A DNA stretch of 61,693 nt from Alistipes senegalensis (lineage in GTDB: Bacteria; Bacteroidota; Bacteroidia; Bacteroidales; Rikenellaceae): NCBI GenBank assembly GCA_023665825.1, contig JAMPDE010000001.1, positions 64,544 through 126,236 on the forward strand. Reading direction: 5' to 3'. Both the position numbers and the translations under genes were made by a program. Every line of letters begins with the position of its first letter. Position 1 is the stretch's first letter. The notes under the pieces are model-generated. The model did not search any database and was not told where the DNA came from. It saw only the letters and a program-made list of their open reading frames with translations. This document shows, one piece after another, positions 1-61,693 of the stretch.

Positions 1-125
1 GTGCGGCACGAAGTGCACTGCACCGGATAGCCGCCTCGAACCGGCCCGGAACCCGGAAGAACAACGCGGATTCCGCAAAACATCCGACGCTGACGACCGG
101 ATAAACTGCGCGACGTTGCGCACTC

Positions 126-154
126 GAAGCGAATATTATTATAATATTCGCTTC
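126..154. repeat. AT-rich perfect inverted repeat
   Basis: Two 13-base arms (126-138 and 142-154, starting GAAGCGAATATTA) pair perfectly around a 3-base centre. It lies downstream of the small minus-strand gene that ends at 228. It could be a cruciform, a protein-binding dyad or part of a terminator; no T-run decides between these. Confidence 0.6.
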
Positions 155-171
155 CGAATGACACAACGAAA

Positions 172-196
172 GAGCCCACGGATGGTACCGTAGGCT
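172..196 (-). terminator. Stem-loop after the DUF2693-like gene
   Basis: GAGCC pairs with GGCTC and ACGG with CCGT around the loop ATGGTA, with one internal mismatch. On the minus strand the hairpin lies about 30 bases after the stop codon at 228 and is followed by TTTCGTT, a weak U-rich tail. It is a plausible intrinsic terminator for the gene at 228-590. Confidence 0.45.
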
Positions 197-227
197 CGAA
201 ATGTTGATTCGTGAAAGGAAGAAAGCG

Positions 228-590
228 TCAATCCATCGAAATGAAATTCTCGGGATTGAAGCACCTCCAATCTTCGCAATCGAGATCGTAATACGTGACC
301 TGATTCGATCTGCTCGATTTGCGTCGGCCGGATTTCGTTTCAGCCACCAGCTTATCGAGGATGCTCGGCTTGAGCGTTCCGATAGCTTCGCGAATCGACC
401 CGTCGGCTTTCCGATAACTGAAACGAACGATACGCGAATGCAACTGGTCGATAAGACCTTCCAATTCGTCGCATTCGGCCGTCGCTTCATTCACGGCATC
501 CGTCACGGCAGCTTCGAGCTGCCATGCCGACATACCGACGAATGGATTGAACTTCTTGACCAGTGTCCGAATCAAATAATTCCGATTCAT
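228..590 (-). CDS. DUF2693/WYL_2-like SH3-barrel small protein
   Basis: A protein of 120 residues if it starts at the ATG at 590. The open frame continues upstream, but that extension is low-complexity and unlike a protein. The C-terminal half contains VRFSYRKADGSIREA followed by YYDLDCEDWRCF. This resembles the DUF2693 (WYL_2, SH3-like beta-barrel) family, common in Bacteroidetes phages and mobile elements. The N-terminal half is helical and acidic. No biochemical role is established for the family. It lies on the same strand as the integrase at 2042-3319, downstream of it, so it is probably cargo or a structural gene of the same integrated element. The family call rests on motif recall and is moderate. 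Confidence 0.55.
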   Translation of the reverse strand: MNRNYLIRTLVKKFNPFVGMSAWQLEAAVTDAVNEATAECDELEGLIDQLHSRIVRFSYRKADGSIREAIGTLKPSILDKLVAETKSGRRKSSRSNQVTYYDLDCEDWRCFNPENFISMD

Positions 591-1084
591 AACTTGTTTG
601 CAGACTTTACCCTCCTGCGCCGGAGTTCTAAACTGCCTGAACCATTCAGAACAGCGATGCTGAATCAGCCGATCCCGAAGACTGCCCGAAGGCAAGGAGG
701 CGAGAAGAAAAATTTGCGGCCGAAGGCCGGCGCAACGCGCGGACTGATTTTTCCGAATCGAACCTCCGGGCAGCCAGCCGACGGCTGGCTGATCCTTGCC
801 GCTGTCTTCGGGATGTCGGCTAACTTCGCATCTCTGTTGTGAGTGGAGAAGAAACATACCTTTCTCTCCGGGTACCGCACGATGACGAAGCGAAAGTACC
901 CGCGAACATGACCCGACGGCGAAGTCGGAGAGCATGCAAGTTCAGAGGCGCAAAGGTCGGGCATAAGGCGGAGCCTGCCCGACGACACGGCCGGGAACCG
1001 GCACCCGCCTATGGGCGGTTCCGCTGATGATGCTGCATGCTGAAAATGTAGAAATACACGACACAGAGGCCGGAATACCCATTT

Positions 1085-1578
1085 TTGTGATTTATCACAA
1101 AATAAAATACAAACCGGCCGCCTACGGAATAAAGGTATATCCAAATAAATTATTCAGAATGTAAAATCCGCGTTCCAGACAGACAGCACGCGATTTTTCC
1201 CTTTTTGTGATTTATCACAAAAATAACGATTTGGCAGATGTGCAAAGTGTTGCTATATTTGCAATGAAGGGAAGAGAATTGCTCAATGCAAGGATTCTTC
1301 ATTGCGACCGGAGCTACCGCTCCGGTTTTTTTATTTGCATTCGATCGAACTGGCAACCCAAATCGGATACACCCAATGAGCCTGATTCGCCCCATTCTGA
1401 ATACGCGTCAGTAACAATTTTTCAAAGCGACTTTCCACTACTCCTGATGTCTGTACCAAAATGCACGAAAAATTTCCTCTCTGATCGCGTATCCCCTTTT
1501 TGTGATTTATCACAATTTTACAATGGAACATAAAAACTCTGATTTACAACTGTTTCCCATTTTTGTGATAAATCACAA
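1085..1578. repeat. Four copies of a 16-base palindrome
   Basis: TTGTGATTTATCACAA occurs at 1085-1100, 1205-1220 and 1500-1515, with a variant (centre AA for TT) at 1563-1578. Each is preceded by a run of T and by C-rich bases (CCCATTTT or CCCTTTT). The dyad TGTGA-N4-TCACA resembles a CRP/FNR-type operator with FNR-like spacing. The flanking bases are conserved too, and no gene follows closely, so recombination half-sites are an alternative. Spacing is irregular (120, 295 and 63 bases), so it is not a CRISPR array. Confidence 0.75.
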
Positions 1579-1599
1579 TTTCGCGCATCGCTCGAAATT

Positions 1600-2049
1600 T
1601 TGTGACAAAAAAGGAACTCAAGCCCTTCGACTTTTTGGGGGCCAACTTCTCTATGCCAATTTTTGCGACAAAAACGGAACTCAAAATTATGTTAAATTTC
1701 AATGATTTGGATTCTCTTGCCTTCACTTTTCAACAATTTTCGGGATTTTCGATTTCCAAATGTCGAATTTAACATTTTTACGAACTATTTTCCTTTTGTC
1801 CCTCGCGCACGCGAGTACAACACGTTGATATACTTATCAGTTGTTAATTATTTATCAGGGTTGTATAGTGAATTTATCAAAGATAAATTCTTTGATAAAT
1901 ATAGATATAAGGTATGGCGGGACAAAAAAGGAAGTCAGGAAAATCGGTCGGGGACAAATCGGGAAGTTTATTTGAGACTGATTCGGAAGTCAAAATCATG
2001 ATAATAATTCTTGTTTTTACACTTTGCGACAAAAACGGAACTCAAAATT
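1600..2049. repeat. Dispersed repeat matching the 3' end of the integrase gene
   Basis: A 26-base sequence containing GACAAAAACGGAACTC occurs identically at 1663-1688 and 2024-2049; the latter includes the integrase stop codon at 2042-2044. A copy with two mismatches in 22 bases lies at 1600-1621, and degenerate copies at about 1919-1936 and 1984-1996. All share the TTTTTGYGA left part with the palindrome family at 1085-1578, which suggests related recombination sites. Function is inferred only. Confidence 0.65.
1872..1900. repeat. Perfect AT-rich hairpin
   Basis: ATTTATCAAAG (1872-1882) pairs perfectly with CTTTGATAAAT (1890-1900) around a 7-base loop. It lies in the AT-rich part of the integrase-flanking region, near two further TTATCA motifs at about 1833-1857. 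It could be an accessory-factor or recombinase binding site. Confidence 0.5.
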
Positions 2050-3319
2050 CCCGCCACTTAAAAAGTGAAAGCACCGTCCGATTCGCTTCCCATATTACAG
2101 ACCAATCTTTGTCGATATATCGGTCGGTTATCTGCATCATTGAATCGGTGTGATTCAAGGCTTCGTGTACGGTCGCTTTTTCGATATTGCATTGTCGAGA
2201 GCGGGCGATGGTCGCCCATGAGTGGCGGGCAGCATAGTATTGCAAAGAAGATAGTCCGAGTTCCTCCGCGACCATTATCAACCCTCGATTGATGGCACGA
2301 TTGAACGATTCTTTCGTGGCATAATCCCGATAAAAGCGGAACTGGCGTTCCTTGCCGACATCCCGATATTTTTCAATCAGCGTATTCAATACAGGCTCGA
2401 TTCGTACTTTCATTTCGGCTCGGTCTGCTCGACGGGTACATGTTTTTTGTCGATTGTAGGTCAATACGCCCCTATCGATTTTACCACAACTGTACAAATC
2501 GGCCGAATTGATACCGATCAATCCGAAAGAGAGCAGGAAACAATCTTTGGCCAAGTTGTAGCGACGCGCTCCGGACTGGTCGGCCGGACGGTCGGGCAAG
2601 TCGATGATACTTTGGATAACGGCCGGAGGAACCGCACGTTTTTGCGGAATCGATTCGATTAGTTTCACTTTCGAGAAAGGCGACCTCGACAACGGAATAA
2701 CTCCGGTATCTTCATCGTTGAATTGGAGTTTGGCCCGATTATAAATAGCCCGCATGCAATGGAGGTAGGAAGATACGGCCCGCGTTTTTGCCCTAACCGG
2801 GCTTTTTGGCATCCTCTTACGGTTGGAACCGCACTGGGAAGGTTCTCGTTCCAAAAAAGTCTTGAACTCATCGACCAAACGCGACGTGATCTGCATAATA
2901 TCGCAAGTATCCTTCCCGATAAATCGTTGAAAAGCATGCAACGCAGCAATATAAAGACCGCCTGTCCCGGACGACATACTTTTCGCCTGCTCGAACCAAT
3001 ATCGGCAGAAGTCCAACCGGAACCCGTCCTCGCCTTTGAGTTTCATTTCCAGAAAACGAACTACATCATCGACCGTCATCCGTTCGATGGCAAACCCCAA
3101 CCCTCGACAAATTTTACGACATTCATAACACAAATCTTCGCAAAGATTCGCCAACTCGGAATCGGTTATTTCGAGTTTAGGGGTCACGAATCTTTTCTCG
3201 ACATAAAAAGGCGTGCTGATCTTACGGGATTCACGATGATGAATCACGCGCAATTTGATATTGTATGTTCCATCCTGTCGAAGATGGTTCTTGAATACGC
3301 AAGTCTTGAAAGTCGCCAT
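2042..3319 (-). CDS. Tyrosine recombinase / integrase
   Basis: A 425-residue site-specific recombinase of the type common in Bacteroidetes mobile elements. It has an N-terminal arm-binding region, a SAM-like core-binding domain at about 100-220, and a C-terminal catalytic domain. Visible active-site features are the ARHSW box (Arg and His), the later ALNH histidine and a C-terminal RYI tyrosine. The position normally held by the first catalytic Arg reads GINSADLY, with Asn. This substitution is seen in some Bacteroidetes integrases, so it does not by itself mean inactivity. The start is ATG at 3319. The gene lies about 175 bases from the 3' end of tRNA-Ala and points away from it, as expected for an element inserted at the tRNA 3' end. 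Its last codons overlap a sequence repeated at 1663-1688. Confidence 0.85.
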   Translation of the reverse strand: MATFKTCVFKNHLRQDGTYNIKLRVIHHRESRKISTPFYVEKRFVTPKLEITDSELANLCEDLCYECRKICRGLGFAIERMTVDDVVRFLEMKLKGEDGFRLDFCRYWFEQAKSMSSGTGGLYIAALHAFQRFIGKDTCDIMQITSRLVDEFKTFLEREPSQCGSNRKRMPKSPVRAKTRAVSSYLHCMRAIYNRAKLQFNDEDTGVIPLSRSPFSKVKLIESIPQKRAVPPAVIQSIIDLPDRPADQSGARRYNLAKDCFLLSFGLIGINSADLYSCGKIDRGVLTYNRQKTCTRRADRAEMKVRIEPVLNTLIEKYRDVGKERQFRFYRDYATKESFNRAINRGLIMVAEELGLSSLQYYAARHSWATIARSRQCNIEKATVHEALNHTDSMMQITDRYIDKDWSVIWEANRTVLSLFKWREF

Positions 3320-3437
3320 ACTCTCTTAAAATTCGGTTACATTTTGGACAACATTTCGCCTAACAACAAGCCATTTTTTGCCCCATTTTACAGAGAATAC
3401 CGCGAACTCGATGCGGAAATATATAAAAAAGACATTC

Positions 3438-3460
3438 ACAACACATGTGTAACGTGTTGT
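3438..3460. repeat. Nested inverted repeat between tRNA-Ala and integrase
   Basis: ACAACAC (3438-3444) pairs with GTGTTGT (3454-3460), and ACACATGTGT (3441-3450) is itself a perfect palindrome. Its position between the tRNA and the integrase start suits a recombinase or excisionase site, or an integrase operator. Confidence 0.4.
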
Positions 3461-3493
3461 AAATGAAGCAAGAATAGCGACCGCTTTTCTTTG

Positions 3494-3567
<74 letters not shown>

Positions 3568-3664
3568 CGAACAACGGATCGGCGTGTGAACCGAAACCGC
3601 CTTTATGTGCTGACAAAAATAAGACGAATTTTTCATTCGGACAAGAACTAATCCGAAAAATCGC

Positions 3665-3672
3665 TAAATTTG
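3665..3672 (+). promoter_or_regulatory. Bacteroidetes -7 box (TAAATTTG)
   Basis: TAAATTTG fits TAnnTTTG and lies 20 bases before the MazG-like ATG at 3692. No clear -33 TTG is seen at ideal spacing. Confidence 0.5.
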
Positions 3673-3691
3673 TCCGAAAAATCCATCAGCT

Positions 3692-4018
3692 ATGACACTC
3701 AACGAATACCAGAAGCATGCGCTGGAAACAGCCATCTATCCCGAAACACGCCGCATCATCTACCCCACGCTCGGACTGACGGGCGAAGCGGGCGAAGTAG
3801 CCGACAAGGTGAAGAAAGTCATCCGCGACGGCCACGAAGAATTCACGGACGAGAAACGCCGCGAAATCGTGAAGGAAATCGGCGACGTGCTGTGGTACTG
3901 CGCGACGCTGTCGCACGACTTGGGCTACGAACTGGACGAAGTGGCGCAGATGAATGTCGACAAACTGCGTTCGCGCATGGAACGGCACCATATCTCGGGC
4001 AGCGGCGACAACCGCTGA
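3692..4018 (+). CDS. MazG-like nucleotide pyrophosphohydrolase
   Basis: A 108-residue all-alpha NTP pyrophosphohydrolase of the MazG superfamily. Such enzymes hydrolyse nucleoside triphosphates to the monophosphate and pyrophosphate in the cytoplasm, usually for nucleotide-pool cleaning. The metal-binding pattern is visible: GEAGEVADKVKK (EXXE) at about residues 31-42, and KEIGDVLWY (EXXD) at about 61-69. The single-domain length suits MazG-like/iMazG enzymes rather than the two-domain E. coli MazG. The start is ATG at 3692 just after a promoter-like box. It stands 129 bases before the OPT transporter on the same strand. Its substrate preference cannot be read from sequence. Confidence 0.85.
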   Translation: MTLNEYQKHALETAIYPETRRIIYPTLGLTGEAGEVADKVKKVIRDGHEEFTDEKRREIVKEIGDVLWYCATLSHDLGYELDEVAQMNVDKLRSRMERHHISGSGDNR

Positions 4019-4147
4019 CCCGCCCCACGACCGAAGCCAAACGGCAACGGCCGGATTCATTCCCGCTCGTGCGAGTTTCCCAAATGACCGGAAAGAATCC
4101 CCGTCCTGCCGAATCGAAACACTCCGCAATCGTAAAAAAAGCAAACT

Positions 4148-6154
4148 ATGGAAGAACAGAAACCCAATATCTCGCTGCCCGAAAACGCCTATCGGGAACT
4201 CCGTGCGGGCGAAACCTACACGCCGCTGATGCCCGCTTCGACCTCGCCGCGCGAGGTAACGCCCTACTCGGTTATCATGGGTGTGGTGATGGCCATCGTA
4301 TTCTCGGCCGCCGCCGCATTTCTCGGACTGAAAGTCGGACAGGTTTTCGAGGCCGCGATTCCGATCGCCATCATCGCCGTAGGCATGGGCAACGTGCTGG
4401 GCAAGAAGAACATGCTCGGACAGAATGTCATTATCCAGTCGATCGGCGCTTCGTCGGGCGTCATCGTCGCCGGAGCCATTTTCACGCTGCCGGCCCTCTA
4501 CATTCTCGGGCTGGACGCCGCATTCTGGCAGGTGTTCCTCTCGTCGCTGTTCGGCGGACTGCTGGGTATTCTGCTGTTGATTCCGTTCCGCAAATACTTC
4601 GTCAAGGAGATGCACGGCAAATACCCGTTCCCCGAAGCTACGGCCACGACCGAAGTGCTCGTATCGGGCGAAAAGGGCGGCAACCAAGCCAAACTGCTGG
4701 CCGTCGCGGGACTCGTGGGCGGGCTCTACGACTTCGCGGTCGGCACGTTCGGGCTGTGGACCGAATCGGTTTCGACCCGCATCTGCACATGGGGACAAGT
4801 GGCAGCCGATAAGTTCAAGGTCGTATTCGGCCTGAACACCTCCGCCGCCGTGCTCGGTCTGGGCTACATCATCGGACTGAAATACGCCATGATTATCACG
4901 GCCGGTTCGTGTTTAGTGTGGTTCCTCATCGTGCCGCTCGTCGGTTCGCTCGCCGAGAGCATCGACCCTGCCGCAATGGCTTCGCTTTTGGGCGTGACGC
5001 GCGCCGACCTGCTGGCCGACCCGCAGGCATTGTTCACGCCCGAAAATCTTTTCGCATTCATCGGCAAACCGATCGGCATCGGCGGCATCGCGATGGCCGG
5101 CATCATCGGCATCGTCCGCCAGTCGAGCATCATCCGGCAGGCCGTAGGGCTCGCCGTATCGGAGTTCGGCGGCAAGGGGGGGGGTGTAGCCGCTGCGACC
5201 GAACGCACGCAGCGCGACCTCTCGATGAAGCGCGTGCTCTCGTTCCTCATCGCCACGCTGGTCTGCGTCTTCGTTTTCTTCCACTTCGGATTGCTGGACG
5301 GCTGGGTGCAGTCCGTCACCGCGATTCTCATCGTCTTCGTCATCGCGTTCCTCTTCACCACCGTCGCAGCCAATGCTATCGCTATCGTCGGCACGAATCC
5401 CGTGTCGGGCATGACGCTGATGACGCTGATTCTGGCGTCGCTCGTACTGGCGAGCGTCGGACTGAACGGCACGACCGGCATGACCGCTGCCCTGATTATC
5501 GGCGGCGTGGTCTGCACGGCCCTTTCGATGGCCGGCGGATTCATCACCGACCTCAAAATCGGCTACTGGCTCGGCACGACGCCGCGCAAGCAGGAAGCAT
5601 GGAAATTCTTGGGCACGTTCGTCGCCGCTGCCACCGTCGCAGGCGTGATGATCATCCTCAACAAAACGTTCGGCTTCGTCGGCGAGGGTGCGCTGGTCGC
5701 ACCGCAAGCCAATGCGATGGCGGCGGTCATCCAACCGCTGATGACGGGCGGACAAACCCCTTGGATGCTCTACTTCTGCGGCGCGGCATTGGCTCTGGTA
5801 CTCACCTCGATAGGCGTTCCGGCACTGGCTTTCGCGCTGGGCATGTTCATCCCGATGGAACTGAACGCCCCGCTCGTCGTGGGCGGTCTGATCGCGTGGT
5901 TCGTATCGAACCGCTCGCAGGATAAGGAGCTGAACAAGGCCCGTTTCGATCGCGGTACGCTGATTGCGTCGGGATTCATCGCCGGAGGTGCGCTGATGGG
6001 CGTCGTGAGCGCGCTGCTCAAGTTCTTGGAGGTCGACTGGTTCCTCTCGGGCTGGGCATCGTCGAACGCCGCCGAATGGACGGGCCTCGCGATGTACCTC
6101 GCGCTGGCCATCTATATGACGTGGCACACGCTGCAAGCGAAAAAAGAAGAATAA
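4148..6154 (+). CDS. OPT family oligopeptide transporter
   Basis: A 668-residue inner-membrane transporter with about 14-16 hydrophobic segments, typical of the OPT family, which imports small peptides or metal chelates by proton symport. The N-terminus has the characteristic region around YSVIMGVVMA and GLKVGQVFEAAIP, and a membrane-embedded loop carries GKYPFPEATA. It is followed after one base by a 64-residue membrane protein, then by pepT, suggesting that imported tripeptides are hydrolysed by a co-expressed peptidase. A run of nine G at 5176-5184 encodes Gly-Gly-Gly near residue 344. Slippage there would truncate the protein (see findings). The exact substrate is unknown. Confidence 0.9.
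   Translation: MEEQKPNISLPENAYRELRAGETYTPLMPASTSPREVTPYSVIMGVVMAIVFSAAAAFLGLKVGQVFEAAIPIAIIAVGMGNVLGKKNMLGQNVIIQSIGASSGVIVAGAIFTLPALYILGLDAAFWQVFLSSLFGGLLGILLLIPFRKYFVKEMHGKYPFPEATATTEVLVSGEKGGNQAKLLAVAGLVGGLYDFAVGTFGLWTESVSTRICTWGQVAADKFKVVFGLNTSAAVLGLGYIIGLKYAMIITAGSCLVWFLIVPLVGSLAESIDPAAMASLLGVTRADLLADPQALFTPENLFAFIGKPIGIGGIAMAGIIGIVRQSSIIRQAVGLAVSEFGGKGGGVAAATERTQRDLSMKRVLSFLIATLVCVFVFFHFGLLDGWVQSVTAILIVFVIAFLFTTVAANAIAIVGTNPVSGMTLMTLILASLVLASVGLNGTTGMTAALIIGGVVCTALSMAGGFITDLKIGYWLGTTPRKQEAWKFLGTFVAAATVAGVMIILNKTFGFVGEGALVAPQANAMAAVIQPLMTGGQTPWMLYFCGAALALVLTSIGVPALAFALGMFIPMELNAPLVVGGLIAWFVSNRSQDKELNKARFDRGTLIASGFIAGGALMGVVSALLKFLEVDWFLSGWASSNAAEWTGLAMYLALAIYMTWHTLQAKKEE
5176..5184 (+). 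repeat. Nine-G homopolymer inside the OPT gene
   Basis: Nine consecutive G encode the end of a Lys codon and three Gly codons. One-base slippage would create an early stop (GTG TAG in the -1 frame), so the tract could switch expression. Confidence 0.7.
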
Positions 6155-6155
6155 T

Positions 6156-6350
6156 ATGAAAACGCTCGGCTATCTGCTGCTGGCAGCCAGCATCCTGCTG
6201 GTCGTATCGGGCATCGGCGGCTTGATTTACATCTATCTTTTTGCCGACGCTCCGGCCGACGGGTTCACGCAGTTCATCGCATGGCTGAATCTGTTCAACG
6301 GTTCGTTGGGATTGGTGAACTGGCACAACTATTATCGTAAAAAAGCATAA
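6156..6350 (+). CDS. Small two-segment membrane protein
   Basis: A 64-residue protein beginning one base after the OPT stop codon. It has two hydrophobic stretches, residues 4-30 (LGYLLLAASILLVVSGIGGL and beyond) and about 38-55, separated by a short acidic loop, and ends with a basic tail YYRKKA. I do not recognise a family. The tight spacing to the transporter and the 4-base gap to pepT make it almost certainly co-translated. It may be an accessory or stabilising subunit of the OPT transporter, but that is inference. Confidence 0.7.
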   Translation: MKTLGYLLLAASILLVVSGIGGLIYIYLFADAPADGFTQFIAWLNLFNGSLGLVNWHNYYRKKA

Positions 6351-6354
6351 CGTT

Positions 6355-7572
6355 ATGGAACTGAAAGAACGTTTTCTGAAATACGTTTCCTACGACACCC
6401 AATCGTCGGAGGAGAGCGCGACATTTCCCTCGACCGAGAAGCAGAAAGTGCTGCTCGAAGCCTTGCGCGACGAGATGCAGATGCTCGGCATGACCGAAGT
6501 CACGATGGACCGATACGGTTATGTCATGGGGACGATTCCGGCGACGCCCGGATGCGAAACGGCACCGGTCATCGGGTTCATCGCCCACGTCGACACCTCG
6601 CCCGACATGAGCGGCGCGGAGGTCAAGCCGCGCATCATCGAGGAGTACGACGGCGGCGACATCGTGCTGAACGGTCAGCTGACGATGCGCGTCGCGGAGT
6701 TCCCCGAGCTGGCGTTCTTCAAGGGCCACACCTTGATTCACACCGACGGCACGACGCTGTTAGGTGCCGACGACAAGGCGGGCGTAGCCGAAATCATGAC
6801 GGCGGCCGAATACCTGCTGACCCACCCCGAAGTGAAACACGGCAAAATCCGCATCGGCTTCACCCCCGACGAGGAAGTCGGGCGCGGTGTCGACTACTTC
6901 GACGTGGCGGCATTCGGGGCCGACTTCGCCTACACGGTCGACGGAGGCATGGAGGGCGAACTGGAATACGAGAACTTCAACGCCGCGAGTGCGAAAATCG
7001 AGATTCAGGGGCGCAACGTCCATCCGGGCTACGCCAAGAACAAGATGATAAACGCCATAGAGGTGGCCTGCGACCTGCAACAGTTGCTCCCTGCGGCGGA
7101 ACGGCCGGAGCATACGGAGGGCTACGAAGGATTCTATCACTGCGTCGGACTGAACGGCACGGTCGAGCGGGCGACGGTGAGCTACATCATCCGCGACCAC
7201 GACGCCGACCGGTTCGAGGCGCGCAAAGTGTACATGTGGTCGTGCGTCGACCTGCTGAAAAAGAAGTACGGCGACGACGTGCTGAACCTCGTGCTGAAAG
7301 ACCAGTATTTCAACATGCGCAAAATGGTCGAACCGCATCCGCAAGTCATCGACAAGGCTTTGCAGGCAATGGAAATGGCGGGCGTGAAACCGCTCGTACG
7401 TCCGATTCGCGGCGGCACGGACGGCGCACGCCTGTCGTTCATGGGACTGCCCTGCCCCAACCTGTTCACGGGCGGGATGAACTTTCACGGCAAATTCGAG
7501 TACTGCTCGCTGACGACCATGCGCAAGGCGCAGCAGGTACTGCTGAACCTCGCGACGCTTTGGAGCGAATAA
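6355..7572 (+). CDS. pepT: Peptidase T (tripeptide aminopeptidase)
   Basis: A 405-residue M20-family metallopeptidase that removes the N-terminal residue from tripeptides in the cytoplasm. The dinuclear zinc-site motifs are visible: HVDTSPD at about residue 78, GADDKAG at about 138, EEVGRG at about 173, VDGG at about 196 and RGGTDGA near 350, with the terminal His in GGMNFHGKFE. Length matches the family (about 405-410). It lies in an operon after the OPT transporter and ends 4 bases before nadE, fitting the use of imported peptides. Confidence 0.95.
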   Translation: MELKERFLKYVSYDTQSSEESATFPSTEKQKVLLEALRDEMQMLGMTEVTMDRYGYVMGTIPATPGCETAPVIGFIAHVDTSPDMSGAEVKPRIIEEYDGGDIVLNGQLTMRVAEFPELAFFKGHTLIHTDGTTLLGADDKAGVAEIMTAAEYLLTHPEVKHGKIRIGFTPDEEVGRGVDYFDVAAFGADFAYTVDGGMEGELEYENFNAASAKIEIQGRNVHPGYAKNKMINAIEVACDLQQLLPAAERPEHTEGYEGFYHCVGLNGTVERATVSYIIRDHDADRFEARKVYMWSCVDLLKKKYGDDVLNLVLKDQYFNMRKMVEPHPQVIDKALQAMEMAGVKPLVRPIRGGTDGARLSFMGLPCPNLFTGGMNFHGKFEYCSLTTMRKAQQVLLNLATLWSE

Positions 7573-7576
7573 CGTT

Positions 7577-9499
7577 ATGGATAATTTCGGATTTCTGAAA
7601 GTCGCGGCGGCCATTCCGCAAGTGCGGGTCGCCGACTGCACGGCCAACGCCGAACGCATCGTCGCGATGGCCGAACAAGCCGCCCAGCGCGGGGTCGAAA
7701 TCGTGGTCTTTCCCGAACTGGCCGTCACGGCCTACACGTGCGGCGACCTCTTTTTGCAGGCCACGCTGCTCGATGCGGCGGAAAACGCGCTGGCCGAAAT
7801 CGCCAAAGCCTCGCGCAAGCTGCCGCTGACGCTCATCGTCGGGGCTCCGTTGCGACACGGCTCGACGCTCTACAACTGCGCGGCCGTCATCGCGCAAGGC
7901 CGCATACTGGGCGTCGTCCCCAAGACCTATATTCCGAACTACGGCGAATTCTACGAGCAACGCTGGTTCGCGTCGGGTGCGGGCATCGCCGGCGAAACGA
8001 TGCGGGCGGCCGGACAAACGGCCGATTTCGGAACCGACCTGACTTTCGAGGTCAACGGCACGGAGTTCGGCGTGGAAATCTGCGAGGATTTATGGACGGC
8101 CATACCGCCGTCGTCGCAGCTGGCGTTGAACGGCGCCAAAGTCGTCTTCAACCTCTCGGCTTCGCCCGAAGCGGTCGGGAAACACGCCTACCTGCGCCGG
8201 CTGGTGGCCCAACACTCGGCACGCACGCACACGGCCTACGTCTATTGTTCGGCCGGATACGGCGAATCGTCGACCGACCTCGTATTCGCGGGCAACGCAC
8301 TGATTGCCGAGAACGGAGCTATCCTGCGCGAATCCGAACGGTTCTCGCTGGCGGAACGCCTCACAGTGGCCGACGTGGACGTAGAACGATTGGAGTTCGA
8401 GCGACGGCGCGACACCTCGTTCCGCATGCACGAATCGACGACCGAAAACACGGTCATCGAAATGGAGGTGCCCGAAGGGTTGCGCGCCGCCGCGCTCGAC
8501 CGCGACATCGACCCGCTACCGTTCGTTCCGCAGGACGAAGCGCAACGCGCCGAACGTTGCGAAGAGCTATTCCATATCCAAGCGCACGGATTAGCCCGCC
8601 GTTTGGAGCACACGCACTGCACGAAAGCCGTCATCGGCATATCGGGCGGGCTCGATTCGACGCTGGCGCTGCTCGTGACGGTACGCACGTTCGACCTGCT
8701 CGGGCTCGACCGCAAGGGCATCATCGGCATCACGATGCCGGGCTTCGGCACGACGGGCCGCACCCACGCCAATGCGCTGGAACTGATGCGCGGCTTGGGC
8801 GTCACGGCACGCGAAATCCCCATTGCCAAAGCCTGCGAACAACATTTCGCCGATATCGGTTTGGATGCTTCCGACCGCTCGGCGACCTACGAAAATGCGC
8901 AGGCCCGCGAACGCACGCAAATCCTGATGGACGTAGCCAACATGGAGGGCGGACTGGTCGTCGGCACGGGCGATTTGAGCGAACTGGCGCTCGGCTGGGC
9001 GACCTACAACGGCGACCAGATGTCGATGTACGGCGTCAATGCGTCGGTTCCCAAGACGCTGGTGCGCCACTTGGTCCGGTGGGCGGCCGAAACCGAAGCG
9101 AACGCCGCAATCCGCGCGACGCTGCTCGACATCGTCGACACGCCGGTAAGTCCCGAACTGCTGCCGGCAGACGCGGAGGGCAAAATAGCCCAAAAGACCG
9201 AAGATCTGGTCGGCCCCTACGAACTGCACGACTTTTTCCTCTACCACTTCGTACGGGCGGGGTACCGACCGGCCAAAATCCAGCTGCTGGCCGAGCAGGC
9301 GTTCCGCGACACCTACGACCGGACGACCGTCCGCAAATGGCTGGCCGTATTTTTCCGCCGGTTCTTCGCCCAGCAGTTCAAACGTTCGGCGATGCCCGAC
9401 GGCCCGAAAGTCGGCTCGGTGGCACTCTCGCCGCGCGGCGACTGGCGCATGCCGTCGGATGCTTCGGCAGCGGCGTGGCTCGAAGACATGGAAGAATAA
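7577..9499 (+). CDS. nadE: Glutamine-dependent NAD+ synthetase
   Basis: A 640-residue two-domain enzyme making NAD+ from deamido-NAD+, ATP and glutamine. The N-terminal nitrilase-like glutaminase domain (about 1-290) shows the Glu-Lys-Cys triad in FPELAVTAY, VPKTYIPNY and VEICEDLW. The C-terminal synthetase domain carries the P-loop SGGLDSTLAL at about 360 and NVEGG/GTGDLSE-type ATP/NaAD-binding segments. Length is typical of the glutamine-dependent form. It is co-transcribed with pepT (4-base gap) and followed by a DUF4923 gene. The quinolinate phosphoribosyltransferase gene nadC lies elsewhere in the window (20911). Confidence 0.96.
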   Translation: MDNFGFLKVAAAIPQVRVADCTANAERIVAMAEQAAQRGVEIVVFPELAVTAYTCGDLFLQATLLDAAENALAEIAKASRKLPLTLIVGAPLRHGSTLYNCAAVIAQGRILGVVPKTYIPNYGEFYEQRWFASGAGIAGETMRAAGQTADFGTDLTFEVNGTEFGVEICEDLWTAIPPSSQLALNGAKVVFNLSASPEAVGKHAYLRRLVAQHSARTHTAYVYCSAGYGESSTDLVFAGNALIAENGAILRESERFSLAERLTVADVDVERLEFERRRDTSFRMHESTTENTVIEMEVPEGLRAAALDRDIDPLPFVPQDEAQRAERCEELFHIQAHGLARRLEHTHCTKAVIGISGGLDSTLALLVTVRTFDLLGLDRKGIIGITMPGFGTTGRTHANALELMRGLGVTAREIPIAKACEQHFADIGLDASDRSATYENAQARERTQILMDVANMEGGLVVGTGDLSELALGWATYNGDQMSMYGVNASVPKTLVRHLVRWAAETEANAAIRATLLDIVDTPVSPELLPADAEGKIAQKTEDLVGPYELHDFFLYHFVRAGYRPAKIQLLAEQAFRDTYDRTTVRKWLAVFFRRFFAQQFKRSAMPDGPKVGSVALSPRGDWRMPSDASAAAWLEDMEE

Positions 9500-9517
9500 T
9501 CACGAAAAAAGATCGCC

Positions 9518-10114
9518 ATGAAGAAATACCTCTTGCTTTTGCTGGTTACGGCATACACGGCCGGAAACGCCGCAGCGCAGGACTGGAAAGAGCTGCTGAC
9601 CAAAATCGCGACGGAGGCGGCCGACCGGCTCACCGACGGCAAACTGACCGAAAAAGCCCTCGTCGGCACGTGGAACTACACGCAGCCGGGCGTGCGGTTC
9701 GAGGGCGAAGACATGCTCTCGGGCGTAACCGGAACGGCACTCGAAAGCACGGTCGCCAAACGGCTGGAAACAGCCTACAACCTTGCGGGAATCCGTGCGG
9801 GAAGCTGCATCTTCACGTTCAACGACGACGAAACGTTCCGTGCGACGGTCGGAAAATACGAACTATCGGGCACCTACGCGTTCGATGCGTCGACGCACGT
9901 CGTGACGCTCCGATTCGCCAAAGGAAAGATCGATCTCGGCACGATGGAGGGGCACGCCTACATCGACGGACGGGCATTGCAGCTGGTTTTCCCCGTGACG
10001 AAACTCGTAAACATGGTTTCGACGCTCGGCAGCAAAATTTCGTCGCTCTCGACCGTCACGGCACTGCTCGACAAGTACAAAAACGTCTACGTCGGATTCG
10101 CATTCCAGAAATAA
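9518..10114 (+). CDS. DUF4923 family exported protein
   Basis: A 198-residue protein with a cleavable signal peptide (MKKYLLLLLVTAYTAGNAAAQ). After it come a short helical part and a beta-rich body starting with the lipocalin-like GTWNYTQPGV at about residue 56. This matches the Bacteroidetes family DUF4923, of unknown function. It follows nadE by 18 bases and precedes a strong terminator at 10137-10169, so it is the last gene of the OPT-pepT-nadE operon. Confidence 0.75.
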   Translation: MKKYLLLLLVTAYTAGNAAAQDWKELLTKIATEAADRLTDGKLTEKALVGTWNYTQPGVRFEGEDMLSGVTGTALESTVAKRLETAYNLAGIRAGSCIFTFNDDETFRATVGKYELSGTYAFDASTHVVTLRFAKGKIDLGTMEGHAYIDGRALQLVFPVTKLVNMVSTLGSKISSLSTVTALLDKYKNVYVGFAFQK

Positions 10115-10136
10115 TTCCTCGCAACCCGACGGCGAA

Positions 10137-10169
10137 AGCGCCCGAACCATATAGGTTCGGGCGCTTTTT
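10137..10169 (+). terminator. Intrinsic terminator of the OPT-pepT-nadE-DUF4923 operon
   Basis: A 12-base stem (AGCGCCCGAACC with GGTTCGGGCGCT), loop ATATA, followed by TTTTT. It lies 23 bases after the DUF4923 stop codon. Confidence 0.9.
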
Positions 10170-10214
10170 CGCAGGAACACCGCCGAAACGTTACTTTCGG
10201 CAAAACATTTTTAT

Positions 10215-10222
10215 TAATTTTG
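10215..10222 (+). promoter_or_regulatory. Bacteroidetes -7 box in the 350-base gap before the acyltransferase
   Basis: TAATTTTG fits TAnnTTTG. The gap 10170-10517 otherwise holds no gene. The implied 5' leader of nearly 290 bases is long, and no riboswitch fold is recognised in it. Confidence 0.4.
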
Positions 10223-10517
10223 CCTTGCAAATCCGAACGGATTGCAACAGTTTGTTTTTCAGTGAAAGTGTTTCGCTGATCCTTGATACGAAATCTGGAA
10301 AATTTCACATGCGCAAGGACAGAGCAGCACCGATCACCGTGTATAGGCATATATCATGCGATATATACTATCCGGTGTGGGGTATTGTCTATTTGCGCAT
10401 AGGTATTCCAGAACCTCGTATCAGGTAGACGAACAACTCCACACTTTTTCTTTTATTCATCCGATTTACTAACCCTGCCGCAGGAGGAGTTTTGCTACGG
10501 CTCAACTCACTATTGTC

Positions 10518-11657
10518 ATGGCTGCACCGCTGCAACCCTCCCGCCGGCAACAAGCGCTTGACTTGCTCCGCTTTCCGTTGGCACTCGTCGTACTGACGAT
10601 TCACACATGGTCTTCAAACGGATTCTATCTGCAAGGAGAACTCATCGACCTGCAACACTATCCGTTTTTTCAGGAAGTAAACTTTTGGATAGACGGATTT
10701 CTTCGGGGACAAAGCGTCCCGATTTACTTCTTCATCTCCGGGTTCGTTTTCTTTCTCGGCATCGAATGGAACCGCGCGACCTATCGGCGGAAACTGAAAA
10801 ATCGAGTCAAAACACTCTTGATTCCCTATCTCATCTGGAACACGATCGCCATTGCGCTATCGTTTATCAAATTCCTGCCTTTTTTCAGCGAATTTCGGGC
10901 AGCCGACACCGATTTTCAATTCAATATCCAAGCCTTGCTGTCCTGTTTCTGGACGTACACAAATGACTTCTTCCCGACATTGCTTGACTTACAATCGTCT
11001 TCAGTAGCGAACACCCCAATCAATGCTCCGCTTTGGTTTTTGCGCGACCTGATGATCGTCGTTTTGTGCACGCCCCTACTCTACCGACTGTTGAAATGGG
11101 CCGGAAGCCGTGCAGTCGTCGGATTGGGTTTCTTGTGGTTTACGACAGGATATTGGGAGCTGGGACATACCAATCAATTGATGGATGCCTTTTTCTTCTT
11201 CTCGTGGGGTGCCTATTTGAGCATCCACCGCAAAGACATGCTGGATGTCTTCGGACGTTATTTCAAACTCTCCCTATGGGCCTATCCGCTCTTGGCTCTG
11301 TCCTACGTTCTCGCCATGCACTACTGGCCGGAAGCAGCATTCACTATCAAACGACTGAACATTTTGGCAGGATTGCTTTTCGCCTACAATGCGGCAGTTC
11401 GGCTACTCGACTGGAATATCTGCAAACCAAATGCATTTTTTGCCGCATCAAGCTTTTTCGTTTACATCACACACGGCCTCATTTGCAACCGTCTGTGTCG
11501 GATTCTGTTCGTACTGATACAACCCGAATCGGACATAAGCATTTCGGGAGTATATACGCTGGCCGTTATCTTAACGATCGGTTTGCTTTTAAGTGCATTC
11601 TATCTGCTGAAACGCTATACTCCCCGACTATTGAAAGTGTTGACAGGCAGACAATGA
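10518..11657 (+). CDS. Acyltransferase 3 family membrane protein
   Basis: A 379-residue integral membrane protein with about ten hydrophobic segments and the acyltransferase-3 N-terminal pattern DLLRFPLALVVLTIHTW, whose His is the expected catalytic residue. Members O-acetylate or O-succinylate cell-surface sugars. The start used, ATG at 10518, places that motif at about residues 15-31. The gene is clearly less GC-rich at third codon positions than its neighbours (many TTT, AAA and ATT codons) and stands alone, so it may be horizontally acquired. It converges on the PAP2-like gene, with only 7 bases between the stop codons. Confidence 0.85.
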   Translation: MAAPLQPSRRQQALDLLRFPLALVVLTIHTWSSNGFYLQGELIDLQHYPFFQEVNFWIDGFLRGQSVPIYFFISGFVFFLGIEWNRATYRRKLKNRVKTLLIPYLIWNTIAIALSFIKFLPFFSEFRAADTDFQFNIQALLSCFWTYTNDFFPTLLDLQSSSVANTPINAPLWFLRDLMIVVLCTPLLYRLLKWAGSRAVVGLGFLWFTTGYWELGHTNQLMDAFFFFSWGAYLSIHRKDMLDVFGRYFKLSLWAYPLLALSYVLAMHYWPEAAFTIKRLNILAGLLFAYNAAVRLLDWNICKPNAFFAASSFFVYITHGLICNRLCRILFVLIQPESDISISGVYTLAVILTIGLLLSAFYLLKRYTPRLLKVLTGRQ

Positions 11658-11664
11658 AAGACAT

Positions 11665-12282
11665 TTACAAGAACAGCATAGCCAACGTGGAAACCGCGAA
11701 CCCGCCGCAATAACCGGCGAGTATCTGCATCGCGTTGTGGCACCCGAGATAAAGGCGGGCGGAAGCCAATAGACCGGACGCTGCGACTACCGCGCACATC
11801 GGCGCGAACAAATTGCCGACGCCGATGAAATTCATGACGACGAGCATGGCAGTCAAAGCCCCCATACCGGTGAGGTGCAGGCTGATTTTCCAACGCAGCG
11901 ACACGAACAAGCACAACAATTCGCAGCAGGCCGCCGCCAGCATCAATTTGCGCAGGAACGCGGCCGACTCGATTTTGCCCAAAGTCAGTGCGCACAAAAA
12001 GTAGCAGGCGGCACCGATAAGCAGCGGGACGATCCGTTCGTCGCGGTTGTCGATGCGAAAGTCTGAAAGGCGGCCCGACAATCGCAGCATGCCGAGCGCA
12101 AGGGCGGGAATAATCAAGGTGTAGAGCAGCACCACGCCCGTCAAGTAGAGCCGCATGCGCACGGAATAACCGGCGAACACGGTGCAGGTCAGGAGCAACG
12201 CCACCAGATAAAGCGGTTGCAGGAAAGGATGCAAGACCCACGAAAGGAGGCGGGCCGAACGGGTCGGATTCATTTTCTTCAT
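11665..12282 (-). CDS. PAP2-like integral membrane protein
   Basis: A 205-residue protein with about five to six membrane segments. Motifs resembling the phosphatidic-acid phosphatase 2 superfamily are visible: RWKISLHLTGMGA at about 130-142, and SARLYLGCHNAMQILAGY near 171-188 (the SR...H and late-residue region). The first motif, KX6RP, is only weakly represented. Family members dephosphorylate lipid phosphates such as undecaprenyl pyrophosphate; this one may be a divergent or non-catalytic relative. It begins 57 bases after rpoN on the same strand, so it is probably co-transcribed. A start at the second Met, 9 bases on, is also possible. Confidence 0.65.
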   Translation of the reverse strand: MKKMNPTRSARLLSWVLHPFLQPLYLVALLLTCTVFAGYSVRMRLYLTGVVLLYTLIIPALALGMLRLSGRLSDFRIDNRDERIVPLLIGAACYFLCALTLGKIESAAFLRKLMLAAACCELLCLFVSLRWKISLHLTGMGALTAMLVVMNFIGVGNLFAPMCAVVAASGLLASARLYLGCHNAMQILAGYCGGFAVSTLAMLFL

Positions 12283-12339
12283 TTATTTTCGACCGCCGGC
12301 GCATGCGCGCCCCGCAACGGGGAGCATTCGCCGGCAGGG

Positions 12340-13761
12340 TCAGATCTGTTTGCGCAAGCGGGCGACGGGGATACCGAGCATCTCGCGGTACTTGGCCACC
12401 GTACGGCGGGCGATGCGGTAACCTTTGGCATTGAGAATATCCATCAGCGTCTCGTCCGTCAAGGGGTGCCGTTTTTCCTCCTCGTCGATGCAGCGTTGCA
12501 GGATGTTCTTGATTTCGTAGCTCGAAACCTCCTCGCCGCTCTCGGTCTGCATCGCTTCGGAAAAGAGCGATTTCAACAGAATGATGCCGAACTGCGTCTG
12601 CACGTACTTGCTGTTGACGACGCGCGAAATGGTCGAAACGTCGAGCCCCGTGCGGTCGGCGATGTCTTTCAGAATCATCGGGCGCAGTTTCGACTGGTCA
12701 CCGTCCTTGAAGTACTCGGTCTGGTAATCCAAAATAGTCTGCATCGTGCGCATCAGCGTGTCGTGCCGCTGCTTGATGGCCGAAATGAACCACTTCGCCG
12801 AGTCGATCTTGTTCTTCACGAACTGGATGGCCTCCTTGTCCTTCTCCTTGACGGTGCCGTCCGACGACACCATGTCGCGGATCATCTCCATGTAACGGTG
12901 GTTGATGCGCACTTCAGGCACGTTGTAGGAGTTGAGCGACAACGAAAAACGGCCGTCCTGATAATCCAGAATGAAATCAGGGATGATGTAGGGCGTCGTA
13001 TCCGTCCCGCCCTCGACGTAGAGGTTGCCGGGTTTGGGCGACAGCCGGCGGATTTCGGCGATCGCCTCGCGGAAATCCTCCTCGCCGACCTGCAAACGCG
13101 ACATGAGTTTCTCGTAATGCTTCTTGACGAACTCGTCGAAATACGAGGTCAGTATCTTGCGGGCCAACCGGCGGGCGCGGGTGTTCAGTTTCTTCTGCGC
13201 CATCTGCAGCAGCAGGCACTCCTGCAAGTTGCGCGCACCGATACCGGCCGGTTCCAGCTCGTGCAGGATTTTCAGCAGGCGTTCCAGCTCCTCGCCGGTC
13301 GTCTCGATGCCTACCGTGAAAGCGATGTCGTCGGCGACGGACTCCAAGTCGCGGCGCAGGTAGCCGTCCTCGTCGATGCTGCCCACCAAGTAGACGGCCA
13401 GCTTCATGTCCCGTTCGGAAAGGCTGCGGTAACCTAACTGCTCGACCAGATACTCCTGCAACGAACGCCCTTCGGTCAGGTAGACGGGCCGCTGTTTGTC
13501 GTCTTTCGAGAAATTGTTGATACGGCTTTTGTACGACGGCGTGTCGTCCTCGCGCAGGTATTCGTCGACGGAAATCTGCTGGGGCTGCTCCTCCTCTTCG
13601 GACGAACGCTCCTCTTCCTCCAACACGATGTTCTCCTCGATCTCCTGTTTGATACGCTGCTCCAACTGCACGGTCGGCAACTCCAACAACTTGATCATCT
13701 GAATCTGCTGCGGAGAGAGCTTCTGTTGAAGCGACAGTATCTGCTTCTGATTGATAGCCAT
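12340..13761 (-). CDS. rpoN: RNA polymerase sigma-54 factor RpoN
   Basis: A 473-residue sigma-54. The N-terminal Gln/Leu-rich activator-interacting region (QKQILSLQQKLSPQQIQMIK) lies at residues 4-24, and an acidic segment at about 40-65 (EEEERSSEEEEQPQQ). The core-binding and helix-turn-helix regions follow (GLDVSTISRVVNSKYVQT), and the C-terminal RpoN box reads ARRTVAKYREMLGIP. It directs transcription from -24/-12 promoters that need enhancer-binding ATPases; none of those lies in this window. It is preceded by asnS with a terminator-like hairpin between and followed by a PAP2-like gene. Confidence 0.95.
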   Translation of the reverse strand: MAINQKQILSLQQKLSPQQIQMIKLLELPTVQLEQRIKQEIEENIVLEEEERSSEEEEQPQQISVDEYLREDDTPSYKSRINNFSKDDKQRPVYLTEGRSLQEYLVEQLGYRSLSERDMKLAVYLVGSIDEDGYLRRDLESVADDIAFTVGIETTGEELERLLKILHELEPAGIGARNLQECLLLQMAQKKLNTRARRLARKILTSYFDEFVKKHYEKLMSRLQVGEEDFREAIAEIRRLSPKPGNLYVEGGTDTTPYIIPDFILDYQDGRFSLSLNSYNVPEVRINHRYMEMIRDMVSSDGTVKEKDKEAIQFVKNKIDSAKWFISAIKQRHDTLMRTMQTILDYQTEYFKDGDQSKLRPMILKDIADRTGLDVSTISRVVNSKYVQTQFGIILLKSLFSEAMQTESGEEVSSYEIKNILQRCIDEEEKRHPLTDETLMDILNAKGYRIARRTVAKYREMLGIPVARLRKQI

Positions 13762-13773
13762 GTTCTTCCTAAT

Positions 13774-13844
13774 AAAAAATCGACATCGGGAACCGACGCA
13801 TCCGCCGGCCTGCGCGCCGCCGTCCAGCCGGTTCCCGATGGTCG
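13774..13844 (-). terminator. Terminator between asnS and rpoN
   Basis: Long arms CGGTTCCCGATG (13829-13840) and CATCGGGAACCG (13784-13795) pair. On the minus strand the hairpin is followed by CGATTTTTTATT. The loop is long and GC-rich and could form inner stems. It would end asnS transcripts, although rpoN starts only 13 bases beyond. Confidence 0.65.
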
Positions 13845-13860
13845 TTTTTCGTCCGTCCGA

Positions 13861-15249
13861 TCAGAAATCGGCGTGCTGCGGCGTACGCGGGAAAGGCTGC
13901 ACATCGCGGATATTCGTCAGTCCGGTAACGAATATCAGCAGGCGGTCGAATCCCAAACCGAAGCCCGAATGCGGCGCCGAACCCCAGCGACGGGTATCCA
14001 GATACCACCACAATTCGCGCTCGTTCATGCCGAGCTCCTGCACCCTTGCATGAAGTTTGCCATAATCGGCCTCGCGCTCCGAACCGCCGATAATTTCGCC
14101 GATTTTCGGGAAAAGGACGTCCATTCCGCGCACGGTCTTGCCGTCGTCGTTCTGTTTCATGTAGAAAGCCTTGATATCCTTCGGGTAGTTGATGAGGATG
14201 ACCGGACGCTTGAAATGCTCCTCGACCAAGTAGCGTTCGTGCTCCGATTGCAGGTCGCATCCCCAGTCGCACGGGAACTCGAACTTGCGGCCCGACGCTT
14301 TGAGAATCTCGATACCCTCCGTGTAGTCGAGGCGCTTGAAGTCGTGCTCCACGACGAAGCGCAGGCGTTCGAGCAACTCGGGGTCCCACATCTTGTTCAT
14401 GAATTCGAGGTCTTCCGCGCAGTTATCCAACGCATACCGAATCAGGTATTTCAGAAAATCTTCGGCCAGTTCCATGTTGTCCTCCAAGTCGAAGAAAGCG
14501 GCTTCGGGCTCGATCATCCAGAACTCCGACGCATGGCGCGGCGTGTTGGAATTCTCGGCGCGGAACGTCGGGCCGAACGTATAGATACGTCCCAAAGCCA
14601 ACGCCCCGAGCTCGCCCTCCAACTGCCCCGAAACGGTCAGGTTGCAAGGTTTTCCAAAGAAGTCTTGCGTATAATCGATGGCTCCTTCTTCGGTACGGGG
14701 CGGTTCGTTCATGTCGAGCGTCGTCACTTGGAACATCGCACCGGCTCCCTCGCAGTCAGAAGCGGTAATTATCGGTGTGTGAAAATAATAAAAACCGTTC
14801 TTGTTGAAATACTCATGAATGGCATAAGCCATCGCGTGGCGGATGCGCAGCACGGCCCCGAACGTATTGGTTCGCGGACGCAGGTAGGCGATGTCGCGCA
14901 GGAACTCCAACGAATGGCCCTTTTTCTGCAAGGGATAAGTTTCGGGGTCGGCCGTGCCGTAGACCTCGATCGACGCAGCCTGCACCTCGACGCGCTGTCC
15001 CGAAGCGGGCGATGCCACGAGCCGCCCGTCGACGCGGATGCAAGCCCCCGTCGTAACGGGTTTCAACGTCTCTTCGGCGATTTTCGCCAGATCGACGACG
15101 ATCTGGATATTGGCCGCACACGAACCGTCGTTCAGTGCGATGAAAGCCACGTTTTTATTTCCGCGTTTGGTGCGCACCCAGCCCTGTACGGTCAGGTCGC
15201 TGTCCACGACGCCCGATTTGAGAATCTCGACAATCCGTTGCGTTTTCAT
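13861..15249 (-). CDS. asnS: Asparaginyl-tRNA synthetase
   Basis: A 462-residue class IIb aminoacyl-tRNA synthetase charging tRNA-Asn. The N-terminal OB-fold anticodon-binding domain (about 10-110) includes [21 protein letters not shown]. The catalytic core contains motif 2 around [20 protein letters not shown] and motif 3 [15 protein letters not shown] near the C-terminus. The start is taken as ATG at 15249 ([10 protein letters not shown]); the upstream in-frame extension overlaps the promoter region and is not protein-like. A promoter box TAACTTTG lies 32 bases upstream, back-to-back with that of the gene at 15346. Confidence 0.95.
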
Positions 15250-15280
15250 TGATGTTTCGTTTATCGTTTTTCGGAATGCC

Positions 15281-15309
15281 AAAGTTAGCGATAATTTGCG
15301 ATTCGGCAA
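15281..15309 (-). promoter_or_regulatory. Promoter of asnS
   Basis: On the minus strand, TTG (15307-15309) is followed after 18 bases by TAACTTTG (15281-15288), matching the Bacteroidetes -33/-7 pattern. Confidence 0.6.
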
Positions 15310-15326
15310 AAAATAAGGTACCTTTG
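15295..15326 (+). promoter_or_regulatory. Promoter of the GH2-like gene, overlapping that of asnS
   Basis: TTTG (15295-15298), a 20-base spacer, then TACCTTTG (15319-15326): a near-perfect Bacteroidetes promoter 20 bases before the ATG at 15346. It interleaves with the divergent asnS promoter, so the two polymerases would compete. Confidence 0.7.
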
Positions 15327-15345
15327 TGGTTCCTAATCATTCGCC

Positions 15346-16677
15346 ATGAAACACGCAACGATCCTGCTCGCCGCGCTGTGCTTCGCAACCGGAGCGGCAG
15401 CCCAGACGACCGCCCGCATCCACCGCACGGAGGTCGTTCCCTACGATACGCGCCACGACGCCGAAGCCCGCATCCGCGCCCGTTCGAGCCACGCCATCGA
15501 TTTCCGACCCGAAACACGCCTCACGACCGAAGGGCCGCTGTGGGCTATCGTCGGACAAACGATCAAAATCCCTTATGTTTGGACCGACGGACTGGTCTAT
15601 CTGCATCTGGAAAACCTGCCGACGGCCGGCTCGCTGCGAATCAACGGCCGCGAGGTCGCGACGGTGCACGACCCGCTGACGCCGGCCGAATTCGACATCA
15701 CGCCCTACGTCCGTCAGGGCGTCAATGACTTCAAAGTGTTGCTGCACGACGACAGCCCGATGCGCAAAATCGACCCGCAAGCAGCGACGAAACGGGCGGA
15801 GTTCGACGGCAGCTACCTTTACTATCAGAACAAACGCTCGATCCGCGATTTCCGCGTCGAGCTGGTGCCCGATTCGCTGGGACGCAAATTCGGCATGCTC
15901 GACCTGCAAATCGTCGTGCAAAACGGATTCAACTACGACGAACAGGTCGCCGTAGGTTACGACATCTATTCGCCCGAAGGAAAACTGCTCGACTACAACA
16001 TCGTCGAAACGACCGTGCCGGGCAATTCGGTCGACACGCTGCACTTCCAGCCGTTCATCTACGGAGCCTACAATCACTGCTGGGAGGCGGGCGCGAAACG
16101 ACCGTCGCTCTACAAGGTGATGCTATTCACCCGACGCGACGAAGCCTACAAAGAGTACATGCCGCTGAAAGTCGGTTTCGGAAAGACGGAGCTCGTCGAC
16201 GGCAAACTGCTCCGTTTCGGCAAGGAACTCGCGCTGAAATGCGTGCGCTACAACGCGGCGGCCGACGCGAAGACGACGGCGACGCAACTGGCAACCCTGC
16301 GCAAGCAAGGCTACAACACACTGGAACCGGACTACCCGCAACCGGCATGGTTCTACGAACTGTGCGATGCGGAGGGGATGTATGTCATCGACAAGGCGGC
16401 TATCGACGCACCGGAGCACCGCGCCGACCGGAGCATAGGCGGCACCCCGTCGAACGACCCGACGCTGGCGCAGGAGTACTTGGAACGGGTGCAGGCGATG
16501 TACTACCGCTCGCGCAACTTCACGTGCGTCATCGCCTATGCGCTGGGCAGCCCGTCGGGCAACGGCTACAACATGTACAAAGCCTACGAATGGCTGAAAT
16601 CGGTCGAACCGTCGCGCCCGATTCTCTATGAGGATGCCGACGGCGAGTGGAATACAGACCGATGCAAATCGAACTGA
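15346..16677 (+). CDS. Exported GH2-like protein lacking the catalytic acid/base
   Basis: A 443-residue protein with a signal peptide (MKHATILLAALCFATGAAAQ). The order resembles a shortened GH2 beta-galactosidase: a sugar-binding-like beta domain (about 60-150), an immunoglobulin-like domain (about 165-290), then part of a TIM barrel. Where active GH2 enzymes have S-N-G-N-E or S-L-G-N-E, this protein reads YALGSPSGNGYN at about 403, so the acid/base Glu is missing. The polypeptide also stops well short of the nucleophile region. It is likely a non-catalytic binding protein or a degenerating enzyme. Its 3' end overlaps the rlmH start by 16 bases. Confidence 0.7.
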   Translation: MKHATILLAALCFATGAAAQTTARIHRTEVVPYDTRHDAEARIRARSSHAIDFRPETRLTTEGPLWAIVGQTIKIPYVWTDGLVYLHLENLPTAGSLRINGREVATVHDPLTPAEFDITPYVRQGVNDFKVLLHDDSPMRKIDPQAATKRAEFDGSYLYYQNKRSIRDFRVELVPDSLGRKFGMLDLQIVVQNGFNYDEQVAVGYDIYSPEGKLLDYNIVETTVPGNSVDTLHFQPFIYGAYNHCWEAGAKRPSLYKVMLFTRRDEAYKEYMPLKVGFGKTELVDGKLLRFGKELALKCVRYNAAADAKTTATQLATLRKQGYNTLEPDYPQPAWFYELCDAEGMYVIDKAAIDAPEHRADRSIGGTPSNDPTLAQEYLERVQAMYYRSRNFTCVIAYALGSPSGNGYNMYKAYEWLKSVEPSRPILYEDADGEWNTDRCKSN

Positions 16678-17135
16678 TCGTCATCGGAAAAACCGACTCG
16701 CAGGAGGTCGCCGCGCTGGTCGAACTCTATGCCAAACGGGTGAACCGCTACTGCCGGTTCGCCGTGACGACCTTGCCCGATGTCCGCAACACACGCCACC
16801 TCACCGCCCGTCAGCAATGCACGGCCGAAGGCGAAGCGTTGCTGCGTCAGTTCGGCGAGGACGACTACGTCGTACTGTTGGACGAACGGGGCGAGGAGAT
16901 GCGTTCGGTAGAGTTCGCCGCATGGCTGCAAAAGCGCCTCAACAGCGGCCGGAAACGGCTCGCGATGGTCATCGGCGGGCCTTACGGATTCAGCGATGCG
17001 GTCTATGCACGGGCTGACGCGCAGCTATCGCTCTCGCGCATGACGTTCTCGCACCAAATCGTGCGGGCGATTTTCGCCGAACAGATCTATCGTGCTTTCG
17101 CCATTCTGAACAACGAGCCCTATCACCATGAATAG
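16662..17135 (+). CDS. rlmH: 23S rRNA pseudouridine-1915 N3-methyltransferase RlmH
   Basis: A 157-residue SPOUT-fold methyltransferase that methylates pseudouridine 1915 in helix 69 of 23S rRNA using S-adenosylmethionine. Conserved parts are the N-terminal IELIVIGKT, the SAM-binding FVIGGPYGF-type loop (here MVIGGPYGFSDAVY), and the C-terminal MTFSHQIVRAIFAEQIYRAF. The ATG at 16662 is preferred over an in-frame GTG at 16647 because it gives the canonical N-terminus. It overlaps the GH2-like gene upstream by 16 bases and the TonB receptor downstream by 8 bases, so the three are translationally linked. Confidence 0.95.
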   Translation: MQIELIVIGKTDSQEVAALVELYAKRVNRYCRFAVTTLPDVRNTRHLTARQQCTAEGEALLRQFGEDDYVVLLDERGEEMRSVEFAAWLQKRLNSGRKRLAMVIGGPYGFSDAVYARADAQLSLSRMTFSHQIVRAIFAEQIYRAFAILNNEPYHHE

Positions 17136-19479
17136 CCTCCTCCGCTTCGTGTCGCTGCTTCTGCTGCCGTTTGGAGCCGTCACCGCAGGAACCCTGCCCG
17201 CTCGGGCGGAGGAAATCCCTGCGACGGCCCGAATCACCGCCGCGACCGCCGACGGTCTGACGAGCGAAGCAAACGAAACGGAAAGCACGCCGGCCGATAC
17301 GACCATCGTCGTCGACCGCGTGCAGGTGACGGCCATCAAGCAGGGCATGGCCCTGCGTTCGCTGCCTGTCGCATCGAGCATCGTGGGCAGCCGTGCCATC
17401 GAACGGGGCCATGTCGACGCGCTGAAATCTCTTTCGGAAACGGTGCCCAACCTCCACCTGCCGGACTACGGTTCGCGCATGACCTCGTCGATTTACGTGC
17501 GCGGACTGGGCGCCCGCATCGACCAGCCGGTCATCGGGCTGAACATCGACAACGTACCGGTGATGCAGAAAAACGCTTTCGACGTCGAACTGGCCGACGC
17601 CGAACGCATCGAAGTGCTGCGCGGCCCGCAGTCGACCCTCTACGGCCGCAACACGATGGGCGGCGTCATCAACGTCTACACCCTCTCACCGCTGCAATAC
17701 GAGGGCGTACGCATCGGCATGGAGTATGCCAGCGGCGACACGTATAAGTTCCGCGCATCGGCCTACCAGCGCCTGCGCCCCGACTGGGGCATCTCCGCGA
17801 CGGCGTTCTACAACCGGAGCGACGGATTTTTCCGCAACGAAGCGACCGGCGACCGCTGCGACTGGGAGCGCATGGGAGGCGGCCGGCTGAAACTGCAACA
17901 CCGCCGCGACGACCTGCGCGTGGACAACACCTTTTCGGTTTCGGTGCTCGATCAGGGCGGCTATCCCTATGCCTACGTGGGCCCGGACATCGTGCGCGAC
18001 GGCGAAGTCGTCGCCCGACACGGCGCAATCGCCTACGACGACCCGTGCGGCTACCGGCGCACGGAATTGAGCGACGGACTGACCGTCCGATACGATATGG
18101 CACGGTTTTCCGTATCGTCCATTACGGGATACCGATACTCCGACGACGAAATGACGCTCGACCAAGATTTCCTGCCGCTCTCCTACTTCACGCTCCGTCA
18201 GGCCCTGCGCGAACACAGCGTGACGGAAGACCTCGTCTTCCGGTCGCGCGACGACAGCGGCCGGCGCTACGGCTGGCTCTTCGGCGCATTCGGATTCTAC
18301 CGGCACGGCACGATGCACGCGCCGGTGCAATTCAAGCGGACGGGCATCGACGAACTGATTTTTGCCCATGCGAACGGACATCTGGACAATATCCGTTTCG
18401 AGAAAGTCGCCGACGAACTGTTGCTCTCGTCCGATTTTCGGATGCCCTCCTACGGCGGGGCCCTTTACCACGAATCGCGCTTCACGGCGGGCAAATGGAG
18501 CTTCACGGCGGGACTTCGGTTCGATATCGAGCGTACGACGCTCCGCTACCGCAGCCGGAGCGACCTCGACTACCTCTTGCTCATCGGCGATAACGACCCC
18601 GTCCGGCGAACGGCTTCCGTCGACGACCGCAACCGCATCGCGCACGTCTACACCGAACTGCTGCCCAAGTTCACGGCGCTCTATGCGTTCGACGAACGGC
18701 GCAACCTCTACGTCACGGTATCCAAAGGCTACAAGGCGGGCGGATTCAACACGCAGATATTCTCGGATATCCTGCAAGAAAAACTGAAATGGGCAATGGT
18801 TTCGGGCAGCGGCTACCAAGAAAAGGACATCATGTCCTACAAACCCGAATACAGCTGGAATTACGAGTTCGGCGGCCATTTCTCGTGCATGGACGGAGCC
18901 GTGCGGGGCGATTTCGCGCTGTTCTGCATCGACTGCCGCGACCAGCAGCTGACGGTCTTTCCGTCGGGCACCTCGACGGGCCGCATGATGACCAATGCCG
19001 GCCGCACGCGTTCGTGGGGCGGCGAAGCGGCCTTGCAATGCACTTTTTGGCACTCACTCGAAGTGAACGCCGCCTACGGCTATACGGACGCCCGATTCGT
19101 GCGCTACGACAACGGCCGGCAGGATTTCAGCGGCAACTACGTCCCCTATGCGCCGCAGCATACGCTGTCGCTTTCGGCGGTGAAAACCGTTCCGACGGGC
19201 GTCGGCTGGCTGGGCGACCTCGTGCTGCGTGTCGGCATGCGCGGCACGGGCGGCATCCGCTGGAACGAGGAAAACACCCTCGCACAACCCTTCTACACGT
19301 TGCTCGACGCCTCGATACGTTTCGAGCACCCGCACTATACGCTCGACCTATGGGGCCGCAACCTCGCAGACAAAGGCTACGATGTGTTCTATTTCAAGTC
19401 CATCGGCCACGAGTTCGTCCAGCGCGGACGCCCCCGCACATTCGGCATGACTTTAACCATTAACATTCATAAACCATGA
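17128..19479 (+). CDS. TonB-dependent outer-membrane receptor
   Basis: A 783-residue outer-membrane receptor with a signal peptide (residues 1-28). A TonB-box-like segment (TTIVVDRVQVTA) lies at about 55-66. The plug domain follows at about 75-190, with RIEVLRGPQSTLYGRNTMGG, then a 22-strand beta-barrel to the C-terminus. It lacks the carboxypeptidase-like N-terminal domain of SusC proteins. This suggests a cofactor, metal-chelate or small-molecule substrate rather than glycan, although the substrate is not determinable. The start overlaps rlmH by 8 bases (ATGAATAG), and the stop overlaps the next lipoprotein's start. Confidence 0.9.
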   Translation: MNSLLRFVSLLLLPFGAVTAGTLPARAEEIPATARITAATADGLTSEANETESTPADTTIVVDRVQVTAIKQGMALRSLPVASSIVGSRAIERGHVDALKSLSETVPNLHLPDYGSRMTSSIYVRGLGARIDQPVIGLNIDNVPVMQKNAFDVELADAERIEVLRGPQSTLYGRNTMGGVINVYTLSPLQYEGVRIGMEYASGDTYKFRASAYQRLRPDWGISATAFYNRSDGFFRNEATGDRCDWERMGGGRLKLQHRRDDLRVDNTFSVSVLDQGGYPYAYVGPDIVRDGEVVARHGAIAYDDPCGYRRTELSDGLTVRYDMARFSVSSITGYRYSDDEMTLDQDFLPLSYFTLRQALREHSVTEDLVFRSRDDSGRRYGWLFGAFGFYRHGTMHAPVQFKRTGIDELIFAHANGHLDNIRFEKVADELLLSSDFRMPSYGGALYHESRFTAGKWSFTAGLRFDIERTTLRYRSRSDLDYLLLIGDNDPVRRTASVDDRNRIAHVYTELLPKFTALYAFDERRNLYVTVSKGYKAGGFNTQIFSDILQEKLKWAMVSGSGYQEKDIMSYKPEYSWNYEFGGHFSCMDGAVRGDFALFCIDCRDQQLTVFPSGTSTGRMMTNAGRTRSWGGEAALQCTFWHSLEVNAAYGYTDARFVRYDNGRQDFSGNYVPYAPQHTLSLSAVKTVPTGVGWLGDLVLRVGMRGTGGIRWNEENTLAQPFYTLLDASIRFEHPHYTLDLWGRNLADKGYDVFYFKSIGHEFVQRGRPRTFGMTLTINIHKP

Positions 19480-20012
19480 TCAAGAAATTCTTTATGTTCG
19501 CTTTGGCACTGGCGACCTGCGTCGCCTGCGACGATGACCACAACGGCCCCGACTACGAAGACGACAACGACAACATACTCAACGGCATGATCGTCGACCG
19601 CGATCCGATGGTTTTTCTCGGAACCTCGACCGTAACGGCTCCCGACGGAACGACTTTCGTCGAAGAGAACGCCCGATTCAGCATCGTCGGCGATTTTCCG
19701 ACGCTCATCACTCCGACCGCAACCTCGCTGTCGCTCTACATGCACGGCGTGCGTTTCGCCGAAGCGATGCCGGGACTCGAAATGCGCATCGTCGACCTCG
19801 CCTATGTTCCCGGAGCCGGTCCGAACCTGACTTTCAAGAACGAGGGGCCGCTCACGCCCCAAGCCAACATCGCCGGAAGCGGCTGGAACGACTACGCAAA
19901 ATATCCGATCACGGCGCTCGACGGCTCGATCGTGAACGTGAACTGCCGCATCGCATTCACTTGCATGGGTACTTTCCGAGTAGTATTCGAGGGTCGGATG
20001 CTCGACGACTGA
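19476..20012 (+). CDS. Small surface lipoprotein paired with the TonB receptor
   Basis: A 178-residue protein with a lipoprotein signal (MIKKFFMFALALATCVAC, lipidated Cys at 18). A very acidic linker follows (DDDHNGPDYEDDNDN), then a beta-rich domain of about 140 residues that could be calycin-like. No family is recognised with certainty. Its ATG overlaps the TonB receptor's stop (ATGA), so translation is coupled and the two probably form a receptor-lipoprotein complex, as in SusC/SusD or HmuR/HmuY pairs. The acidic linker is a common Bacteroidetes surface-export feature. Confidence 0.65.
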   Translation: MIKKFFMFALALATCVACDDDHNGPDYEDDNDNILNGMIVDRDPMVFLGTSTVTAPDGTTFVEENARFSIVGDFPTLITPTATSLSLYMHGVRFAEAMPGLEMRIVDLAYVPGAGPNLTFKNEGPLTPQANIAGSGWNDYAKYPITALDGSIVNVNCRIAFTCMGTFRVVFEGRMLDD

Positions 20013-20055
20013 CCCTCTTATCCGTCCGACAACCAATAAGAACCCACCGGATCCC

Positions 20056-20772
20056 ATGAAAAACAGACGTAGCCCATCCTGTTTGTTTGCGGCCGTCGCC
20101 ATTGCGGTTTGCTCGGTTTGCCATGCCGGCAACAACGGCAACGCCGCAAACGGCAATATCGCATCGCCCCCCGTCGACGCAATCGCACGGTACAATACCG
20201 ACGGCCACACGGTTTATTTGCTGGCCGACGACGCTGCCGGCCCTTTCCATCTCGGCGCAATCATTCCGAACGAGTTGAAGGGTTTCGACGTGTCCCGATC
20301 GAAGGAGGAGGCGACCGTTTCGGGAAAAAGCCTCGAAATTCCCGTATATATTTACGAAATCGGCAACGAAGGTTGGGTTAAAGTCTCGCCGCAGTATGAT
20401 GCGGAAACCGGCCGGGTGAACGACAGGATAGGCGAAATCTTCGTCTATTCCGAGCTCTTCCTGACCGACAAAGGCATCGGCGCAATTTCGTCGATAGCGG
20501 AATTCGCCGCAACCTATCCAGAGTTCAGCATCCGGCGTGCCGATGAAGAGAAGCTGTTCATTGTCGAAACGCCTCACCTCCATAACGTTCAATTCCTCCT
20601 CAGAGACGAGTACTATGTCGGGGCAGCCCCCGACTCAAAATCAAGTGTTTCCGGCAAGCTGAAAGTTTCCGACTTCAAAAAGAATTCATACTTCTGTGCA
20701 ATCCGCATTTGCCGCTGCGGCATCTATGGAGAAGTCCTCCGTCGGAAGAACGAGGGCACTTTCTCGTTCTGA
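20056..20772 (+). CDS. Exported protein of unknown function
   Basis: A 238-residue protein with an N-terminal signal sequence (about residues 1-24) and a mixed alpha/beta body. I do not recognise the family. The last 30 residues (for example CAIRICRCGIYGEVLRRK) are basic and Cys-rich, unlike the acidic-neutral body, which suggests a frameshift near 20685 or a recently extended C-terminus. It follows the TonB-receptor lipoprotein by 43 bases on the same strand and may belong to that operon. Confidence 0.5.
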   Translation: MKNRRSPSCLFAAVAIAVCSVCHAGNNGNAANGNIASPPVDAIARYNTDGHTVYLLADDAAGPFHLGAIIPNELKGFDVSRSKEEATVSGKSLEIPVYIYEIGNEGWVKVSPQYDAETGRVNDRIGEIFVYSELFLTDKGIGAISSIAEFAATYPEFSIRRADEEKLFIVETPHLHNVQFLLRDEYYVGAAPDSKSSVSGKLKVSDFKKNSYFCAIRICRCGIYGEVLRRKNEGTFSF

Positions 20773-20829
20773 CCGATTGGGAGCCCGAAACGCACCTGCG
20801 GGAAGCACGGCACTTTGAGAAAAACATAT

Positions 20830-20837
20830 TATATTTG
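20830..20837 (+). promoter_or_regulatory. Bacteroidetes -7 box before nadC
   Basis: TATATTTG matches TAnnTTTG. It lies 73 bases upstream of the nadC ATG; a TTTG lies upstream at 20814, though with shorter spacing than usual. Confidence 0.5.
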
Positions 20838-20910
20838 CAAACAAGCGGGTCATCTGGCACAAAACGCTGAAATTCGCCAAGTTGCCCAACCATTGAAAAT
20901 CTAAAATAAA

Positions 20911-21765
20911 ATGAAGCCCGAATACAAACCTTTCGTAGACGAACTGATCGAACTCTGCATCAAGGAGGACATCGGCGACGGCGACCACACGTCGCTCTGC
21001 TGCATTCCGACCGAAGAACGCGGCCGGATGCGCCTGCTGTGCAAGCAGGAGGGCGTCATCGCCGGCATCGAAATCGCGCAGCTCGTTTTCCAGCGTCTCG
21101 ACCCCGAAATGCAGTTCGAGCAGAAACTCCGCGACGGCGACCGCGTGAAGCGCGGCGACGTGGCGTTCTACGTGACGGGACGCCTGCACTCGCTGTTGCA
21201 GGCTGAACGCATCGTGCTGAACATCATGCAGCGCATGAGCGGCGTGGCGACGCAGACGGCCGTCTACGTACAACGGCTCGACGGCCTCCACACCCGCGTA
21301 CTCGACACGCGCAAGACCACGCCCGGCATGCGCGTGCTGGACAAAATGGCGGTGAAAATCGGCGGCGGCGAAAACCACCGCATGGGACTGTTCGACATGA
21401 TTCTGCTGAAAGACAACCACATCGACTTCGCAGGGGGCATCCGCGCGGCCATCGAAGGCGCGCGCAAATACCTGCGCGAAAAGGGCAAGAACATCCCCAT
21501 CGAGTGCGAAGTACGTTCGCTGGAAGATATCGACGAAGTATTCGCGGCCGGAGGGGTCGACCGCATCATGTTCGACAACTTCACGCCCGAAATGACGCGC
21601 CGTGCGGTGGCCAAAGTCGCCGGACGCGCCGAAACCGAATCGAGCGGCGGCATCACGCTGGAAACCCTGCGCGAATATGCGGCCTGCGGCGTCGATTTCA
21701 TTTCGGTCGGCGCGCTGACGCATCAGATCAAATCGCTCGACCTGTCGCTCAAAGCCTGCGAATAG
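20911..21765 (+). CDS. nadC: Nicotinate-nucleotide pyrophosphorylase (carboxylating)
   Basis: A 284-residue quinolinate phosphoribosyltransferase. It converts quinolinate and PRPP to nicotinate mononucleotide, CO2 and pyrophosphate in NAD biosynthesis. Family signatures are the N-terminal EDIGDGDHTS, LLQAERIVLNIMQRMSGVAT at about 97-116, DTRKTTPGMR near 131, KDNH at about 168, and ECEVRSLED. Length is standard. The ATG at 20911 follows a promoter-like box. The next gene starts 11 bases after its stop. Confidence 0.96.
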   Translation: MKPEYKPFVDELIELCIKEDIGDGDHTSLCCIPTEERGRMRLLCKQEGVIAGIEIAQLVFQRLDPEMQFEQKLRDGDRVKRGDVAFYVTGRLHSLLQAERIVLNIMQRMSGVATQTAVYVQRLDGLHTRVLDTRKTTPGMRVLDKMAVKIGGGENHRMGLFDMILLKDNHIDFAGGIRAAIEGARKYLREKGKNIPIECEVRSLEDIDEVFAAGGVDRIMFDNFTPEMTRRAVAKVAGRAETESSGGITLETLREYAACGVDFISVGALTHQIKSLDLSLKACE

Positions 21766-21776
21766 GTACGAATACC

Positions 21777-23159
21777 ATGATCCGGTTCCGGCCCGTCACG
21801 CTGCACGACAAGGCGGCCATCGAACGCTACACGATGTCCGCCGAAACGACGGACTGCGACCTTGCGTTCGCCAACATGTTCTGCTGGCTGCCGGTCTACC
21901 GCAGCGCATGGGCCGAAGTCGACGGTTTTCTGGTCATCCGGTTCCACATCGGCGGGAGCGAGCGGATCGGTTACATGCAACCCGTCGGCAAAGGCGATTT
22001 CACGCCCCTGATACCGCTGTTGCAGGCCGATGCGGAAGAACACGGCCAACGGCTGCGCATCTTGGGGCTGACCGAACGCGGGTGCGAAATGCTCCGCAAT
22101 ATGCCGACCGTCCGTTTCGCGTTCGAGAGCGACCCGGCGTGGGCCGATTATCTCTATGCGGCGGACGACCTGCGGCACCTGCCGGGACGCCGCTACCAGC
22201 CCAAGCGCAATCACATCAACCGTTTCACGGCCGAACACCCCGACTACCGCTATGAGCCGCTGACCCCCGACCGGTTCGACGAGTGCCTGCGGCTCGAACG
22301 GGCATGGCGGCAGACGCACGAAGGCCACACGTCGGAACTCTGTGCCGAACAGCAGGCCATGCAACGCGGATTCGCCCACTTCGACGAATTGGGATTGCAG
22401 GGCGGCTGCATCTACGTCGGCGACCGGCTGGTGGCGTTCACCTACGGTTCGGCGGTCAACGAGCACACGTTCGACACCCATTTCGAGAAAGCGGACGCGA
22501 CCTGCGACGGAGCGTTCGCCGTCATCAACAAGCTATTCGCCGAACACCTGCCGGAGCGATTCACGCGCATCAACCGCGAGGAAGATCTCGGATTGGAGGG
22601 GCTGCGGCGGGCGAAACGCTCCTATCATCCGGTGGAAATCGCGCAAAAACATCGGGCTGTACTGCTGGATACCGCCGAAACAGCCTGCAAGGAGCTGTGG
22701 ACGGAGGCGTTCGGGGACGAGGAAACGTTCGTCGATTCGTTTCTGCTGCACCATTACCGGCGGGAGCGGATGCTCACGGCCGAATGCGACGGCCGCATGG
22801 CGGCCATGCTCCACCTGCTGCCGTTTCGGAGCGAACTGGGCCGCACGACCTACATCTACGGCGTAGCGACGGCAGCCGCCTGCCGCAATCGAGGGCTGGC
22901 GGGAAAGCTGATGCGCGAAGCGATGCAGCGCATCGACGAACGGGGCGACGATGCGGCGATATTGATACCCTCACCGGAAAAAGAGTGGCTGCGCGACTTT
23001 TACGGGCGGTTCGGATTTGCGGGCGAGGCGCCCGTAACGTTCCGCTCGGCCGACGGATTCGATTTCGGCACGGGCGTGCCGGAGCAAGACCTCGCGATGG
23101 TCTGGCGGCGCAATGCGGAAGTATCGCTGCCGGAGAAACTGACCTGCCACCCCGAATAA
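21777..23159 (+). CDS. DUF2156 (LPG-synthase-like) - GNAT acetyltransferase fusion
   Basis: A 460-residue protein starting at ATG 21777; a much longer frame exists but its upstream part overlaps nadC. Residues 1 to about 290 resemble the DUF2156/phosphatidylglycerol lysyltransferase C-terminal fold, itself a GNAT-like domain, with RRYQPKRNHINRF and GGCIYVGDRLVAFTYGSAV. Residues about 310-440 are a second GNAT N-acyltransferase domain with the acetyl-CoA-binding segment VATAAACRNRGLAGKLM. Such tandem proteins are frequent in Bacteroidetes, with unknown substrates. There are no membrane segments, so it is cytoplasmic. It follows nadC by 11 bases and is probably co-transcribed. Confidence 0.75.
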   Translation: MIRFRPVTLHDKAAIERYTMSAETTDCDLAFANMFCWLPVYRSAWAEVDGFLVIRFHIGGSERIGYMQPVGKGDFTPLIPLLQADAEEHGQRLRILGLTERGCEMLRNMPTVRFAFESDPAWADYLYAADDLRHLPGRRYQPKRNHINRFTAEHPDYRYEPLTPDRFDECLRLERAWRQTHEGHTSELCAEQQAMQRGFAHFDELGLQGGCIYVGDRLVAFTYGSAVNEHTFDTHFEKADATCDGAFAVINKLFAEHLPERFTRINREEDLGLEGLRRAKRSYHPVEIAQKHRAVLLDTAETACKELWTEAFGDEETFVDSFLLHHYRRERMLTAECDGRMAAMLHLLPFRSELGRTTYIYGVATAAACRNRGLAGKLMREAMQRIDERGDDAAILIPSPEKEWLRDFYGRFGFAGEAPVTFRSADGFDFGTGVPEQDLAMVWRRNAEVSLPEKLTCHPE

Positions 23160-23215
23160 ACGCACCCTGCAATAGCGATTACGGCCCGCACTGCAAGAGG
23201 AGCCGCACTCGCTTT

Positions 23216-23258
23216 GAATAAAAATTCCCGACCGAAATACGGCCAGGAACTTTTATTC
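23216..23258. terminator. Bidirectional terminator between convergent genes
   Basis: GAATAAAAATTCC (23216-23228) pairs with GGAACTTTTATTC (23246-23258) with one mismatch. The A- and T-rich outer ends serve both strands. It separates the DUF2156-GNAT gene (plus) from the M16 protease gene (minus). Confidence 0.7.
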
Positions 23259-23292
23259 ATGCGGGCGGATAACTCCGACGCCCGTCGAAAGA

Positions 23293-26190
23293 TCAATACC
23301 CGAAAATCTCTTCGGACGAAACGGTCTTCACGGGGCCGAGCGTCTTCAAGTACTTCGTGTCGAGGTCCTTGATATCGCCCAAGATGCCGTAAATGTAGTG
23401 GCGGTTCTTGACCCACTTCTCCTGCGTGGCTTTGACGTCGTCGAGCGTCAGGTGCTGGATTTCGTCGAACAACAGCTTGTTGCGGTCTTCGGTCAAGCCC
23501 ATGTCGCGCAAGTTGATGTAGCTCCACAGCACGTCCGATTTAGTCGTGCGTTCGGTGCGCAGACGGGCCAGAATACCCTCTTTGGCGATGACGAACGCCG
23601 CTTCGGATTCGGGCATCTTTTCGATGATCTCGTCGAATGCCTCGATAGCCTGCCGCATCTTGTCGTTCTGCGTGGCGATGAAGGCTTGGTAACCGTAGAA
23701 ACCGTCGGCATGGCCCGGAGCGAACAACGCCGCCCATGCCGAATAGGCCAGACCGCGCGCCTCACGCATCTCTTGGAACACGATGGAGTTCATGCCGCCG
23801 CCGAAATACTCGTTATAGAGCGTCAGAGCCGGCGTATTGGTCTCGTCGAACTTCTCGCCGCGATTGGAGTACTGCACGTAGTAGAGCTGTTTGGCATCGT
23901 ACTGCGCAAGAATCACCTCGCTCTTGTCCGTGCGGCGCAAATCCACGAACTGCTTGTTCAGCGGTTCGAGCACGTCGGCGGTCTTGTGATGCTCGGCGAG
24001 CGTCGTTTTCAATTCGGATTCGGATTGCGGGCCGTAGTAGAGCACCTCGTGGGCCTTGCCGTAGAGCTCCTTCACCTTGCCGAGCAACTCACCGGAAGTC
24101 AATGCGGCCAACTCTTTGTTGGACAGCGTGATTTTCTTCATGTAATCGCCGCCGAAGAAGAGATAGTTGCGCAGCGCGTTGAAGCAGCGGGCCTGATTCA
24201 GTTTCGCATCGGCACGGCTTTTCATCATGTCGCTTTTCAGATTGGCGAGGATGGCTTCGTCGGGCACGGCGTTGAGCAGCAGCGCATCGACGATCTCCAT
24301 CGCCTTGCCCATGTTCTCGGAGAGACCCGAAAGGGTAATCGACGACTGGGTGGCTCCTGCGCTCATACCGAACGAGCAGCCGATGCGATAGAGTTCTTTG
24401 GCGATCTCTTCGGCGGTCTGGGCGTCGGTGCCGAGATAACCCACGTAGTTGAATGCCAGATTCAGGGCCGGGTCGTTCTCCGTACCGGTATTGAACACAT
24501 AGGAGAGCGTGAAAATGTCGTTGGTTTCGTTCTGCTTGTAGAGTACGTCGACACCCGGTTTCACCGAGAATTTCGACATGTCCTTGTCGTAATCGACGTA
24601 AACGGGCTCGATGGGCTTCACTTCGGTCGCCTTGATTTCGGCGAGGAATGCGCTCTCTTGGTCGCGGTTGGTCACGATAGGCGTGATTTTGGGTGCGGAG
24701 ATCTTCTGCACGCTCTTGTCCTCGCCCTCGCGCTTATAAACGACAGCGTAGCTTTCAGGGCCGAGATACTCGTTGGCCCAGTCGATGACATCCTGCTTGG
24801 TCACTTTGGCAATATCCTCGACGAAGTGCACTTGGTCGGCCCAGTCGATGCCGTAGATGAACGCATTGACATAGAGGTCGGCGGGGTCGTTCTCCATCGA
24901 CTGCATTTCGGACATCTTGAAGTCGTTGATGACGGCTTCGAGCAGCGCCTCGTCGAAATCGCCGCTGCGCAGTTTGGCCACCTCGCCCAACAGCAGGTCA
25001 CGCACGGCTTCGAGGCTCTGGCCCTGCTTCGGACGACCGGCGACGAAGAACGTGCTGTAATCGGGCTGGCCCGAATAATAGCCGTAGCTGCCCAGCGTTT
25101 TCTGCAACTGGTTCAGGTCGAGGTCGATCAGACCGGCCTGTCCGTTGTAGAGGATCTGACCGGCCACCTTGCCGGCCAACGCCTCTTTGCCGGCCGTTTC
25201 GCCCGGCAGACGCCAGCCCAACGTAACGTTGGCGGCTTCGAGGCCGTAGACCTCCTTGACGACCGGCGTCGTGATAGGCTGCTCGGGCTCGAACTCCAAT
25301 TTCGGGAGATTCGGGTTGGGCTCCATCGCACCGAAATACTTGTCGATGGTGGCGATCATCTCGTCGGGGTCGAAGTCGCCCGCCACGCAGATAGCGATGT
25401 TATTGGGCACGTAGTAGGTCTTGTGGTAGTTCTTGACGTTGGTAATCGACGGATTTTTCAGATGCTCCTGCGTACCCAGCACGGTCTGCGTGCCGTAGGG
25501 GTGATGCGGGAACAGCGCGGCGTCGAGCGTCTCCCACACCTTGCGGCTGTCGCGGGTGAGGGACATGTTCTTCTCCTCGTAGATGGTCTCCAACTCGGTG
25601 TGGAAGCCGCGAATGACCGGATGCCGGAAGCGGTCGGCCTGAATGCGGGCCCAATTGTCGATCTGGTTCGAGGGAATGTCCTCGACGTAGACCGTCATGT
25701 CCTGCGACGTGTAGGCGTTCGTGCCGTTGGCGCCGATTGCGGCCATCAGCTTGTCGTACTCGTTCGGAATGGCGATTTTCGAGGCCTCGTAACTGATCGA
25801 GTCGATGCGGTGGTAGATGGCCGCACGCTCGGCCTCGTCGGTCGTCAGGCGGTAGGTCTCGAACAGCATTTCGATTTCGTCGAGCAACGGTTTTTCGGCA
25901 GCGTAATCCGACGTGCCGAACTGCTCGGTGCCCTTGAACATCAGGTGCTCGAAGTAGTGGGCCAGACCGGTCGTCTCGTGCGGGTCGTTCTTGCCGCCCA
26001 CCTTCACGGCGATATAGGTCTGGATGCGCGGCTTCTCCTTGCTGACGCTCATGTAAACCTTCAACCCGTTGTCCAGCGTGTAGATACGGGTTTTGAGCGG
26101 ATCGCCCGAAACGCGCTCGTACTTGTACTTGCTACAAGCTGCGGTAAGCATCGCTACGACGACTACCGCCCAAAATAGGAGTTTCTTCAT
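23293..26190 (-). CDS. M16 family metalloprotease, lipoprotein
   Basis: A 965-residue insulinase/pitrilysin-family zinc protease. It starts at ATG 26190, giving a lipoprotein signal (MKKLLFWAVVVVAMLTAAC, Cys 19); an upstream in-frame Met would spoil that signal. The inverted zinc motif HYFEH lies at residues 78-82. A second, inactive M16 half occupies about 500-965, with a conserved FGGGMNSIVFQEMREARGLAYS-type segment at about 780. The single-chain two-repeat layout suggests a clamshell peptidase degrading peptides in the periplasm or at the surface. A DUF456 membrane-protein gene lies 34 bases upstream on the same strand. Confidence 0.92.
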   Translation of the reverse strand: MKKLLFWAVVVVAMLTAACSKYKYERVSGDPLKTRIYTLDNGLKVYMSVSKEKPRIQTYIAVKVGGKNDPHETTGLAHYFEHLMFKGTEQFGTSDYAAEKPLLDEIEMLFETYRLTTDEAERAAIYHRIDSISYEASKIAIPNEYDKLMAAIGANGTNAYTSQDMTVYVEDIPSNQIDNWARIQADRFRHPVIRGFHTELETIYEEKNMSLTRDSRKVWETLDAALFPHHPYGTQTVLGTQEHLKNPSITNVKNYHKTYYVPNNIAICVAGDFDPDEMIATIDKYFGAMEPNPNLPKLEFEPEQPITTPVVKEVYGLEAANVTLGWRLPGETAGKEALAGKVAGQILYNGQAGLIDLDLNQLQKTLGSYGYYSGQPDYSTFFVAGRPKQGQSLEAVRDLLLGEVAKLRSGDFDEALLEAVINDFKMSEMQSMENDPADLYVNAFIYGIDWADQVHFVEDIAKVTKQDVIDWANEYLGPESYAVVYKREGEDKSVQKISAPKITPIVTNRDQESAFLAEIKATEVKPIEPVYVDYDKDMSKFSVKPGVDVLYKQNETNDIFTLSYVFNTGTENDPALNLAFNYVGYLGTDAQTAEEIAKELYRIGCSFGMSAGATQSSITLSGLSENMGKAMEIVDALLLNAVPDEAILANLKSDMMKSRADAKLNQARCFNALRNYLFFGGDYMKKITLSNKELAALTSGELLGKVKELYGKAHEVLYYGPQSESELKTTLAEHHKTADVLEPLNKQFVDLRRTDKSEVILAQYDAKQLYYVQYSNRGEKFDETNTPALTLYNEYFGGGMNSIVFQEMREARGLAYSAWAALFAPGHADGFYGYQAFIATQNDKMRQAIEAFDEIIEKMPESEAAFVIAKEGILARLRTERTTKSDVLWSYINLRDMGLTEDRNKLLFDEIQHLTLDDVKATQEKWVKNRHYIYGILGDIKDLDTKYLKTLGPVKTVSSEEIFGY

Positions 26191-26224
26191 GCGTTTTTTA
26201 TGGTTAATGAATCTTTTTCGCAAA

Positions 26225-26707
26225 CTAAACGAACAACTGACGGACGATGACGATAGCCAGTCCGATGGTGACGCACAATTTCAAGCCCGTGCCGACGAGA
26301 AAAGCGAGGAACGAACCGATGCCCACTTGCAGGGCGCGGGCCGTGTCGCTGCTGTCGTGGAGCAGTTCGCCGATGACGGCCCCGAAGAACGGGCCCAACA
26401 GAATGCCGATGGGCGGGAAGATGAAAATCCCCGCAACGGCCCCCACCGTAGCCCCGATGACGCCGGCACGCGAACCGCCGAAACGTTTGGCCATCCAGCC
26501 GGGCAGGAAATAGTCGGCAGCGGTGACAATGGCGGTGACGACGCCCCAAATCCAAAGCGTTTCAGCCCCGACCTGCGTATAGGAAGCGGCCGCGATGCAG
26601 AGCAATCCGCCGTAGCCGAGCAACGGGCCGGGCAACGCAGGCACGACGGCCCCGATGATGCCGAGCACGGCCAACAAGCATGCGACGACCGACAGAAAAA
26701 CGTCCAT
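26225..26707 (-). CDS. DUF456 family membrane protein
   Basis: A 160-residue protein with four to five hydrophobic segments and Gly-rich repeats such as GPLLGYGGLL and GATVGAVAGIFIFPPIGI-type elements, characteristic of DUF456. Function is unknown. It is the first gene of a likely operon with the M16 protease and has its own -7 box 31 bases upstream. Confidence 0.85.
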   Translation of the reverse strand: MDVFLSVVACLLAVLGIIGAVVPALPGPLLGYGGLLCIAAASYTQVGAETLWIWGVVTAIVTAADYFLPGWMAKRFGGSRAGVIGATVGAVAGIFIFPPIGILLGPFFGAVIGELLHDSSDTARALQVGIGSFLAFLVGTGLKLCVTIGLAIVIVRQLFV

Positions 26708-26737
26708 TTTCTTCTTCTAAAAATTTCTTACCTGCGG

Positions 26738-26745
26738 CAAATATA
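26738..26745 (-). promoter_or_regulatory. Bacteroidetes -7 box before DUF456-M16
   Basis: On the minus strand TATATTTG matches TAnnTTTG, 31 bases before the ATG at 26707. Confidence 0.6.
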
Positions 26746-26760
26746 ACGATTTTCAATAAA

Positions 26761-26786
26761 AAAATCTCCTTTTACGGAGATTTTTT
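26761..26786. terminator. AT-flanked terminator hairpin
   Basis: AAAATCTCC pairs with GGAGATTTT around the loop TTTTAC. It is flanked by A and T runs on both sides, so it can act in either direction. It insulates the DUF456 promoter from panC-panD read-through. Confidence 0.75.
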
Positions 26787-26878
26787 CGATTCGGGACGCA
26801 CGATTTTTCATCAGTTGCTTTTTCACGGGACATGGGGCGGACGGCGGCAACTCCGACGGGTCAGTCCGGCGCGGCGAC

Positions 26879-26906
26879 AAAAAAAGCGGCGCACAAGGCG
26901 TCGCTT
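26879..26906 (-). terminator. Terminator of panC-panD
   Basis: On the minus strand AAGCGACG pairs with CGCCGCTT (one mismatch), followed by a run of seven T. It lies about 47 bases after the panD stop codon. Confidence 0.7.
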
Positions 26907-26952
26907 CGTTTTCTATTTTCCTGCGCTGATATGGCGCAACCGCCTTAACGGT

Positions 26953-27312
26953 CTATCGAATCAACCGGTTGGTCGCCGTATCGGGGAAGATGACCCAAGG
27001 CCGGAACTGCTTGGCATCCTCGAAATCCATCGAGGCGTACGACGCGATGATGACCACGTCGCCGACCTGCACCTTGCGGGCGGCGGCACCGTTGAGACAG
27101 ATGCACCCGCTGTTGCGAGGCCCCTTGATAATATAGGTCTCGAAACGCTCGCCGTTGTCGATGTCCATGATCTGCACCTTCTCGCCCTCGATCATGTTGG
27201 CAGCCTCCATGAGCGCCTCGTCGATGGTGATGCTCCCCACGTAATTGAGATTCGCTTCGGTGACCGTCACGCGGTGGATTTTCGATTTGATGACTTCGAT
27301 CTGAAATTTCAT
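26953..27312 (-). CDS. panD: Aspartate 1-decarboxylase
   Basis: A 119-residue pyruvoyl-dependent enzyme making beta-alanine from aspartate for pantothenate and CoA synthesis. The self-cleavage site Gly26-Ser27 lies in YVGSITID; Lys9 and the later [14 protein letters not shown] segment are conserved. The proenzyme length is normal. The ATG at 27312 shares one base with the panC stop (TAATG), so translation is coupled to panC. Pantoate-forming genes (panB, panE) are not in the window. Confidence 0.96.
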
Positions 27313-28148
27313 TATCGGATACGGATGTTGTCGATTAAACGAATGTCGCCCGCCTGCACGGCGATGCAACCTTGAATGCGCCCGGCATCGCTCCATGCCG
27401 CCACCGGCTGCATCGTCAGCGCATCGACCGACCGGTAATAGATGACTTTCAGCAGTTCGTTGCGTTCCACTTCGGCGACGACCCACTTTTCGAGTTCGGC
27501 GGGCGTCAGTTCTTGCGATTTTTCGACGGCCGCCTGCAGCACGGCATAGATATGCGGTGCTGCCGTGCGGTGCGGCGCATCGAGCAGCGCATTTCGCGAC
27601 GAAAGCGCCAACCCGTCCTCGCCGCGCACGATCGGACACTCGACGATTTCGACGGGCAAGTTCAACTGACCGACCATCGCCTTGATGACGGCGATCTGCT
27701 GGAAATCCTTCTCGCCGAAATAAGCGCGGGCGGGCCGCACGATGTCGAACAACCGGCTGACGACCTGCGCGACGCCGTTGAAATGGCCGGGCCGCGTGGC
27801 CCCCTCCATCACCTTGTCGATCTGTCCGAAGTCGAACACGCGCGTGTCCTCTTCGGGATAAATCTCCCCGACCGAAGGCATCAGCACGAAATCAGCGCCG
27901 GCCGCTTCGAGCAACTGGGCATCGGCTTCCGGCGTGCGGGGATAATGTTTGAGGTCGTTCTTGTCGTTGAACTGGGTCGGATTGACGAAGACGCTCACCA
28001 CGACAGTGGCATTCTCCTTGCGAGCGCGCTCGACCAACGAGCGGTGGCCCGCATGGAGCGCACCCATCGTCGGCACGAAACCGACGCCCTGCGGCTCCAC
28101 GAGGCTCAACTCGCGGCGAAGCGCCTCGACGCTTGTCAGTACTTTCAT
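27312..28148 (-). CDS. panC: Pantothenate synthetase (pantoate-beta-alanine ligase)
   Basis: A 278-residue nucleotidyltransferase-fold ligase joining pantoate and beta-alanine with ATP. Signatures are [15 protein letters not shown] (HIGH-like, about 25-39), [19 protein letters not shown] near 145 and [14 protein letters not shown] (KMSKS-like). The start is ATG at 28148, 24 bases downstream of a TACCTTTG box; the longer frame begins upstream of that box. It is coupled to panD, which supplies beta-alanine. Confidence 0.96.
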
Positions 28149-28171
28149 CTCTGCATTGAAACGATTGCGCG

Positions 28172-28179
28172 GCAAAGGT
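28172..28179 (-). promoter_or_regulatory. Bacteroidetes -7 box before panC
   Basis: TACCTTTG on the minus strand, ending 23 bases before the panC ATG. Confidence 0.6.
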
Positions 28180-28260
28180 AGAAATAAGAATTAAGATTCG
28201 GAAATGAAACATCAAGAAATCCACCCTCGCCCGTTCGGACGCAACGCTATCGCAAAACGG

Positions 28261-29124
28261 CTACTTCTGGCCGAACGGATACTGGTTCTCGTGCACGTCG
28301 TCGAAGCGCATGCCTTTCTCGTAGGTCTTCATCGCGCGGCGCGACATACCCATCGACGAGAAACCGCCGTCGTGGTAGAGGTTCTGCATCGTCACCTTGC
28401 GCGTCAGGTCGGAGAAGAGCGTCAGCACGTAGTTCGCGCAATCTTCGGCCGTAGCATTGCCGAGCGGCGACATGCTATCGGCGAAAGTCATCAGGTCGCC
28501 GAGCCCCATCACGCCGCTGCCGGCCGTCGTAGGCGTGGGCGACTGCGATACGGTGTTGATACGCACGTGTTTCTCACGGCCGTAGATGTATCCGAAGCTG
28601 CGGGCGATGGATTCCAACAGGGCTTTGGCGTCGGCCATGTCGTTGTACCCGTACAACGTACGCTGTGCGGCGATGTAGGACAATGCGACGATCGAGCCCC
28701 AATCGTTGATGGCATCCTTGCGGCGCGCCACCTGAATGGCCTTGTGGAACGAAATGGCCGAAATATCGAGCGTTTTCTGCAAATAGTCGTAATCGAGGTC
28801 GTCGTAGGTGCGGCCCTTGCGGACGTTGGGCGACATGCCGATGGAGTGGAGCATGAAGTCGAACTTGCCGCCGAAATGCTCCATCGTACGGTCGATGAGG
28901 TTTTCGAGGTCCTCGACGCTGGTCGCATCGGCCGGCACGACGATCGTATGGCACTTCTCGGCCAGCTGGGAGATGGTACCCATGCGGATGGATACGGCCG
29001 TATTGGTCAACACGATTTCGGCACCCTCCTCGACGGCCCGTTCGGCCACTTTCCATGCGATGGACTGCTCGTTGAGCGCACCGAAAATCAATCCTTTCTT
29101 TCCTTTCAATAAGTTGCAAGCCAT
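28261..29124 (-). CDS. fabI: Enoyl-[acyl-carrier-protein] reductase FabI
   Basis: A 287-residue short-chain dehydrogenase/reductase catalysing the last step of each fatty-acid elongation cycle. The atypical FabI nucleotide-binding segment is GKKGLIFGALNEQSIAW at about residues 8-24. The catalytic Tyr-X6-Lys reads YNDMADAK, preceded by an upstream Tyr in QRTLYGYND, and RINTVSQSPTPTTAGSG follows. The ATG at 29124 is preferred because it places the glycine motif correctly and follows a TACCTTTG box. It is divergently oriented to the GH105 gene at 29219. Confidence 0.95.
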   Translation of the reverse strand: MACNLLKGKKGLIFGALNEQSIAWKVAERAVEEGAEIVLTNTAVSIRMGTISQLAEKCHTIVVPADATSVEDLENLIDRTMEHFGGKFDFMLHSIGMSPNVRKGRTYDDLDYDYLQKTLDISAISFHKAIQVARRKDAINDWGSIVALSYIAAQRTLYGYNDMADAKALLESIARSFGYIYGREKHVRINTVSQSPTPTTAGSGVMGLGDLMTFADSMSPLGNATAEDCANYVLTLFSDLTRKVTMQNLYHDGGFSSMGMSRRAMKTYEKGMRFDDVHENQYPFGQK

Positions 29125-29148
29125 AACTTTTTCTGTTGAATTCGGGGG

Positions 29149-29156
29149 CAAAGGTA
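29149..29156 (-). promoter_or_regulatory. Bacteroidetes -7 box before fabI
   Basis: TACCTTTG on the minus strand, 24 bases before the fabI ATG. Confidence 0.6.
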
Positions 29157-29187
29157 GCAAAATGCTCGTTCATTCCGAAAAAATTTC

Positions 29188-29195
29188 TACATTTG
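29188..29195 (+). promoter_or_regulatory. Bacteroidetes -7 box before the first GH105 gene
   Basis: TACATTTG matches TAnnTTTG, 23 bases before the ATG at 29219. It is back-to-back with the fabI promoter. Confidence 0.6.
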
Positions 29196-29218
29196 TAAGA
29201 ACTAACCTAAACCGAACC

Positions 29219-30400
29219 ATGAAACGCGCTATCTTCCATATCGTCGCGCTGCTGCTCCTCGCGACCTGTCCGGCTACGGCCGGTGCCGCGACCCCGAAAT
29301 CCGAAAAATCCTACGCCCGCCAGTTCGCCGACTCGGAGCGGGCACGCTTCCCCGAAGCGTGGCAGCTCGATCACGGCAAACGGCTCTTTTTCGGCTACGC
29401 GCAAGGCGTAGGCTGCTGCGCGATGCTGCGGATGTGGCAGGCGACGGGCGACCGCTCCTATTTCGACTATGTGGAGCAATGGGCCGACAGCCTGATCCAC
29501 GACGACGGAAGCATCCACTTGTACGACCGTGCATCCTACAACCTCGATTTTATTAATTCAGGCAAAATTTTATTCGACTGTTATCGAGAAACGGGCAAGG
29601 AGAAATACCGCAAGGCGATGGAGGTGCTTATCGGCCAATTGAAACAACATCCGCGCACCTGCGACGGCGGTTACTGGCACAAACTCATCTACCAGCACCA
29701 GATGTGGCTCGACGGGTTGTACATGGCCTCGCCGTTCATGGCGCAATACGGAGCCGAATTCGACAAACCCGAGTGGATCGACGAAGCCGTGAAGCAAATC
29801 AAGCTCTGCCATAAGCATACCTACGACCCCGCGACAGGGCTCTATCACCACGCATGGGACGAGAGCCGCTCGCAACGCTGGGCCGACCCCGAGACGGGCC
29901 ATTCGCCCAATTTCTGGGGCCGCAGCATCGGCTGGTGGTTCATGGCGCTGGTCGACGATCTGGATTTCATTCCGGCCGACCACCCCGACCGGGCATTCGT
30001 CGTTTCGTTGGTGCAGGGGCTGGCCGATGCACTGCCCAAATACCAGCGCGACGGGCTGTGGTATCAGGTCATCGACTGCCCCGAACGCGAAGGCAACTAT
30101 CCCGAAGCGTCGGTGACGGCGCAACTGATGTATGCCTATGCCAAAGCGGTCCACAAAGGCTATCTCGCCGCCCGCTACCGCCGCTATGCCGAACGGGCGT
30201 TCGACGGACTGCGCAAGACGCTGCTGGTCGAGAATCCCGACGGCACGCTGACGCTCACCCGCTGCTGCGCCGTCGGCGGACTGGGCGGAAACCCCTATCG
30301 CGACGGCAGTTTCGAGTACTACATCGGCGAACGCATCCGCGACAACGACGCCAAAGCTACGGGGCCCTTCATCATGGGATGCCTCGAACTGGAAAAATAA
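29219..30400 (+). CDS. GH105 unsaturated rhamnogalacturonyl hydrolase (first copy)
   Basis: A 393-residue (alpha/alpha)6-barrel enzyme with a signal peptide (about residues 1-24). GH105 enzymes release 4,5-unsaturated galacturonic or glucuronic acid from oligosaccharides produced by polysaccharide lyases. The conserved HQMWLDGLYM (catalytic Asp region, about 160), GRSIGWWFMALVD near 240 and ASVTAQLMYAYAKA are visible. It lies just upstream of the rhamnose operon. A second, diverged GH105 lies at 53556, so the locus encodes two enzymes of presumably different specificity. Confidence 0.88.
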   Translation: MKRAIFHIVALLLLATCPATAGAATPKSEKSYARQFADSERARFPEAWQLDHGKRLFFGYAQGVGCCAMLRMWQATGDRSYFDYVEQWADSLIHDDGSIHLYDRASYNLDFINSGKILFDCYRETGKEKYRKAMEVLIGQLKQHPRTCDGGYWHKLIYQHQMWLDGLYMASPFMAQYGAEFDKPEWIDEAVKQIKLCHKHTYDPATGLYHHAWDESRSQRWADPETGHSPNFWGRSIGWWFMALVDDLDFIPADHPDRAFVVSLVQGLADALPKYQRDGLWYQVIDCPEREGNYPEASVTAQLMYAYAKAVHKGYLAARYRRYAERAFDGLRKTLLVENPDGTLTLTRCCAVGGLGGNPYRDGSFEYYIGERIRDNDAKATGPFIMGCLELEK

Positions 30401-30540
30401 CCGTACGTCGCAGCTACCCCGTCGAACGCAGCCGAAGCTATCGGCAATCGCCCGCACCGCCGCACAGCCCGGAGGGACGATAAAACCAAAACGGACAGTC
30501 GGAAAATCATTTCAGTCATGCCGCGCGGAGAGAAAATCGC

Positions 30541-30548
30541 TAATTTTG
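30541..30548 (+). promoter_or_regulatory. Bacteroidetes -7 box before the rhamnose operon
   Basis: TAATTTTG matches TAnnTTTG and lies 108 bases before the rhamnulokinase ATG, leaving a leader that may hold AraC-family regulatory sites. Confidence 0.5.
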
Positions 30549-30656
30549 AAAATCCGCAAACGACGGAACCGCCTGCTTTCTGAAAAGCAGGAAGTTTGCC
30601 GGTTGCGGAAGAATCGATTACGACCGACCGAACCAACCGAAACGCGCGACTGCCTC

Positions 30657-32135
30657 ATGCAACCGAAACACATCATCGCCATCGACTTGGGCGCCACGAG
30701 CGGCCGCGTCATCTTGGCGACGCTCGACGGACGACAAATCCGAACCGAAGAACTCAACCGCTTCCCGAACCGGCTGACCCGCATCTTCGGACACTACTAC
30801 TGGAATATCCACACGCTATTCGAGGATATATGCGAAGGCCTGCGCCGAGCGGCAGCACGAGGCGTGCGCATCGACTCGATCGGCATCGACACGTGGGGCG
30901 TGGACATGGTCTGCGTCGGCCGCGACGGACAACTACTGGGTCAGCCCCGCGCCTACCGCGACCCCTATACAGACGGAGCTCCCGAAGCCTTTTTCAAGGA
31001 GATGCCGCGTCGGGAGGTTTACGAACGCACGGGCATCCAGATTCTGAATTTCAACTCGCTCTACCAGCTTTTCGCCGCCCGCAGGGAGGGAAACTCCGTC
31101 CTCGAAGCGGCCGATAAAATCCTCTTTATCCCCGATGCGCTTTCGTATCTGCTGACGGGCAGCATGGTGTGCGAATACACGATTCTTTCGACTTCGCAAC
31201 TGATGAACCCGCGCACGAAACGCATCGACCCCGCCTTGCTGGAAATCGCGGGCGTGCGGCCGGAACAGTTCGCCAAAATCGTCCTGCCGGGACACACGGT
31301 CGGCACGTTGAGCGACGAAATCCGCGCTGCGACGGGGCTCGGCGAAGTACCCGTCATCGCCGTAGCGGGCCACGACACGGCGTCGGCCGTAGCGGCGGTA
31401 CCGGCCGAAGACGAACATTTCGCCTATCTCTCGTCGGGCACGTGGTCGCTCATGGGCATCGAGACCCGCGAACCGATCATCACGGACGAAAGTTTCGCGA
31501 TGAACTTCACGAACGAAGGGGGCGTCGAGGGCACGACCCGCGTGCTGAAAAACATCACGGGCATGTGGCTGCTGGAACAGTGTCGCGCCGCATGGAAAGC
31601 CGCCGGAAAAGAGTATACCTATCCGCAAATCGTCGAAATGACCTCGCAGGCCGAACCGTTCACCACGTTCATCGACCCCGACAACGCCCGATTCGCCGCA
31701 CCGACCGACATGGTAGCGACCATCCGCTCGTACTGCCGCGACACGAACCAGCCTGAACCGGCCGACGATGCGGCGGTGATGCGCTGCATTTTCGAAAGTC
31801 TGGCCCTGAAATACCGCGAAGTGCTGGACAACCTGCGCCGGCTGGCTCCGTTCGAGCTGCGGGTGCTGCACGTCATCGGCGGCGGCGCGCAGAACGACCT
31901 GCTGAACCGCATGACCGCTTCGGCGACGGGGCTGCCGGTGGTGGCGGGGCCGTCGGAAGCGACAGCGATCGGCAACATCATGGTGCAGGCCAAAGCACTG
32001 GGACTGGCGGACACGCTGGCGGAGATGCGCCGCATGACGGCGGTCTCCGTCGAAACGCGCCGCTACGAACCGGAAGACCCCGCCCGCTGGGAAGCGGCCT
32101 ATCGAAAATTCCGAACCATAACCAACCGACAATAA
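30657..32135 (+). CDS. rhaB: L-rhamnulokinase
   Basis: A 492-residue FGGY-family sugar kinase phosphorylating L-rhamnulose to L-rhamnulose-1-phosphate. The N-terminal ATP-binding motif is AIDLGATSGRVI at residues 8-19. GIDTWGVDMVCV lies near 85, the second phosphate motif AVAGHDTASAV at about 240, and the C-terminal VIGGGAQNDLLNRM at about 407. The start is ATG at 30657; the upstream frame extension is not family-like. It is the first gene of the operon kinase-isomerase-symporter-aldolase-regulator. Confidence 0.95.
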   Translation: MQPKHIIAIDLGATSGRVILATLDGRQIRTEELNRFPNRLTRIFGHYYWNIHTLFEDICEGLRRAAARGVRIDSIGIDTWGVDMVCVGRDGQLLGQPRAYRDPYTDGAPEAFFKEMPRREVYERTGIQILNFNSLYQLFAARREGNSVLEAADKILFIPDALSYLLTGSMVCEYTILSTSQLMNPRTKRIDPALLEIAGVRPEQFAKIVLPGHTVGTLSDEIRAATGLGEVPVIAVAGHDTASAVAAVPAEDEHFAYLSSGTWSLMGIETREPIITDESFAMNFTNEGGVEGTTRVLKNITGMWLLEQCRAAWKAAGKEYTYPQIVEMTSQAEPFTTFIDPDNARFAAPTDMVATIRSYCRDTNQPEPADDAAVMRCIFESLALKYREVLDNLRRLAPFELRVLHVIGGGAQNDLLNRMTASATGLPVVAGPSEATAIGNIMVQAKALGLADTLAEMRRMTAVSVETRRYEPEDPARWEAAYRKFRTITNRQ

Positions 32136-32154
32136 CGACTAAAACCGATTACCG

Positions 32155-33411
32155 ATGAAACAGACCCTGATCGAAAAGGCGTATGAAATCGCCCGAGAAC
32201 GCTACGCCGCTATCGGCGTTGACACGGATAAAGTGCTCGAAACCCTGCAAAAAATCCAACTCTCGCTCCACTGCTGGCAGGCGGACGACGTAACGGGATT
32301 CGAGAATCTCGGTGGTGCTCTGTCGGGCGGCATCCAGACCACCGGCAACCATCCGGGCAAGGCGCGCAACATCGACGAACTGCGGGCCGACATCCTGAAA
32401 GCCAAGAGCTACATTCCGGGCTCGCACCGGCTCAACCTGCACGAAATCTACGGCGAATTCGGCCACGAGACCGTCGACCGCGACCAAGTGGAGCCGCGTC
32501 ATTTCGCGGGCTGGATCGACTGGGCCAAAGAACACGGCATGAAGCTCGACTTCAACTCCACGTCGTTCTCGCACCCGAAATCGGGCAACCTGACCCTCTC
32601 GAACCCCGATCCCGAAATCCGCAACTTCTGGATTGAGCATACGAAACGCTGCCGCGCCGTAGCCGAAGCGATGGGCAAGGCGCAGGGCGATCCGTGCATC
32701 ATGAACGTGTGGGTGCACGACGGCTCGAAAGACCTGACGGTCAACCGCATGCACTACCGCGAACTGCTGATGCGTTCGCTCGACGAAATTTTCGCCACGA
32801 AGTACGACCACATGAAGGACTGCATCGAATCGAAGGTCTTCGGCATCGGGCTCGAAAGCTACACCGTAGGCTCGAACGACTTCTACATCGGCTACGGCGC
32901 AAGTCGCGGCAAAATGGTGACGCTCGACACGGGACACTTCCACCCGACGGAAATCGTGGCCGACAAAATTTCGTCGCTGCTGCTCTACACCCCCGAAGTG
33001 ATGCTGCACGTATCGCGCCCCGTACGCTGGGACTCCGACCACGTGACGATCATGAACGACGAAACGCTCGAATTGTGCAAGGAGATCGTCCGCTGCGACG
33101 CATTGAATAAGGTGCACATCGGACTGGACTATTTCGATGCTTCGATCAACCGCATCGGCGCCTATGTCATCGGTTCGCGCGCCACGCAAAAGTGCATGCT
33201 GCTGGCCCTGCTCGAACCGCTGAAAACCCTGCGCGAATACGAAGCCGCCGGCAAGGGATTCGAGCGGCTGGCCCTGCTCGAAGAGAGCAAGTCGCTGCCG
33301 TTCGGTGCCGTGTGGGACATGTTCTGCCTGCGCAACGACGTGCCCGTCGGCGAGGAGTACATCGCCGAAGTGCAGAAATACGAAGCCGAAGTAACCTCGA
33401 AACGCTGCTAA
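32155..33411 (+). CDS. rhaA: L-rhamnose isomerase
   Basis: A 418-residue metal-dependent isomerase converting L-rhamnose to L-rhamnulose. Recognisable segments are SLHCWQADDVTGFE near residue 36, TTGNHPGKARN, DFNSTSFSHPKSGNLTLSNP, VWVHDGSKD and LDTGHFHPTE (metal ligands). It lies 19 bases after the kinase gene and 3 bases before the symporter. Confidence 0.95.
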   Translation: MKQTLIEKAYEIARERYAAIGVDTDKVLETLQKIQLSLHCWQADDVTGFENLGGALSGGIQTTGNHPGKARNIDELRADILKAKSYIPGSHRLNLHEIYGEFGHETVDRDQVEPRHFAGWIDWAKEHGMKLDFNSTSFSHPKSGNLTLSNPDPEIRNFWIEHTKRCRAVAEAMGKAQGDPCIMNVWVHDGSKDLTVNRMHYRELLMRSLDEIFATKYDHMKDCIESKVFGIGLESYTVGSNDFYIGYGASRGKMVTLDTGHFHPTEIVADKISSLLLYTPEVMLHVSRPVRWDSDHVTIMNDETLELCKEIVRCDALNKVHIGLDYFDASINRIGAYVIGSRATQKCMLLALLEPLKTLREYEAAGKGFERLALLEESKSLPFGAVWDMFCLRNDVPVGEEYIAEVQKYEAEVTSKRC

Positions 33412-33414
33412 CCG

Positions 33415-34425
33415 ATGGAAATCGTTATCGGACTACTGATTATCGCCGTCGGCGCATTCTGCCAGTCGAGCTGCTACGTGCCGATCAACCGAATCCGGCA
33501 ATGGAGCTGGGAATCGTACTGGATCGTACAGGGCGTTTTCGCATGGCTGGTGCTGCCCCTCGTCGGGGCGATGCTGGCCGTACCCGAAGGGCACTCGCTG
33601 TGGGAGCTCTTTTCGGCAGACTGGGCCGCGACGGGCATGACCGTATTTTACGGCGCGCTGTGGGGCGTCGGCGGACTGACGTTCGGGCTGTCGATGCGCT
33701 ACTTGGGCGTCGCGCTCGGGCAGTCCATCGCGCTGGGTACCTGCGCCGGACTGGGAACCATTCTGGCACCGGTCTTCACGGGTCGTGCGGCCGACCTGAC
33801 GACTTCGGTCGTCATCGGCGTGGCCGTGACGCTCGTGGGCATCGCAATCATCGGCGTCGCGGGCAGCATGAAAGCCTCGTCGCTGAGCGAGGAGGAAAAA
33901 CGCGCCGCCGTCAAGGACTTCAATTTCCCGAAAGGCATCCTCGTGGCACTGCTGGCGGGCTTCATGAGCGCCTGCTTCAACATCGGGCTGGCCAAAGGCG
34001 AAAACCTCTTTTTCGAGGGGGTCGACCCGATGTTCCAATCGCTGCCCGCGACGCTGCTCGTGACGCTGGGCGGATTCCTCACCAACGCCGTCTACTGCTT
34101 CGCACAAAACAGCCGCAACCGCACGTGGGGCGACTACACGCAACGCACGGTATGGGGCAACAACCTGATGTTCTGTCTGATAGCCGGTGCGCTGTGGTAC
34201 TCGCAATTCTTCGGACTGGCATTGGGCAAGGGATTCCTGACCGAATCGCCCGTGCTGATGACTTTCGCGTTCTGCATCCTCATGGCACTGAACGTCGTCT
34301 TCTCGAACGTTTGGGGCATCATCCTGAAAGAGTGGAAAGGCTGCTCGCGCAAGACCATTGCGGTGCTCGTGGCGGGCATCGCGGTGCTGGTCGTGTCGTC
34401 GTTCCTGCCCCAGCTTATCGGTTAA
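33415..34425 (+). CDS. rhaT: L-rhamnose-proton symporter
   Basis: A 336-residue inner-membrane transporter with about ten transmembrane segments, of the RhaT family. It opens with IGLLIIAVGAFCQSSCYVPI and shows WGVGGLTFGLSMRYLGVALG at about 80-100 and an internal AKGENLFFEGVDPMF loop. It imports L-rhamnose released in the periplasm by the GH106 enzyme. It begins 3 bases after the isomerase stop. Confidence 0.93.
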   Translation: MEIVIGLLIIAVGAFCQSSCYVPINRIRQWSWESYWIVQGVFAWLVLPLVGAMLAVPEGHSLWELFSADWAATGMTVFYGALWGVGGLTFGLSMRYLGVALGQSIALGTCAGLGTILAPVFTGRAADLTTSVVIGVAVTLVGIAIIGVAGSMKASSLSEEEKRAAVKDFNFPKGILVALLAGFMSACFNIGLAKGENLFFEGVDPMFQSLPATLLVTLGGFLTNAVYCFAQNSRNRTWGDYTQRTVWGNNLMFCLIAGALWYSQFFGLALGKGFLTESPVLMTFAFCILMALNVVFSNVWGIILKEWKGCSRKTIAVLVAGIAVLVVSSFLPQLIG

Positions 34426-34445
34426 ATTGAAAAAATAGAAAAAAT

Positions 34446-35249
34446 ATGAGCTCGATACTCGAAAACAGACCGGCGCTGAAAGCCGAAATCGACAAGGTGG
34501 CCGAAGTGGCCGGATACCTCTGGCAGCGCGGCTGGGCCGAACGCAACGGCGGCAACATCACGATCAACGTCACGGAATATGCCGACGACGAAATCCGCTC
34601 GATGACCCCTATCAGCGAACGCTACCCCATCGGGACGACGCTGCCCGCGCTGAAAGGCACGTACTTTTTCTGCAAGGGCACGAACCGCCGCATGCGCGAC
34701 TTGGCGCGGCGGCCGATGGAGAACGGCTCGGTCATCCGCATCTGCGACGACTGCGCCCACTACGAAATCATCGCCGACCGAGCGGTGAAACCCACGTCGG
34801 AACTGGCCTCGCACCTCTCGATGCACAATCAGATGATCGCGTCGAGCAACGGCTACAAAGCCGCCATCCACACGCACCCCATCGAACTGGTCGCCATGAC
34901 CCACCACGCCGAGTTCCTGAAAAAGGACGTGCTGACGAACCTGCTGTGGAGCATGATTCCCGAAACGCGGGCGTTCTGCCCGAAAGGGTTGGGCATCGTC
35001 CCCTACAAGATGCCGTCGTCGGTCGAACTGGCCGAAGCGACTATCGAACAATTGAAGGAATACGACGTGGTGATGTGGGAGAAACACGGCGTGTGCGCCG
35101 TCGGACCCGATATCATCGAGGCGTTCGACCAAGTGGACGTCCTGTCGAAATCCGCCCTCATCTACATCGCCGCCCGCAACATGGGGTTCGTACCGGAGGG
35201 CATGTCCGCCGCCCAGATGAACGAACTCAAAGAAGCATTCAACCTCTGA
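34446..35249 (+). CDS. rhaD: Rhamnulose-1-phosphate aldolase
   Basis: A 267-residue class II zinc aldolase splitting L-rhamnulose-1-phosphate into dihydroxyacetone phosphate and L-lactaldehyde. The zinc-binding HTHPIELVAMTHH lies at about 140-152, with the substrate-phosphate region WAERNGGNITIN near 30 and a further ligand in WEKHGVCAVG. No lactaldehyde reductase follows, unlike some Bacteroides rha operons, so lactaldehyde must be handled by an enzyme encoded elsewhere. Confidence 0.95.
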   Translation: MSSILENRPALKAEIDKVAEVAGYLWQRGWAERNGGNITINVTEYADDEIRSMTPISERYPIGTTLPALKGTYFFCKGTNRRMRDLARRPMENGSVIRICDDCAHYEIIADRAVKPTSELASHLSMHNQMIASSNGYKAAIHTHPIELVAMTHHAEFLKKDVLTNLLWSMIPETRAFCPKGLGIVPYKMPSSVELAEATIEQLKEYDVVMWEKHGVCAVGPDIIEAFDQVDVLSKSALIYIAARNMGFVPEGMSAAQMNELKEAFNL

Positions 35250-35271
35250 CCCGAAAACCGGAACCATCGCC

Positions 35272-36183
35272 ATGAACGACGAATCCGAGCCCCGCCGATC
35301 GAGTGCGGCATTCAAATACCTGATAGCGAACGACCAAGACCTGAAATTCAACGCCGTCGTCAACGCTGTGGGTTCGCAACGCATCGTCCCTCACAGCGAA
35401 TACCCGCTCCATGTCCATCCGGCCGACTACTTTTTCGATCCGTCGAAAGGCCGCGTGCTGCACGAATGGCAGCTGCTCTACATCACGCAGGGCAAAGGCA
35501 CGTTCCGTTCGGCACGGACATCCGCCGTTCCCGTCAATCGCGGAACGATGATTCTGCTGCGTCCGGGCGAACTGCATTCCTACCAACCGCAGGCATCGAC
35601 CGGGTGGACCGAGTATTATATCGGCTTCGAGGGGCGCACGTTCGACCGGATGCTGCAACTGCTCAAACTCGACGGCAAGGAGCAACTATGGGAAATCGGC
35701 CTCAACAACGAGCTCACCCAACTCTACGAACGGGCGTTCGAGATTGCATCGGACCAGAAAATCGCCCCGCAGCCGCTGCTTTCGGGCATCGTCTGCCACA
35801 TGCTCGGCCTGCTGAACTTCCTGATCCGCAACCGCACGAACAATGCGGCGACGGATCTGCTGGAACAGGCGGTCGAAAAGGCGAAAATCATCATGGACAG
35901 CAAGGTCACGGAAGAAATCGACCTCGCCGAGCTCTCTTCGGAGCTGAACATGAGCTATTCATGGTTCCGCAAGACTTTCAAGGAGTACACGGGGCTCTCT
36001 CCCGCGAAATACTTCCAGCAGCTGAAACTGCGCCGGGCGCAGCGAATGCTCTCGGACACGCAGCTTTCCGTCAAGGAGATCGCCTATTCGCTGGGGTACA
36101 AATCAACGGAACACTTCTTCTCGATCTTCAAAAAATCCACCGGCCATACCCCGCTGTCCTATCGCAATTACGGACGGGACTGA
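35272..36183 (+). CDS. AraC-family transcriptional regulator (rhamnose-type)
   Basis: A 303-residue regulator. The N-terminal cupin sugar-sensing domain (about 30-150) contains LHVHPADYFF and LLRPGELHSYQP. The C-terminal double helix-turn-helix (about 205-300) contains DLAELSSELNMSYSWFRKTF and VKEIAYSLGYKSTEHFFSIF. It is the last gene of the rhamnose operon and lies 130 bases upstream of SusC, so it plausibly controls both the rha genes and the polysaccharide locus in response to rhamnose. No hybrid two-component or sigma/anti-sigma regulator, the usual PUL regulators, is present in this stretch. Confidence 0.9.
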   Translation: MNDESEPRRSSAAFKYLIANDQDLKFNAVVNAVGSQRIVPHSEYPLHVHPADYFFDPSKGRVLHEWQLLYITQGKGTFRSARTSAVPVNRGTMILLRPGELHSYQPQASTGWTEYYIGFEGRTFDRMLQLLKLDGKEQLWEIGLNNELTQLYERAFEIASDQKIAPQPLLSGIVCHMLGLLNFLIRNRTNNAATDLLEQAVEKAKIIMDSKVTEEIDLAELSSELNMSYSWFRKTFKEYTGLSPAKYFQQLKLRRAQRMLSDTQLSVKEIAYSLGYKSTEHFFSIFKKSTGHTPLSYRNYGRD

Positions 36184-36249
36184 AACGAAAAAAGTCATTT
36201 TTCGCATTCGATATGCCACAAACGCTAATTCGGAGTCGTCGAAAAAACC

Positions 36250-36257
36250 TAATTTCG
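36250..36257 (+). promoter_or_regulatory. Possible -7 box before SusC
   Basis: TAATTTCG differs by one base from TAnnTTTG and lies 57 bases before the SusC ATG. The 130-base gap after the AraC gene makes a separate promoter likely. Confidence 0.35.
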
Positions 36258-36313
36258 TAAAAATCATCGAGCAGAACTCGATTACCTGAATTATTAACCT
36301 AACAAACTAACTT

Positions 36314-39300
36314 ATGAGAGCATTTCTACGACATGCGGCAATGCGGATGCTGACCGTATTGCTCTGTGTAGCGGCGACGACTGCTTGGGCTCAAAACCGC
36401 ACCGTGAAAGGAACGGTCACGGGACCCGACAACGCGCCGGTAGCGGGTGCCACCGTATTCGCGACGGACGGCAAAAACGTCCAAGCGATTCTGGCTGGCA
36501 CGACCACCGATTTCAACGGACAGTATCAGTTGACCATCCCCGCCAATGCCGCCGAAATTACGGTGGAATTCATTGGCTATGAGGCAGAAACAGCCAAAAT
36601 CGGGGGGGGGATTTCCGCTTATGACTTTACGCTGAAAGACTCCTCCATTCAGATGGAGGAGGTCGTAGCGATCGGCTACGCCAAAGTAAAACGCAAGGAT
36701 GTAACGGGTTCGACCGTATCGGTTTCGGGCACCGATCTTGCACAAGTTCCGGTCATGACCGCCGCACAGGCCCTGCAAGGCAAGGCCGCCGGCGTGAACA
36801 TCGTCTCGACCAGCGGCGCACCGGGTGCCGAATCGCAAATCACGATTCGAGGCGGCTCTTCGATCACGGGCTCGACCAAACCGCTCTACATCGTCGACGG
36901 ATTCGAGATGAGCGACGCCCTCGAAAACGTCGACATCAACGACATCGAATCCATCGACGTCCTCAAAGATGCCTCCGCAACGGCCATCTACGGTTCGCGC
37001 GGCTCCAACGGTATCATTCTCATCACCACCAAATCGGCCTCCAAAGGCAAAACGCAAGTCAGCTACAACACGCATTTCGCATTCGACACGCTGATCAACT
37101 CCATCGACATGGTGGACAACGTGGAAGACTATGTGAAATACCAGTACGAGCTGATGGCGCTGAACAACATGAAATCGGGCTTTGGCGCCGTATTCGACAA
37201 CGGAATGGCCGCCGACGACCCGGCTTTCGCATCGGGAGCATACGCACGCATCGCCGAACGCTATCGCAATGCCAAAGGCATCGACTGGCAGAACGAGGTA
37301 TTCGGCGGCTCCGCACTGACCCAGAGCCACAACGTCAACATCCAGACCGGCAACGAGAAAACCCAGCTGATGTTGAGCTACAACTACAACGGGCAGGAAG
37401 GCCTTTCGTCCAACTACGGCGCCTACAAGAATACGTTCCGCGCAAAAATCCAGACGGAACTCTACAAAGGCGTCCGATTCGACCTGAATACCAGCTTCAA
37501 CAACAAGAAAACCGTCGGCAGCGGCGTGTCGCTGCGGAACGTACTGATGGCCCCCCTGCACGGAGGTACGTTCAAAACCGAAGACGAACTGCTCGCCGAG
37601 CAATACATGCTCGACTACCGCAGCTACGACAGCAACTTCGGAGCCTACAACCCGCTGGTGCAGTCGATTTCCAAAGATGCCGTCAGTCTGAACCGCTCTT
37701 GGAACATCAACGCCGGTGTGGAATTCGATTTTCTGAAACACTTCACGTGGCGCACGGCCGGCAGCTACTCGTTCAGCAGCTCCAAAAGCAAATCCTTCAA
37801 CAACGAAAACTCGACGGAATATCTGACCGACCCCGTCAATACGGGCATCACCGGCGCCATCAAACCCAAAGAGAGCTACTCCTATCAGATTTCCAACACG
37901 CTGACCTACAATCAGACCTTCGCCGATAAACACAAGGTAGGCGTCCTGCTGGGTCAGGAAACGCGCTACAACGAATCGGAAGGCCTCGAACTTTCGATGA
38001 AACAGTTCCCCGAATTCAATTTCGGACTGGACAACATCACCAATGCGACCGTCAGCGAGAAGAAAACCAGCCACTCGCACAGCGGCATGGTATCGTTCTT
38101 CGCCCGTGTCAACTACACCTACGACGACCGTTATCTGCTGACCGGCACGGTTCGCGCCGACGGCTCGTCGAAGTTCAAACGCGGCAACCAATGGGGCGTA
38201 TTCAAGGCCGTATCGGGCGCATGGCGCATCTCGGAAGAGCGCTTCTGGAAAGAGCGCGGCATCTCCGACGTCATCAACGGACTGAAACTGCGCGTCGGCT
38301 ACGGCGAAACCGGTAACAACAACATCGACAATTACAGCTACGCCACGAGCCTGACCCAAACCGACTACCCGATGAACGGCGTACAAGGCACTCCGGCATT
38401 CGTGCTGGGCGACACGCTGGGCAATCCCGACCTGCAATGGGAAACCGTCGTGACATCCAACGTCGGTCTGGAGCTGTCGATGTTCAACAACCGCATCAAC
38501 CTCACGGCCGAATGGTACAACAACCAGTCGAACGACCTGCTGCTGTCGTGCAAAATTCCCGATGCGACGGGCTACACCAAACAGTTCCGCAACGTCGGCA
38601 AGATGCGCAATCGCGGCTGGGAAATCACGCTGAACACCGTCAACATCAGCAAAAAGAATTTCCGCTGGACCTCCGACCTGAACCTCACGTTCAACAAATC
38701 GAAAGTCATCGCACTGAACGATGACCAGACCGAACTGGTATTCAATCAGGGCAGCAACCGTTCGGGTACGGTTACCTACTACGCGACGGTAGGACAACGG
38801 CTCGGCGACATGTACGGCTACAAGTACGAAGGCATCTATACGACCGACGATTTCATCGAACTCGCTGACGGCAAACTGATCGTCCGCGACGGCGTGGTAC
38901 GCCCGTCGACCGGTTCGATCCAACCCGGCGACATGAAATTCGCCGCCGATTCGGAGGACGAAAACGGCAATCCCGTATTCTCGAAAGGCAAAATGGTCAA
39001 AATCGGCAACGGCGCGCCCGATTGCGTGGGCGGTTTCAACAATACGTTCACTTTCTACGGGTTCGACGTCAACGTCTTCATGAAGTTCTCGATCGGCAAC
39101 GACATCTACAACGCGACCAAGCACAGCATGTCGCCCTACGCCTCGTTCGAGACACCGAGCAAGGAGTTCGGTCTGAACTTCTATCGCCGCATCGACCCGG
39201 CGACCGGCAACGAAGCCGCTTCGCTGGCCTCCCTGCGCCGGCTGAACCCCAACGAAAGCGGCCGCACGTGGAGCTTCTCGCCTTACAACCGCGACAAGAT

Positions 39301-39586
39301 CACCTATGCCTCGTCGTATTTCGTGGAGGACGGCTCCTATCTGCGCATCGCCCAGCTGACGCTGGGGTACACCTTCCCCCAAAGATGGATGCAGAAAGTA
39401 CATATCAGCAAGGCCCGTCTCTATTTCACGGTCAACAACCTCGCGACGATCACCGGCTATTCGGGTCTCGACCCCGAAATTCCGGCCGTCGAATCCAACG
39501 ACAACGTCGTCATCAAACCCGGATACGACAGTTCGGTCTATCCGCGTTCGCGCAGCTATGTCGTAGGGCTTAATCTGACATTCTAA
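36314..39586 (+). CDS. SusC-like TonB-dependent glycan transporter
   Basis: A 1090-residue outer-membrane porin that imports oligosaccharides with its SusD partner. Order: signal peptide (1-25), carboxypeptidase-regulatory-like domain (about 28-110, VKGTVTGPDNAPVAGATVF), a TonB-box region (MEEVVAIGYAKVKRKDVTGS, about 116-135), plug (about 140-250, GSRGSNGIILITTK), then the barrel to the C-terminus (YVVGLNLTF). It is followed at once by a SusD gene, a pectate lyase and GH genes, so the likely cargo is a rhamnogalacturonan/pectin fragment. A run of nine G at 36602-36610 near residue 97 could cause on/off frameshifting. Confidence 0.95.
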   Translation: MRAFLRHAAMRMLTVLLCVAATTAWAQNRTVKGTVTGPDNAPVAGATVFATDGKNVQAILAGTTTDFNGQYQLTIPANAAEITVEFIGYEAETAKIGGGISAYDFTLKDSSIQMEEVVAIGYAKVKRKDVTGSTVSVSGTDLAQVPVMTAAQALQGKAAGVNIVSTSGAPGAESQITIRGGSSITGSTKPLYIVDGFEMSDALENVDINDIESIDVLKDASATAIYGSRGSNGIILITTKSASKGKTQVSYNTHFAFDTLINSIDMVDNVEDYVKYQYELMALNNMKSGFGAVFDNGMAADDPAFASGAYARIAERYRNAKGIDWQNEVFGGSALTQSHNVNIQTGNEKTQLMLSYNYNGQEGLSSNYGAYKNTFRAKIQTELYKGVRFDLNTSFNNKKTVGSGVSLRNVLMAPLHGGTFKTEDELLAEQYMLDYRSYDSNFGAYNPLVQSISKDAVSLNRSWNINAGVEFDFLKHFTWRTAGSYSFSSSKSKSFNNENSTEYLTDPVNTGITGAIKPKESYSYQISNTLTYNQTFADKHKVGVLLGQETRYNESEGLELSMKQFPEFNFGLDNITNATVSEKKTSHSHSGMVSFFARVNYTYDDRYLLTGTVRADGSSKFKRGNQWGVFKAVSGAWRISEERFWKERGISDVINGLKLRVGYGETGNNNIDNYSYATSLTQTDYPMNGVQGTPAFVLGDTLGNPDLQWETVVTSNVGLELSMFNNRINLTAEWYNNQSNDLLLSCKIPDATGYTKQFRNVGKMRNRGWEITLNTVNISKKNFRWTSDLNLTFNKSKVIALNDDQTELVFNQGSNRSGTVTYYATVGQRLGDMYGYKYEGIYTTDDFIELADGKLIVRDGVVRPSTGSIQPGDMKFAADSEDENGNPVFSKGKMVKIGNGAPDCVGGFNNTFTFYGFDVNVFMKFSIGNDIYNATKHSMSPYASFETPSKEFGLNFYRRIDPATGNEAASLASLRRLNPNESGRTWSFSPYNRDKITYASSYFVEDGSYLRIAQLTLGYTFPQRWMQKVHISKARLYFTVNNLATITGYSGLDPEIPAVESNDNVVIKPGYDSSVYPRSRSYVVGLNLTF
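36602..36610 (+). repeat. Nine-G homopolymer inside the SusC gene
   Basis: Nine G encode Gly-Gly-Gly near residue 97, at the end of the carboxypeptidase-like domain. Slippage would truncate the transporter before its plug and barrel. Confidence 0.7.
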
Positions 39587-39606
39587 ACACACAGAGACTC
39601 ATCATC

Positions 39607-41727
39607 ATGAAAAAGATATTATCCGTATTATCCGTCGTCGCGCTCGCATTGGGAGCGACCTCCTGCGAGGATTGGCTGGAAATGGATCCCTACGCTTCGA
39701 CGGACTCGAAAACGATTTTCGCCAACGAACAGAACGCCGAAGCCTATGTCAAAGGCTGCTATCGCGGGCTGATCGTCAAAGAACTGTACTACCAGTTGGG
39801 AGCCGGCGACGGTGTCGTCCACTCGTCCGAAGACGGTGTAGGCGGCTCGAAATACTACATTTGCAACTACAACTACGACCCGAAAGCCCCCTATACGCTG
39901 ACGACGGGTTACCGCGAAGCCTACGGCACGATAGAAGCCACGAATCTCGGCATCAAGAACCTGCTCGAAATGCCCGAAACCGACAACCGCAATGCGATGC
40001 TGGCGGAGCTTTACTCCATCCGAGCATTCGCCTACTACAACCTGATTCGCGTTTACGGGGATATGCCGGCAATCTGGGAGCCGATGGAGTCGCTCGACCC
40101 TACCGCAGAATCGACCTTCTACCCCTATCGTGCATCACGCGATGAAATTTACGACCATATCATCGCCGACATGCAGCAATGGATCGACTGCCTGCCGACC
40201 AAAGCCAGCGGTGCCTACGGCGGTTCGGTCGAACGGTTGACCCAAGACGGAGCCTACGCCCTGCTGGCCCGCATCGCGCTCTATGCGGCCGGATACTCGC
40301 TGCGCTGGGATCTGAAGACGCTCGACCCCGCCACGATGGAGATGAAACGCCGCGACGATGCCGAACGGGTGAACGAACTCTATCGAATCGCCAGCAACGC
40401 CTGCGAAAAGGTGATGCAGATGCCCGGCAACGACCTCGTACGGGGAACAGGCACCATGACCGCATTCCAGAATCTGTGGTACAGCTACGACAGCCGCAAT
40501 TTCGCCACGTCGAATCTCGAATTCCTCTGGCAGCAGGCCTGCTACGGCGACAACACCAACTCCGACTTCAACCGCTATGCCCATCCGGGCAGCTATCGCG
40601 GCTGCTACGGCACGGAAAAAGCGATGCAAAACGTGCTGCCGACCTACTATCTGTCGTTCGATGCGAAAGACGAACGTCGCGACGTCACGTGCGCCCCGTG
40701 GAGCTGCTATCCGATGACCGGCGACGGTACGGAAGCCGACGCCAAAATGGTGCTGACCGGTACGACCTATTCGTGCATCCTGCTCGGCAAATTCCGCCAG
40801 CAATGGCGCGTACAGTCGAAAAAAGCGGCAGAAAAGATGAACCTCGACATTCCGCTGCTGCGTTTCGCCGACGTGCTGCTGGGCTATGCCGAAGCACAAA
40901 CCTACCTCAACGGAGCTCCTACGGGCGAGGCGATCGCCGCGCTGCAACGGGTTCGCACACGGGCCGGTGTCACCGACATGGCCGTACCGACCGACCTCGA
41001 AGGATTCATCGACGCCCTTGCCCAAGAACGCAAATGGGAGTTCGCAGGCGAAATGTGGCTCCGCACCGACCTGATCCGTATGAACCGGCTGGACGGCATG
41101 GTACGCACCACGCAGCAGGAGATGATGGATTTCTCGGACAAGACGGGAAAATACGGCGATGTGGCCAAATACCGCCTTTACAAGCTCACGATGGACAACA
41201 AGAAATGGGCCGATGCCTCTGCTCCGCTGACGGTCGAACATATCGACATCACCGATCCGGCCGAAATCGCCATCGTATCGAAAAAGGCCGCTGCGCTCCC
41301 GACAAAAGGGAACGGCGAAAGCAACGAAGCCTACGCAGCACGGGTAAAAGAAGCCCAAGCCGCTTACCAAGCACAGCTGAAGCCCGTATTGGAAGCACAC
41401 GGCGTTACGGTCGGCGACAGCGACCAATGGTATGCGATCGACATGTTCATGGGCTACAAATCCGATTTCAATACGGCGAACCGCAAAAATATCGGGTTCA
41501 CGACGGATGCCATCCACGTAGGTACCAACATCGCCAACAGCCCGACGGGAAGCGCCGAGAACGGCAACAAATATCCGGCGTGGATCCACACCGACGACAA
41601 TTCGGACGGCATCTACTTCGCCTATCAGAAAAACAAGGTGGAATTGCTGCCGCTCGCCGATGCGACGGCCGGCCATCCGCGTGTGGACAACCCCAATTTG
41701 AGCCAACATCCCGGATACGCGAACTGA
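39607..41727 (+). CDS. SusD/RagB-like surface glycan-binding lipoprotein
   Basis: A 706-residue partner of the SusC protein, capping it and capturing glycan at the cell surface. The lipoprotein signal ends in LGATSC (Cys about 20). The N-terminal TPR-like helices include AEAYVKGCYRGL, LAELYSIRAFAYYNLIRVYGDMP-type segments and AYALLARIALYAAGY. The C-terminal RagB/SusD region has QERKWEFAGEMWLRTDLIRM. It starts 20 bases after SusC. It is longer than many SusD proteins (500-600), with extra sequence at about 520-640. Confidence 0.94.
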   Translation: MKKILSVLSVVALALGATSCEDWLEMDPYASTDSKTIFANEQNAEAYVKGCYRGLIVKELYYQLGAGDGVVHSSEDGVGGSKYYICNYNYDPKAPYTLTTGYREAYGTIEATNLGIKNLLEMPETDNRNAMLAELYSIRAFAYYNLIRVYGDMPAIWEPMESLDPTAESTFYPYRASRDEIYDHIIADMQQWIDCLPTKASGAYGGSVERLTQDGAYALLARIALYAAGYSLRWDLKTLDPATMEMKRRDDAERVNELYRIASNACEKVMQMPGNDLVRGTGTMTAFQNLWYSYDSRNFATSNLEFLWQQACYGDNTNSDFNRYAHPGSYRGCYGTEKAMQNVLPTYYLSFDAKDERRDVTCAPWSCYPMTGDGTEADAKMVLTGTTYSCILLGKFRQQWRVQSKKAAEKMNLDIPLLRFADVLLGYAEAQTYLNGAPTGEAIAALQRVRTRAGVTDMAVPTDLEGFIDALAQERKWEFAGEMWLRTDLIRMNRLDGMVRTTQQEMMDFSDKTGKYGDVAKYRLYKLTMDNKKWADASAPLTVEHIDITDPAEIAIVSKKAAALPTKGNGESNEAYAARVKEAQAAYQAQLKPVLEAHGVTVGDSDQWYAIDMFMGYKSDFNTANRKNIGFTTDAIHVGTNIANSPTGSAENGNKYPAWIHTDDNSDGIYFAYQKNKVELLPLADATAGHPRVDNPNLSQHPGYAN

Positions 41728-41740
41728 TTTTCAGACGGAA

Positions 41741-41774
41741 CCGGTGAATCCGTCCTGCAAAACGGATTCACCGG
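41741..41774 (+). promoter_or_regulatory. Intercistronic stem-loop between SusD and PL1 genes
   Basis: CCGGTGAATCCG (41741-41752) pairs perfectly with CGGATTCACCGG (41763-41774), loop 10 bases, with no T-run. It probably protects the susCD part of the mRNA or attenuates transcription into the downstream enzyme genes. Confidence 0.6.
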
Positions 41775-41804
41775 CCGAAACAAAAACCGATAAACGATAA
41801 AAAC

Positions 41805-43340
41805 ATGAAACTCAAAACATATATCCTGCTGCTTCCGGTATTTGCGCTCTCCGCAGCCGTCGGATGCACGGACGACACCACCTATGTCGCCGCCAACCAG
41901 CCCGGTCCTTTCGAGGAGTACGACGAAGTGCTGGCTTTCCCCAGTGCCGTCGGATTCGGACGCCACGCTTCGGGCGGCCGCGGCGGAGAAATCTACCACG
42001 TAACCAATCTGAACACCGAAGGCGAAGGCTCGATCGTCGATGCCGTCAGCCAATCGGGACGCATCATCGTGTTCGATGTCGCCGGATTCATCGACCTCAG
42101 CAAAGCCAGCGGCCGCACGTTGGTACTCAAAAGCAATCAGACCCTGCTGTTCCAAACGGCACCGGGCGACGGCATCGTGCTGACCGGAGGCCGCGTATCG
42201 TCGTCGGGCGCCTCGAACCTCATCGTCCGCTACATGCGCATCCGCGTCGGCCGGACGGGCGACTCCGACGGTTCGCTCGACGCAGGCGGACTGGCGAGCG
42301 GCAAAGATGTGATTTACGACCATTGCTCGTTCATCTGGGGCGAAGACGAATGCTTCTCGATCAATGCCGACAACAAAGGCACCCGTCCGCAGAACATCAC
42401 GCTCCAAAACTGCATCTTCGGGCAGGGACAGATGAACCACTCGGCCGGCGGTCTGGTCCAAACCAACGACGACGAAGGCGTTACGCTCTACCGCAACCTC
42501 TACATCGACAATGCGACCCGCAACAACAAAATCAAGGGGTTGAACCAGTATGTCAACAACGTGGTTTACAACTGGACGGACGGTGCCTACATCATGGGCG
42601 GCGACTCGTCGGGCAAATCGAAGACGCAAATCGAAAACAACTACTTCATCTACGGTCCCGGATGGGTTTGGCGCAATACCGATGCGACGAAGATTCCCGA
42701 CGAGGTGAAAAACAACCCCGAAATCTGTTCGCCCGTAGGCACCAACGGAAAATACTGCGAAGTATTGAGCCAAGAGAGCATCAAGCCGGCTTTCACCCGT
42801 GCGAATGCCGATTTCGCGACCTATTGCGTGGGCAACTACGTCGACAAGGACAAGGACGGCGCGCTGAACGGCACGGAAATCACGCAGGACAACTTCACCG
42901 ACAATTACGCCCCCGATTCTTCGGCTCCCGACGGCGTTCCGACGTTCCTCGCCGCCTGCCCGGAAGAGATGCCGGCCATTCCGAACGTGATGTCGGCCGC
43001 AGAGGCTTACGCATGGATTCTCGAAAACGGCGGAGCCACGCTGCCCAAGCGCGACAAGGTGGAACAATTCCTGATCGACGAACTCAAATCGCTCGGTGCA
43101 GCAGGCGTCATCCTGCGCGACGAACGCAAACCGATCCAGTATGCGCTGGCAGGAACGTGGAAAGATGGTTTCGTAGCACAGGAAACGCCCGACTACTCGG
43201 ACGATACGGACAAGGACGGCATGCCCGACGCGTGGGAAACGGCACACGGACTGAATCCCAACGACCCGTCGGATGCCGCGAAGTTCTCCAACAACGGCTA
43301 CTCGAACATCGAGAACTACGTATTCTCGCTTGAAAACTAA
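41805..43340 (+). CDS. PL1-type pectate lyase, lipoprotein
   Basis: A 511-residue lipoprotein (signal ending LSAAVGC) with a right-handed parallel beta-helix. It cleaves polygalacturonate-type chains by beta-elimination, giving unsaturated ends that the GH105 enzymes remove. The beta-helix is visible as repeated turns such as VIYDHCSFIWGEDECFSINA, NITLQNCIFGQG and GVTLYRNLYIDN. Asp/Glu-rich turns suit calcium binding. The C-terminal DTDKDGMPDAWETAHGLNP is a calcium-binding thrombospondin-type-3-like repeat. It lies in the susCD operon behind a stem-loop. Confidence 0.85.
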   Translation: MKLKTYILLLPVFALSAAVGCTDDTTYVAANQPGPFEEYDEVLAFPSAVGFGRHASGGRGGEIYHVTNLNTEGEGSIVDAVSQSGRIIVFDVAGFIDLSKASGRTLVLKSNQTLLFQTAPGDGIVLTGGRVSSSGASNLIVRYMRIRVGRTGDSDGSLDAGGLASGKDVIYDHCSFIWGEDECFSINADNKGTRPQNITLQNCIFGQGQMNHSAGGLVQTNDDEGVTLYRNLYIDNATRNNKIKGLNQYVNNVVYNWTDGAYIMGGDSSGKSKTQIENNYFIYGPGWVWRNTDATKIPDEVKNNPEICSPVGTNGKYCEVLSQESIKPAFTRANADFATYCVGNYVDKDKDGALNGTEITQDNFTDNYAPDSSAPDGVPTFLAACPEEMPAIPNVMSAAEAYAWILENGGATLPKRDKVEQFLIDELKSLGAAGVILRDERKPIQYALAGTWKDGFVAQETPDYSDDTDKDGMPDAWETAHGLNPNDPSDAAKFSNNGYSNIENYVFSLEN

Positions 43341-43361
43341 CCCTAAACGACGATTCCAATC

Positions 43362-45212
43362 ATGAAAACAGGAAAATACATCACCGTCCTGTCTGTCGCG
43401 CTGCTGGCAGCGGCCGGTTGCTCGGACGACAAGACCGAAACGGTCTACAAGCCCTACTCGACCGTCGTCGAAGTGGCTGCGGACTGCGAACTTCCGGTGA
43501 AATTCGGTACGGGAGACGAGCTCTACATCAACCGGGTACCTTTCTCCATCTACACCGGAAACCAAATCAACCTGCACGACGCGGCACCGGCATTGGAGTA
43601 CCTGCTCTACGCTCCGGTACCCAACAGCGAAGAAGACACCCGGCTGATCTATACGCTGCCGGCCAAACAAACCTACGTGGCGAACGGCGTCGACGTAAAG
43701 GCCTGCCCGATCTTCGGCATCACGGACAACGACGCCATGAACGACAAAATCGAAGTACGTCCGGCCTGCGGTGCCTTGAAACTCTCCATTCCGGCACCGG
43801 AGGACGACGGATTCGCAGCCGTTACGTCGATCAAACTGCGCACGTATGACTACGTGCTGGCCGGCGACATCGCACTCGACTACACCACCGGAGCGGTCGA
43901 CTGGGTCGGTGCGGCCTCGCAGGCCGTAACCTTGTCGGGCAACATCGACATTTCCGCTCCCAAGTCCGCAAAAAGCACCGAAAGTACGGAAGGCGGCGAA
44001 ACGCCCGAAGAACCGGCCGTGCACTACACGGAGGTCTATTTCGCCCTGCCGCCGATGAAAATCCACGACAATCTCGAAGTGACCATGATTTCGTCCAAAG
44101 GTAGCTCCACGTTCAACATCGACACGAAGAACAAAGTAATCGAACAAGGCAAAGTGCTGTCCGTCGTACCGTCGGCCGAAAGCATCAAATGGGTTTCGGC
44201 TAAACCGTTCTACGGCAAGACGAACTGCGTGCTCGTCGCTCCCGGCACGACTTCGGTCACCGTCGACTGTACGCCGCACATGACCACCAGTCTGACCTAC
44301 GCCTACGAATTCCTCGACGGTTCCGAAGAGGCCGCTTCGGCAGGCGTGCTCTGGAACGATGTTTCGCCCACGTTCATCACCGGCGTACAACTGGCAGCGA
44401 ACCGCAAATCGTTCACCGCGACGCTCGACGGACAACCGGGCAATGCCGTAGTGGCTATCTACGACAACAGCGGCACCGTGCTCTGGTCGTTCCACATCTG
44501 GGTGACGGAACATGCCGACCACGACTACGGAAACGGCTATACGTTCATGGATCGTCATCTGGGAGCGGTTTCGCTCGATCCCGCCGATGGAAACAAGGCA
44601 TACGGCTTCATCTATCAATGGGGACGCAAGGATCCGTTCATGTACAACAATTGGAGCCTCTACAATGAGAGCGGCGCCACCAAACTCGACAGTCCCGTAA
44701 AATCGAGCTCGAGCACGGGCACGATCGAATATGCCGTCGCTCACCCGATGCAACAAATCAATTTCAGCAAAAAATCGCCGGGACTTTGGTTAGCGGCTGC
44801 GAACGATGCGCTATGGGGCAATCCCGAAGGATACGCCAACCCCGACCCGAAAACGCTCCGCAAGTCCGTATACGACCCGTGTCCCGAAGGCTACATGGTA
44901 GCCCCGAACGACGCTTGGCTGAAATCCGACAAAACGAATTCCGTTTTCTCCGGCGAAGGCACATCGGGCAAAGGGTTGCAAACCGTTATCAACGGGCACG
45001 ACGTCTATTATCCCTATTCGGGCCTTTACAACGGAAGCGGCTCTTACGCGGATCAAGGCAAAGACGGTTCGACCCTGAAAAGCTGTCCGCTCGCAGCCAA
45101 AGGGCAAGCAGCTTATGCCATCATCAAGAGCGTGAATCCGACCGTAACCGGCAAGGGCAACCGTCTGGCCAACTGCTACTCGGTACGCTGTGTCAAGGAA
45201 ACGGCCAAATAG
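43362..45212 (+). CDS. Surface lipoprotein with fimbrillin-like region and C-terminal FISUMP/C-type-lectin-like domain
   Basis: A 616-residue lipoprotein (signal ending LLAAAGC). The N-terminal 270 residues are beta-rich and resemble fimbrillin/Mfa-type domains. The C-terminal part, about residues 395-616 (YTFMDRHLGAVSLDPADG, YQWGRKDPF, YDPCPEGYMVAP and the final NCYSVRCVKE), follows the Fibrobacter-succinogenes-paralog / C-type-lectin-like pattern. The last motif resembles the end of the DGR target and templates (GFSVRCVR), but it contains no A-to-N variable repeat. It is probably the PUL's surface glycan-binding protein. Its gene is the last before a strong terminator. Confidence 0.7.
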   Translation: MKTGKYITVLSVALLAAAGCSDDKTETVYKPYSTVVEVAADCELPVKFGTGDELYINRVPFSIYTGNQINLHDAAPALEYLLYAPVPNSEEDTRLIYTLPAKQTYVANGVDVKACPIFGITDNDAMNDKIEVRPACGALKLSIPAPEDDGFAAVTSIKLRTYDYVLAGDIALDYTTGAVDWVGAASQAVTLSGNIDISAPKSAKSTESTEGGETPEEPAVHYTEVYFALPPMKIHDNLEVTMISSKGSSTFNIDTKNKVIEQGKVLSVVPSAESIKWVSAKPFYGKTNCVLVAPGTTSVTVDCTPHMTTSLTYAYEFLDGSEEAASAGVLWNDVSPTFITGVQLAANRKSFTATLDGQPGNAVVAIYDNSGTVLWSFHIWVTEHADHDYGNGYTFMDRHLGAVSLDPADGNKAYGFIYQWGRKDPFMYNNWSLYNESGATKLDSPVKSSSSTGTIEYAVAHPMQQINFSKKSPGLWLAAANDALWGNPEGYANPDPKTLRKSVYDPCPEGYMVAPNDAWLKSDKTNSVFSGEGTSGKGLQTVINGHDVYYPYSGLYNGSGSYADQGKDGSTLKSCPLAAKGQAAYAIIKSVNPTVTGKGNRLANCYSVRCVKETAK

Positions 45213-45249
45213 CACCGAAATGCGCTGCGGAGCAATCCGTTAAACCGGT

Positions 45250-45282
45250 GGAAGACCCGCAAGGATGCGGGTCTTCCTTTTT
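45250..45282 (+). terminator. Strong intrinsic terminator after the SusCD-PL1-lipoprotein operon
   Basis: Perfect 12-base arms (GGAAGACCCGCA with TGCGGGTCTTCC), loop AGGA, followed by TTTTTA. It splits the locus into two transcription units. Confidence 0.92.
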
Positions 45283-45380
45283 ATCGCAACCGTTTTTACG
45301 TCCGATTTTGCCGGTTTCTGCGAAAAAAAAGCTATATTTACCAAATTCCAAATATCACCAAAACAAACACACGATCCGTC

Positions 45381-47474
45381 ATGAACAAATCGCTGATTTG
45401 CATAAGTGCAGGGCTGCTGCTGGCAGCATGCACGCAAGTGCAGGCACCCATCGACCGCAAATCGCTCGTCGGGCGAAACAATCCGGTAATCGAACGCCTC
45501 GATACGCTGGCCTCGCTCACGGTAGGCAACGGCGAATTCGCTTTTACGGTCGATGCGACGGGATTGCAGACCTTTCCCGAACGATACCGCAACGGCGTGC
45601 CGCTCGGCACGCAAAGCCAATGGGGCTGGCACTGTTTTCCGAATTTCCGCTACTTCGTTCACCGCGAAACCCTGCGCGACTACGATTTCGGACGCGGCCG
45701 CATGGAACCCTACTCCGTACAATTCAACGAACCGGGCCGCAAACACGATGCGGCGGACTGGTATCGGGTCAATCCGCACCGGCTGCATCTCGGTGTCATC
45801 GGGTTCGACGGAGTAACGCCGGACGACATCGACGACATCCACCAACGGCTCGACCTGTGGAACGGCCGAATCGAATCGCGTTTCACGGCGCGCGGCGAAG
45901 AGGTCGCCGTGACGACCGTCTGCCATCCCGACGAGGACATGGTGGCCGCCGACATCCGCACGGCAGCAGGACTGCCCGTCGTCATCCGCTTCCCCTACCC
46001 GACGGGCGGACACTGCGACGACGCCTGCGACTGGACGAAAGATTGGTGGCACCGTTCGGACATCGTGGAACAGAACAAGACACACGCCGTGATCCGTCGC
46101 ACGCTCGACGAAACGACCTATTACGTCGCACTGGATTTCACGGGAGCAGAGCTTCGCAAGGCCGGCCGCAACCGTTTCGTACTGACCCCGACGGCCGACC
46201 ACTACACCCTCCGGGCGGAATTCCTGCCCGAAGCACCCGCAGAGACCCTGCCGACGTTCGATGCCACGCTTGCGGCGGCGAGCGCCTATTGGCAGGGCTA
46301 CTGGCAAGAGGGCGCGGCAGTCGATTTCAGCGGATGCACCGACCCGCGCGCACAAGAACTGGAACGCCGTGTCGTGCTGTCGCAATACCTGTTGGGCGTG
46401 CAATGCGCCGGAAGCTACCCGCCGCAGGAAACGGGGCTGACCTACAACTCGTGGTTCGGCAAGTTCCATTTGGAGATGATTTGGTGGCACGAAGCGCAAT
46501 TCGCCCTGTGGGGACGCGAAAAACTCCTCGCCCGTGCGCTCGAATGGTACGCGACGGTCGAACCCGTAGCCCGCGAAATCGCCGAGCGGCAGGGATTCGA
46601 CGGCATCCGCTGGATGAAGATGACCGACCCGTCGGGTACGGAAGCACCGTCGAAAGTGGGCTCGTTCCTCATCTGGCAGCAGCCGCACCTGATTTACTTG
46701 GCCGAACTCGTTTACCGTGCGAATCCCTCCGACGCGTTTTTGCGGAAATACTACGAACTCGTGCAGGAAACGGCAAAATTCATGGCATCGTTCGCGACCT
46801 ACGACGAACTGAACGACCGCTATGTGCTGAAAGGCATCATTCCGGCGCAGGAGACCCTGCGGGCCGCCGAAACGGTCAATCCGCCGTTCGAGTTGTCGTA
46901 CTGGCACTTCGCGCTCTCCGTCGCCCAGCAGTGGCGCGAGCGGACGGGCAGACCGCGCGAGGCGGAATGGGATGCGATCATCGCCAAACTCTCGCCGCTG
47001 GCCGAAAAGGACGGGCTCTATCTCGCGGCCGAAACCGCACCGGAAACCTACACGGACATCCGCTTCACTTCGGACCACATGGCCGTGCTGGGGGCCGTCG
47101 GGATTCTCCCCGCATCGCCTCTCGTGCAGGAAGCGACCATGCACGAAACGTTCGACTGGATCTATGCCCACTGGAACTGGGACAAGACATGGGGCTGGGA
47201 CTACCCGATGACGGCCATGAACGCCGTGCGCATGGGCGAACCGCAGAAAGCGGTGGATGCCCTGCTGATGGAGAAACGCACGAACACCTATCTGCCCAAC
47301 GGCCACAACTACCAAGACGCCCGTCTGCGCTGCTACCTGCCCGGCAACGGCGGACTGCTCACGACCGTCGCGCTGATGTGCGCCGGCTGGGACGGGTGCG
47401 AAGTCGCCAATCCGGGATTCCCGAAAGACGGCACGTGGGAAGTCCGCTGGGAAGGTCTGAAACCGATGCCGTGA
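45381..47474 (+). CDS. Putative (alpha/alpha)6-barrel glycoside hydrolase, lipoprotein
   Basis: A 697-residue lipoprotein (signal ending LLAAC). An N-terminal beta-sandwich (about 30-290) is followed by an (alpha/alpha)6-barrel-like region (about 310-640) with repeated aromatic-rich helices, for example NSWFGKFHLEMIWWHEAQFA and WNWDKTWGWDYPMTAMNA. The layout resembles GH65/GH95-type enzymes. I cannot assign the family with certainty. It stands first in the second transcription unit, 10 bases before the DUF4450-GH106 gene, so it should act on side chains of the same pectic substrate. Confidence 0.6.
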   Translation: MNKSLICISAGLLLAACTQVQAPIDRKSLVGRNNPVIERLDTLASLTVGNGEFAFTVDATGLQTFPERYRNGVPLGTQSQWGWHCFPNFRYFVHRETLRDYDFGRGRMEPYSVQFNEPGRKHDAADWYRVNPHRLHLGVIGFDGVTPDDIDDIHQRLDLWNGRIESRFTARGEEVAVTTVCHPDEDMVAADIRTAAGLPVVIRFPYPTGGHCDDACDWTKDWWHRSDIVEQNKTHAVIRRTLDETTYYVALDFTGAELRKAGRNRFVLTPTADHYTLRAEFLPEAPAETLPTFDATLAAASAYWQGYWQEGAAVDFSGCTDPRAQELERRVVLSQYLLGVQCAGSYPPQETGLTYNSWFGKFHLEMIWWHEAQFALWGREKLLARALEWYATVEPVAREIAERQGFDGIRWMKMTDPSGTEAPSKVGSFLIWQQPHLIYLAELVYRANPSDAFLRKYYELVQETAKFMASFATYDELNDRYVLKGIIPAQETLRAAETVNPPFELSYWHFALSVAQQWRERTGRPREAEWDAIIAKLSPLAEKDGLYLAAETAPETYTDIRFTSDHMAVLGAVGILPASPLVQEATMHETFDWIYAHWNWDKTWGWDYPMTAMNAVRMGEPQKAVDALLMEKRTNTYLPNGHNYQDARLRCYLPGNGGLLTTVALMCAGWDGCEVANPGFPKDGTWEVRWEGLKPMP

Positions 47475-47484
47475 CGCTCCGACG

Positions 47485-50400
47485 ATGAAACGCATGCTTC
47501 TTTTGTGGGCGGGTCTGGCAGCCGCAAGTGCGCCGGCCGTCGCCCAGAGCGTCAAACCGGCGGCCGTCAACGAAGACTATTCGTGGAACCTGCCGAGCAC
47601 CGAACCGCGCACGCTGCGCTACCGGCCGGCCGGCAACAGCGTCGAAATCGTCGACGGCACACGCAAATTCAACCGTGCGCTCTACGGGGCCCACACGGGA
47701 TTCCGCATGGAGTGCAGCGACCGGCCCGAATTCGGGCTCTACCTGCCCCGCATGGGCGGCAACCTGCGGTTCGACGTCGAGTGCAGCCACTGCACGGCCC
47801 GTTACGAAGCGGGGCGGATGCTTTACCGTCTGGATGACCGGATCGTCATCGAGGCGCAGGTGCTGCGGTCGGAAGATGCCGCGCTGTGGCGCATCGAGAA
47901 CACCGGCAGCCGGCCCGAACGCATCGGCATCGCGTTCGGCGGCGTGGCGGACAAGAAGTTCTACCGCGAGGGCGATTTGGGCGTGGACAAACCCGACTGC
48001 TTCGATTTCAAACCCGAATACTGCAAGGGCAACATTTATCGGGTCGACGGATGCAACGTCTCGGTGGAGTACGGCGTCAAACAGCGGGCGGTACTCCGGC
48101 TGACCCTGCCGACCGACGAAATCCGCATCACGGAACATCCGGCTTTGCGGGCGACGCTGACGCTCGAGCCGGGCGAAGTGCGCTACATGGCCGTTTATCC
48201 CGATGCGACGCAGGCGGACTGTTCCAGCGACCATGCTTTGGCCGACCGCTTTGCGGAAGCCGAAGCGCAACGCGCCGAACTGGCGCAGTCGCTCCGCATC
48301 CGCACGCCCGACCCCTACATCACGCCTGTCGGCGAAGCGTTGGCACTGGCTGCAGACGGCATCTGGAGCGGCGAAGCATGGCTGCACGGAGCCGTAGGCT
48401 GGCGCACGCCGTACAGCGGCTGGCGTGGGGCCTACGCGGGCGATGCGCTGGGCTGGCACGACCGTGCGCGCAAACATTTCGACACCTACGCGGCCAACCA
48501 GATTACGGACACGCCGCCCGTATACGCCCATCCGCGTCAGGATACGACGCTCAACTTGGCGCGGGCCGAAAAACGCTGGGGCACGCCGATGTACAGCACG
48601 GGCTACCTCACGCGCCGTCCAGGCAAGACGGACGAAATGTCGCATTACGACATGAATCTGTGCTACATCGACGAACTGCTGCGCCATTTGGCATGGACGG
48701 GCGACAAGGAGTACGCCCGCCGGATATTTCCGGTCATCGAGCGGCACTTGGCGTGGGAAAAACGCAACTACGACCCCGACGGCGACCACCTCTACGACGC
48801 CTATTGCTGCATTTGGGCGAGCGACGCGCTCTACTACACGGCCGGAGCCGTGACACACTCGTCGGCCTATAACTATTATGCCAACTGCAAGGCGGCCGAA
48901 ATCGCCGAACTGATAGGGCTCGACCCGACGCCTTACCGCGCGGAAGCGGATGCCATTCTTGCGGCAATGAACGAGGTGCTGTGGATGAACGAGCGCGGCC
49001 ATTGGGCCGAATACCGCGACTTCATGGGGCACAAGCGGCTACACCCCGATGCGGCGGTGTGGACGATCTACCACGCCATCGACTCGGAAACGGCCGACCC
49101 GTTCCAAGCCTACGCGGCGACACGCTATGTCGACACCGAAATCCCGCACATCGCCGTCACGGCCGAAGGGTTGCAGGGCGACTACGCCGTCGTCTCGACC
49201 ACCGACTGGAAACCCTATTCGTGGAGCATCAACAACGTGGCCGTTGCCGAAACGATGCACACCGCACTGGCCTACTGGCAGGCGGGACGGCCGGAGGAGG
49301 CGTTCCGGCTGATGAAAAGCACCGCGCTGGACAACATGTACATGGGCGCTTCGCCGCTCAACTTCGGACAAATCAGCCACTACGACGCCGCACGGGGCGA
49401 GTGCTACCGCGACTTCGGCGACCCGATCGGCGTTTGGAGCCGTGCGCTGGTCGAGGGGCTGTACGGCATCCGTCCCGACGCGCTGCACGGGCGGCTGACG
49501 CTCCGACCTGGATTCCCCGCCGCGTGGAACGAAGCCGAAATCTCGATGCGCGACATCGCCTACACGTTCCGCCGCGACGGAAAACGCGACGAATACCGCA
49601 TCGAACAGCGGTTCGCTGCACCGCTCGCCATCCAGCTGGAAGTACCGGCACGCGGAGCGGTCGAGCGCGTGACGGTCAACGGCAAACCGGCCCGCTGGAG
49701 TACGGTCGAACCCTCCGTCGAACGGGCGGTCATCGCTGTCGAAACGGGCACCGAACCGCAGGCGACCGTCGAAATCGTGTGGGGAACCTTCGCCAAAGCA
49801 CGGCCGACGGGAGCCGAACGGCGCACAGGATATACGCTGTTCCGCGAAGTGGCGGCGGACGGCCTGCGCTGGTGGCATCCCGAAGAGTTGCCCCGCCCCG
49901 AAAAACCGGTGCCGCCGGCAGGATTCGACGACATCCGTTCCGAAAAATGCGAACCCGTCGCGATGGACTACAACGCATCGGTGAGCGATATTTTCAAGAA
50001 CCGCTACCTCTCGCCGCGCCCGCCCTACACGACGCTGCAACTGCCCGCGCAGGGCATCGGCGAATGGTGCCACCCGACGCAGACGGCCGAAATCGACGAC
50101 AGCGGCCTGCGGGCACTCGTCGGAGCGGACAGCCTGCTGCACACGTCGCTCGGCATCCCGTTCCGCACGCCGCGCACGGGCGAGAACATCCGCTACACCT
50201 CGCTGTGGGACAATTATCCCGACAAGGCCGAAATCCCGCTGCACGGCCGGGCGACGCACGCCTATCTGATGCTGGCAGGTTCGACAAACCACATGCAGTA
50301 CGGCATGGCGAACGGCGTCGTACGCATCCGTTATGCCGACGGCACGGAGCAGGCGGTCGAACTGATCAACCCAACGACGTGGGTGCCCGTCGAACAGGAT

Positions 50401-53400
50401 ATTTACTATGACGAGGGGGCGTTCCGACCCGAAGCGGGCACCGTACCGCCTTATCGTATCCACTTCAGCACGGGGCGCATCAGCCGCCGGCTGGGCGACG
50501 AACTGGGCATCGAAGGCGTTTACGGCCGTCTGATCGACGGCGGAGCGGGCATGCTGCTGGATGTTCCGCTCGACCCGACCCGCGAACTCGACCGTCTGGA
50601 GCTGGAAACCCTGTCGAACGATGTGGTAATCGGAGTGATGGCCGTGACGCTGCAACGGGCCGAATGCGACCCGCGCCCCGAACACAAGCCCTACGTCCGC
50701 TGGTGGTGGCTGGGCAGTGCGGTCGACCGCGAGGGGCTGGACTACAACCTCACGGAGTTCGCGCGCAAGGGAATCGGCGGGGTCGAAATCACGCCGATCT
50801 ACGGGGTCAAGGGCAACGAAGCAAACGATTTGGCCTACCTCTCGCCCGCGTGGATGGAAGCCTACCGCTACACTGTCGAACGCGGAGCGGAACTGGGCGT
50901 GCAGGTCGACATGAGCAACTGTACGGGCTGGCCGTTCGGCGGGGCTTGGGTCACGACCGACGACAGCGCGCAGAAATACATCTTGGAGCAGCATACGCTG
51001 CACGGGAGCGAACGGCTGGAAGAACCGCTGCGTCCGTCCGACGAAAAGCAACGCGCGGTAGCGACGCTCGAAGCGTTGCAGGCGGTGAGCGACAAGGGGC
51101 GGCGGCTCGACCTGACGGCGCGGGTCGATGCCGACGGGATACTCGACTGGCAAGCCCCTGCCGGCGAGTGGACGCTCTATGCGCTCTATGCGGGCCGCAC
51201 GTTCCAAAAAGTCAAACGGGCTGCACCGGGCGGCGAGGGCTATGTGCTGAACCACTACAACCGCGCGGCCGTCGAACGCTATCTGGCGCATTTCGACGAA
51301 GCGTTCGCCGCGACGGACGCCGTATGGCCCGATACCTTTTTCAACGATTCGTTCGAGGTCTACGGCGCGAGCTGGGACACGACCCTGCTCGCCGAATTCG
51401 AGCGCGCACACGGCTACCGGTTGCAGGACTATCTGCCCGAATTCGCGGCCGAAGGAGCCGACGACCGCTCGGCACGCATCGTGCGCGACTACCGGCAGAC
51501 GCTGGCCGATCTGCTCCTGCGCAACTTCACGACCGTATGGGCCGACTGGGCGCACGGACACGGCAGCCGCGTCCGCAATCAGGCGCACGGCTCGCCCGGA
51601 AACATCTTCGACTTCTATGCGGCGGTCGACATTCCCGAATGCGAATCGTTCGGACGCACGGAGTTCGCCCTGCCGGGCCTGCGCCGCGACCCCGACGCCA
51701 AGCACAGCGACGCCGATCCGGCGGTGCTGAAATTCGCCTCGTCGGCGGCCCATGTCACGGGCAAACGGCTCACATCGTGCGAAACGCTGACGTGGCTCAC
51801 CGAACACTTCCGCACCTCGCTGGCCGCCTGCAAACCCGAAATCGACCAGATACTGGCGTCGGGCGTCAACCACGTCTATTTTCACGGCGCACCCTACTCG
51901 CCCAAAGGGGTCGCGTTTCCCGGCTGGCTGTTCTATGCCTCGATCAACCTGTCGCCTACGGCTCCGCTGTGGCACGACGCGGGAGCCATGCTCGGCTACG
52001 TGAGCCGCTGTCAGGAGTTCCTGCAAGCGGGCGAATCCGACAACGACGTGCTGCTCTACATCCCGATGGAGGATATAAGCAATGCGCAACGGGGCCGCAA
52101 TCTGTTGCTGTTCGACATCCACAAAATGGAGCGGACGATGCCCGGACTGAAACGCACGATGAACACGCTGGTGCGCAGCGGCTACGATGCCGACTATATA
52201 TCGGACCGCTATCTGGCCGGTGCCCACACGGAAAACGGGGCCATCGTCACCGAAGGCGGCGCACGCTACAAGGCGCTCGTCCTGCCCCATTGCCGGTTGA
52301 TTCCGGCCGAAACGCTCGCCAAAGTGCTGTCGCTGGCCCGCGAGGGGGCGACGGTCGTCTTTCTCGGCTCCTACCCCGACGACGTGCCGGGCTACGGAAA
52401 ACTCGAAAAACGTCGCAAATCCCTGCGTCGGCTGACGCGCCGATTGCCCGCGACCGATTTCGCCGCGACGACGGCCCACCGCTTCGGCAAGGGACAGCTG
52501 CTGACGGGCAGCCGATTGGAAGAACTGCTCGCCGAAACGGGAGCCGTTCGCGAACCGCTGAAAGACAAGGGTTGCCAGCTGGTGCGCCGTGCGGATGCGA
52601 CGGGCAAACGCTATTTCGTGTCGCTGCTGAACGGCTCGGCCATCGACGGCTGGGTCGAATTGGGCACGACAGCCTCAAACGTCGTTTTCACCGATCCGCT
52701 GACCGGCCGCCGCGCGAAAGCTCGCAGCCGCCGGAATGCCGCCGGAACGCAGGTCTATCTGCAACTGCAACCCGGCCAATCGCTGCTCATCGAAACGACG
52801 GGGCAGGCGGACGCCGCACTGCCTGAATGGGGCTGCTACGCACCGCAAGGCACGGTCGTCGAGGGAACGGACTGGCACCTCGATTTCCCGCAATCGCTGC
52901 CGACGGTCGAGCAACAATTCGCCATCGGCGAACCGCATTCGTGGACGACGCTCCAACCGATAGCCGAAATGCCGGACAAAACGGTGCGCATCGCAGATGA
53001 CGAAAAACTGCTGCAACCGGCGAACCGCACCGGCCGCACGCCCGAAGAGGAACGAGCCCTCGCCGATTTGATGCGGCTGTGCGGCACGGGCCGCTACACG
53101 GGTGTGTTCCGGGTCGAATCGCCCGCAACAGCCGACGCATGGCGGCTGCAATTGGGCACGGTCTACGAATCGGCCCGCGTGCGGGTCAACGGCCGCAACG
53201 CGGGCACGGCGTGGTCGGTACCGTTCGAGCTGGACGTAACCCCGCTGCTCGTGGCGGGCGACAACCGCATCGAAATCGAGGTAACGAACCTGCCCGCCAA
53301 CCTCATCGCCGACTTCGACCGTCGCGGCGTGGAGTGGCGCATCTTCAAGGATGCCAACGTGGTCAGCAGCAAGGACGGCCGGCTGCTGAAAACCGACGAC

Positions 53401-53523
53401 TGGCAATTAGAACCGGCCGGACTGGAAGGGCCGGTGGTGCTGCGTCCGATGCGCAAGCTCGAACCGGCAAGCAAACCGGCGGAACCAGCAACAAAACCGA
53501 CAACAGAACCGGCCGACAAATAA
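47485..53523 (+). CDS. DUF4450 - GH106 alpha-L-rhamnosidase fusion
   Basis: A 2012-residue exported protein (signal peptide about 1-20) joining two complete enzyme-sized units. Residues about 25-1060 match the DUF4450 family of PUL proteins: a beta-sandwich, an (alpha/alpha)6 barrel around GWRTPYSGWRGAYAGDALGW, and a C-terminal beta domain. Residues about 1070-1985 are a GH106 alpha-L-rhamnosidase, with VRWWWLGSAVDREGL, GIGGVEITPIYGVKG and CTGWPFGGAWV, then a terminal galactose-binding-like domain (GNAGTAWSVPFELDVTP-type). A low-complexity Pro/Lys/Thr tail ends it. These families usually occur as separate genes. The reading frame is unbroken over 6 kb. Confidence 0.85.
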   Translation: MKRMLLLWAGLAAASAPAVAQSVKPAAVNEDYSWNLPSTEPRTLRYRPAGNSVEIVDGTRKFNRALYGAHTGFRMECSDRPEFGLYLPRMGGNLRFDVECSHCTARYEAGRMLYRLDDRIVIEAQVLRSEDAALWRIENTGSRPERIGIAFGGVADKKFYREGDLGVDKPDCFDFKPEYCKGNIYRVDGCNVSVEYGVKQRAVLRLTLPTDEIRITEHPALRATLTLEPGEVRYMAVYPDATQADCSSDHALADRFAEAEAQRAELAQSLRIRTPDPYITPVGEALALAADGIWSGEAWLHGAVGWRTPYSGWRGAYAGDALGWHDRARKHFDTYAANQITDTPPVYAHPRQDTTLNLARAEKRWGTPMYSTGYLTRRPGKTDEMSHYDMNLCYIDELLRHLAWTGDKEYARRIFPVIERHLAWEKRNYDPDGDHLYDAYCCIWASDALYYTAGAVTHSSAYNYYANCKAAEIAELIGLDPTPYRAEADAILAAMNEVLWMNERGHWAEYRDFMGHKRLHPDAAVWTIYHAIDSETADPFQAYAATRYVDTEIPHIAVTAEGLQGDYAVVSTTDWKPYSWSINNVAVAETMHTALAYWQAGRPEEAFRLMKSTALDNMYMGASPLNFGQISHYDAARGECYRDFGDPIGVWSRALVEGLYGIRPDALHGRLTLRPGFPAAWNEAEISMRDIAYTFRRDGKRDEYRIEQRFAAPLAIQLEVPARGAVERVTVNGKPARWSTVEPSVERAVIAVETGTEPQATVEIVWGTFAKARPTGAERRTGYTLFREVAADGLRWWHPEELPRPEKPVPPAGFDDIRSEKCEPVAMDYNASVSDIFKNRYLSPRPPYTTLQLPAQGIGEWCHPTQTAEIDDSGLRALVGADSLLHTSLGIPFRTPRTGENIRYTSLWDNYPDKAEIPLHGRATHAYLMLAGSTNHMQYGMANGVVRIRYADGTEQAVELINPTTWVPVEQDIYYDEGAFRPEAGTVPPYRIHFSTGRISRRLGDELGIEGVYGRLIDGGAGMLLDVPLDPTRELDRLELETLSNDVVIGVMAVTLQRAECDPRPEHKPYVRWWWLGSAVDREGLDYNLTEFARKGIGGVEITPIYGVKGNEANDLAYLSPAWMEAYRYTVERGAELGVQVDMSNCTGWPFGGAWVTTDDSAQKYILEQHTLHGSERLEEPLRPSDEKQRAVATLEALQAVSDKGRRLDLTARVDADGILDWQAPAGEWTLYALYAGRTFQKVKRAAPGGEGYVLNHYNRAAVERYLAHFDEAFAATDAVWPDTFFNDSFEVYGASWDTTLLAEFERAHGYRLQDYLPEFAAEGADDRSARIVRDYRQTLADLLLRNFTTVWADWAHGHGSRVRNQAHGSPGNIFDFYAAVDIPECESFGRTEFALPGLRRDPDAKHSDADPAVLKFASSAAHVTGKRLTSCETLTWLTEHFRTSLAACKPEIDQILASGVNHVYFHGAPYSPKGVAFPGWLFYASINLSPTAPLWHDAGAMLGYVSRCQEFLQAGESDNDVLLYIPMEDISNAQRGRNLLLFDIHKMERTMPGLKRTMNTLVRSGYDADYISDRYLAGAHTENGAIVTEGGARYKALVLPHCRLIPAETLAKVLSLAREGATVVFLGSYPDDVPGYGKLEKRRKSLRRLTRRLPATDFAATTAHRFGKGQLLTGSRLEELLAETGAVREPLKDKGCQLVRRADATGKRYFVSLLNGSAIDGWVELGTTASNVVFTDPLTGRRAKARSRRNAAGTQVYLQLQPGQSLLIETTGQADAALPEWGCYAPQGTVVEGTDWHLDFPQSLPTVEQQFAIGEPHSWTTLQPIAEMPDKTVRIADDEKLLQPANRTGRTPEEERALADLMRLCGTGRYTGVFRVESPATADAWRLQLGTVYESARVRVNGRNAGTAWSVPFELDVTPLLVAGDNRIEIEVTNLPANLIADFDRRGVEWRIFKDANVVSSKDGRLLKTDDWQLEPAGLEGPVVLRPMRKLEPASKPAEPATKPTTEPADK

Positions 53524-53555
53524 CAACTCCGACGAAACCGAAAACAGATAACGAA

Positions 53556-54692
53556 ATGAAAAAACTGCTTGTATCCCTGCTTGCACTGGCATCCGTTGCG
53601 ACGACGAGCGTGCAGGCGCAACCGATCCCGTCGCAGGACGAAACGCTCGCCGCGATGCGCCGGGTGAACGATTACTTCATGAAGAAGTACGCCGACCCGA
53701 CGGCCGAAATGCCCTACTGGTCGCGCAAGAAATCGTACGAATCGAACATCTGGACGCGCGCCGTCTACTACGAAGGGCTGATGGCCCTCTACTCGGTCTA
53801 CCCCGAAAACCGCTACTACGACTATGCCTGCGCGTGGGCCGATTTCCACCGCTGGGGCATGCGCAAGGACAACACCGCGACGCGCAATGCCGACAACTAC
53901 TGCTGCGGGCAGACCTATATCGACCTCTACGAACTGGAACCCGAACCGCACCGCCTGACGAAGACCCTCGCCTGCATGAACATGCTGGTCAACACGCCGC
54001 AGGTCGACGACTGGACGTGGATCGACGCCATCCAGATGGGCATGCCCGTATTGGTGAAACTGGGCAAACTGAAAAACGACCCGCGCTACGCCGAAAAAGC
54101 GTGGGAGATGTACGCATGGACGCGCAACACGCTGGCCGGAGGGCTCTACAACCCGAAAGAGGGGCTGTGGTGGCGCGACAAGGATTTCGTACCGCCCTAC
54201 AAGGAACCCAACGGCCGGAACTGCTACTGGTCGCGCGGCAACGGCTGGGTCGTGGCGGCACTGGTGCGCGTACTGCAAGAACTGCCCGCCGACGCGCCGC
54301 ATCGGGCGGCCTACGTCGCCGATTTGCAGGCGATGTGCAAGGCGGCCAAAGCCTGCCAGCGCGAGGACGGATTCTGGAACGTCAGCATGCACGACGAATC
54401 GAACTACGGCGGCAAGGAGACGACGGGCACCGCGCTGTTCGTCTACGGCATGGCGTGGGGCATCAACAACGGCGTGCTCGACCGCAAGGAGTATCTGCCG
54501 GCGACGGTCAAGGCGTGGAACGCCATCGTGACCGAAGCGGTGCATCCGAACGGATTCTTGGGCTACGTGCAGGGCACGGGCAAGGAACCGAAAGACGGCC
54601 AACCGGTGGCGTACGATTCGGTACCCGATTTCGAGGACTACGGCACGGGGTGCTTCCTGCTGGCCGGCTCGGAAATCTATAAACTGCAATAG
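53556..54692 (+). CDS. GH105 unsaturated glycuronyl hydrolase (second copy)
   Basis: A 378-residue (alpha/alpha)6-barrel enzyme with a signal peptide (MKKLLVSLLALASVATTSVQAQ). GH105 hallmarks are TWIDAIQMGMPVLVKLG (catalytic Asp, about 155), YWSRGNGWVVAALVRVL near 230 and GTALFVYGMAWGINNG near 290. It is only distantly similar to the GH105 at 29219, suggesting another linkage or uronate specificity. It lies 32 bases after the GH106 fusion and 2 bases before the GH2 gene. Confidence 0.9.
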   Translation: MKKLLVSLLALASVATTSVQAQPIPSQDETLAAMRRVNDYFMKKYADPTAEMPYWSRKKSYESNIWTRAVYYEGLMALYSVYPENRYYDYACAWADFHRWGMRKDNTATRNADNYCCGQTYIDLYELEPEPHRLTKTLACMNMLVNTPQVDDWTWIDAIQMGMPVLVKLGKLKNDPRYAEKAWEMYAWTRNTLAGGLYNPKEGLWWRDKDFVPPYKEPNGRNCYWSRGNGWVVAALVRVLQELPADAPHRAAYVADLQAMCKAAKACQREDGFWNVSMHDESNYGGKETTGTALFVYGMAWGINNGVLDRKEYLPATVKAWNAIVTEAVHPNGFLGYVQGTGKEPKDGQPVAYDSVPDFEDYGTGCFLLAGSEIYKLQ

Positions 54693-54694
54693 CG

Positions 54695-57562
54695 ATGTTC
54701 CGTCCCGCATTTCGGCTCGGCCTCACCCTCCTGCTGTCGGCCGTGCTCGGCGACGCGGTTCTTGCGCAGGCACCCCACCCCGAACGCATCTATCTGTCGG
54801 GCACGGGGCTCGACGACGCGAAAACGTGGGAGTTCCGCTGCACGGGCGGGCAGAACAGCGGCGCATGGCGCAAAATCCAAGTGCCCTGCAACTGGGAGTT
54901 GCAGGGCTTCGGCGACTACACCTACGGGCGCTGGTACGTGCACAAGGGCGCAACGCCGAGCGACGAACGGGGAACCTACCGCTATCGGTTCGAGGTGCCC
55001 AAAAGCTGGGCCGGACAGAGGGTGCGGCTGTGGTTCGACGGCGTGATGACCGACACCGAAGTATTCGTCAACGGCCAGTCGGCAGGCGAAACGCATCGGG
55101 GCGGGTTCTACCGTTTCGGGTACGACATCACGCCGCTCGTGCGGTTCGGCGGCCGCAATCTGCTGCAAGTCGAGGTCGCCAAACATTCGGCCGACAAGTC
55201 GGTCAATGCGGCCGAGCGCAAGGCCGACTGGTGGCTGTTCGGAGGCATCTACCGTCCGGTGTGGTTGGAGGTGGTGCCCGAAACGCACCTGCGCCACTGG
55301 GTACTCGATGCGCAGCAGGACGGCACCCTGCGCCTGCAAATCAAAACGGCAGGCGAGGCGAAAGGCCACTCGCTCCGCGTGTCGCTGACGCATTTGGCCG
55401 ACGGCACGGCCTTGCGCAACGAGAACGGCACGACCGCCGTCACGGTTCCGCTGACCGACACCGTCACGCTGGCGGAAAGCCGCTGGGCCGACGTGCGGCA
55501 ATGGACGCCCGAAACACCGCATCTCTACACGGCGAAACTCGAACTGCTCGACCCTGCGGGACGGACGGTGCAGACGCGTGAAGTCCGCACGGGATTCCGC
55601 ACGGTGGAATTCCGCCCGCACGACGGAATCTATCTGAACGGGACGAAGCTGGTGATGAAAGGCATCAACCGCCACTCGTTTTCGGTCGAGGGAGGCCGCA
55701 CGACCAGTACGGCAATGAGCCGTGCCGATGCGGAGCTTATCCGCGCCATGAACATGAACGCCGTGCGTTCGCACTACCCGCCCGACGAACATTTTCTGGA
55801 TATGTGCGACTCGCTGGGGCTGCTCTACATCGACGAATTGGCAGGCTGGCACGATGCCTACGGCACCGAAACGGGCCGCAAACTGCTGCGCGAAATGGTC
55901 GAACGCGACGTCAACCACCCCTGCATCGTGCTGTGGAGCAACGGCAACGAGGGAGGCTGGAACACGAAACTCGACCCGCTGTTCGCCCGTTACGACCCGT
56001 TGCAGCAGCGTCATGTCATCCACGCTTGGGCCGACTTCGACGGGTTGGACACCCACCACTACCCCGCCTATCTGACCGGTGTGGGACGGCTGACGAACGG
56101 CTACAAGGTTTTTCTGCCGACGGAGTTCATGCACTCGCTGTACGACGAAGGCGGCGGGGCCGGACTGCGCGATTTCTGGGACCGGTGGAGCACATCGCCC
56201 TATTTCGCGGGCGGATTCGTCTGGGCGTTCTGCGACGAAGCCCCGATACGTACCGACCGCAACGGCGAACTCGATTCCGACGGCTCGAATGCACCGGACG
56301 GTGTGCTGGGGCCCCGACGCGAAAAAGAGGGCAGCTACTACGCTATCCGCGAACAATGGTCGCCACTGCAAATCCGACCGTTCGCCGTGACGCCGCATTT
56401 CGACGGGTCGTTCCGCGTAACGAACGAATACCTCTATACGAATTTGGCCGACTGCCGCATGGAATACCGCATACTGCGCGCTCCGTCGCCCATGCAGGCT
56501 GATACAACGACGGTCATACTCGCTCGCGGCGAAGTGTCGCTGCCCGATGCAATGCCGGGCGAAAACCGCACAGCCCGATTCGCGCTGCCGAAGCGGTTTT
56601 TCGAGGGCGACCTGCTGGAGCTGGAAGCATTCGACCCCGCAGGCCGGAGCATCTGTACATGGAGCTATCCCGTGCGATTGGCAGGCTCCTATTTCGCACG
56701 TGAATACACGACGGATACGACGGCCGGAGCGGCCCGTGCGACGCAAAAAGACGACGAAATCGAGCTGAAAAGCGACGCTGTCAGCATCACGTTCGATGCG
56801 ACGACGGGGTTGCTGCGCACCGTCCGCCGAGCCGACGGCACGGAGATTCCGCTCACAAACGGGCCGGTGGCGGTCGGCATGAAAATGCGCTACGCACCGG
56901 AGCGGAGCACGCTCCGCAACACGCCGGAAGGAGCCGTCTACTGCGCCCGTTATCAGGGAGGCGCGGACTCGATCGTGTGGAAGCTGACGAACGACGGATT
57001 GCTGTACATGAATGCGCTGCTGCTGAACCGTGCGTCGGGCGGAAAGGGATTCGACGATGCGGTTTCGGATACGGAGGTGTACAATCTGGGGCTGACATTC
57101 ACCTACCCCGAAACGGCCTGCACGGGCATGCGCTGGCTGGGGCGCGGGCCGTATCGCGTGTGGAAAAACCGGCTGGCGGGAGCCCGCTACGGCATATGGC
57201 ACAAGGCGTACAACGACACCGTAACGGGCGAAAGTTTTCAAAATTTAGTCTATCCTGAATTCAAGGGTTATCATGGAAATCTCTACTGGGCGACCCTCGA
57301 AAATCCGACCGCCCCGCTGACGGTCTATGCGCAAAGCGACGGAATCTATCTACGGCTATTCACCCCGCGCGAACCGGCCGGTGCGGAACAGCGGTCGATG
57401 CCCGAATTTCCGGCGGGCGACCTCTCGTTTCTGCTGGACATTCCGGCCATCCACTCGTTCAAACCCATCGAGCAGCAGGGCCCGAACAGCCAACCGGGAA
57501 ATATCCGCATCAAGCGCGGCGACGAAGGGCTGCACCTGAATCTGGTGTTCGATTTCCGGTAA
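54695..57562 (+). CDS. GH2 beta-galactosidase
   Basis: A 955-residue exported LacZ-like enzyme (signal about 1-25). Order: sugar-binding jelly roll (about 50-220), immunoglobulin-like domain (about 225-330), TIM barrel (about 335-610) and C-terminal beta domains. The acid/base is Glu419 in SNGNEGG and the nucleophile is probably Glu477 in LPTEFMHS. It would remove beta-linked galactose from rhamnogalacturonan side chains. It starts 2 bases after the GH105 stop and is the last gene of the locus; the DGR genes beyond run in the opposite direction. Confidence 0.92.
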   Translation: MFRPAFRLGLTLLLSAVLGDAVLAQAPHPERIYLSGTGLDDAKTWEFRCTGGQNSGAWRKIQVPCNWELQGFGDYTYGRWYVHKGATPSDERGTYRYRFEVPKSWAGQRVRLWFDGVMTDTEVFVNGQSAGETHRGGFYRFGYDITPLVRFGGRNLLQVEVAKHSADKSVNAAERKADWWLFGGIYRPVWLEVVPETHLRHWVLDAQQDGTLRLQIKTAGEAKGHSLRVSLTHLADGTALRNENGTTAVTVPLTDTVTLAESRWADVRQWTPETPHLYTAKLELLDPAGRTVQTREVRTGFRTVEFRPHDGIYLNGTKLVMKGINRHSFSVEGGRTTSTAMSRADAELIRAMNMNAVRSHYPPDEHFLDMCDSLGLLYIDELAGWHDAYGTETGRKLLREMVERDVNHPCIVLWSNGNEGGWNTKLDPLFARYDPLQQRHVIHAWADFDGLDTHHYPAYLTGVGRLTNGYKVFLPTEFMHSLYDEGGGAGLRDFWDRWSTSPYFAGGFVWAFCDEAPIRTDRNGELDSDGSNAPDGVLGPRREKEGSYYAIREQWSPLQIRPFAVTPHFDGSFRVTNEYLYTNLADCRMEYRILRAPSPMQADTTTVILARGEVSLPDAMPGENRTARFALPKRFFEGDLLELEAFDPAGRSICTWSYPVRLAGSYFAREYTTDTTAGAARATQKDDEIELKSDAVSITFDATTGLLRTVRRADGTEIPLTNGPVAVGMKMRYAPERSTLRNTPEGAVYCARYQGGADSIVWKLTNDGLLYMNALLLNRASGGKGFDDAVSDTEVYNLGLTFTYPETACTGMRWLGRGPYRVWKNRLAGARYGIWHKAYNDTVTGESFQNLVYPEFKGYHGNLYWATLENPTAPLTVYAQSDGIYLRLFTPREPAGAEQRSMPEFPAGDLSFLLDIPAIHSFKPIEQQGPNSQPGNIRIKRGDEGLHLNLVFDFR

Positions 57563-57767
57563 ACGCAACCGACCGGAACGGCAGCGGCAGCACTACCGGC
57601 GGAACGGTAAGCCTATCCCGCCGCGCGCGGTCTCGGGCCGATGAATCTGACAGTCGGACGGCAAAAAATGCAGGGAAGATGCACCGACAAGCCACAGCGC
57701 ATACATTCGACCCGAAGTCGACCCCGTGCACCCGTCCGTATCGGCCCGAGCCGCGATGCGCGGAGTG

Positions 57768-59012
57768 CTATCGCTCGTCCTTGTCGTCCTCGAAAGGCAT
57801 CGTCCAACGGGGCAGGAAATGCTCCTTGATGACGGCCTTGCGGTAATTGCCGGAAAAGTCGAAGTATTTTTTCAGCGGCGATTTCTTGAATTGCGCCTGC
57901 AACAGGCGGAACGCCTTGAAGTGGATGAAATGGCCGCAATAGGAGTTCAGCACGGCGCGAATCTCGGTCAGCCGCGTGTAGGCGACCGCTCCGTGCCGGC
58001 ATTCGGCTTCCAGCTGGCTCATGCGCACGTGGAAGCGTTTGACCGACGATTTGGTGGCGTAGCGCCGGTAGGGTTTGACGTAAGCACCGAGAAAGGCCAC
58101 CCCGTAATTGTAGGGTTGGAGGACGATTTTCTTGGGATGCAGCGTGAGGTGCAGCTCCGACTGCAAAAACTCCTTCAAACGCACGATCAGCTCTTCGAGA
58201 TAGCGCCGGTCGGGATGGATGATGTAGAAATCGTCGACGTAGCGGCCGTAATAGCGGCAATGCAGCTCGCGCTTGACGAACTGGTCGAAGCGGTCGAGAA
58301 AGATGTTGCTGAACAGCTGCGATGTGATGTCGCCGATGGCCAGCCCGACACCTTCGGGGGTGTTGAAGAGGCTTTTCGAGGCGGGCAGGCCGTCCCAGTC
58401 GGAGGCGTGGCCCAGTACGTAGCAGCCGTCCGTCGGATTGCGGAACAGAATCAAGCTGATAAGGTAGTCAATCAATTCGCGGTCGAGCTTGTCGCACCAG
58501 CGCTGGCCGTCGGCCGCAGTTTTTTTCCAGCAGCGGTCGAGGCTCTGCATCAGCACGCGGTGCAGGATGCGTTTGTCGATGCTCATGAAATAGCCGCGCA
58601 GGTCGAGTTTCAGTACATAGGCCATGCGGGTGTAGTTGCGGGTGCAGCTGCGCAGGTTGTGTTGCAGGCGCTCGATGCCGACGAGCACGCCCTTGCCCTC
58701 GCGGCAGGAGTAGCTGTCGTAGATCATGCGCGCCTCGAACAGCGGGGCGATGTAATTGTACAGCAGACGGCACACGACGCGGTGTGCGAAAGGCGAAGCG
58801 AAAATTTCGCGTTTGACCGGCACGTCCGTGATGAAACAGATGGCCGGATTGGGACGGTACGTCCGGGCGACGATGCGATTGCAAAGCTCGACCAGATTGT
58901 GCTCGAAATCGAACTCGAATTTCAACTGGCTGCGCGTGTTGCGTTTGTGTTTGCGCGTGTCGAAATAGGCCCGAAACAGATCGTCCAGCAGTTCGGAATA
59001 GCTTTTTTTCAT
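57768..59012 (-). CDS. DGR reverse transcriptase
   Basis: A 414-residue reverse transcriptase from ATG 59012 (a TTG at 59036 is also in frame). It has group-II-intron-like motifs of the DGR clade: LKLDLRGYFMSIDK (residues 134-147, catalytic Asp137), LAIGDITSQLFSNIFLD (224-240), YGRYVDDFYIIH (255-266, catalytic Asp pair) and VAFLGAYVKPYRR (305-317). The IGxxxSQ form in place of QGxxxSP is the known DGR signature. With Avd it copies template-repeat RNA into cDNA with errors at adenines. It lies directly downstream of two template repeats on the same strand. There is no maturase or endonuclease domain, so it is not a group II intron. Confidence 0.95.
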   Translation of the reverse strand: MKKSYSELLDDLFRAYFDTRKHKRNTRSQLKFEFDFEHNLVELCNRIVARTYRPNPAICFITDVPVKREIFASPFAHRVVCRLLYNYIAPLFEARMIYDSYSCREGKGVLVGIERLQHNLRSCTRNYTRMAYVLKLDLRGYFMSIDKRILHRVLMQSLDRCWKKTAADGQRWCDKLDRELIDYLISLILFRNPTDGCYVLGHASDWDGLPASKSLFNTPEGVGLAIGDITSQLFSNIFLDRFDQFVKRELHCRYYGRYVDDFYIIHPDRRYLEELIVRLKEFLQSELHLTLHPKKIVLQPYNYGVAFLGAYVKPYRRYATKSSVKRFHVRMSQLEAECRHGAVAYTRLTEIRAVLNSYCGHFIHFKAFRLLQAQFKKSPLKKYFDFSGNYRKAVIKEHFLPRWTMPFEDDKDER

Positions 59013-59044
59013 AAATGCAGATTCTCTATTCAACAAGCAGCCGT

Positions 59045-59248
59045 AAATACTCGGACACAGCGCACCGAGAAGCCGTTCGCCCGGTTGTTGTTGTTGACCG
59101 GGTTCACTCCGCCGGAGTTGAAGTTCAAGTTCCCCGCGTTGACCTCCGACGAGTACGGCGAGCTACTCCAGTAGTTGCCATTCTCCCCGACGTTCGAGAC
59201 AGCCCCCGTCGAACTATTGAGGTATCCCGCAGCCGGCAGGTAACGCAT
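59045..59248 (-). repeat. DGR template repeat TR-A (RT-proximal)
   Basis: A 204-base block, read on the minus strand, ends 33 bases before the RT ATG. In the target frame it is open and unusually rich in AAY codons (14 Asn of 68), the classical mutable codons of DGR templates. Positions 59050-59134 align without gaps to the target's variable repeat at 61609-61693. Seven bases differ, and all seven are adenines here (20 of the 85 template bases are A; none of the 65 other bases differ). The 3' junctions differ (CGAGTATTT here, CGAGAATAAG in the target), as expected for template and acceptor initiation sites. The small open frame here is not a gene. Confidence 0.92.
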
Positions 59249-59384
59249 GAGAAATGTAACCGCTTGCTAAATTGGCGAAAGGGATTTCCGAAAGTAACGA
59301 ATCGGGAAAACCTTTCCGCAAATTGGTTTTTCAATACCGACGACCGCGCGACCGCCGCCCGCAGGAGACGATAGCGACCCGTTA

Positions 59385-59453
59385 CGCCGCCGGTGGGTTA
59401 CTGAATTTACAAGATACGCTCCCGCAGGTCTGTGACCGTGCGGAACTCCGATC
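59385..59453 (-). promoter_or_regulatory. Conserved block upstream of TR-A
   Basis: About 69 bases closely matching 59886-59955 upstream of TR-B, at the same relative position. Both contain CGTATCTT (minus strand), weakly like a TAnnTTTG box. The conserved block could be the template-RNA promoter or its 5' structured region. Confidence 0.45.
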
Positions 59454-59534
59454 CTGCTCTGCCTGAATAGAGAAGGTCTTGCATTCAGTCGCAATGAAAT
59501 CGAAAAAATAAGTCTTGTTTCCGGCCGCTCGCGC

Positions 59535-59738
59535 AAATACTCGGACACAGCGCACCGATAAGCCATTCGCCCGGTTCGTTGCGTTGACCGGGTTCACTCC
59601 ACCGGAGTTGAAGTTCAAGTTCCCCGCGTTGACCTCCGTCGAGTACGGCGAACTACTCCAGTAGTTGCCCTCTGTCCCGACGTTCGAGACAGCCCCCGTC
59701 TCACGGTGCAGGTAGCCCGCAGCCGGCAGGTAACGCAA
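59535..59738 (-). repeat. Second, diverged DGR template-like repeat TR-B
   Basis: 204 bases aligning gap-free with TR-A (offset 490) with 23 differences, 14 of them at non-adenines of TR-A. The AAC-rich stretch at codons 40-44 and 49 is unmutated, and the 3' junction is the template type (CGAGTATTT). It is therefore a template copy rather than a mutagenised variable repeat. It has 10 Asn codons against 14 in TR-A; codons 11-13, 22-23 and 53-54 have lost their adenine-rich form. It is not the source of the variable repeat at 61609-61693, which differs from it at several non-adenines. It may serve a target outside the window or be decaying. Confidence 0.8.
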
Positions 59739-59885
59739 AGAAAAGAAGTAACCGCTTGCTGAATCGGCCGAAGGACGACACGCCGGCGGAAAATGCCGGA
59801 CGCCGAACCTCGACGCGAACCGATTTGAGTACCGGCGGAGCGGCGGACAACGCCGTCGGACGACGGGCGCCGCAACCGATTTACG

Positions 59886-59955
59886 GCCGCCGGAGGGTTA
59901 CTGAATTTGCGAAGATACGCTTCCGACGGTGTCGTGACCGTGCGGAACTCCGATC
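59886..59955 (-). promoter_or_regulatory. Conserved block upstream of TR-B
   Basis: Counterpart of 59385-59453. With the shared GTAACCGCTTGCT motif beside each template's 5' side (about 59257 and 59748), it shows that a cassette of about 490 bases, not just the template, was duplicated in tandem. Confidence 0.5.
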
Positions 59956-59999
59956 TTCCGAATCGCTCGGAAACAAAGAACCTTTTTTCATTCGTGAGA

Positions 60000-60416
60000 T
60001 CATACGCCTTCCGTCGGATCGTCGTCCGGCGGGAGGGTGGAAGAAGCTACGTCGCGCACCCGTTTGAGCGTTTTGGCATGCCAAGCGGAGAGCTGCTTGG
60101 AAACGGACTCGACCTCGACGGCCAGCGTCTGGAAGAGTTCGGGGTTGATGTGGTGCAGATCGAACAGGATCCGAAACCGCGCCTTGATTCCCGGCAGCAA
60201 TTCGCGCGCCTGCCGCAAGGGGGTCACCTTGCGCTCGTCGGAGATGTAATGCGCCTTGTAAATCAAGACGAGAATCTCCAGAATGTCCTTTTTCAACGTC
60301 TCGACCAGCGTGAACTTGATGTCGCGCGGGACACTGCCGATGCTCTTGTCGCGGTAGATGTGCTGCAAGAGGTCGTAAGTGGCCTTGTAGACGGGCAAGT
60401 GATCGTATTCGGCCAT
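60000..60416 (-). CDS. avd: Avd-like DGR accessory protein
   Basis: A 138-residue all-alpha protein of the four-helix-bundle type found beside DGR reverse transcriptases (Avd, accessory variability determinant; related to 23S rRNA intervening-sequence proteins). Conserved-looking features are YKATYDLLQHIYRD near residue 10, a KFTLVETLKKDILEILVLIYKA helix of basic character, and a C-terminal helix ending before a disordered acidic tail. In characterised systems Avd forms a barrel-like pentamer that binds RT and template RNA and is required for mutagenic cDNA synthesis. It starts 5 bases after the MutS-like gene's stop, on the same strand, and precedes the template cassettes. Confidence 0.88.
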   Translation of the reverse strand: MAEYDHLPVYKATYDLLQHIYRDKSIGSVPRDIKFTLVETLKKDILEILVLIYKAHYISDERKVTPLRQARELLPGIKARFRILFDLHHINPELFQTLAVEVESVSKQLSAWHAKTLKRVRDVASSTLPPDDDPTEGV

Positions 60417-60421
60417 AGACG

Positions 60422-61225
60422 TCAGATTTTAAGGAGTTGTTTTTTCAATTCGGCGATGAACATCATGCACTCCATCGGGGTTTTGTCCGCCACCTCGAAT
60501 TTGCGCAGGGCATCGAGGCACTGCTCGGCCGAACCCGCAACGGGGCCACCGGAATCGACATTCGCGTCGGCAGTTTCCCGAACGGAACGGGTGAACCAGC
60601 GACCCAAACGCGTCCACCAATGCGGACGCGATACTTCGACGACAGAAACCGCACGGTCGGCGGGTGCCGGGTCTTCGGCGAAAGATCCGGCGGAAATTTC
60701 GGCGGATGTTTCGCAGGAAGTTCCGGCGGCCGCCGGGCGCGGGATGGTGATGCTGATGGGAAGTGCGGATTTCCAAGCGCGGAAATCGCTTTCGACGATC
60801 GGACGCGGCGCGGCGAAAACCATGCGCGTGGCCGATGACGCGTGCGGCACGGCCGATGCTCCCGCTGCGGAAGCGGCGGGGTCAGCGGACGCGACGCCCT
60901 CGTCGACGGCCGACAACGAAACGGCCTGCGCATCGGAAATGCAGGAATCCGATGAAGCGGCGGCGGCAGTGCCAGCGGCGTCGGAAATGTCGAGACGTTC
61001 GAGGCCCGCGAGGATACGGTCGGCCGCAATGGCCGGGAAACCTACCGATACGATGTCGCCACCAGCGAGCGTTTTCAGGATTTTGCGGGTGGGTTTGAAT
61101 GCACGGACTTGGGTGCACAAAACGTAGGCGGAACGCTCGTAGGCTTTCCAGAAAAGTCCTTCGCGGTACAAAACGACGCGATCGAAGTTGTCGGCTTCGG
61201 CGGCTATGAGTTGACGGCTCGTCAT
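60422..61225 (-). CDS. Putative MutS-like (MSL) DGR accessory protein
   Basis: A 267-residue protein. Residues about 8-75 (DNFDRVVLYREGLFWKAYER, AGGDIVSVGFPAIAADRIL) resemble the mismatch-recognition domain I of MutS, whose F-x-E lesion-reading region corresponds to the EGLFWKAYE segment. About 76-215 is a low-complexity Ala/Ser/Pro-rich linker. The last 35 residues (AEQCLDALRKFEVADKTPME and onward) form a helical tail. There is no ATPase domain, so it is not a repair MutS. A MutS-like accessory gene has been described beside some DGR RT genes. A role in recognising cDNA:DNA mismatches during mutagenic homing is plausible but inferred. It is coupled to avd (5-base gap). Confidence 0.65.
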   Translation of the reverse strand: MTSRQLIAAEADNFDRVVLYREGLFWKAYERSAYVLCTQVRAFKPTRKILKTLAGGDIVSVGFPAIAADRILAGLERLDISDAAGTAAAASSDSCISDAQAVSLSAVDEGVASADPAASAAGASAVPHASSATRMVFAAPRPIVESDFRAWKSALPISITIPRPAAAGTSCETSAEISAGSFAEDPAPADRAVSVVEVSRPHWWTRLGRWFTRSVRETADANVDSGGPVAGSAEQCLDALRKFEVADKTPMECMMFIAELKKQLLKI

Positions 61226-61257
61226 GGGACGCAGGTTTCTTCGGTTTGGTGTCGGTG

Positions 61258-61325
61258 TTAATTACTTACTTGCTCTGTAATAGTTATTATAATTACTACA
61301 TACAGAGCTGTAATAAGTAATTTAA
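61258..61325. promoter_or_regulatory. AT-rich imperfect dyad upstream of the DGR accessory operon
   Basis: In an otherwise GC-rich region, arms TAATTACTTACTTGCTCTGTA and TACAGAGC-TG-TAATAAGTAAT pair over 17 bases with a small bulge around an AT-rich centre. It lies 33-100 bases before the MutS-like gene's ATG, so it probably holds its promoter and an operator. Confidence 0.55.
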
Positions 61326-61458
61326 TAAAACCCTTTCGGATGACAGGCGGCGTTGAAACGGAGTGCCGTCACCCCGACGGAAGAAGCCTGCGAGAAGCGG
61401 CCGGACTCGTGAGTAAGTCGCTCGCGGACAGACGTCGAAAACGTCGTTTGCAGAATTG

Positions 61459-61487
61459 AAAAAATTTTTCGACCGGCTAACGCCGGT
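61459..61487 (-). terminator. Terminator of the DGR target gene
   Basis: On the minus strand ACCGGC-GTTA-GCCGGT forms a perfect 6-base stem, followed after CGAAAAA by TTTTTT. It lies about 117 bases past the target stop codon. A second perfect hairpin (9-base stem, 61495-61503 with 61511-61519) precedes it. Confidence 0.6.
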
Positions 61488-61557
61488 GTTCCCTCCGGCG
61501 GGCTTTCAATGCCCGCCGGAAAAAACAATCGGATGCGTTCGTTCCGCGAAATCCCTT

Positions 61558-61581
61558 CGCAGGGGCCGAAAGGCCCCCGCG
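61558..61581. promoter_or_regulatory. GC hairpin with GAAA loop just past the variable repeat
   Basis: GGGGCC (61562-61567), loop GAAA, GGCCCC (61572-61577), extended by three more pairs after one mismatch. Its inner stem ends 31 bases downstream of the variable-repeat end at 61609. DGR acceptor sites studied in Bordetella phage need a hairpin/cruciform with a four-base loop a short distance after the variable repeat. No T-run follows, so it is not a typical terminator. Confidence 0.65.
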
Positions 61582-61603
61582 AGCGGGTTCGCTTCACTCT
61601 CTC

Positions 61604-61693
61604 TTATTCTCGGACACAGCGCACCGAGAAGCCGTGCGCCCGGTTGCCGTTGTTGACCGGGTTCACTCCGCCGGAGAGGAAGTACAAGTACCC
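61604..61693 (-). CDS. DGR target protein, C-terminal end only (gene runs off the window)
   Basis: Only the last 29 codons are present; the stop is TAA at 61604-61606. The peptide ends GGVNPVNNGNRAHGFSVRC followed by VRE, the end of a C-type-lectin-like/FISUMP domain as in many DGR targets. It is itself the variable repeat: codons matching template Asn 40, 42, 44, 54 and 58 read Tyr, Tyr, Leu, Gly and His, each explained only by changes at template adenines. The gene starts beyond 61693, so signal peptide and other domains are unseen. It is probably a surface-displayed binding protein. Confidence 0.85.
   Translation of the reverse strand, partial: GYLYFLSGGVNPVNNGNRAHGFSVRCVRE
61609..61693 (-). 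repeat. DGR variable repeat (partial)
   Basis: 85 bases aligning gap-free with template 59050-59134. There are seven substitutions (plus-strand positions in the window's text T to G, C, C, A, G, A, A), all at template adenines. The 3' boundary lies at the CGAG just before the stop codon. The 5' part is outside the window. Confidence 0.92.

Follow-up and report, generated by a model that had tools for sequence, protein, structure and literature searches.

The stretch of DNA analysed here very probably carries a DGR in which several template-RNA genes serve one reverse transcriptase (RT) and, where targets were counted, one fimbria-type target, with part of the templates acting in trans. We further propose, as the probable though less secure extension of this reading, that gut bacteria akin to Alistipes and Rikenella have a library of up to dozens of cassettes, each consisting of an RT-7 RNA and a template and lying in arrays or as solo copies dispersed over the chromosome. 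Through mutagenic retrohoming any of these could overwrite a single target of fimbria type, changing the framework of the protein and randomising chosen residues. Such a library would be kept by selection on a protein that the templates apparently do not express themselves, and its cassettes may spread as RNA-borne units. The textbook DGR has a single template per mutator and a fixed map of mutable residues. By its features the present system is a DGR, of a multi-template variant that was not found described in the literature searched.

Two templates and probably one target in Alistipes senegalensis

The window, a stretch of 61,693 nt, had been read from its sequence alone as holding two tandem, diverged template repeats served by one DGR RT, and our analysis agrees: the repeats lie at 59042-59247 and 59532-59737 and measure 206 nt each. 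Read along the minus strand, the target gene comes first, as an end stub running to 61693; it is followed by an ORF of 267 aa, one resembling Avd, the two cassettes (B before A) and the RT. The features are:

57768..59036, minus strand: DGR reverse transcriptase, 422 aa, TTG start (ATG at 59012); Pfam RVT_1 at 43.5 bits, cut-off 29.6
59042..59247, minus strand: template repeat TR-A, in frame PAAGYLNSSTGAVSNVG...NNNNRANGFSVRCVR; a direct repeat that fits the 3' part of the target's variable repeat
59249..59452, minus strand: RT-7 RNA (RF03028) immediately preceding TR-A in cassette A; scores 123.1 bits against a gathering score of 116.8
59396..59402, minus strand: 5' arm AGTAACC of the RT-7 closing helix, cassette A; partner 59256-59261; from the structure line and covariation
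59532..59737, minus strand: template repeat TR-B, in frame PAAGYLHRETGAVSNVG...NATNRANGLSVRCVR; a direct repeat, agreeing at 55/55 letters with the variable repeat's 5' end on contig C7
59741..59954, minus strand: RT-7 RNA of cassette B, directly 5' of TR-B; 78.2 bits, E 2e-17, under the gathering score of 116.8
59896..59902, minus strand: 5' arm AGTAACC of the RT-7 closing helix, cassette B; partner 59748-59753; from the structure line and covariation
60000..60416, minus strand: Avd-like accessory protein, 138 aa; similar to Pfam bAvd and NCBIfam DivGenRetAVD, under both cut-offs
60422..61225, minus strand: 267-aa protein between target and Avd, without Pfam or NCBIfam match
61604..61693, minus strand: 3' end of the target gene, a TR-A-like part of the variable repeat and the stop codon; the gene runs on past the scaffold gap

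The RT has the features of the DGR type, with RVT_1 above its cut-off and IGDITSQ in its sequence, which fits (I/V/L)GxxxSQ, the motif of DGR-type RTs. Six NCBIfam families of other RT classes (group II intron, retron and Drt types) scored far under their cut-offs for this protein. The Avd-like protein reached 27.4 bits with bAvd (cut-off 40) and 39.1 bits with DivGenRetAVD (cut-off 80). The 267-aa ORF has a counterpart in an equivalent place of the related locus L025, a 206-aa ORF at 4603-5223 that is similar by eye. Elsewhere in the window genome there is a second, distant RT-like ORF (L008, L009; G000:C11:197968-198666), with 25-34% identity.

A direct-repeat search and base comparison gave 89% identity between TR-A and TR-B at a spacing of 490 nt. 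The 23 differences comprise nine with A in TR-A, six with A in TR-B and eight with A in neither, so the earlier description of them as mostly non-adenine is fair from the side of either template and is not strictly true. Their clustering at codons 11-13, 22-23 and 53-54 was borne out (codons 7-9, 18-19 and 49-50 when numbered from PAAGYL). The number of A's at codon positions 1-2, which is 37 in TR-A and 33 in TR-B, is altered by these clustered differences. The AAC run, which the sequence-only reading took to be unmutated in TR-B, is in fact changed, from AAC AAC AAC AAC in TR-A to AAC GCA ACG AAC in TR-B.

The window terminates at a 100-N scaffold gap within the variable repeat of the target, and because this gap cuts the repeat, the target was judged from other contigs. 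Up to the stop codon, the window end has 0 non-A mismatches to TR-A, with 7/20 A's changed, and 6 non-A mismatches to TR-B; with TR-A it thus forms a pair of template and variable repeat differing at template adenines, as is characteristic of a DGR. On contig C7 of the same genome, 6 kb in length, fimbrillin-like genes are accompanied by a reading frame of 690 aa with Pfam DUF4906. This frame leaves the contig end within the variable repeat and seems to encode the final, perhaps tip-type, component of a fimbrial operon. The final 54-55 nt of C7 equal TR-B exactly, TR-B-only letters included, with 0/8 A's changed, whereas TR-A departs from it by 5 mismatches plus one gap column. Upstream of the target on C7 (L010, 2126-6027) are at least two fimbrillin-like genes (Mfa_like_1, Mfa_like_2) and a third ORF.

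In the sister species G062, whose RT is 95-96% identical to the window RT, orthologues of both templates, TR-A' and TR-B', are present. An orthologue of the C7 target gene lies on contig L096 of this species and shares 70% identity with it across 698 aa. Its end, together with the sequence downstream, aligns with the window end at 88.7% identity across 239 nt. Because L096 carries both on one contig, C7 and the window end most likely belong to one target gene, on the basis of this single sister-species contig. The complete variable repeat of G062 has a TR-B'-like 5' half and a TR-A'-like 3' half; the window genome has, on two contigs, a TR-B-like 5' end (C7) and a TR-A-like 3' end (window). 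Each of the two targets bears template letters of its own species, and therefore they were probably written separately. The neighbouring TR-B and TR-A are, as far as can be read from these contigs, a template library each member of which has left its mark on the target, and the proposal that two templates with different mutability maps are in use gains from the finding that both seem to write one target. A TR-B without any matching target had been named as the sign of a dead duplicate; the C7 match and the TR-B'-like 5' half in G062 are the opposite.

RT-7 RNA upstream of the templates

The upstream block had been reported to be duplicated along with the template, and an RT-7 RNA is indeed found in both copies. 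Comparison of the loci shows a cassette made of a predicted RT-7 structured RNA of about 145-300 nt followed by a template repeat, about 180-206 nt long, whose reading frame gives a C-terminal domain of fimbria type. The gathering cut-off of 116.8 bits is reached by cassette A and missed by cassette B and the scanned solo cassettes; eight cassettes preceding solo templates, from six solo loci scanned, scored 39-94 bits. Judged by their significant scores and equivalent position, cassette B and the scanned solo blocks are divergent relatives and not curated RT-7 members. In both window cassettes the 5' half accordingly belongs or is related to Rfam RF03028, an entry that gives no function.

According to the RT-7 structure line, the closing helix (AGTAACC with GGTTAC) terminates just 5' of the template. 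The 5' motif was located in 161 of 171 distinct template cassettes; all seven pairs were standard in 107 of these 161, against a mean of 74.4 and a maximum of 85 with shuffled partners, and exchanges were observed between C-G and T-A at pair 3, A-T and G-C at pair 5, and T-A and C-G at pair 6. Such covariation, with 3' arms chosen for best pairing, supports the predicted closing helix only moderately. In a genus scan with strict filters and at most 13 candidates scored per genome, RT-7 was present in 17/180 genomes, which are the 17 with the highest RT scores. The repeated joining of RT-7 to a DGR template suggests that the template RNA has RT-7 as its 5' domain, and we infer that this domain is the one recognised by the system.

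Template arrays, solo templates and their targets

Relatives of the RT were found at 34 loci in genome contigs, and 30/180 genus genomes had a match at E <= 1e-50. The relatives are mostly MAGs, with one genome per species, and some loci are one genome under two labels as judged by contig and coordinates (G199/G062, G082/G063 and G204/G061). The comparison of relatives revealed a range from 1 to about 22 templates upstream of the RT:

G061: 5 and 3 templates in its two DGRs
G007, G076: 8 templates each
G078, G009: 11 templates each
G177: 14 templates
G012: about 22 templates, with a long duplication
G063, G196, G176, G083: 2-5 templates, counts partly limited by contig ends
four Rikenella MAGs: 4-15 templates
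G002, G070, G033, G080, L033, L034: 1 template

The RT tree contains three groups of multi-template loci, with several deep branches weakly supported. By these counts the window lies at the small end of a range of multi-template systems, in which templates often appear to act in trans. In G012, two blocks of the array (L130, 1391-4942 and 8611-12645) are near-identical copies with equal spacing, which would be either a recent segmental duplication or an effect of assembly.

Template-domain profile matches were not confined to the arrays. They numbered 89 in G177, 47 in G078, 22 in G076, 20 in G007, 19 in G061, 13 in G083 (a genome 55% complete), 10 each in the window genome and G062, 4 in G063, 3 in G070 and 2 in G002. 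When the matches of G007, G076, G083 and G078 (45 units in the latter) were read, many proved to be solo cassettes that are not part of long genes; their templates stay in frame and have a template-type end, CVQHL or CVQAS; targets read CVQE or CVQN and then stop. An RT-7-like block lies 5' of the solo templates at the loci inspected or scanned. With every match read, the census is 19 templates and 1 target in G007, 21 and 1 in G076, and 12 and 1 in G083, and no target occurs among the 45 units read in G078. Many templates for one target in G007, G076 and G083 fit a library better than parallel systems.

A single solo cassette of G078 type occurs in the window genome itself (C22:182349-182534; L247, 1350-1535); it ends in CVQHL, has an RT-7 score of 35.6 bits and is unlike TR-A and TR-B, which end in CVRV. 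It is possibly a foreign or relic template, or contamination. The solo cassettes L231 and L240, in G007 and G076, have flanking gene sequence in common by eye, and this suggests vertical inheritance of template positions.

We assigned targets outside G078, G009, G012, G176, G196, G063 and three Rikenella MAGs by counting target mismatches at the non-A letters of the best template and of the others. The comparison shows that targets pair with single templates of the arrays in some genomes and with apparently trans-acting solo templates in others (G007, G076, G083, G177 and R. microfusus), where the variable repeat in question lies next to the RT. In G061, array template 3 of 5 has 0 non-A mismatches to the target of the first DGR (others 12-23), and array template 2 of 3 has 0 to that of the second (others 12 and 42). 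The single-template controls G070 and G002 also gave 0. The G007 target is matched by a solo on another contig with 1 non-A mismatch, against at least 23 for the 18 other templates, and the same holds for G083 (a solo on another contig, 1 mismatch; 11 others at least 14; nine target letters being N). For G177 a solo on another contig has 1 mismatch and 16 others at least 36, in a partial set of 17 templates compared out of 89 profile matches; in a genome-wide BLAST the same donor ranked far first, with 97% against 71% identity. The solo donor of G076 has 5 non-A mismatches (20 other templates at least 17), four of them within the first 23 nt and largely fitting another template.

In the isolate Rikenella microfusus DSM 15922, no template was found within 8 kb either side of the RT. 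The donor of its target is a solo about 259 kb away, at NZ_KE386488.1:2146143, with 1 non-A mismatch, 16/48 A's changed (p = 4e-10) and an RT-7 match of 66.4 bits upstream. The lone mismatch in G007, G177 and R. microfusus falls at the 3' junction. We had considered that adjacent array templates must be the donors, and this was rejected in G007, G076, G177 and G083, where array templates have at least 14 non-A mismatches; the donors of G061 are array templates, so that a donor may lie close to the RT or at a distance from it. Mosaics of array templates alone were likewise tested as an explanation of the targets in L131, L135 and L137, and did not account for them.

Template sequences further show purifying selection acting on them as apparent protein sequence. 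Stops in the template frame were found in 0/127 templates, and in 124 and 70 of them in the other frames, in a set drawn by a profile search that may favour open frames. For 24 reciprocal-best between-species template pairs, dN/dS was 0.36 (9 pairs), 0.22 (7) and 0.36 (8). TR-A and TR-A' differ with pN 0.057 and pS 0.154, TR-B and TR-B' with pN 0.036 and pS 0.147. The templates are not the ends of long genes, which points to selection acting through the target that they would write. Two of the 12 templates in G083 (L137 12448 and L263 581) are not domain-like over their first residues; both begin with a common unrelated 5' stretch, PRREKLHKMNVGT in one and nearly identical in the other, and might be read as truncated or recombined.

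Mosaic targets, mechanism and relation to known systems

Four variable repeats resemble two-template mosaics. Alignment of the G062 repeat shows that columns 1-89 fit TR-B' with 2 unexplained letters and columns 90-183 fit TR-A' with none, against 7 mismatches (two of them gap columns) or 10 with a single donor; random changes matched the mosaic cost in 2/20000 trials. The repeat also has an in-frame stop. A third donor was considered and rejected, since among the 10 profile matches of this fragmentary MAG only TR-A' and TR-B' are template-like by the listed frames, the matches on C91, C122 and C167 having been read and those on C141 and C182 left out. By this fit G062 is the firm case of a mosaic, and the window would be its parallel across two contigs. 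In G076, random changes reached the mosaic cost in 0/3000 trials with free choice among the templates compared, and at a switch cost of 3 one donor fits equally well, making the mosaic a weak one. In G066, a Rikenella MAG, the best single donor leaves 12 mismatches, and a solo (5') with an array template (3') leaves 1-3, a cost that random changes reached in 0/1500 trials with free choice among the templates compared; this set is partial (7 distinct templates from 20 BLAST matches), and a better single donor could exist.

In the mechanism that we propose, the cassettes would be transcribed, and the complex of RT and Avd would recognise the RT-7 5' domain, such that any RT-7-template RNA would be copied. 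The RT (with Avd) would randomise adenines while copying, and the cDNA, guided to the target by the 3' end common to the templates, would replace the variable repeat with which the target gene ends, a mutagenic retrohoming that presumably proceeds via an RNA intermediate. Because the 3' junction and much of the framework are common, any template could write one target, near the RT or in trans. A changed template would bring a swapped framework together with a swapped set of mutable residues, and a cDNA that replaces part of the variable repeat, or an RT that jumps between templates, would probably account for the mosaics. These static sequences suggest that template switching may be ongoing.

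It is very unlikely that TR-B and the extra templates are dead, drifting tandem duplicates. TR-B does have the lower RT-7 score (78.2 against 123.1 bits), and tandem duplicates are often transient, but TR-B has TR-B' as its orthologue and few of the differences between them alter an amino acid (pN and pS above), the 5' part of the target fits the TR-B type in both species, and the templates of relatives have dN/dS of 0.22-0.36 and no stops in 127. We rejected a dead TR-B on the selection acting on it and on the TR-B-specific letters in the target. Parallel one-template DGRs that share an RT, with an own target for each template, are only slightly less improbable. DGRs with several TRs and VRs are in print, such as that of Stenotrophomonas SKA14 with two TRs and six VRs in the accessible text of PMC6642488, and G061 has further genes with a related C-terminal domain. 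Those of the G061 genes that were read, however, end in RCVK when compared by ending, and not at the template junction RCVR or CVQ; the full counts of templates to target are 19:1, 21:1 and 12:1 in G007, G076 and G083; and a mosaic target needs two templates on one target.

For the mosaics, ordinary homologous recombination or gene conversion of template DNA, in which the second template is not reverse-transcribed, is also unlikely as an explanation. Silent-cassette gene conversion is common in bacteria, and the G062 breakpoint lies within a stretch common to both templates, but the G062 repeat carries A-specific changes on either side of it, 6 of them in TR-B'-like columns and 11 in TR-A'-like columns, which plain conversion would not yield. 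In the window target the TR-A part, with 7/20 A's changed, speaks in the same direction, and the C7 part, with none changed relative to TR-B, does not discriminate. A better candidate, though still a doubtful one, is that the RT jumps between templates on one transcript over tandem cassettes, in place of two successive homings. The order with TR-B 5' and TR-A 3' in both species is as expected for copying from the 3' end of TR-A, yet successive partial homing yields an identical product, and the two donors of the G066 and G076 mosaics, one in an array and one a solo, lie on different contigs, which makes a common transcript unlikely. The TR-B/TR-A mosaic could thus have come from one transcript, and the solo-plus-array mosaics are unlikely to have done so.

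The library of templates proposed here shares with DGRs of the Bordetella phage BPP-1 type the RT, a putative Avd-like protein, the TR, a VR at the 3' end of the target and adenine-specific changes. It differs in having several to dozens of diverged templates for one target, many of them solo and far from the RT, in the structured RNA 5' of the template, and in a distance of 5 nt from TR-A to the RT frame (29 from the ATG). BPP-1 requires a spacer 3' of its TR. Antigenic variation by silent cassettes is known from pilS of Neisseria and vls of Borrelia. Such systems are alike in a single expressed surface gene, many silent partial donors and mosaic products, and differ in that the donors here would act through an adenine-mutating RT, randomising chosen codons at each transfer. 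In Thiohalocapsa PB-PSB1, according to the accessible part of PMC10907252, a TR at a separate locus agrees with remote targets at every non-adenine, and components act in trans as they appear to do here; that case has one TR and remote targets, whereas ours has many templates, one target, and solos that stand apart from both RT and target. More than one TR per DGR is likewise recorded in PMC6642488, whose accessible text gives counts of TRs and VRs without mention of an RT-7 cassette, a tandem template array, a solo template or a mosaic target. Template arrays, solo trans templates, RT-7 as a DGR RNA domain and mosaic targets were not found in the literature searched, to which most subscription papers and preprints did not belong, including the RT-7 source paper and the 2018 NAR survey of DGRs.

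If the proposal is true, the choice of framework is a second layer of DGR variation that links DGRs mechanistically to silent-cassette antigenic variation, and a role for the RT-7 RNA is suggested. It would also explain template-like sequences that lie far from any RT and are missed by searches limited to RT flanks. Rikenella microfusus DSM 15922 is a cultivated strain suited to a direct test of trans templating. In the same strain, a second variable-repeat-like stretch of another type was observed (L031, 5256-5432, minus strand), and a solo cassette about 1.7 Mb away (L317) matches it in type (L317, L319); the two are possibly a second template-target pair.
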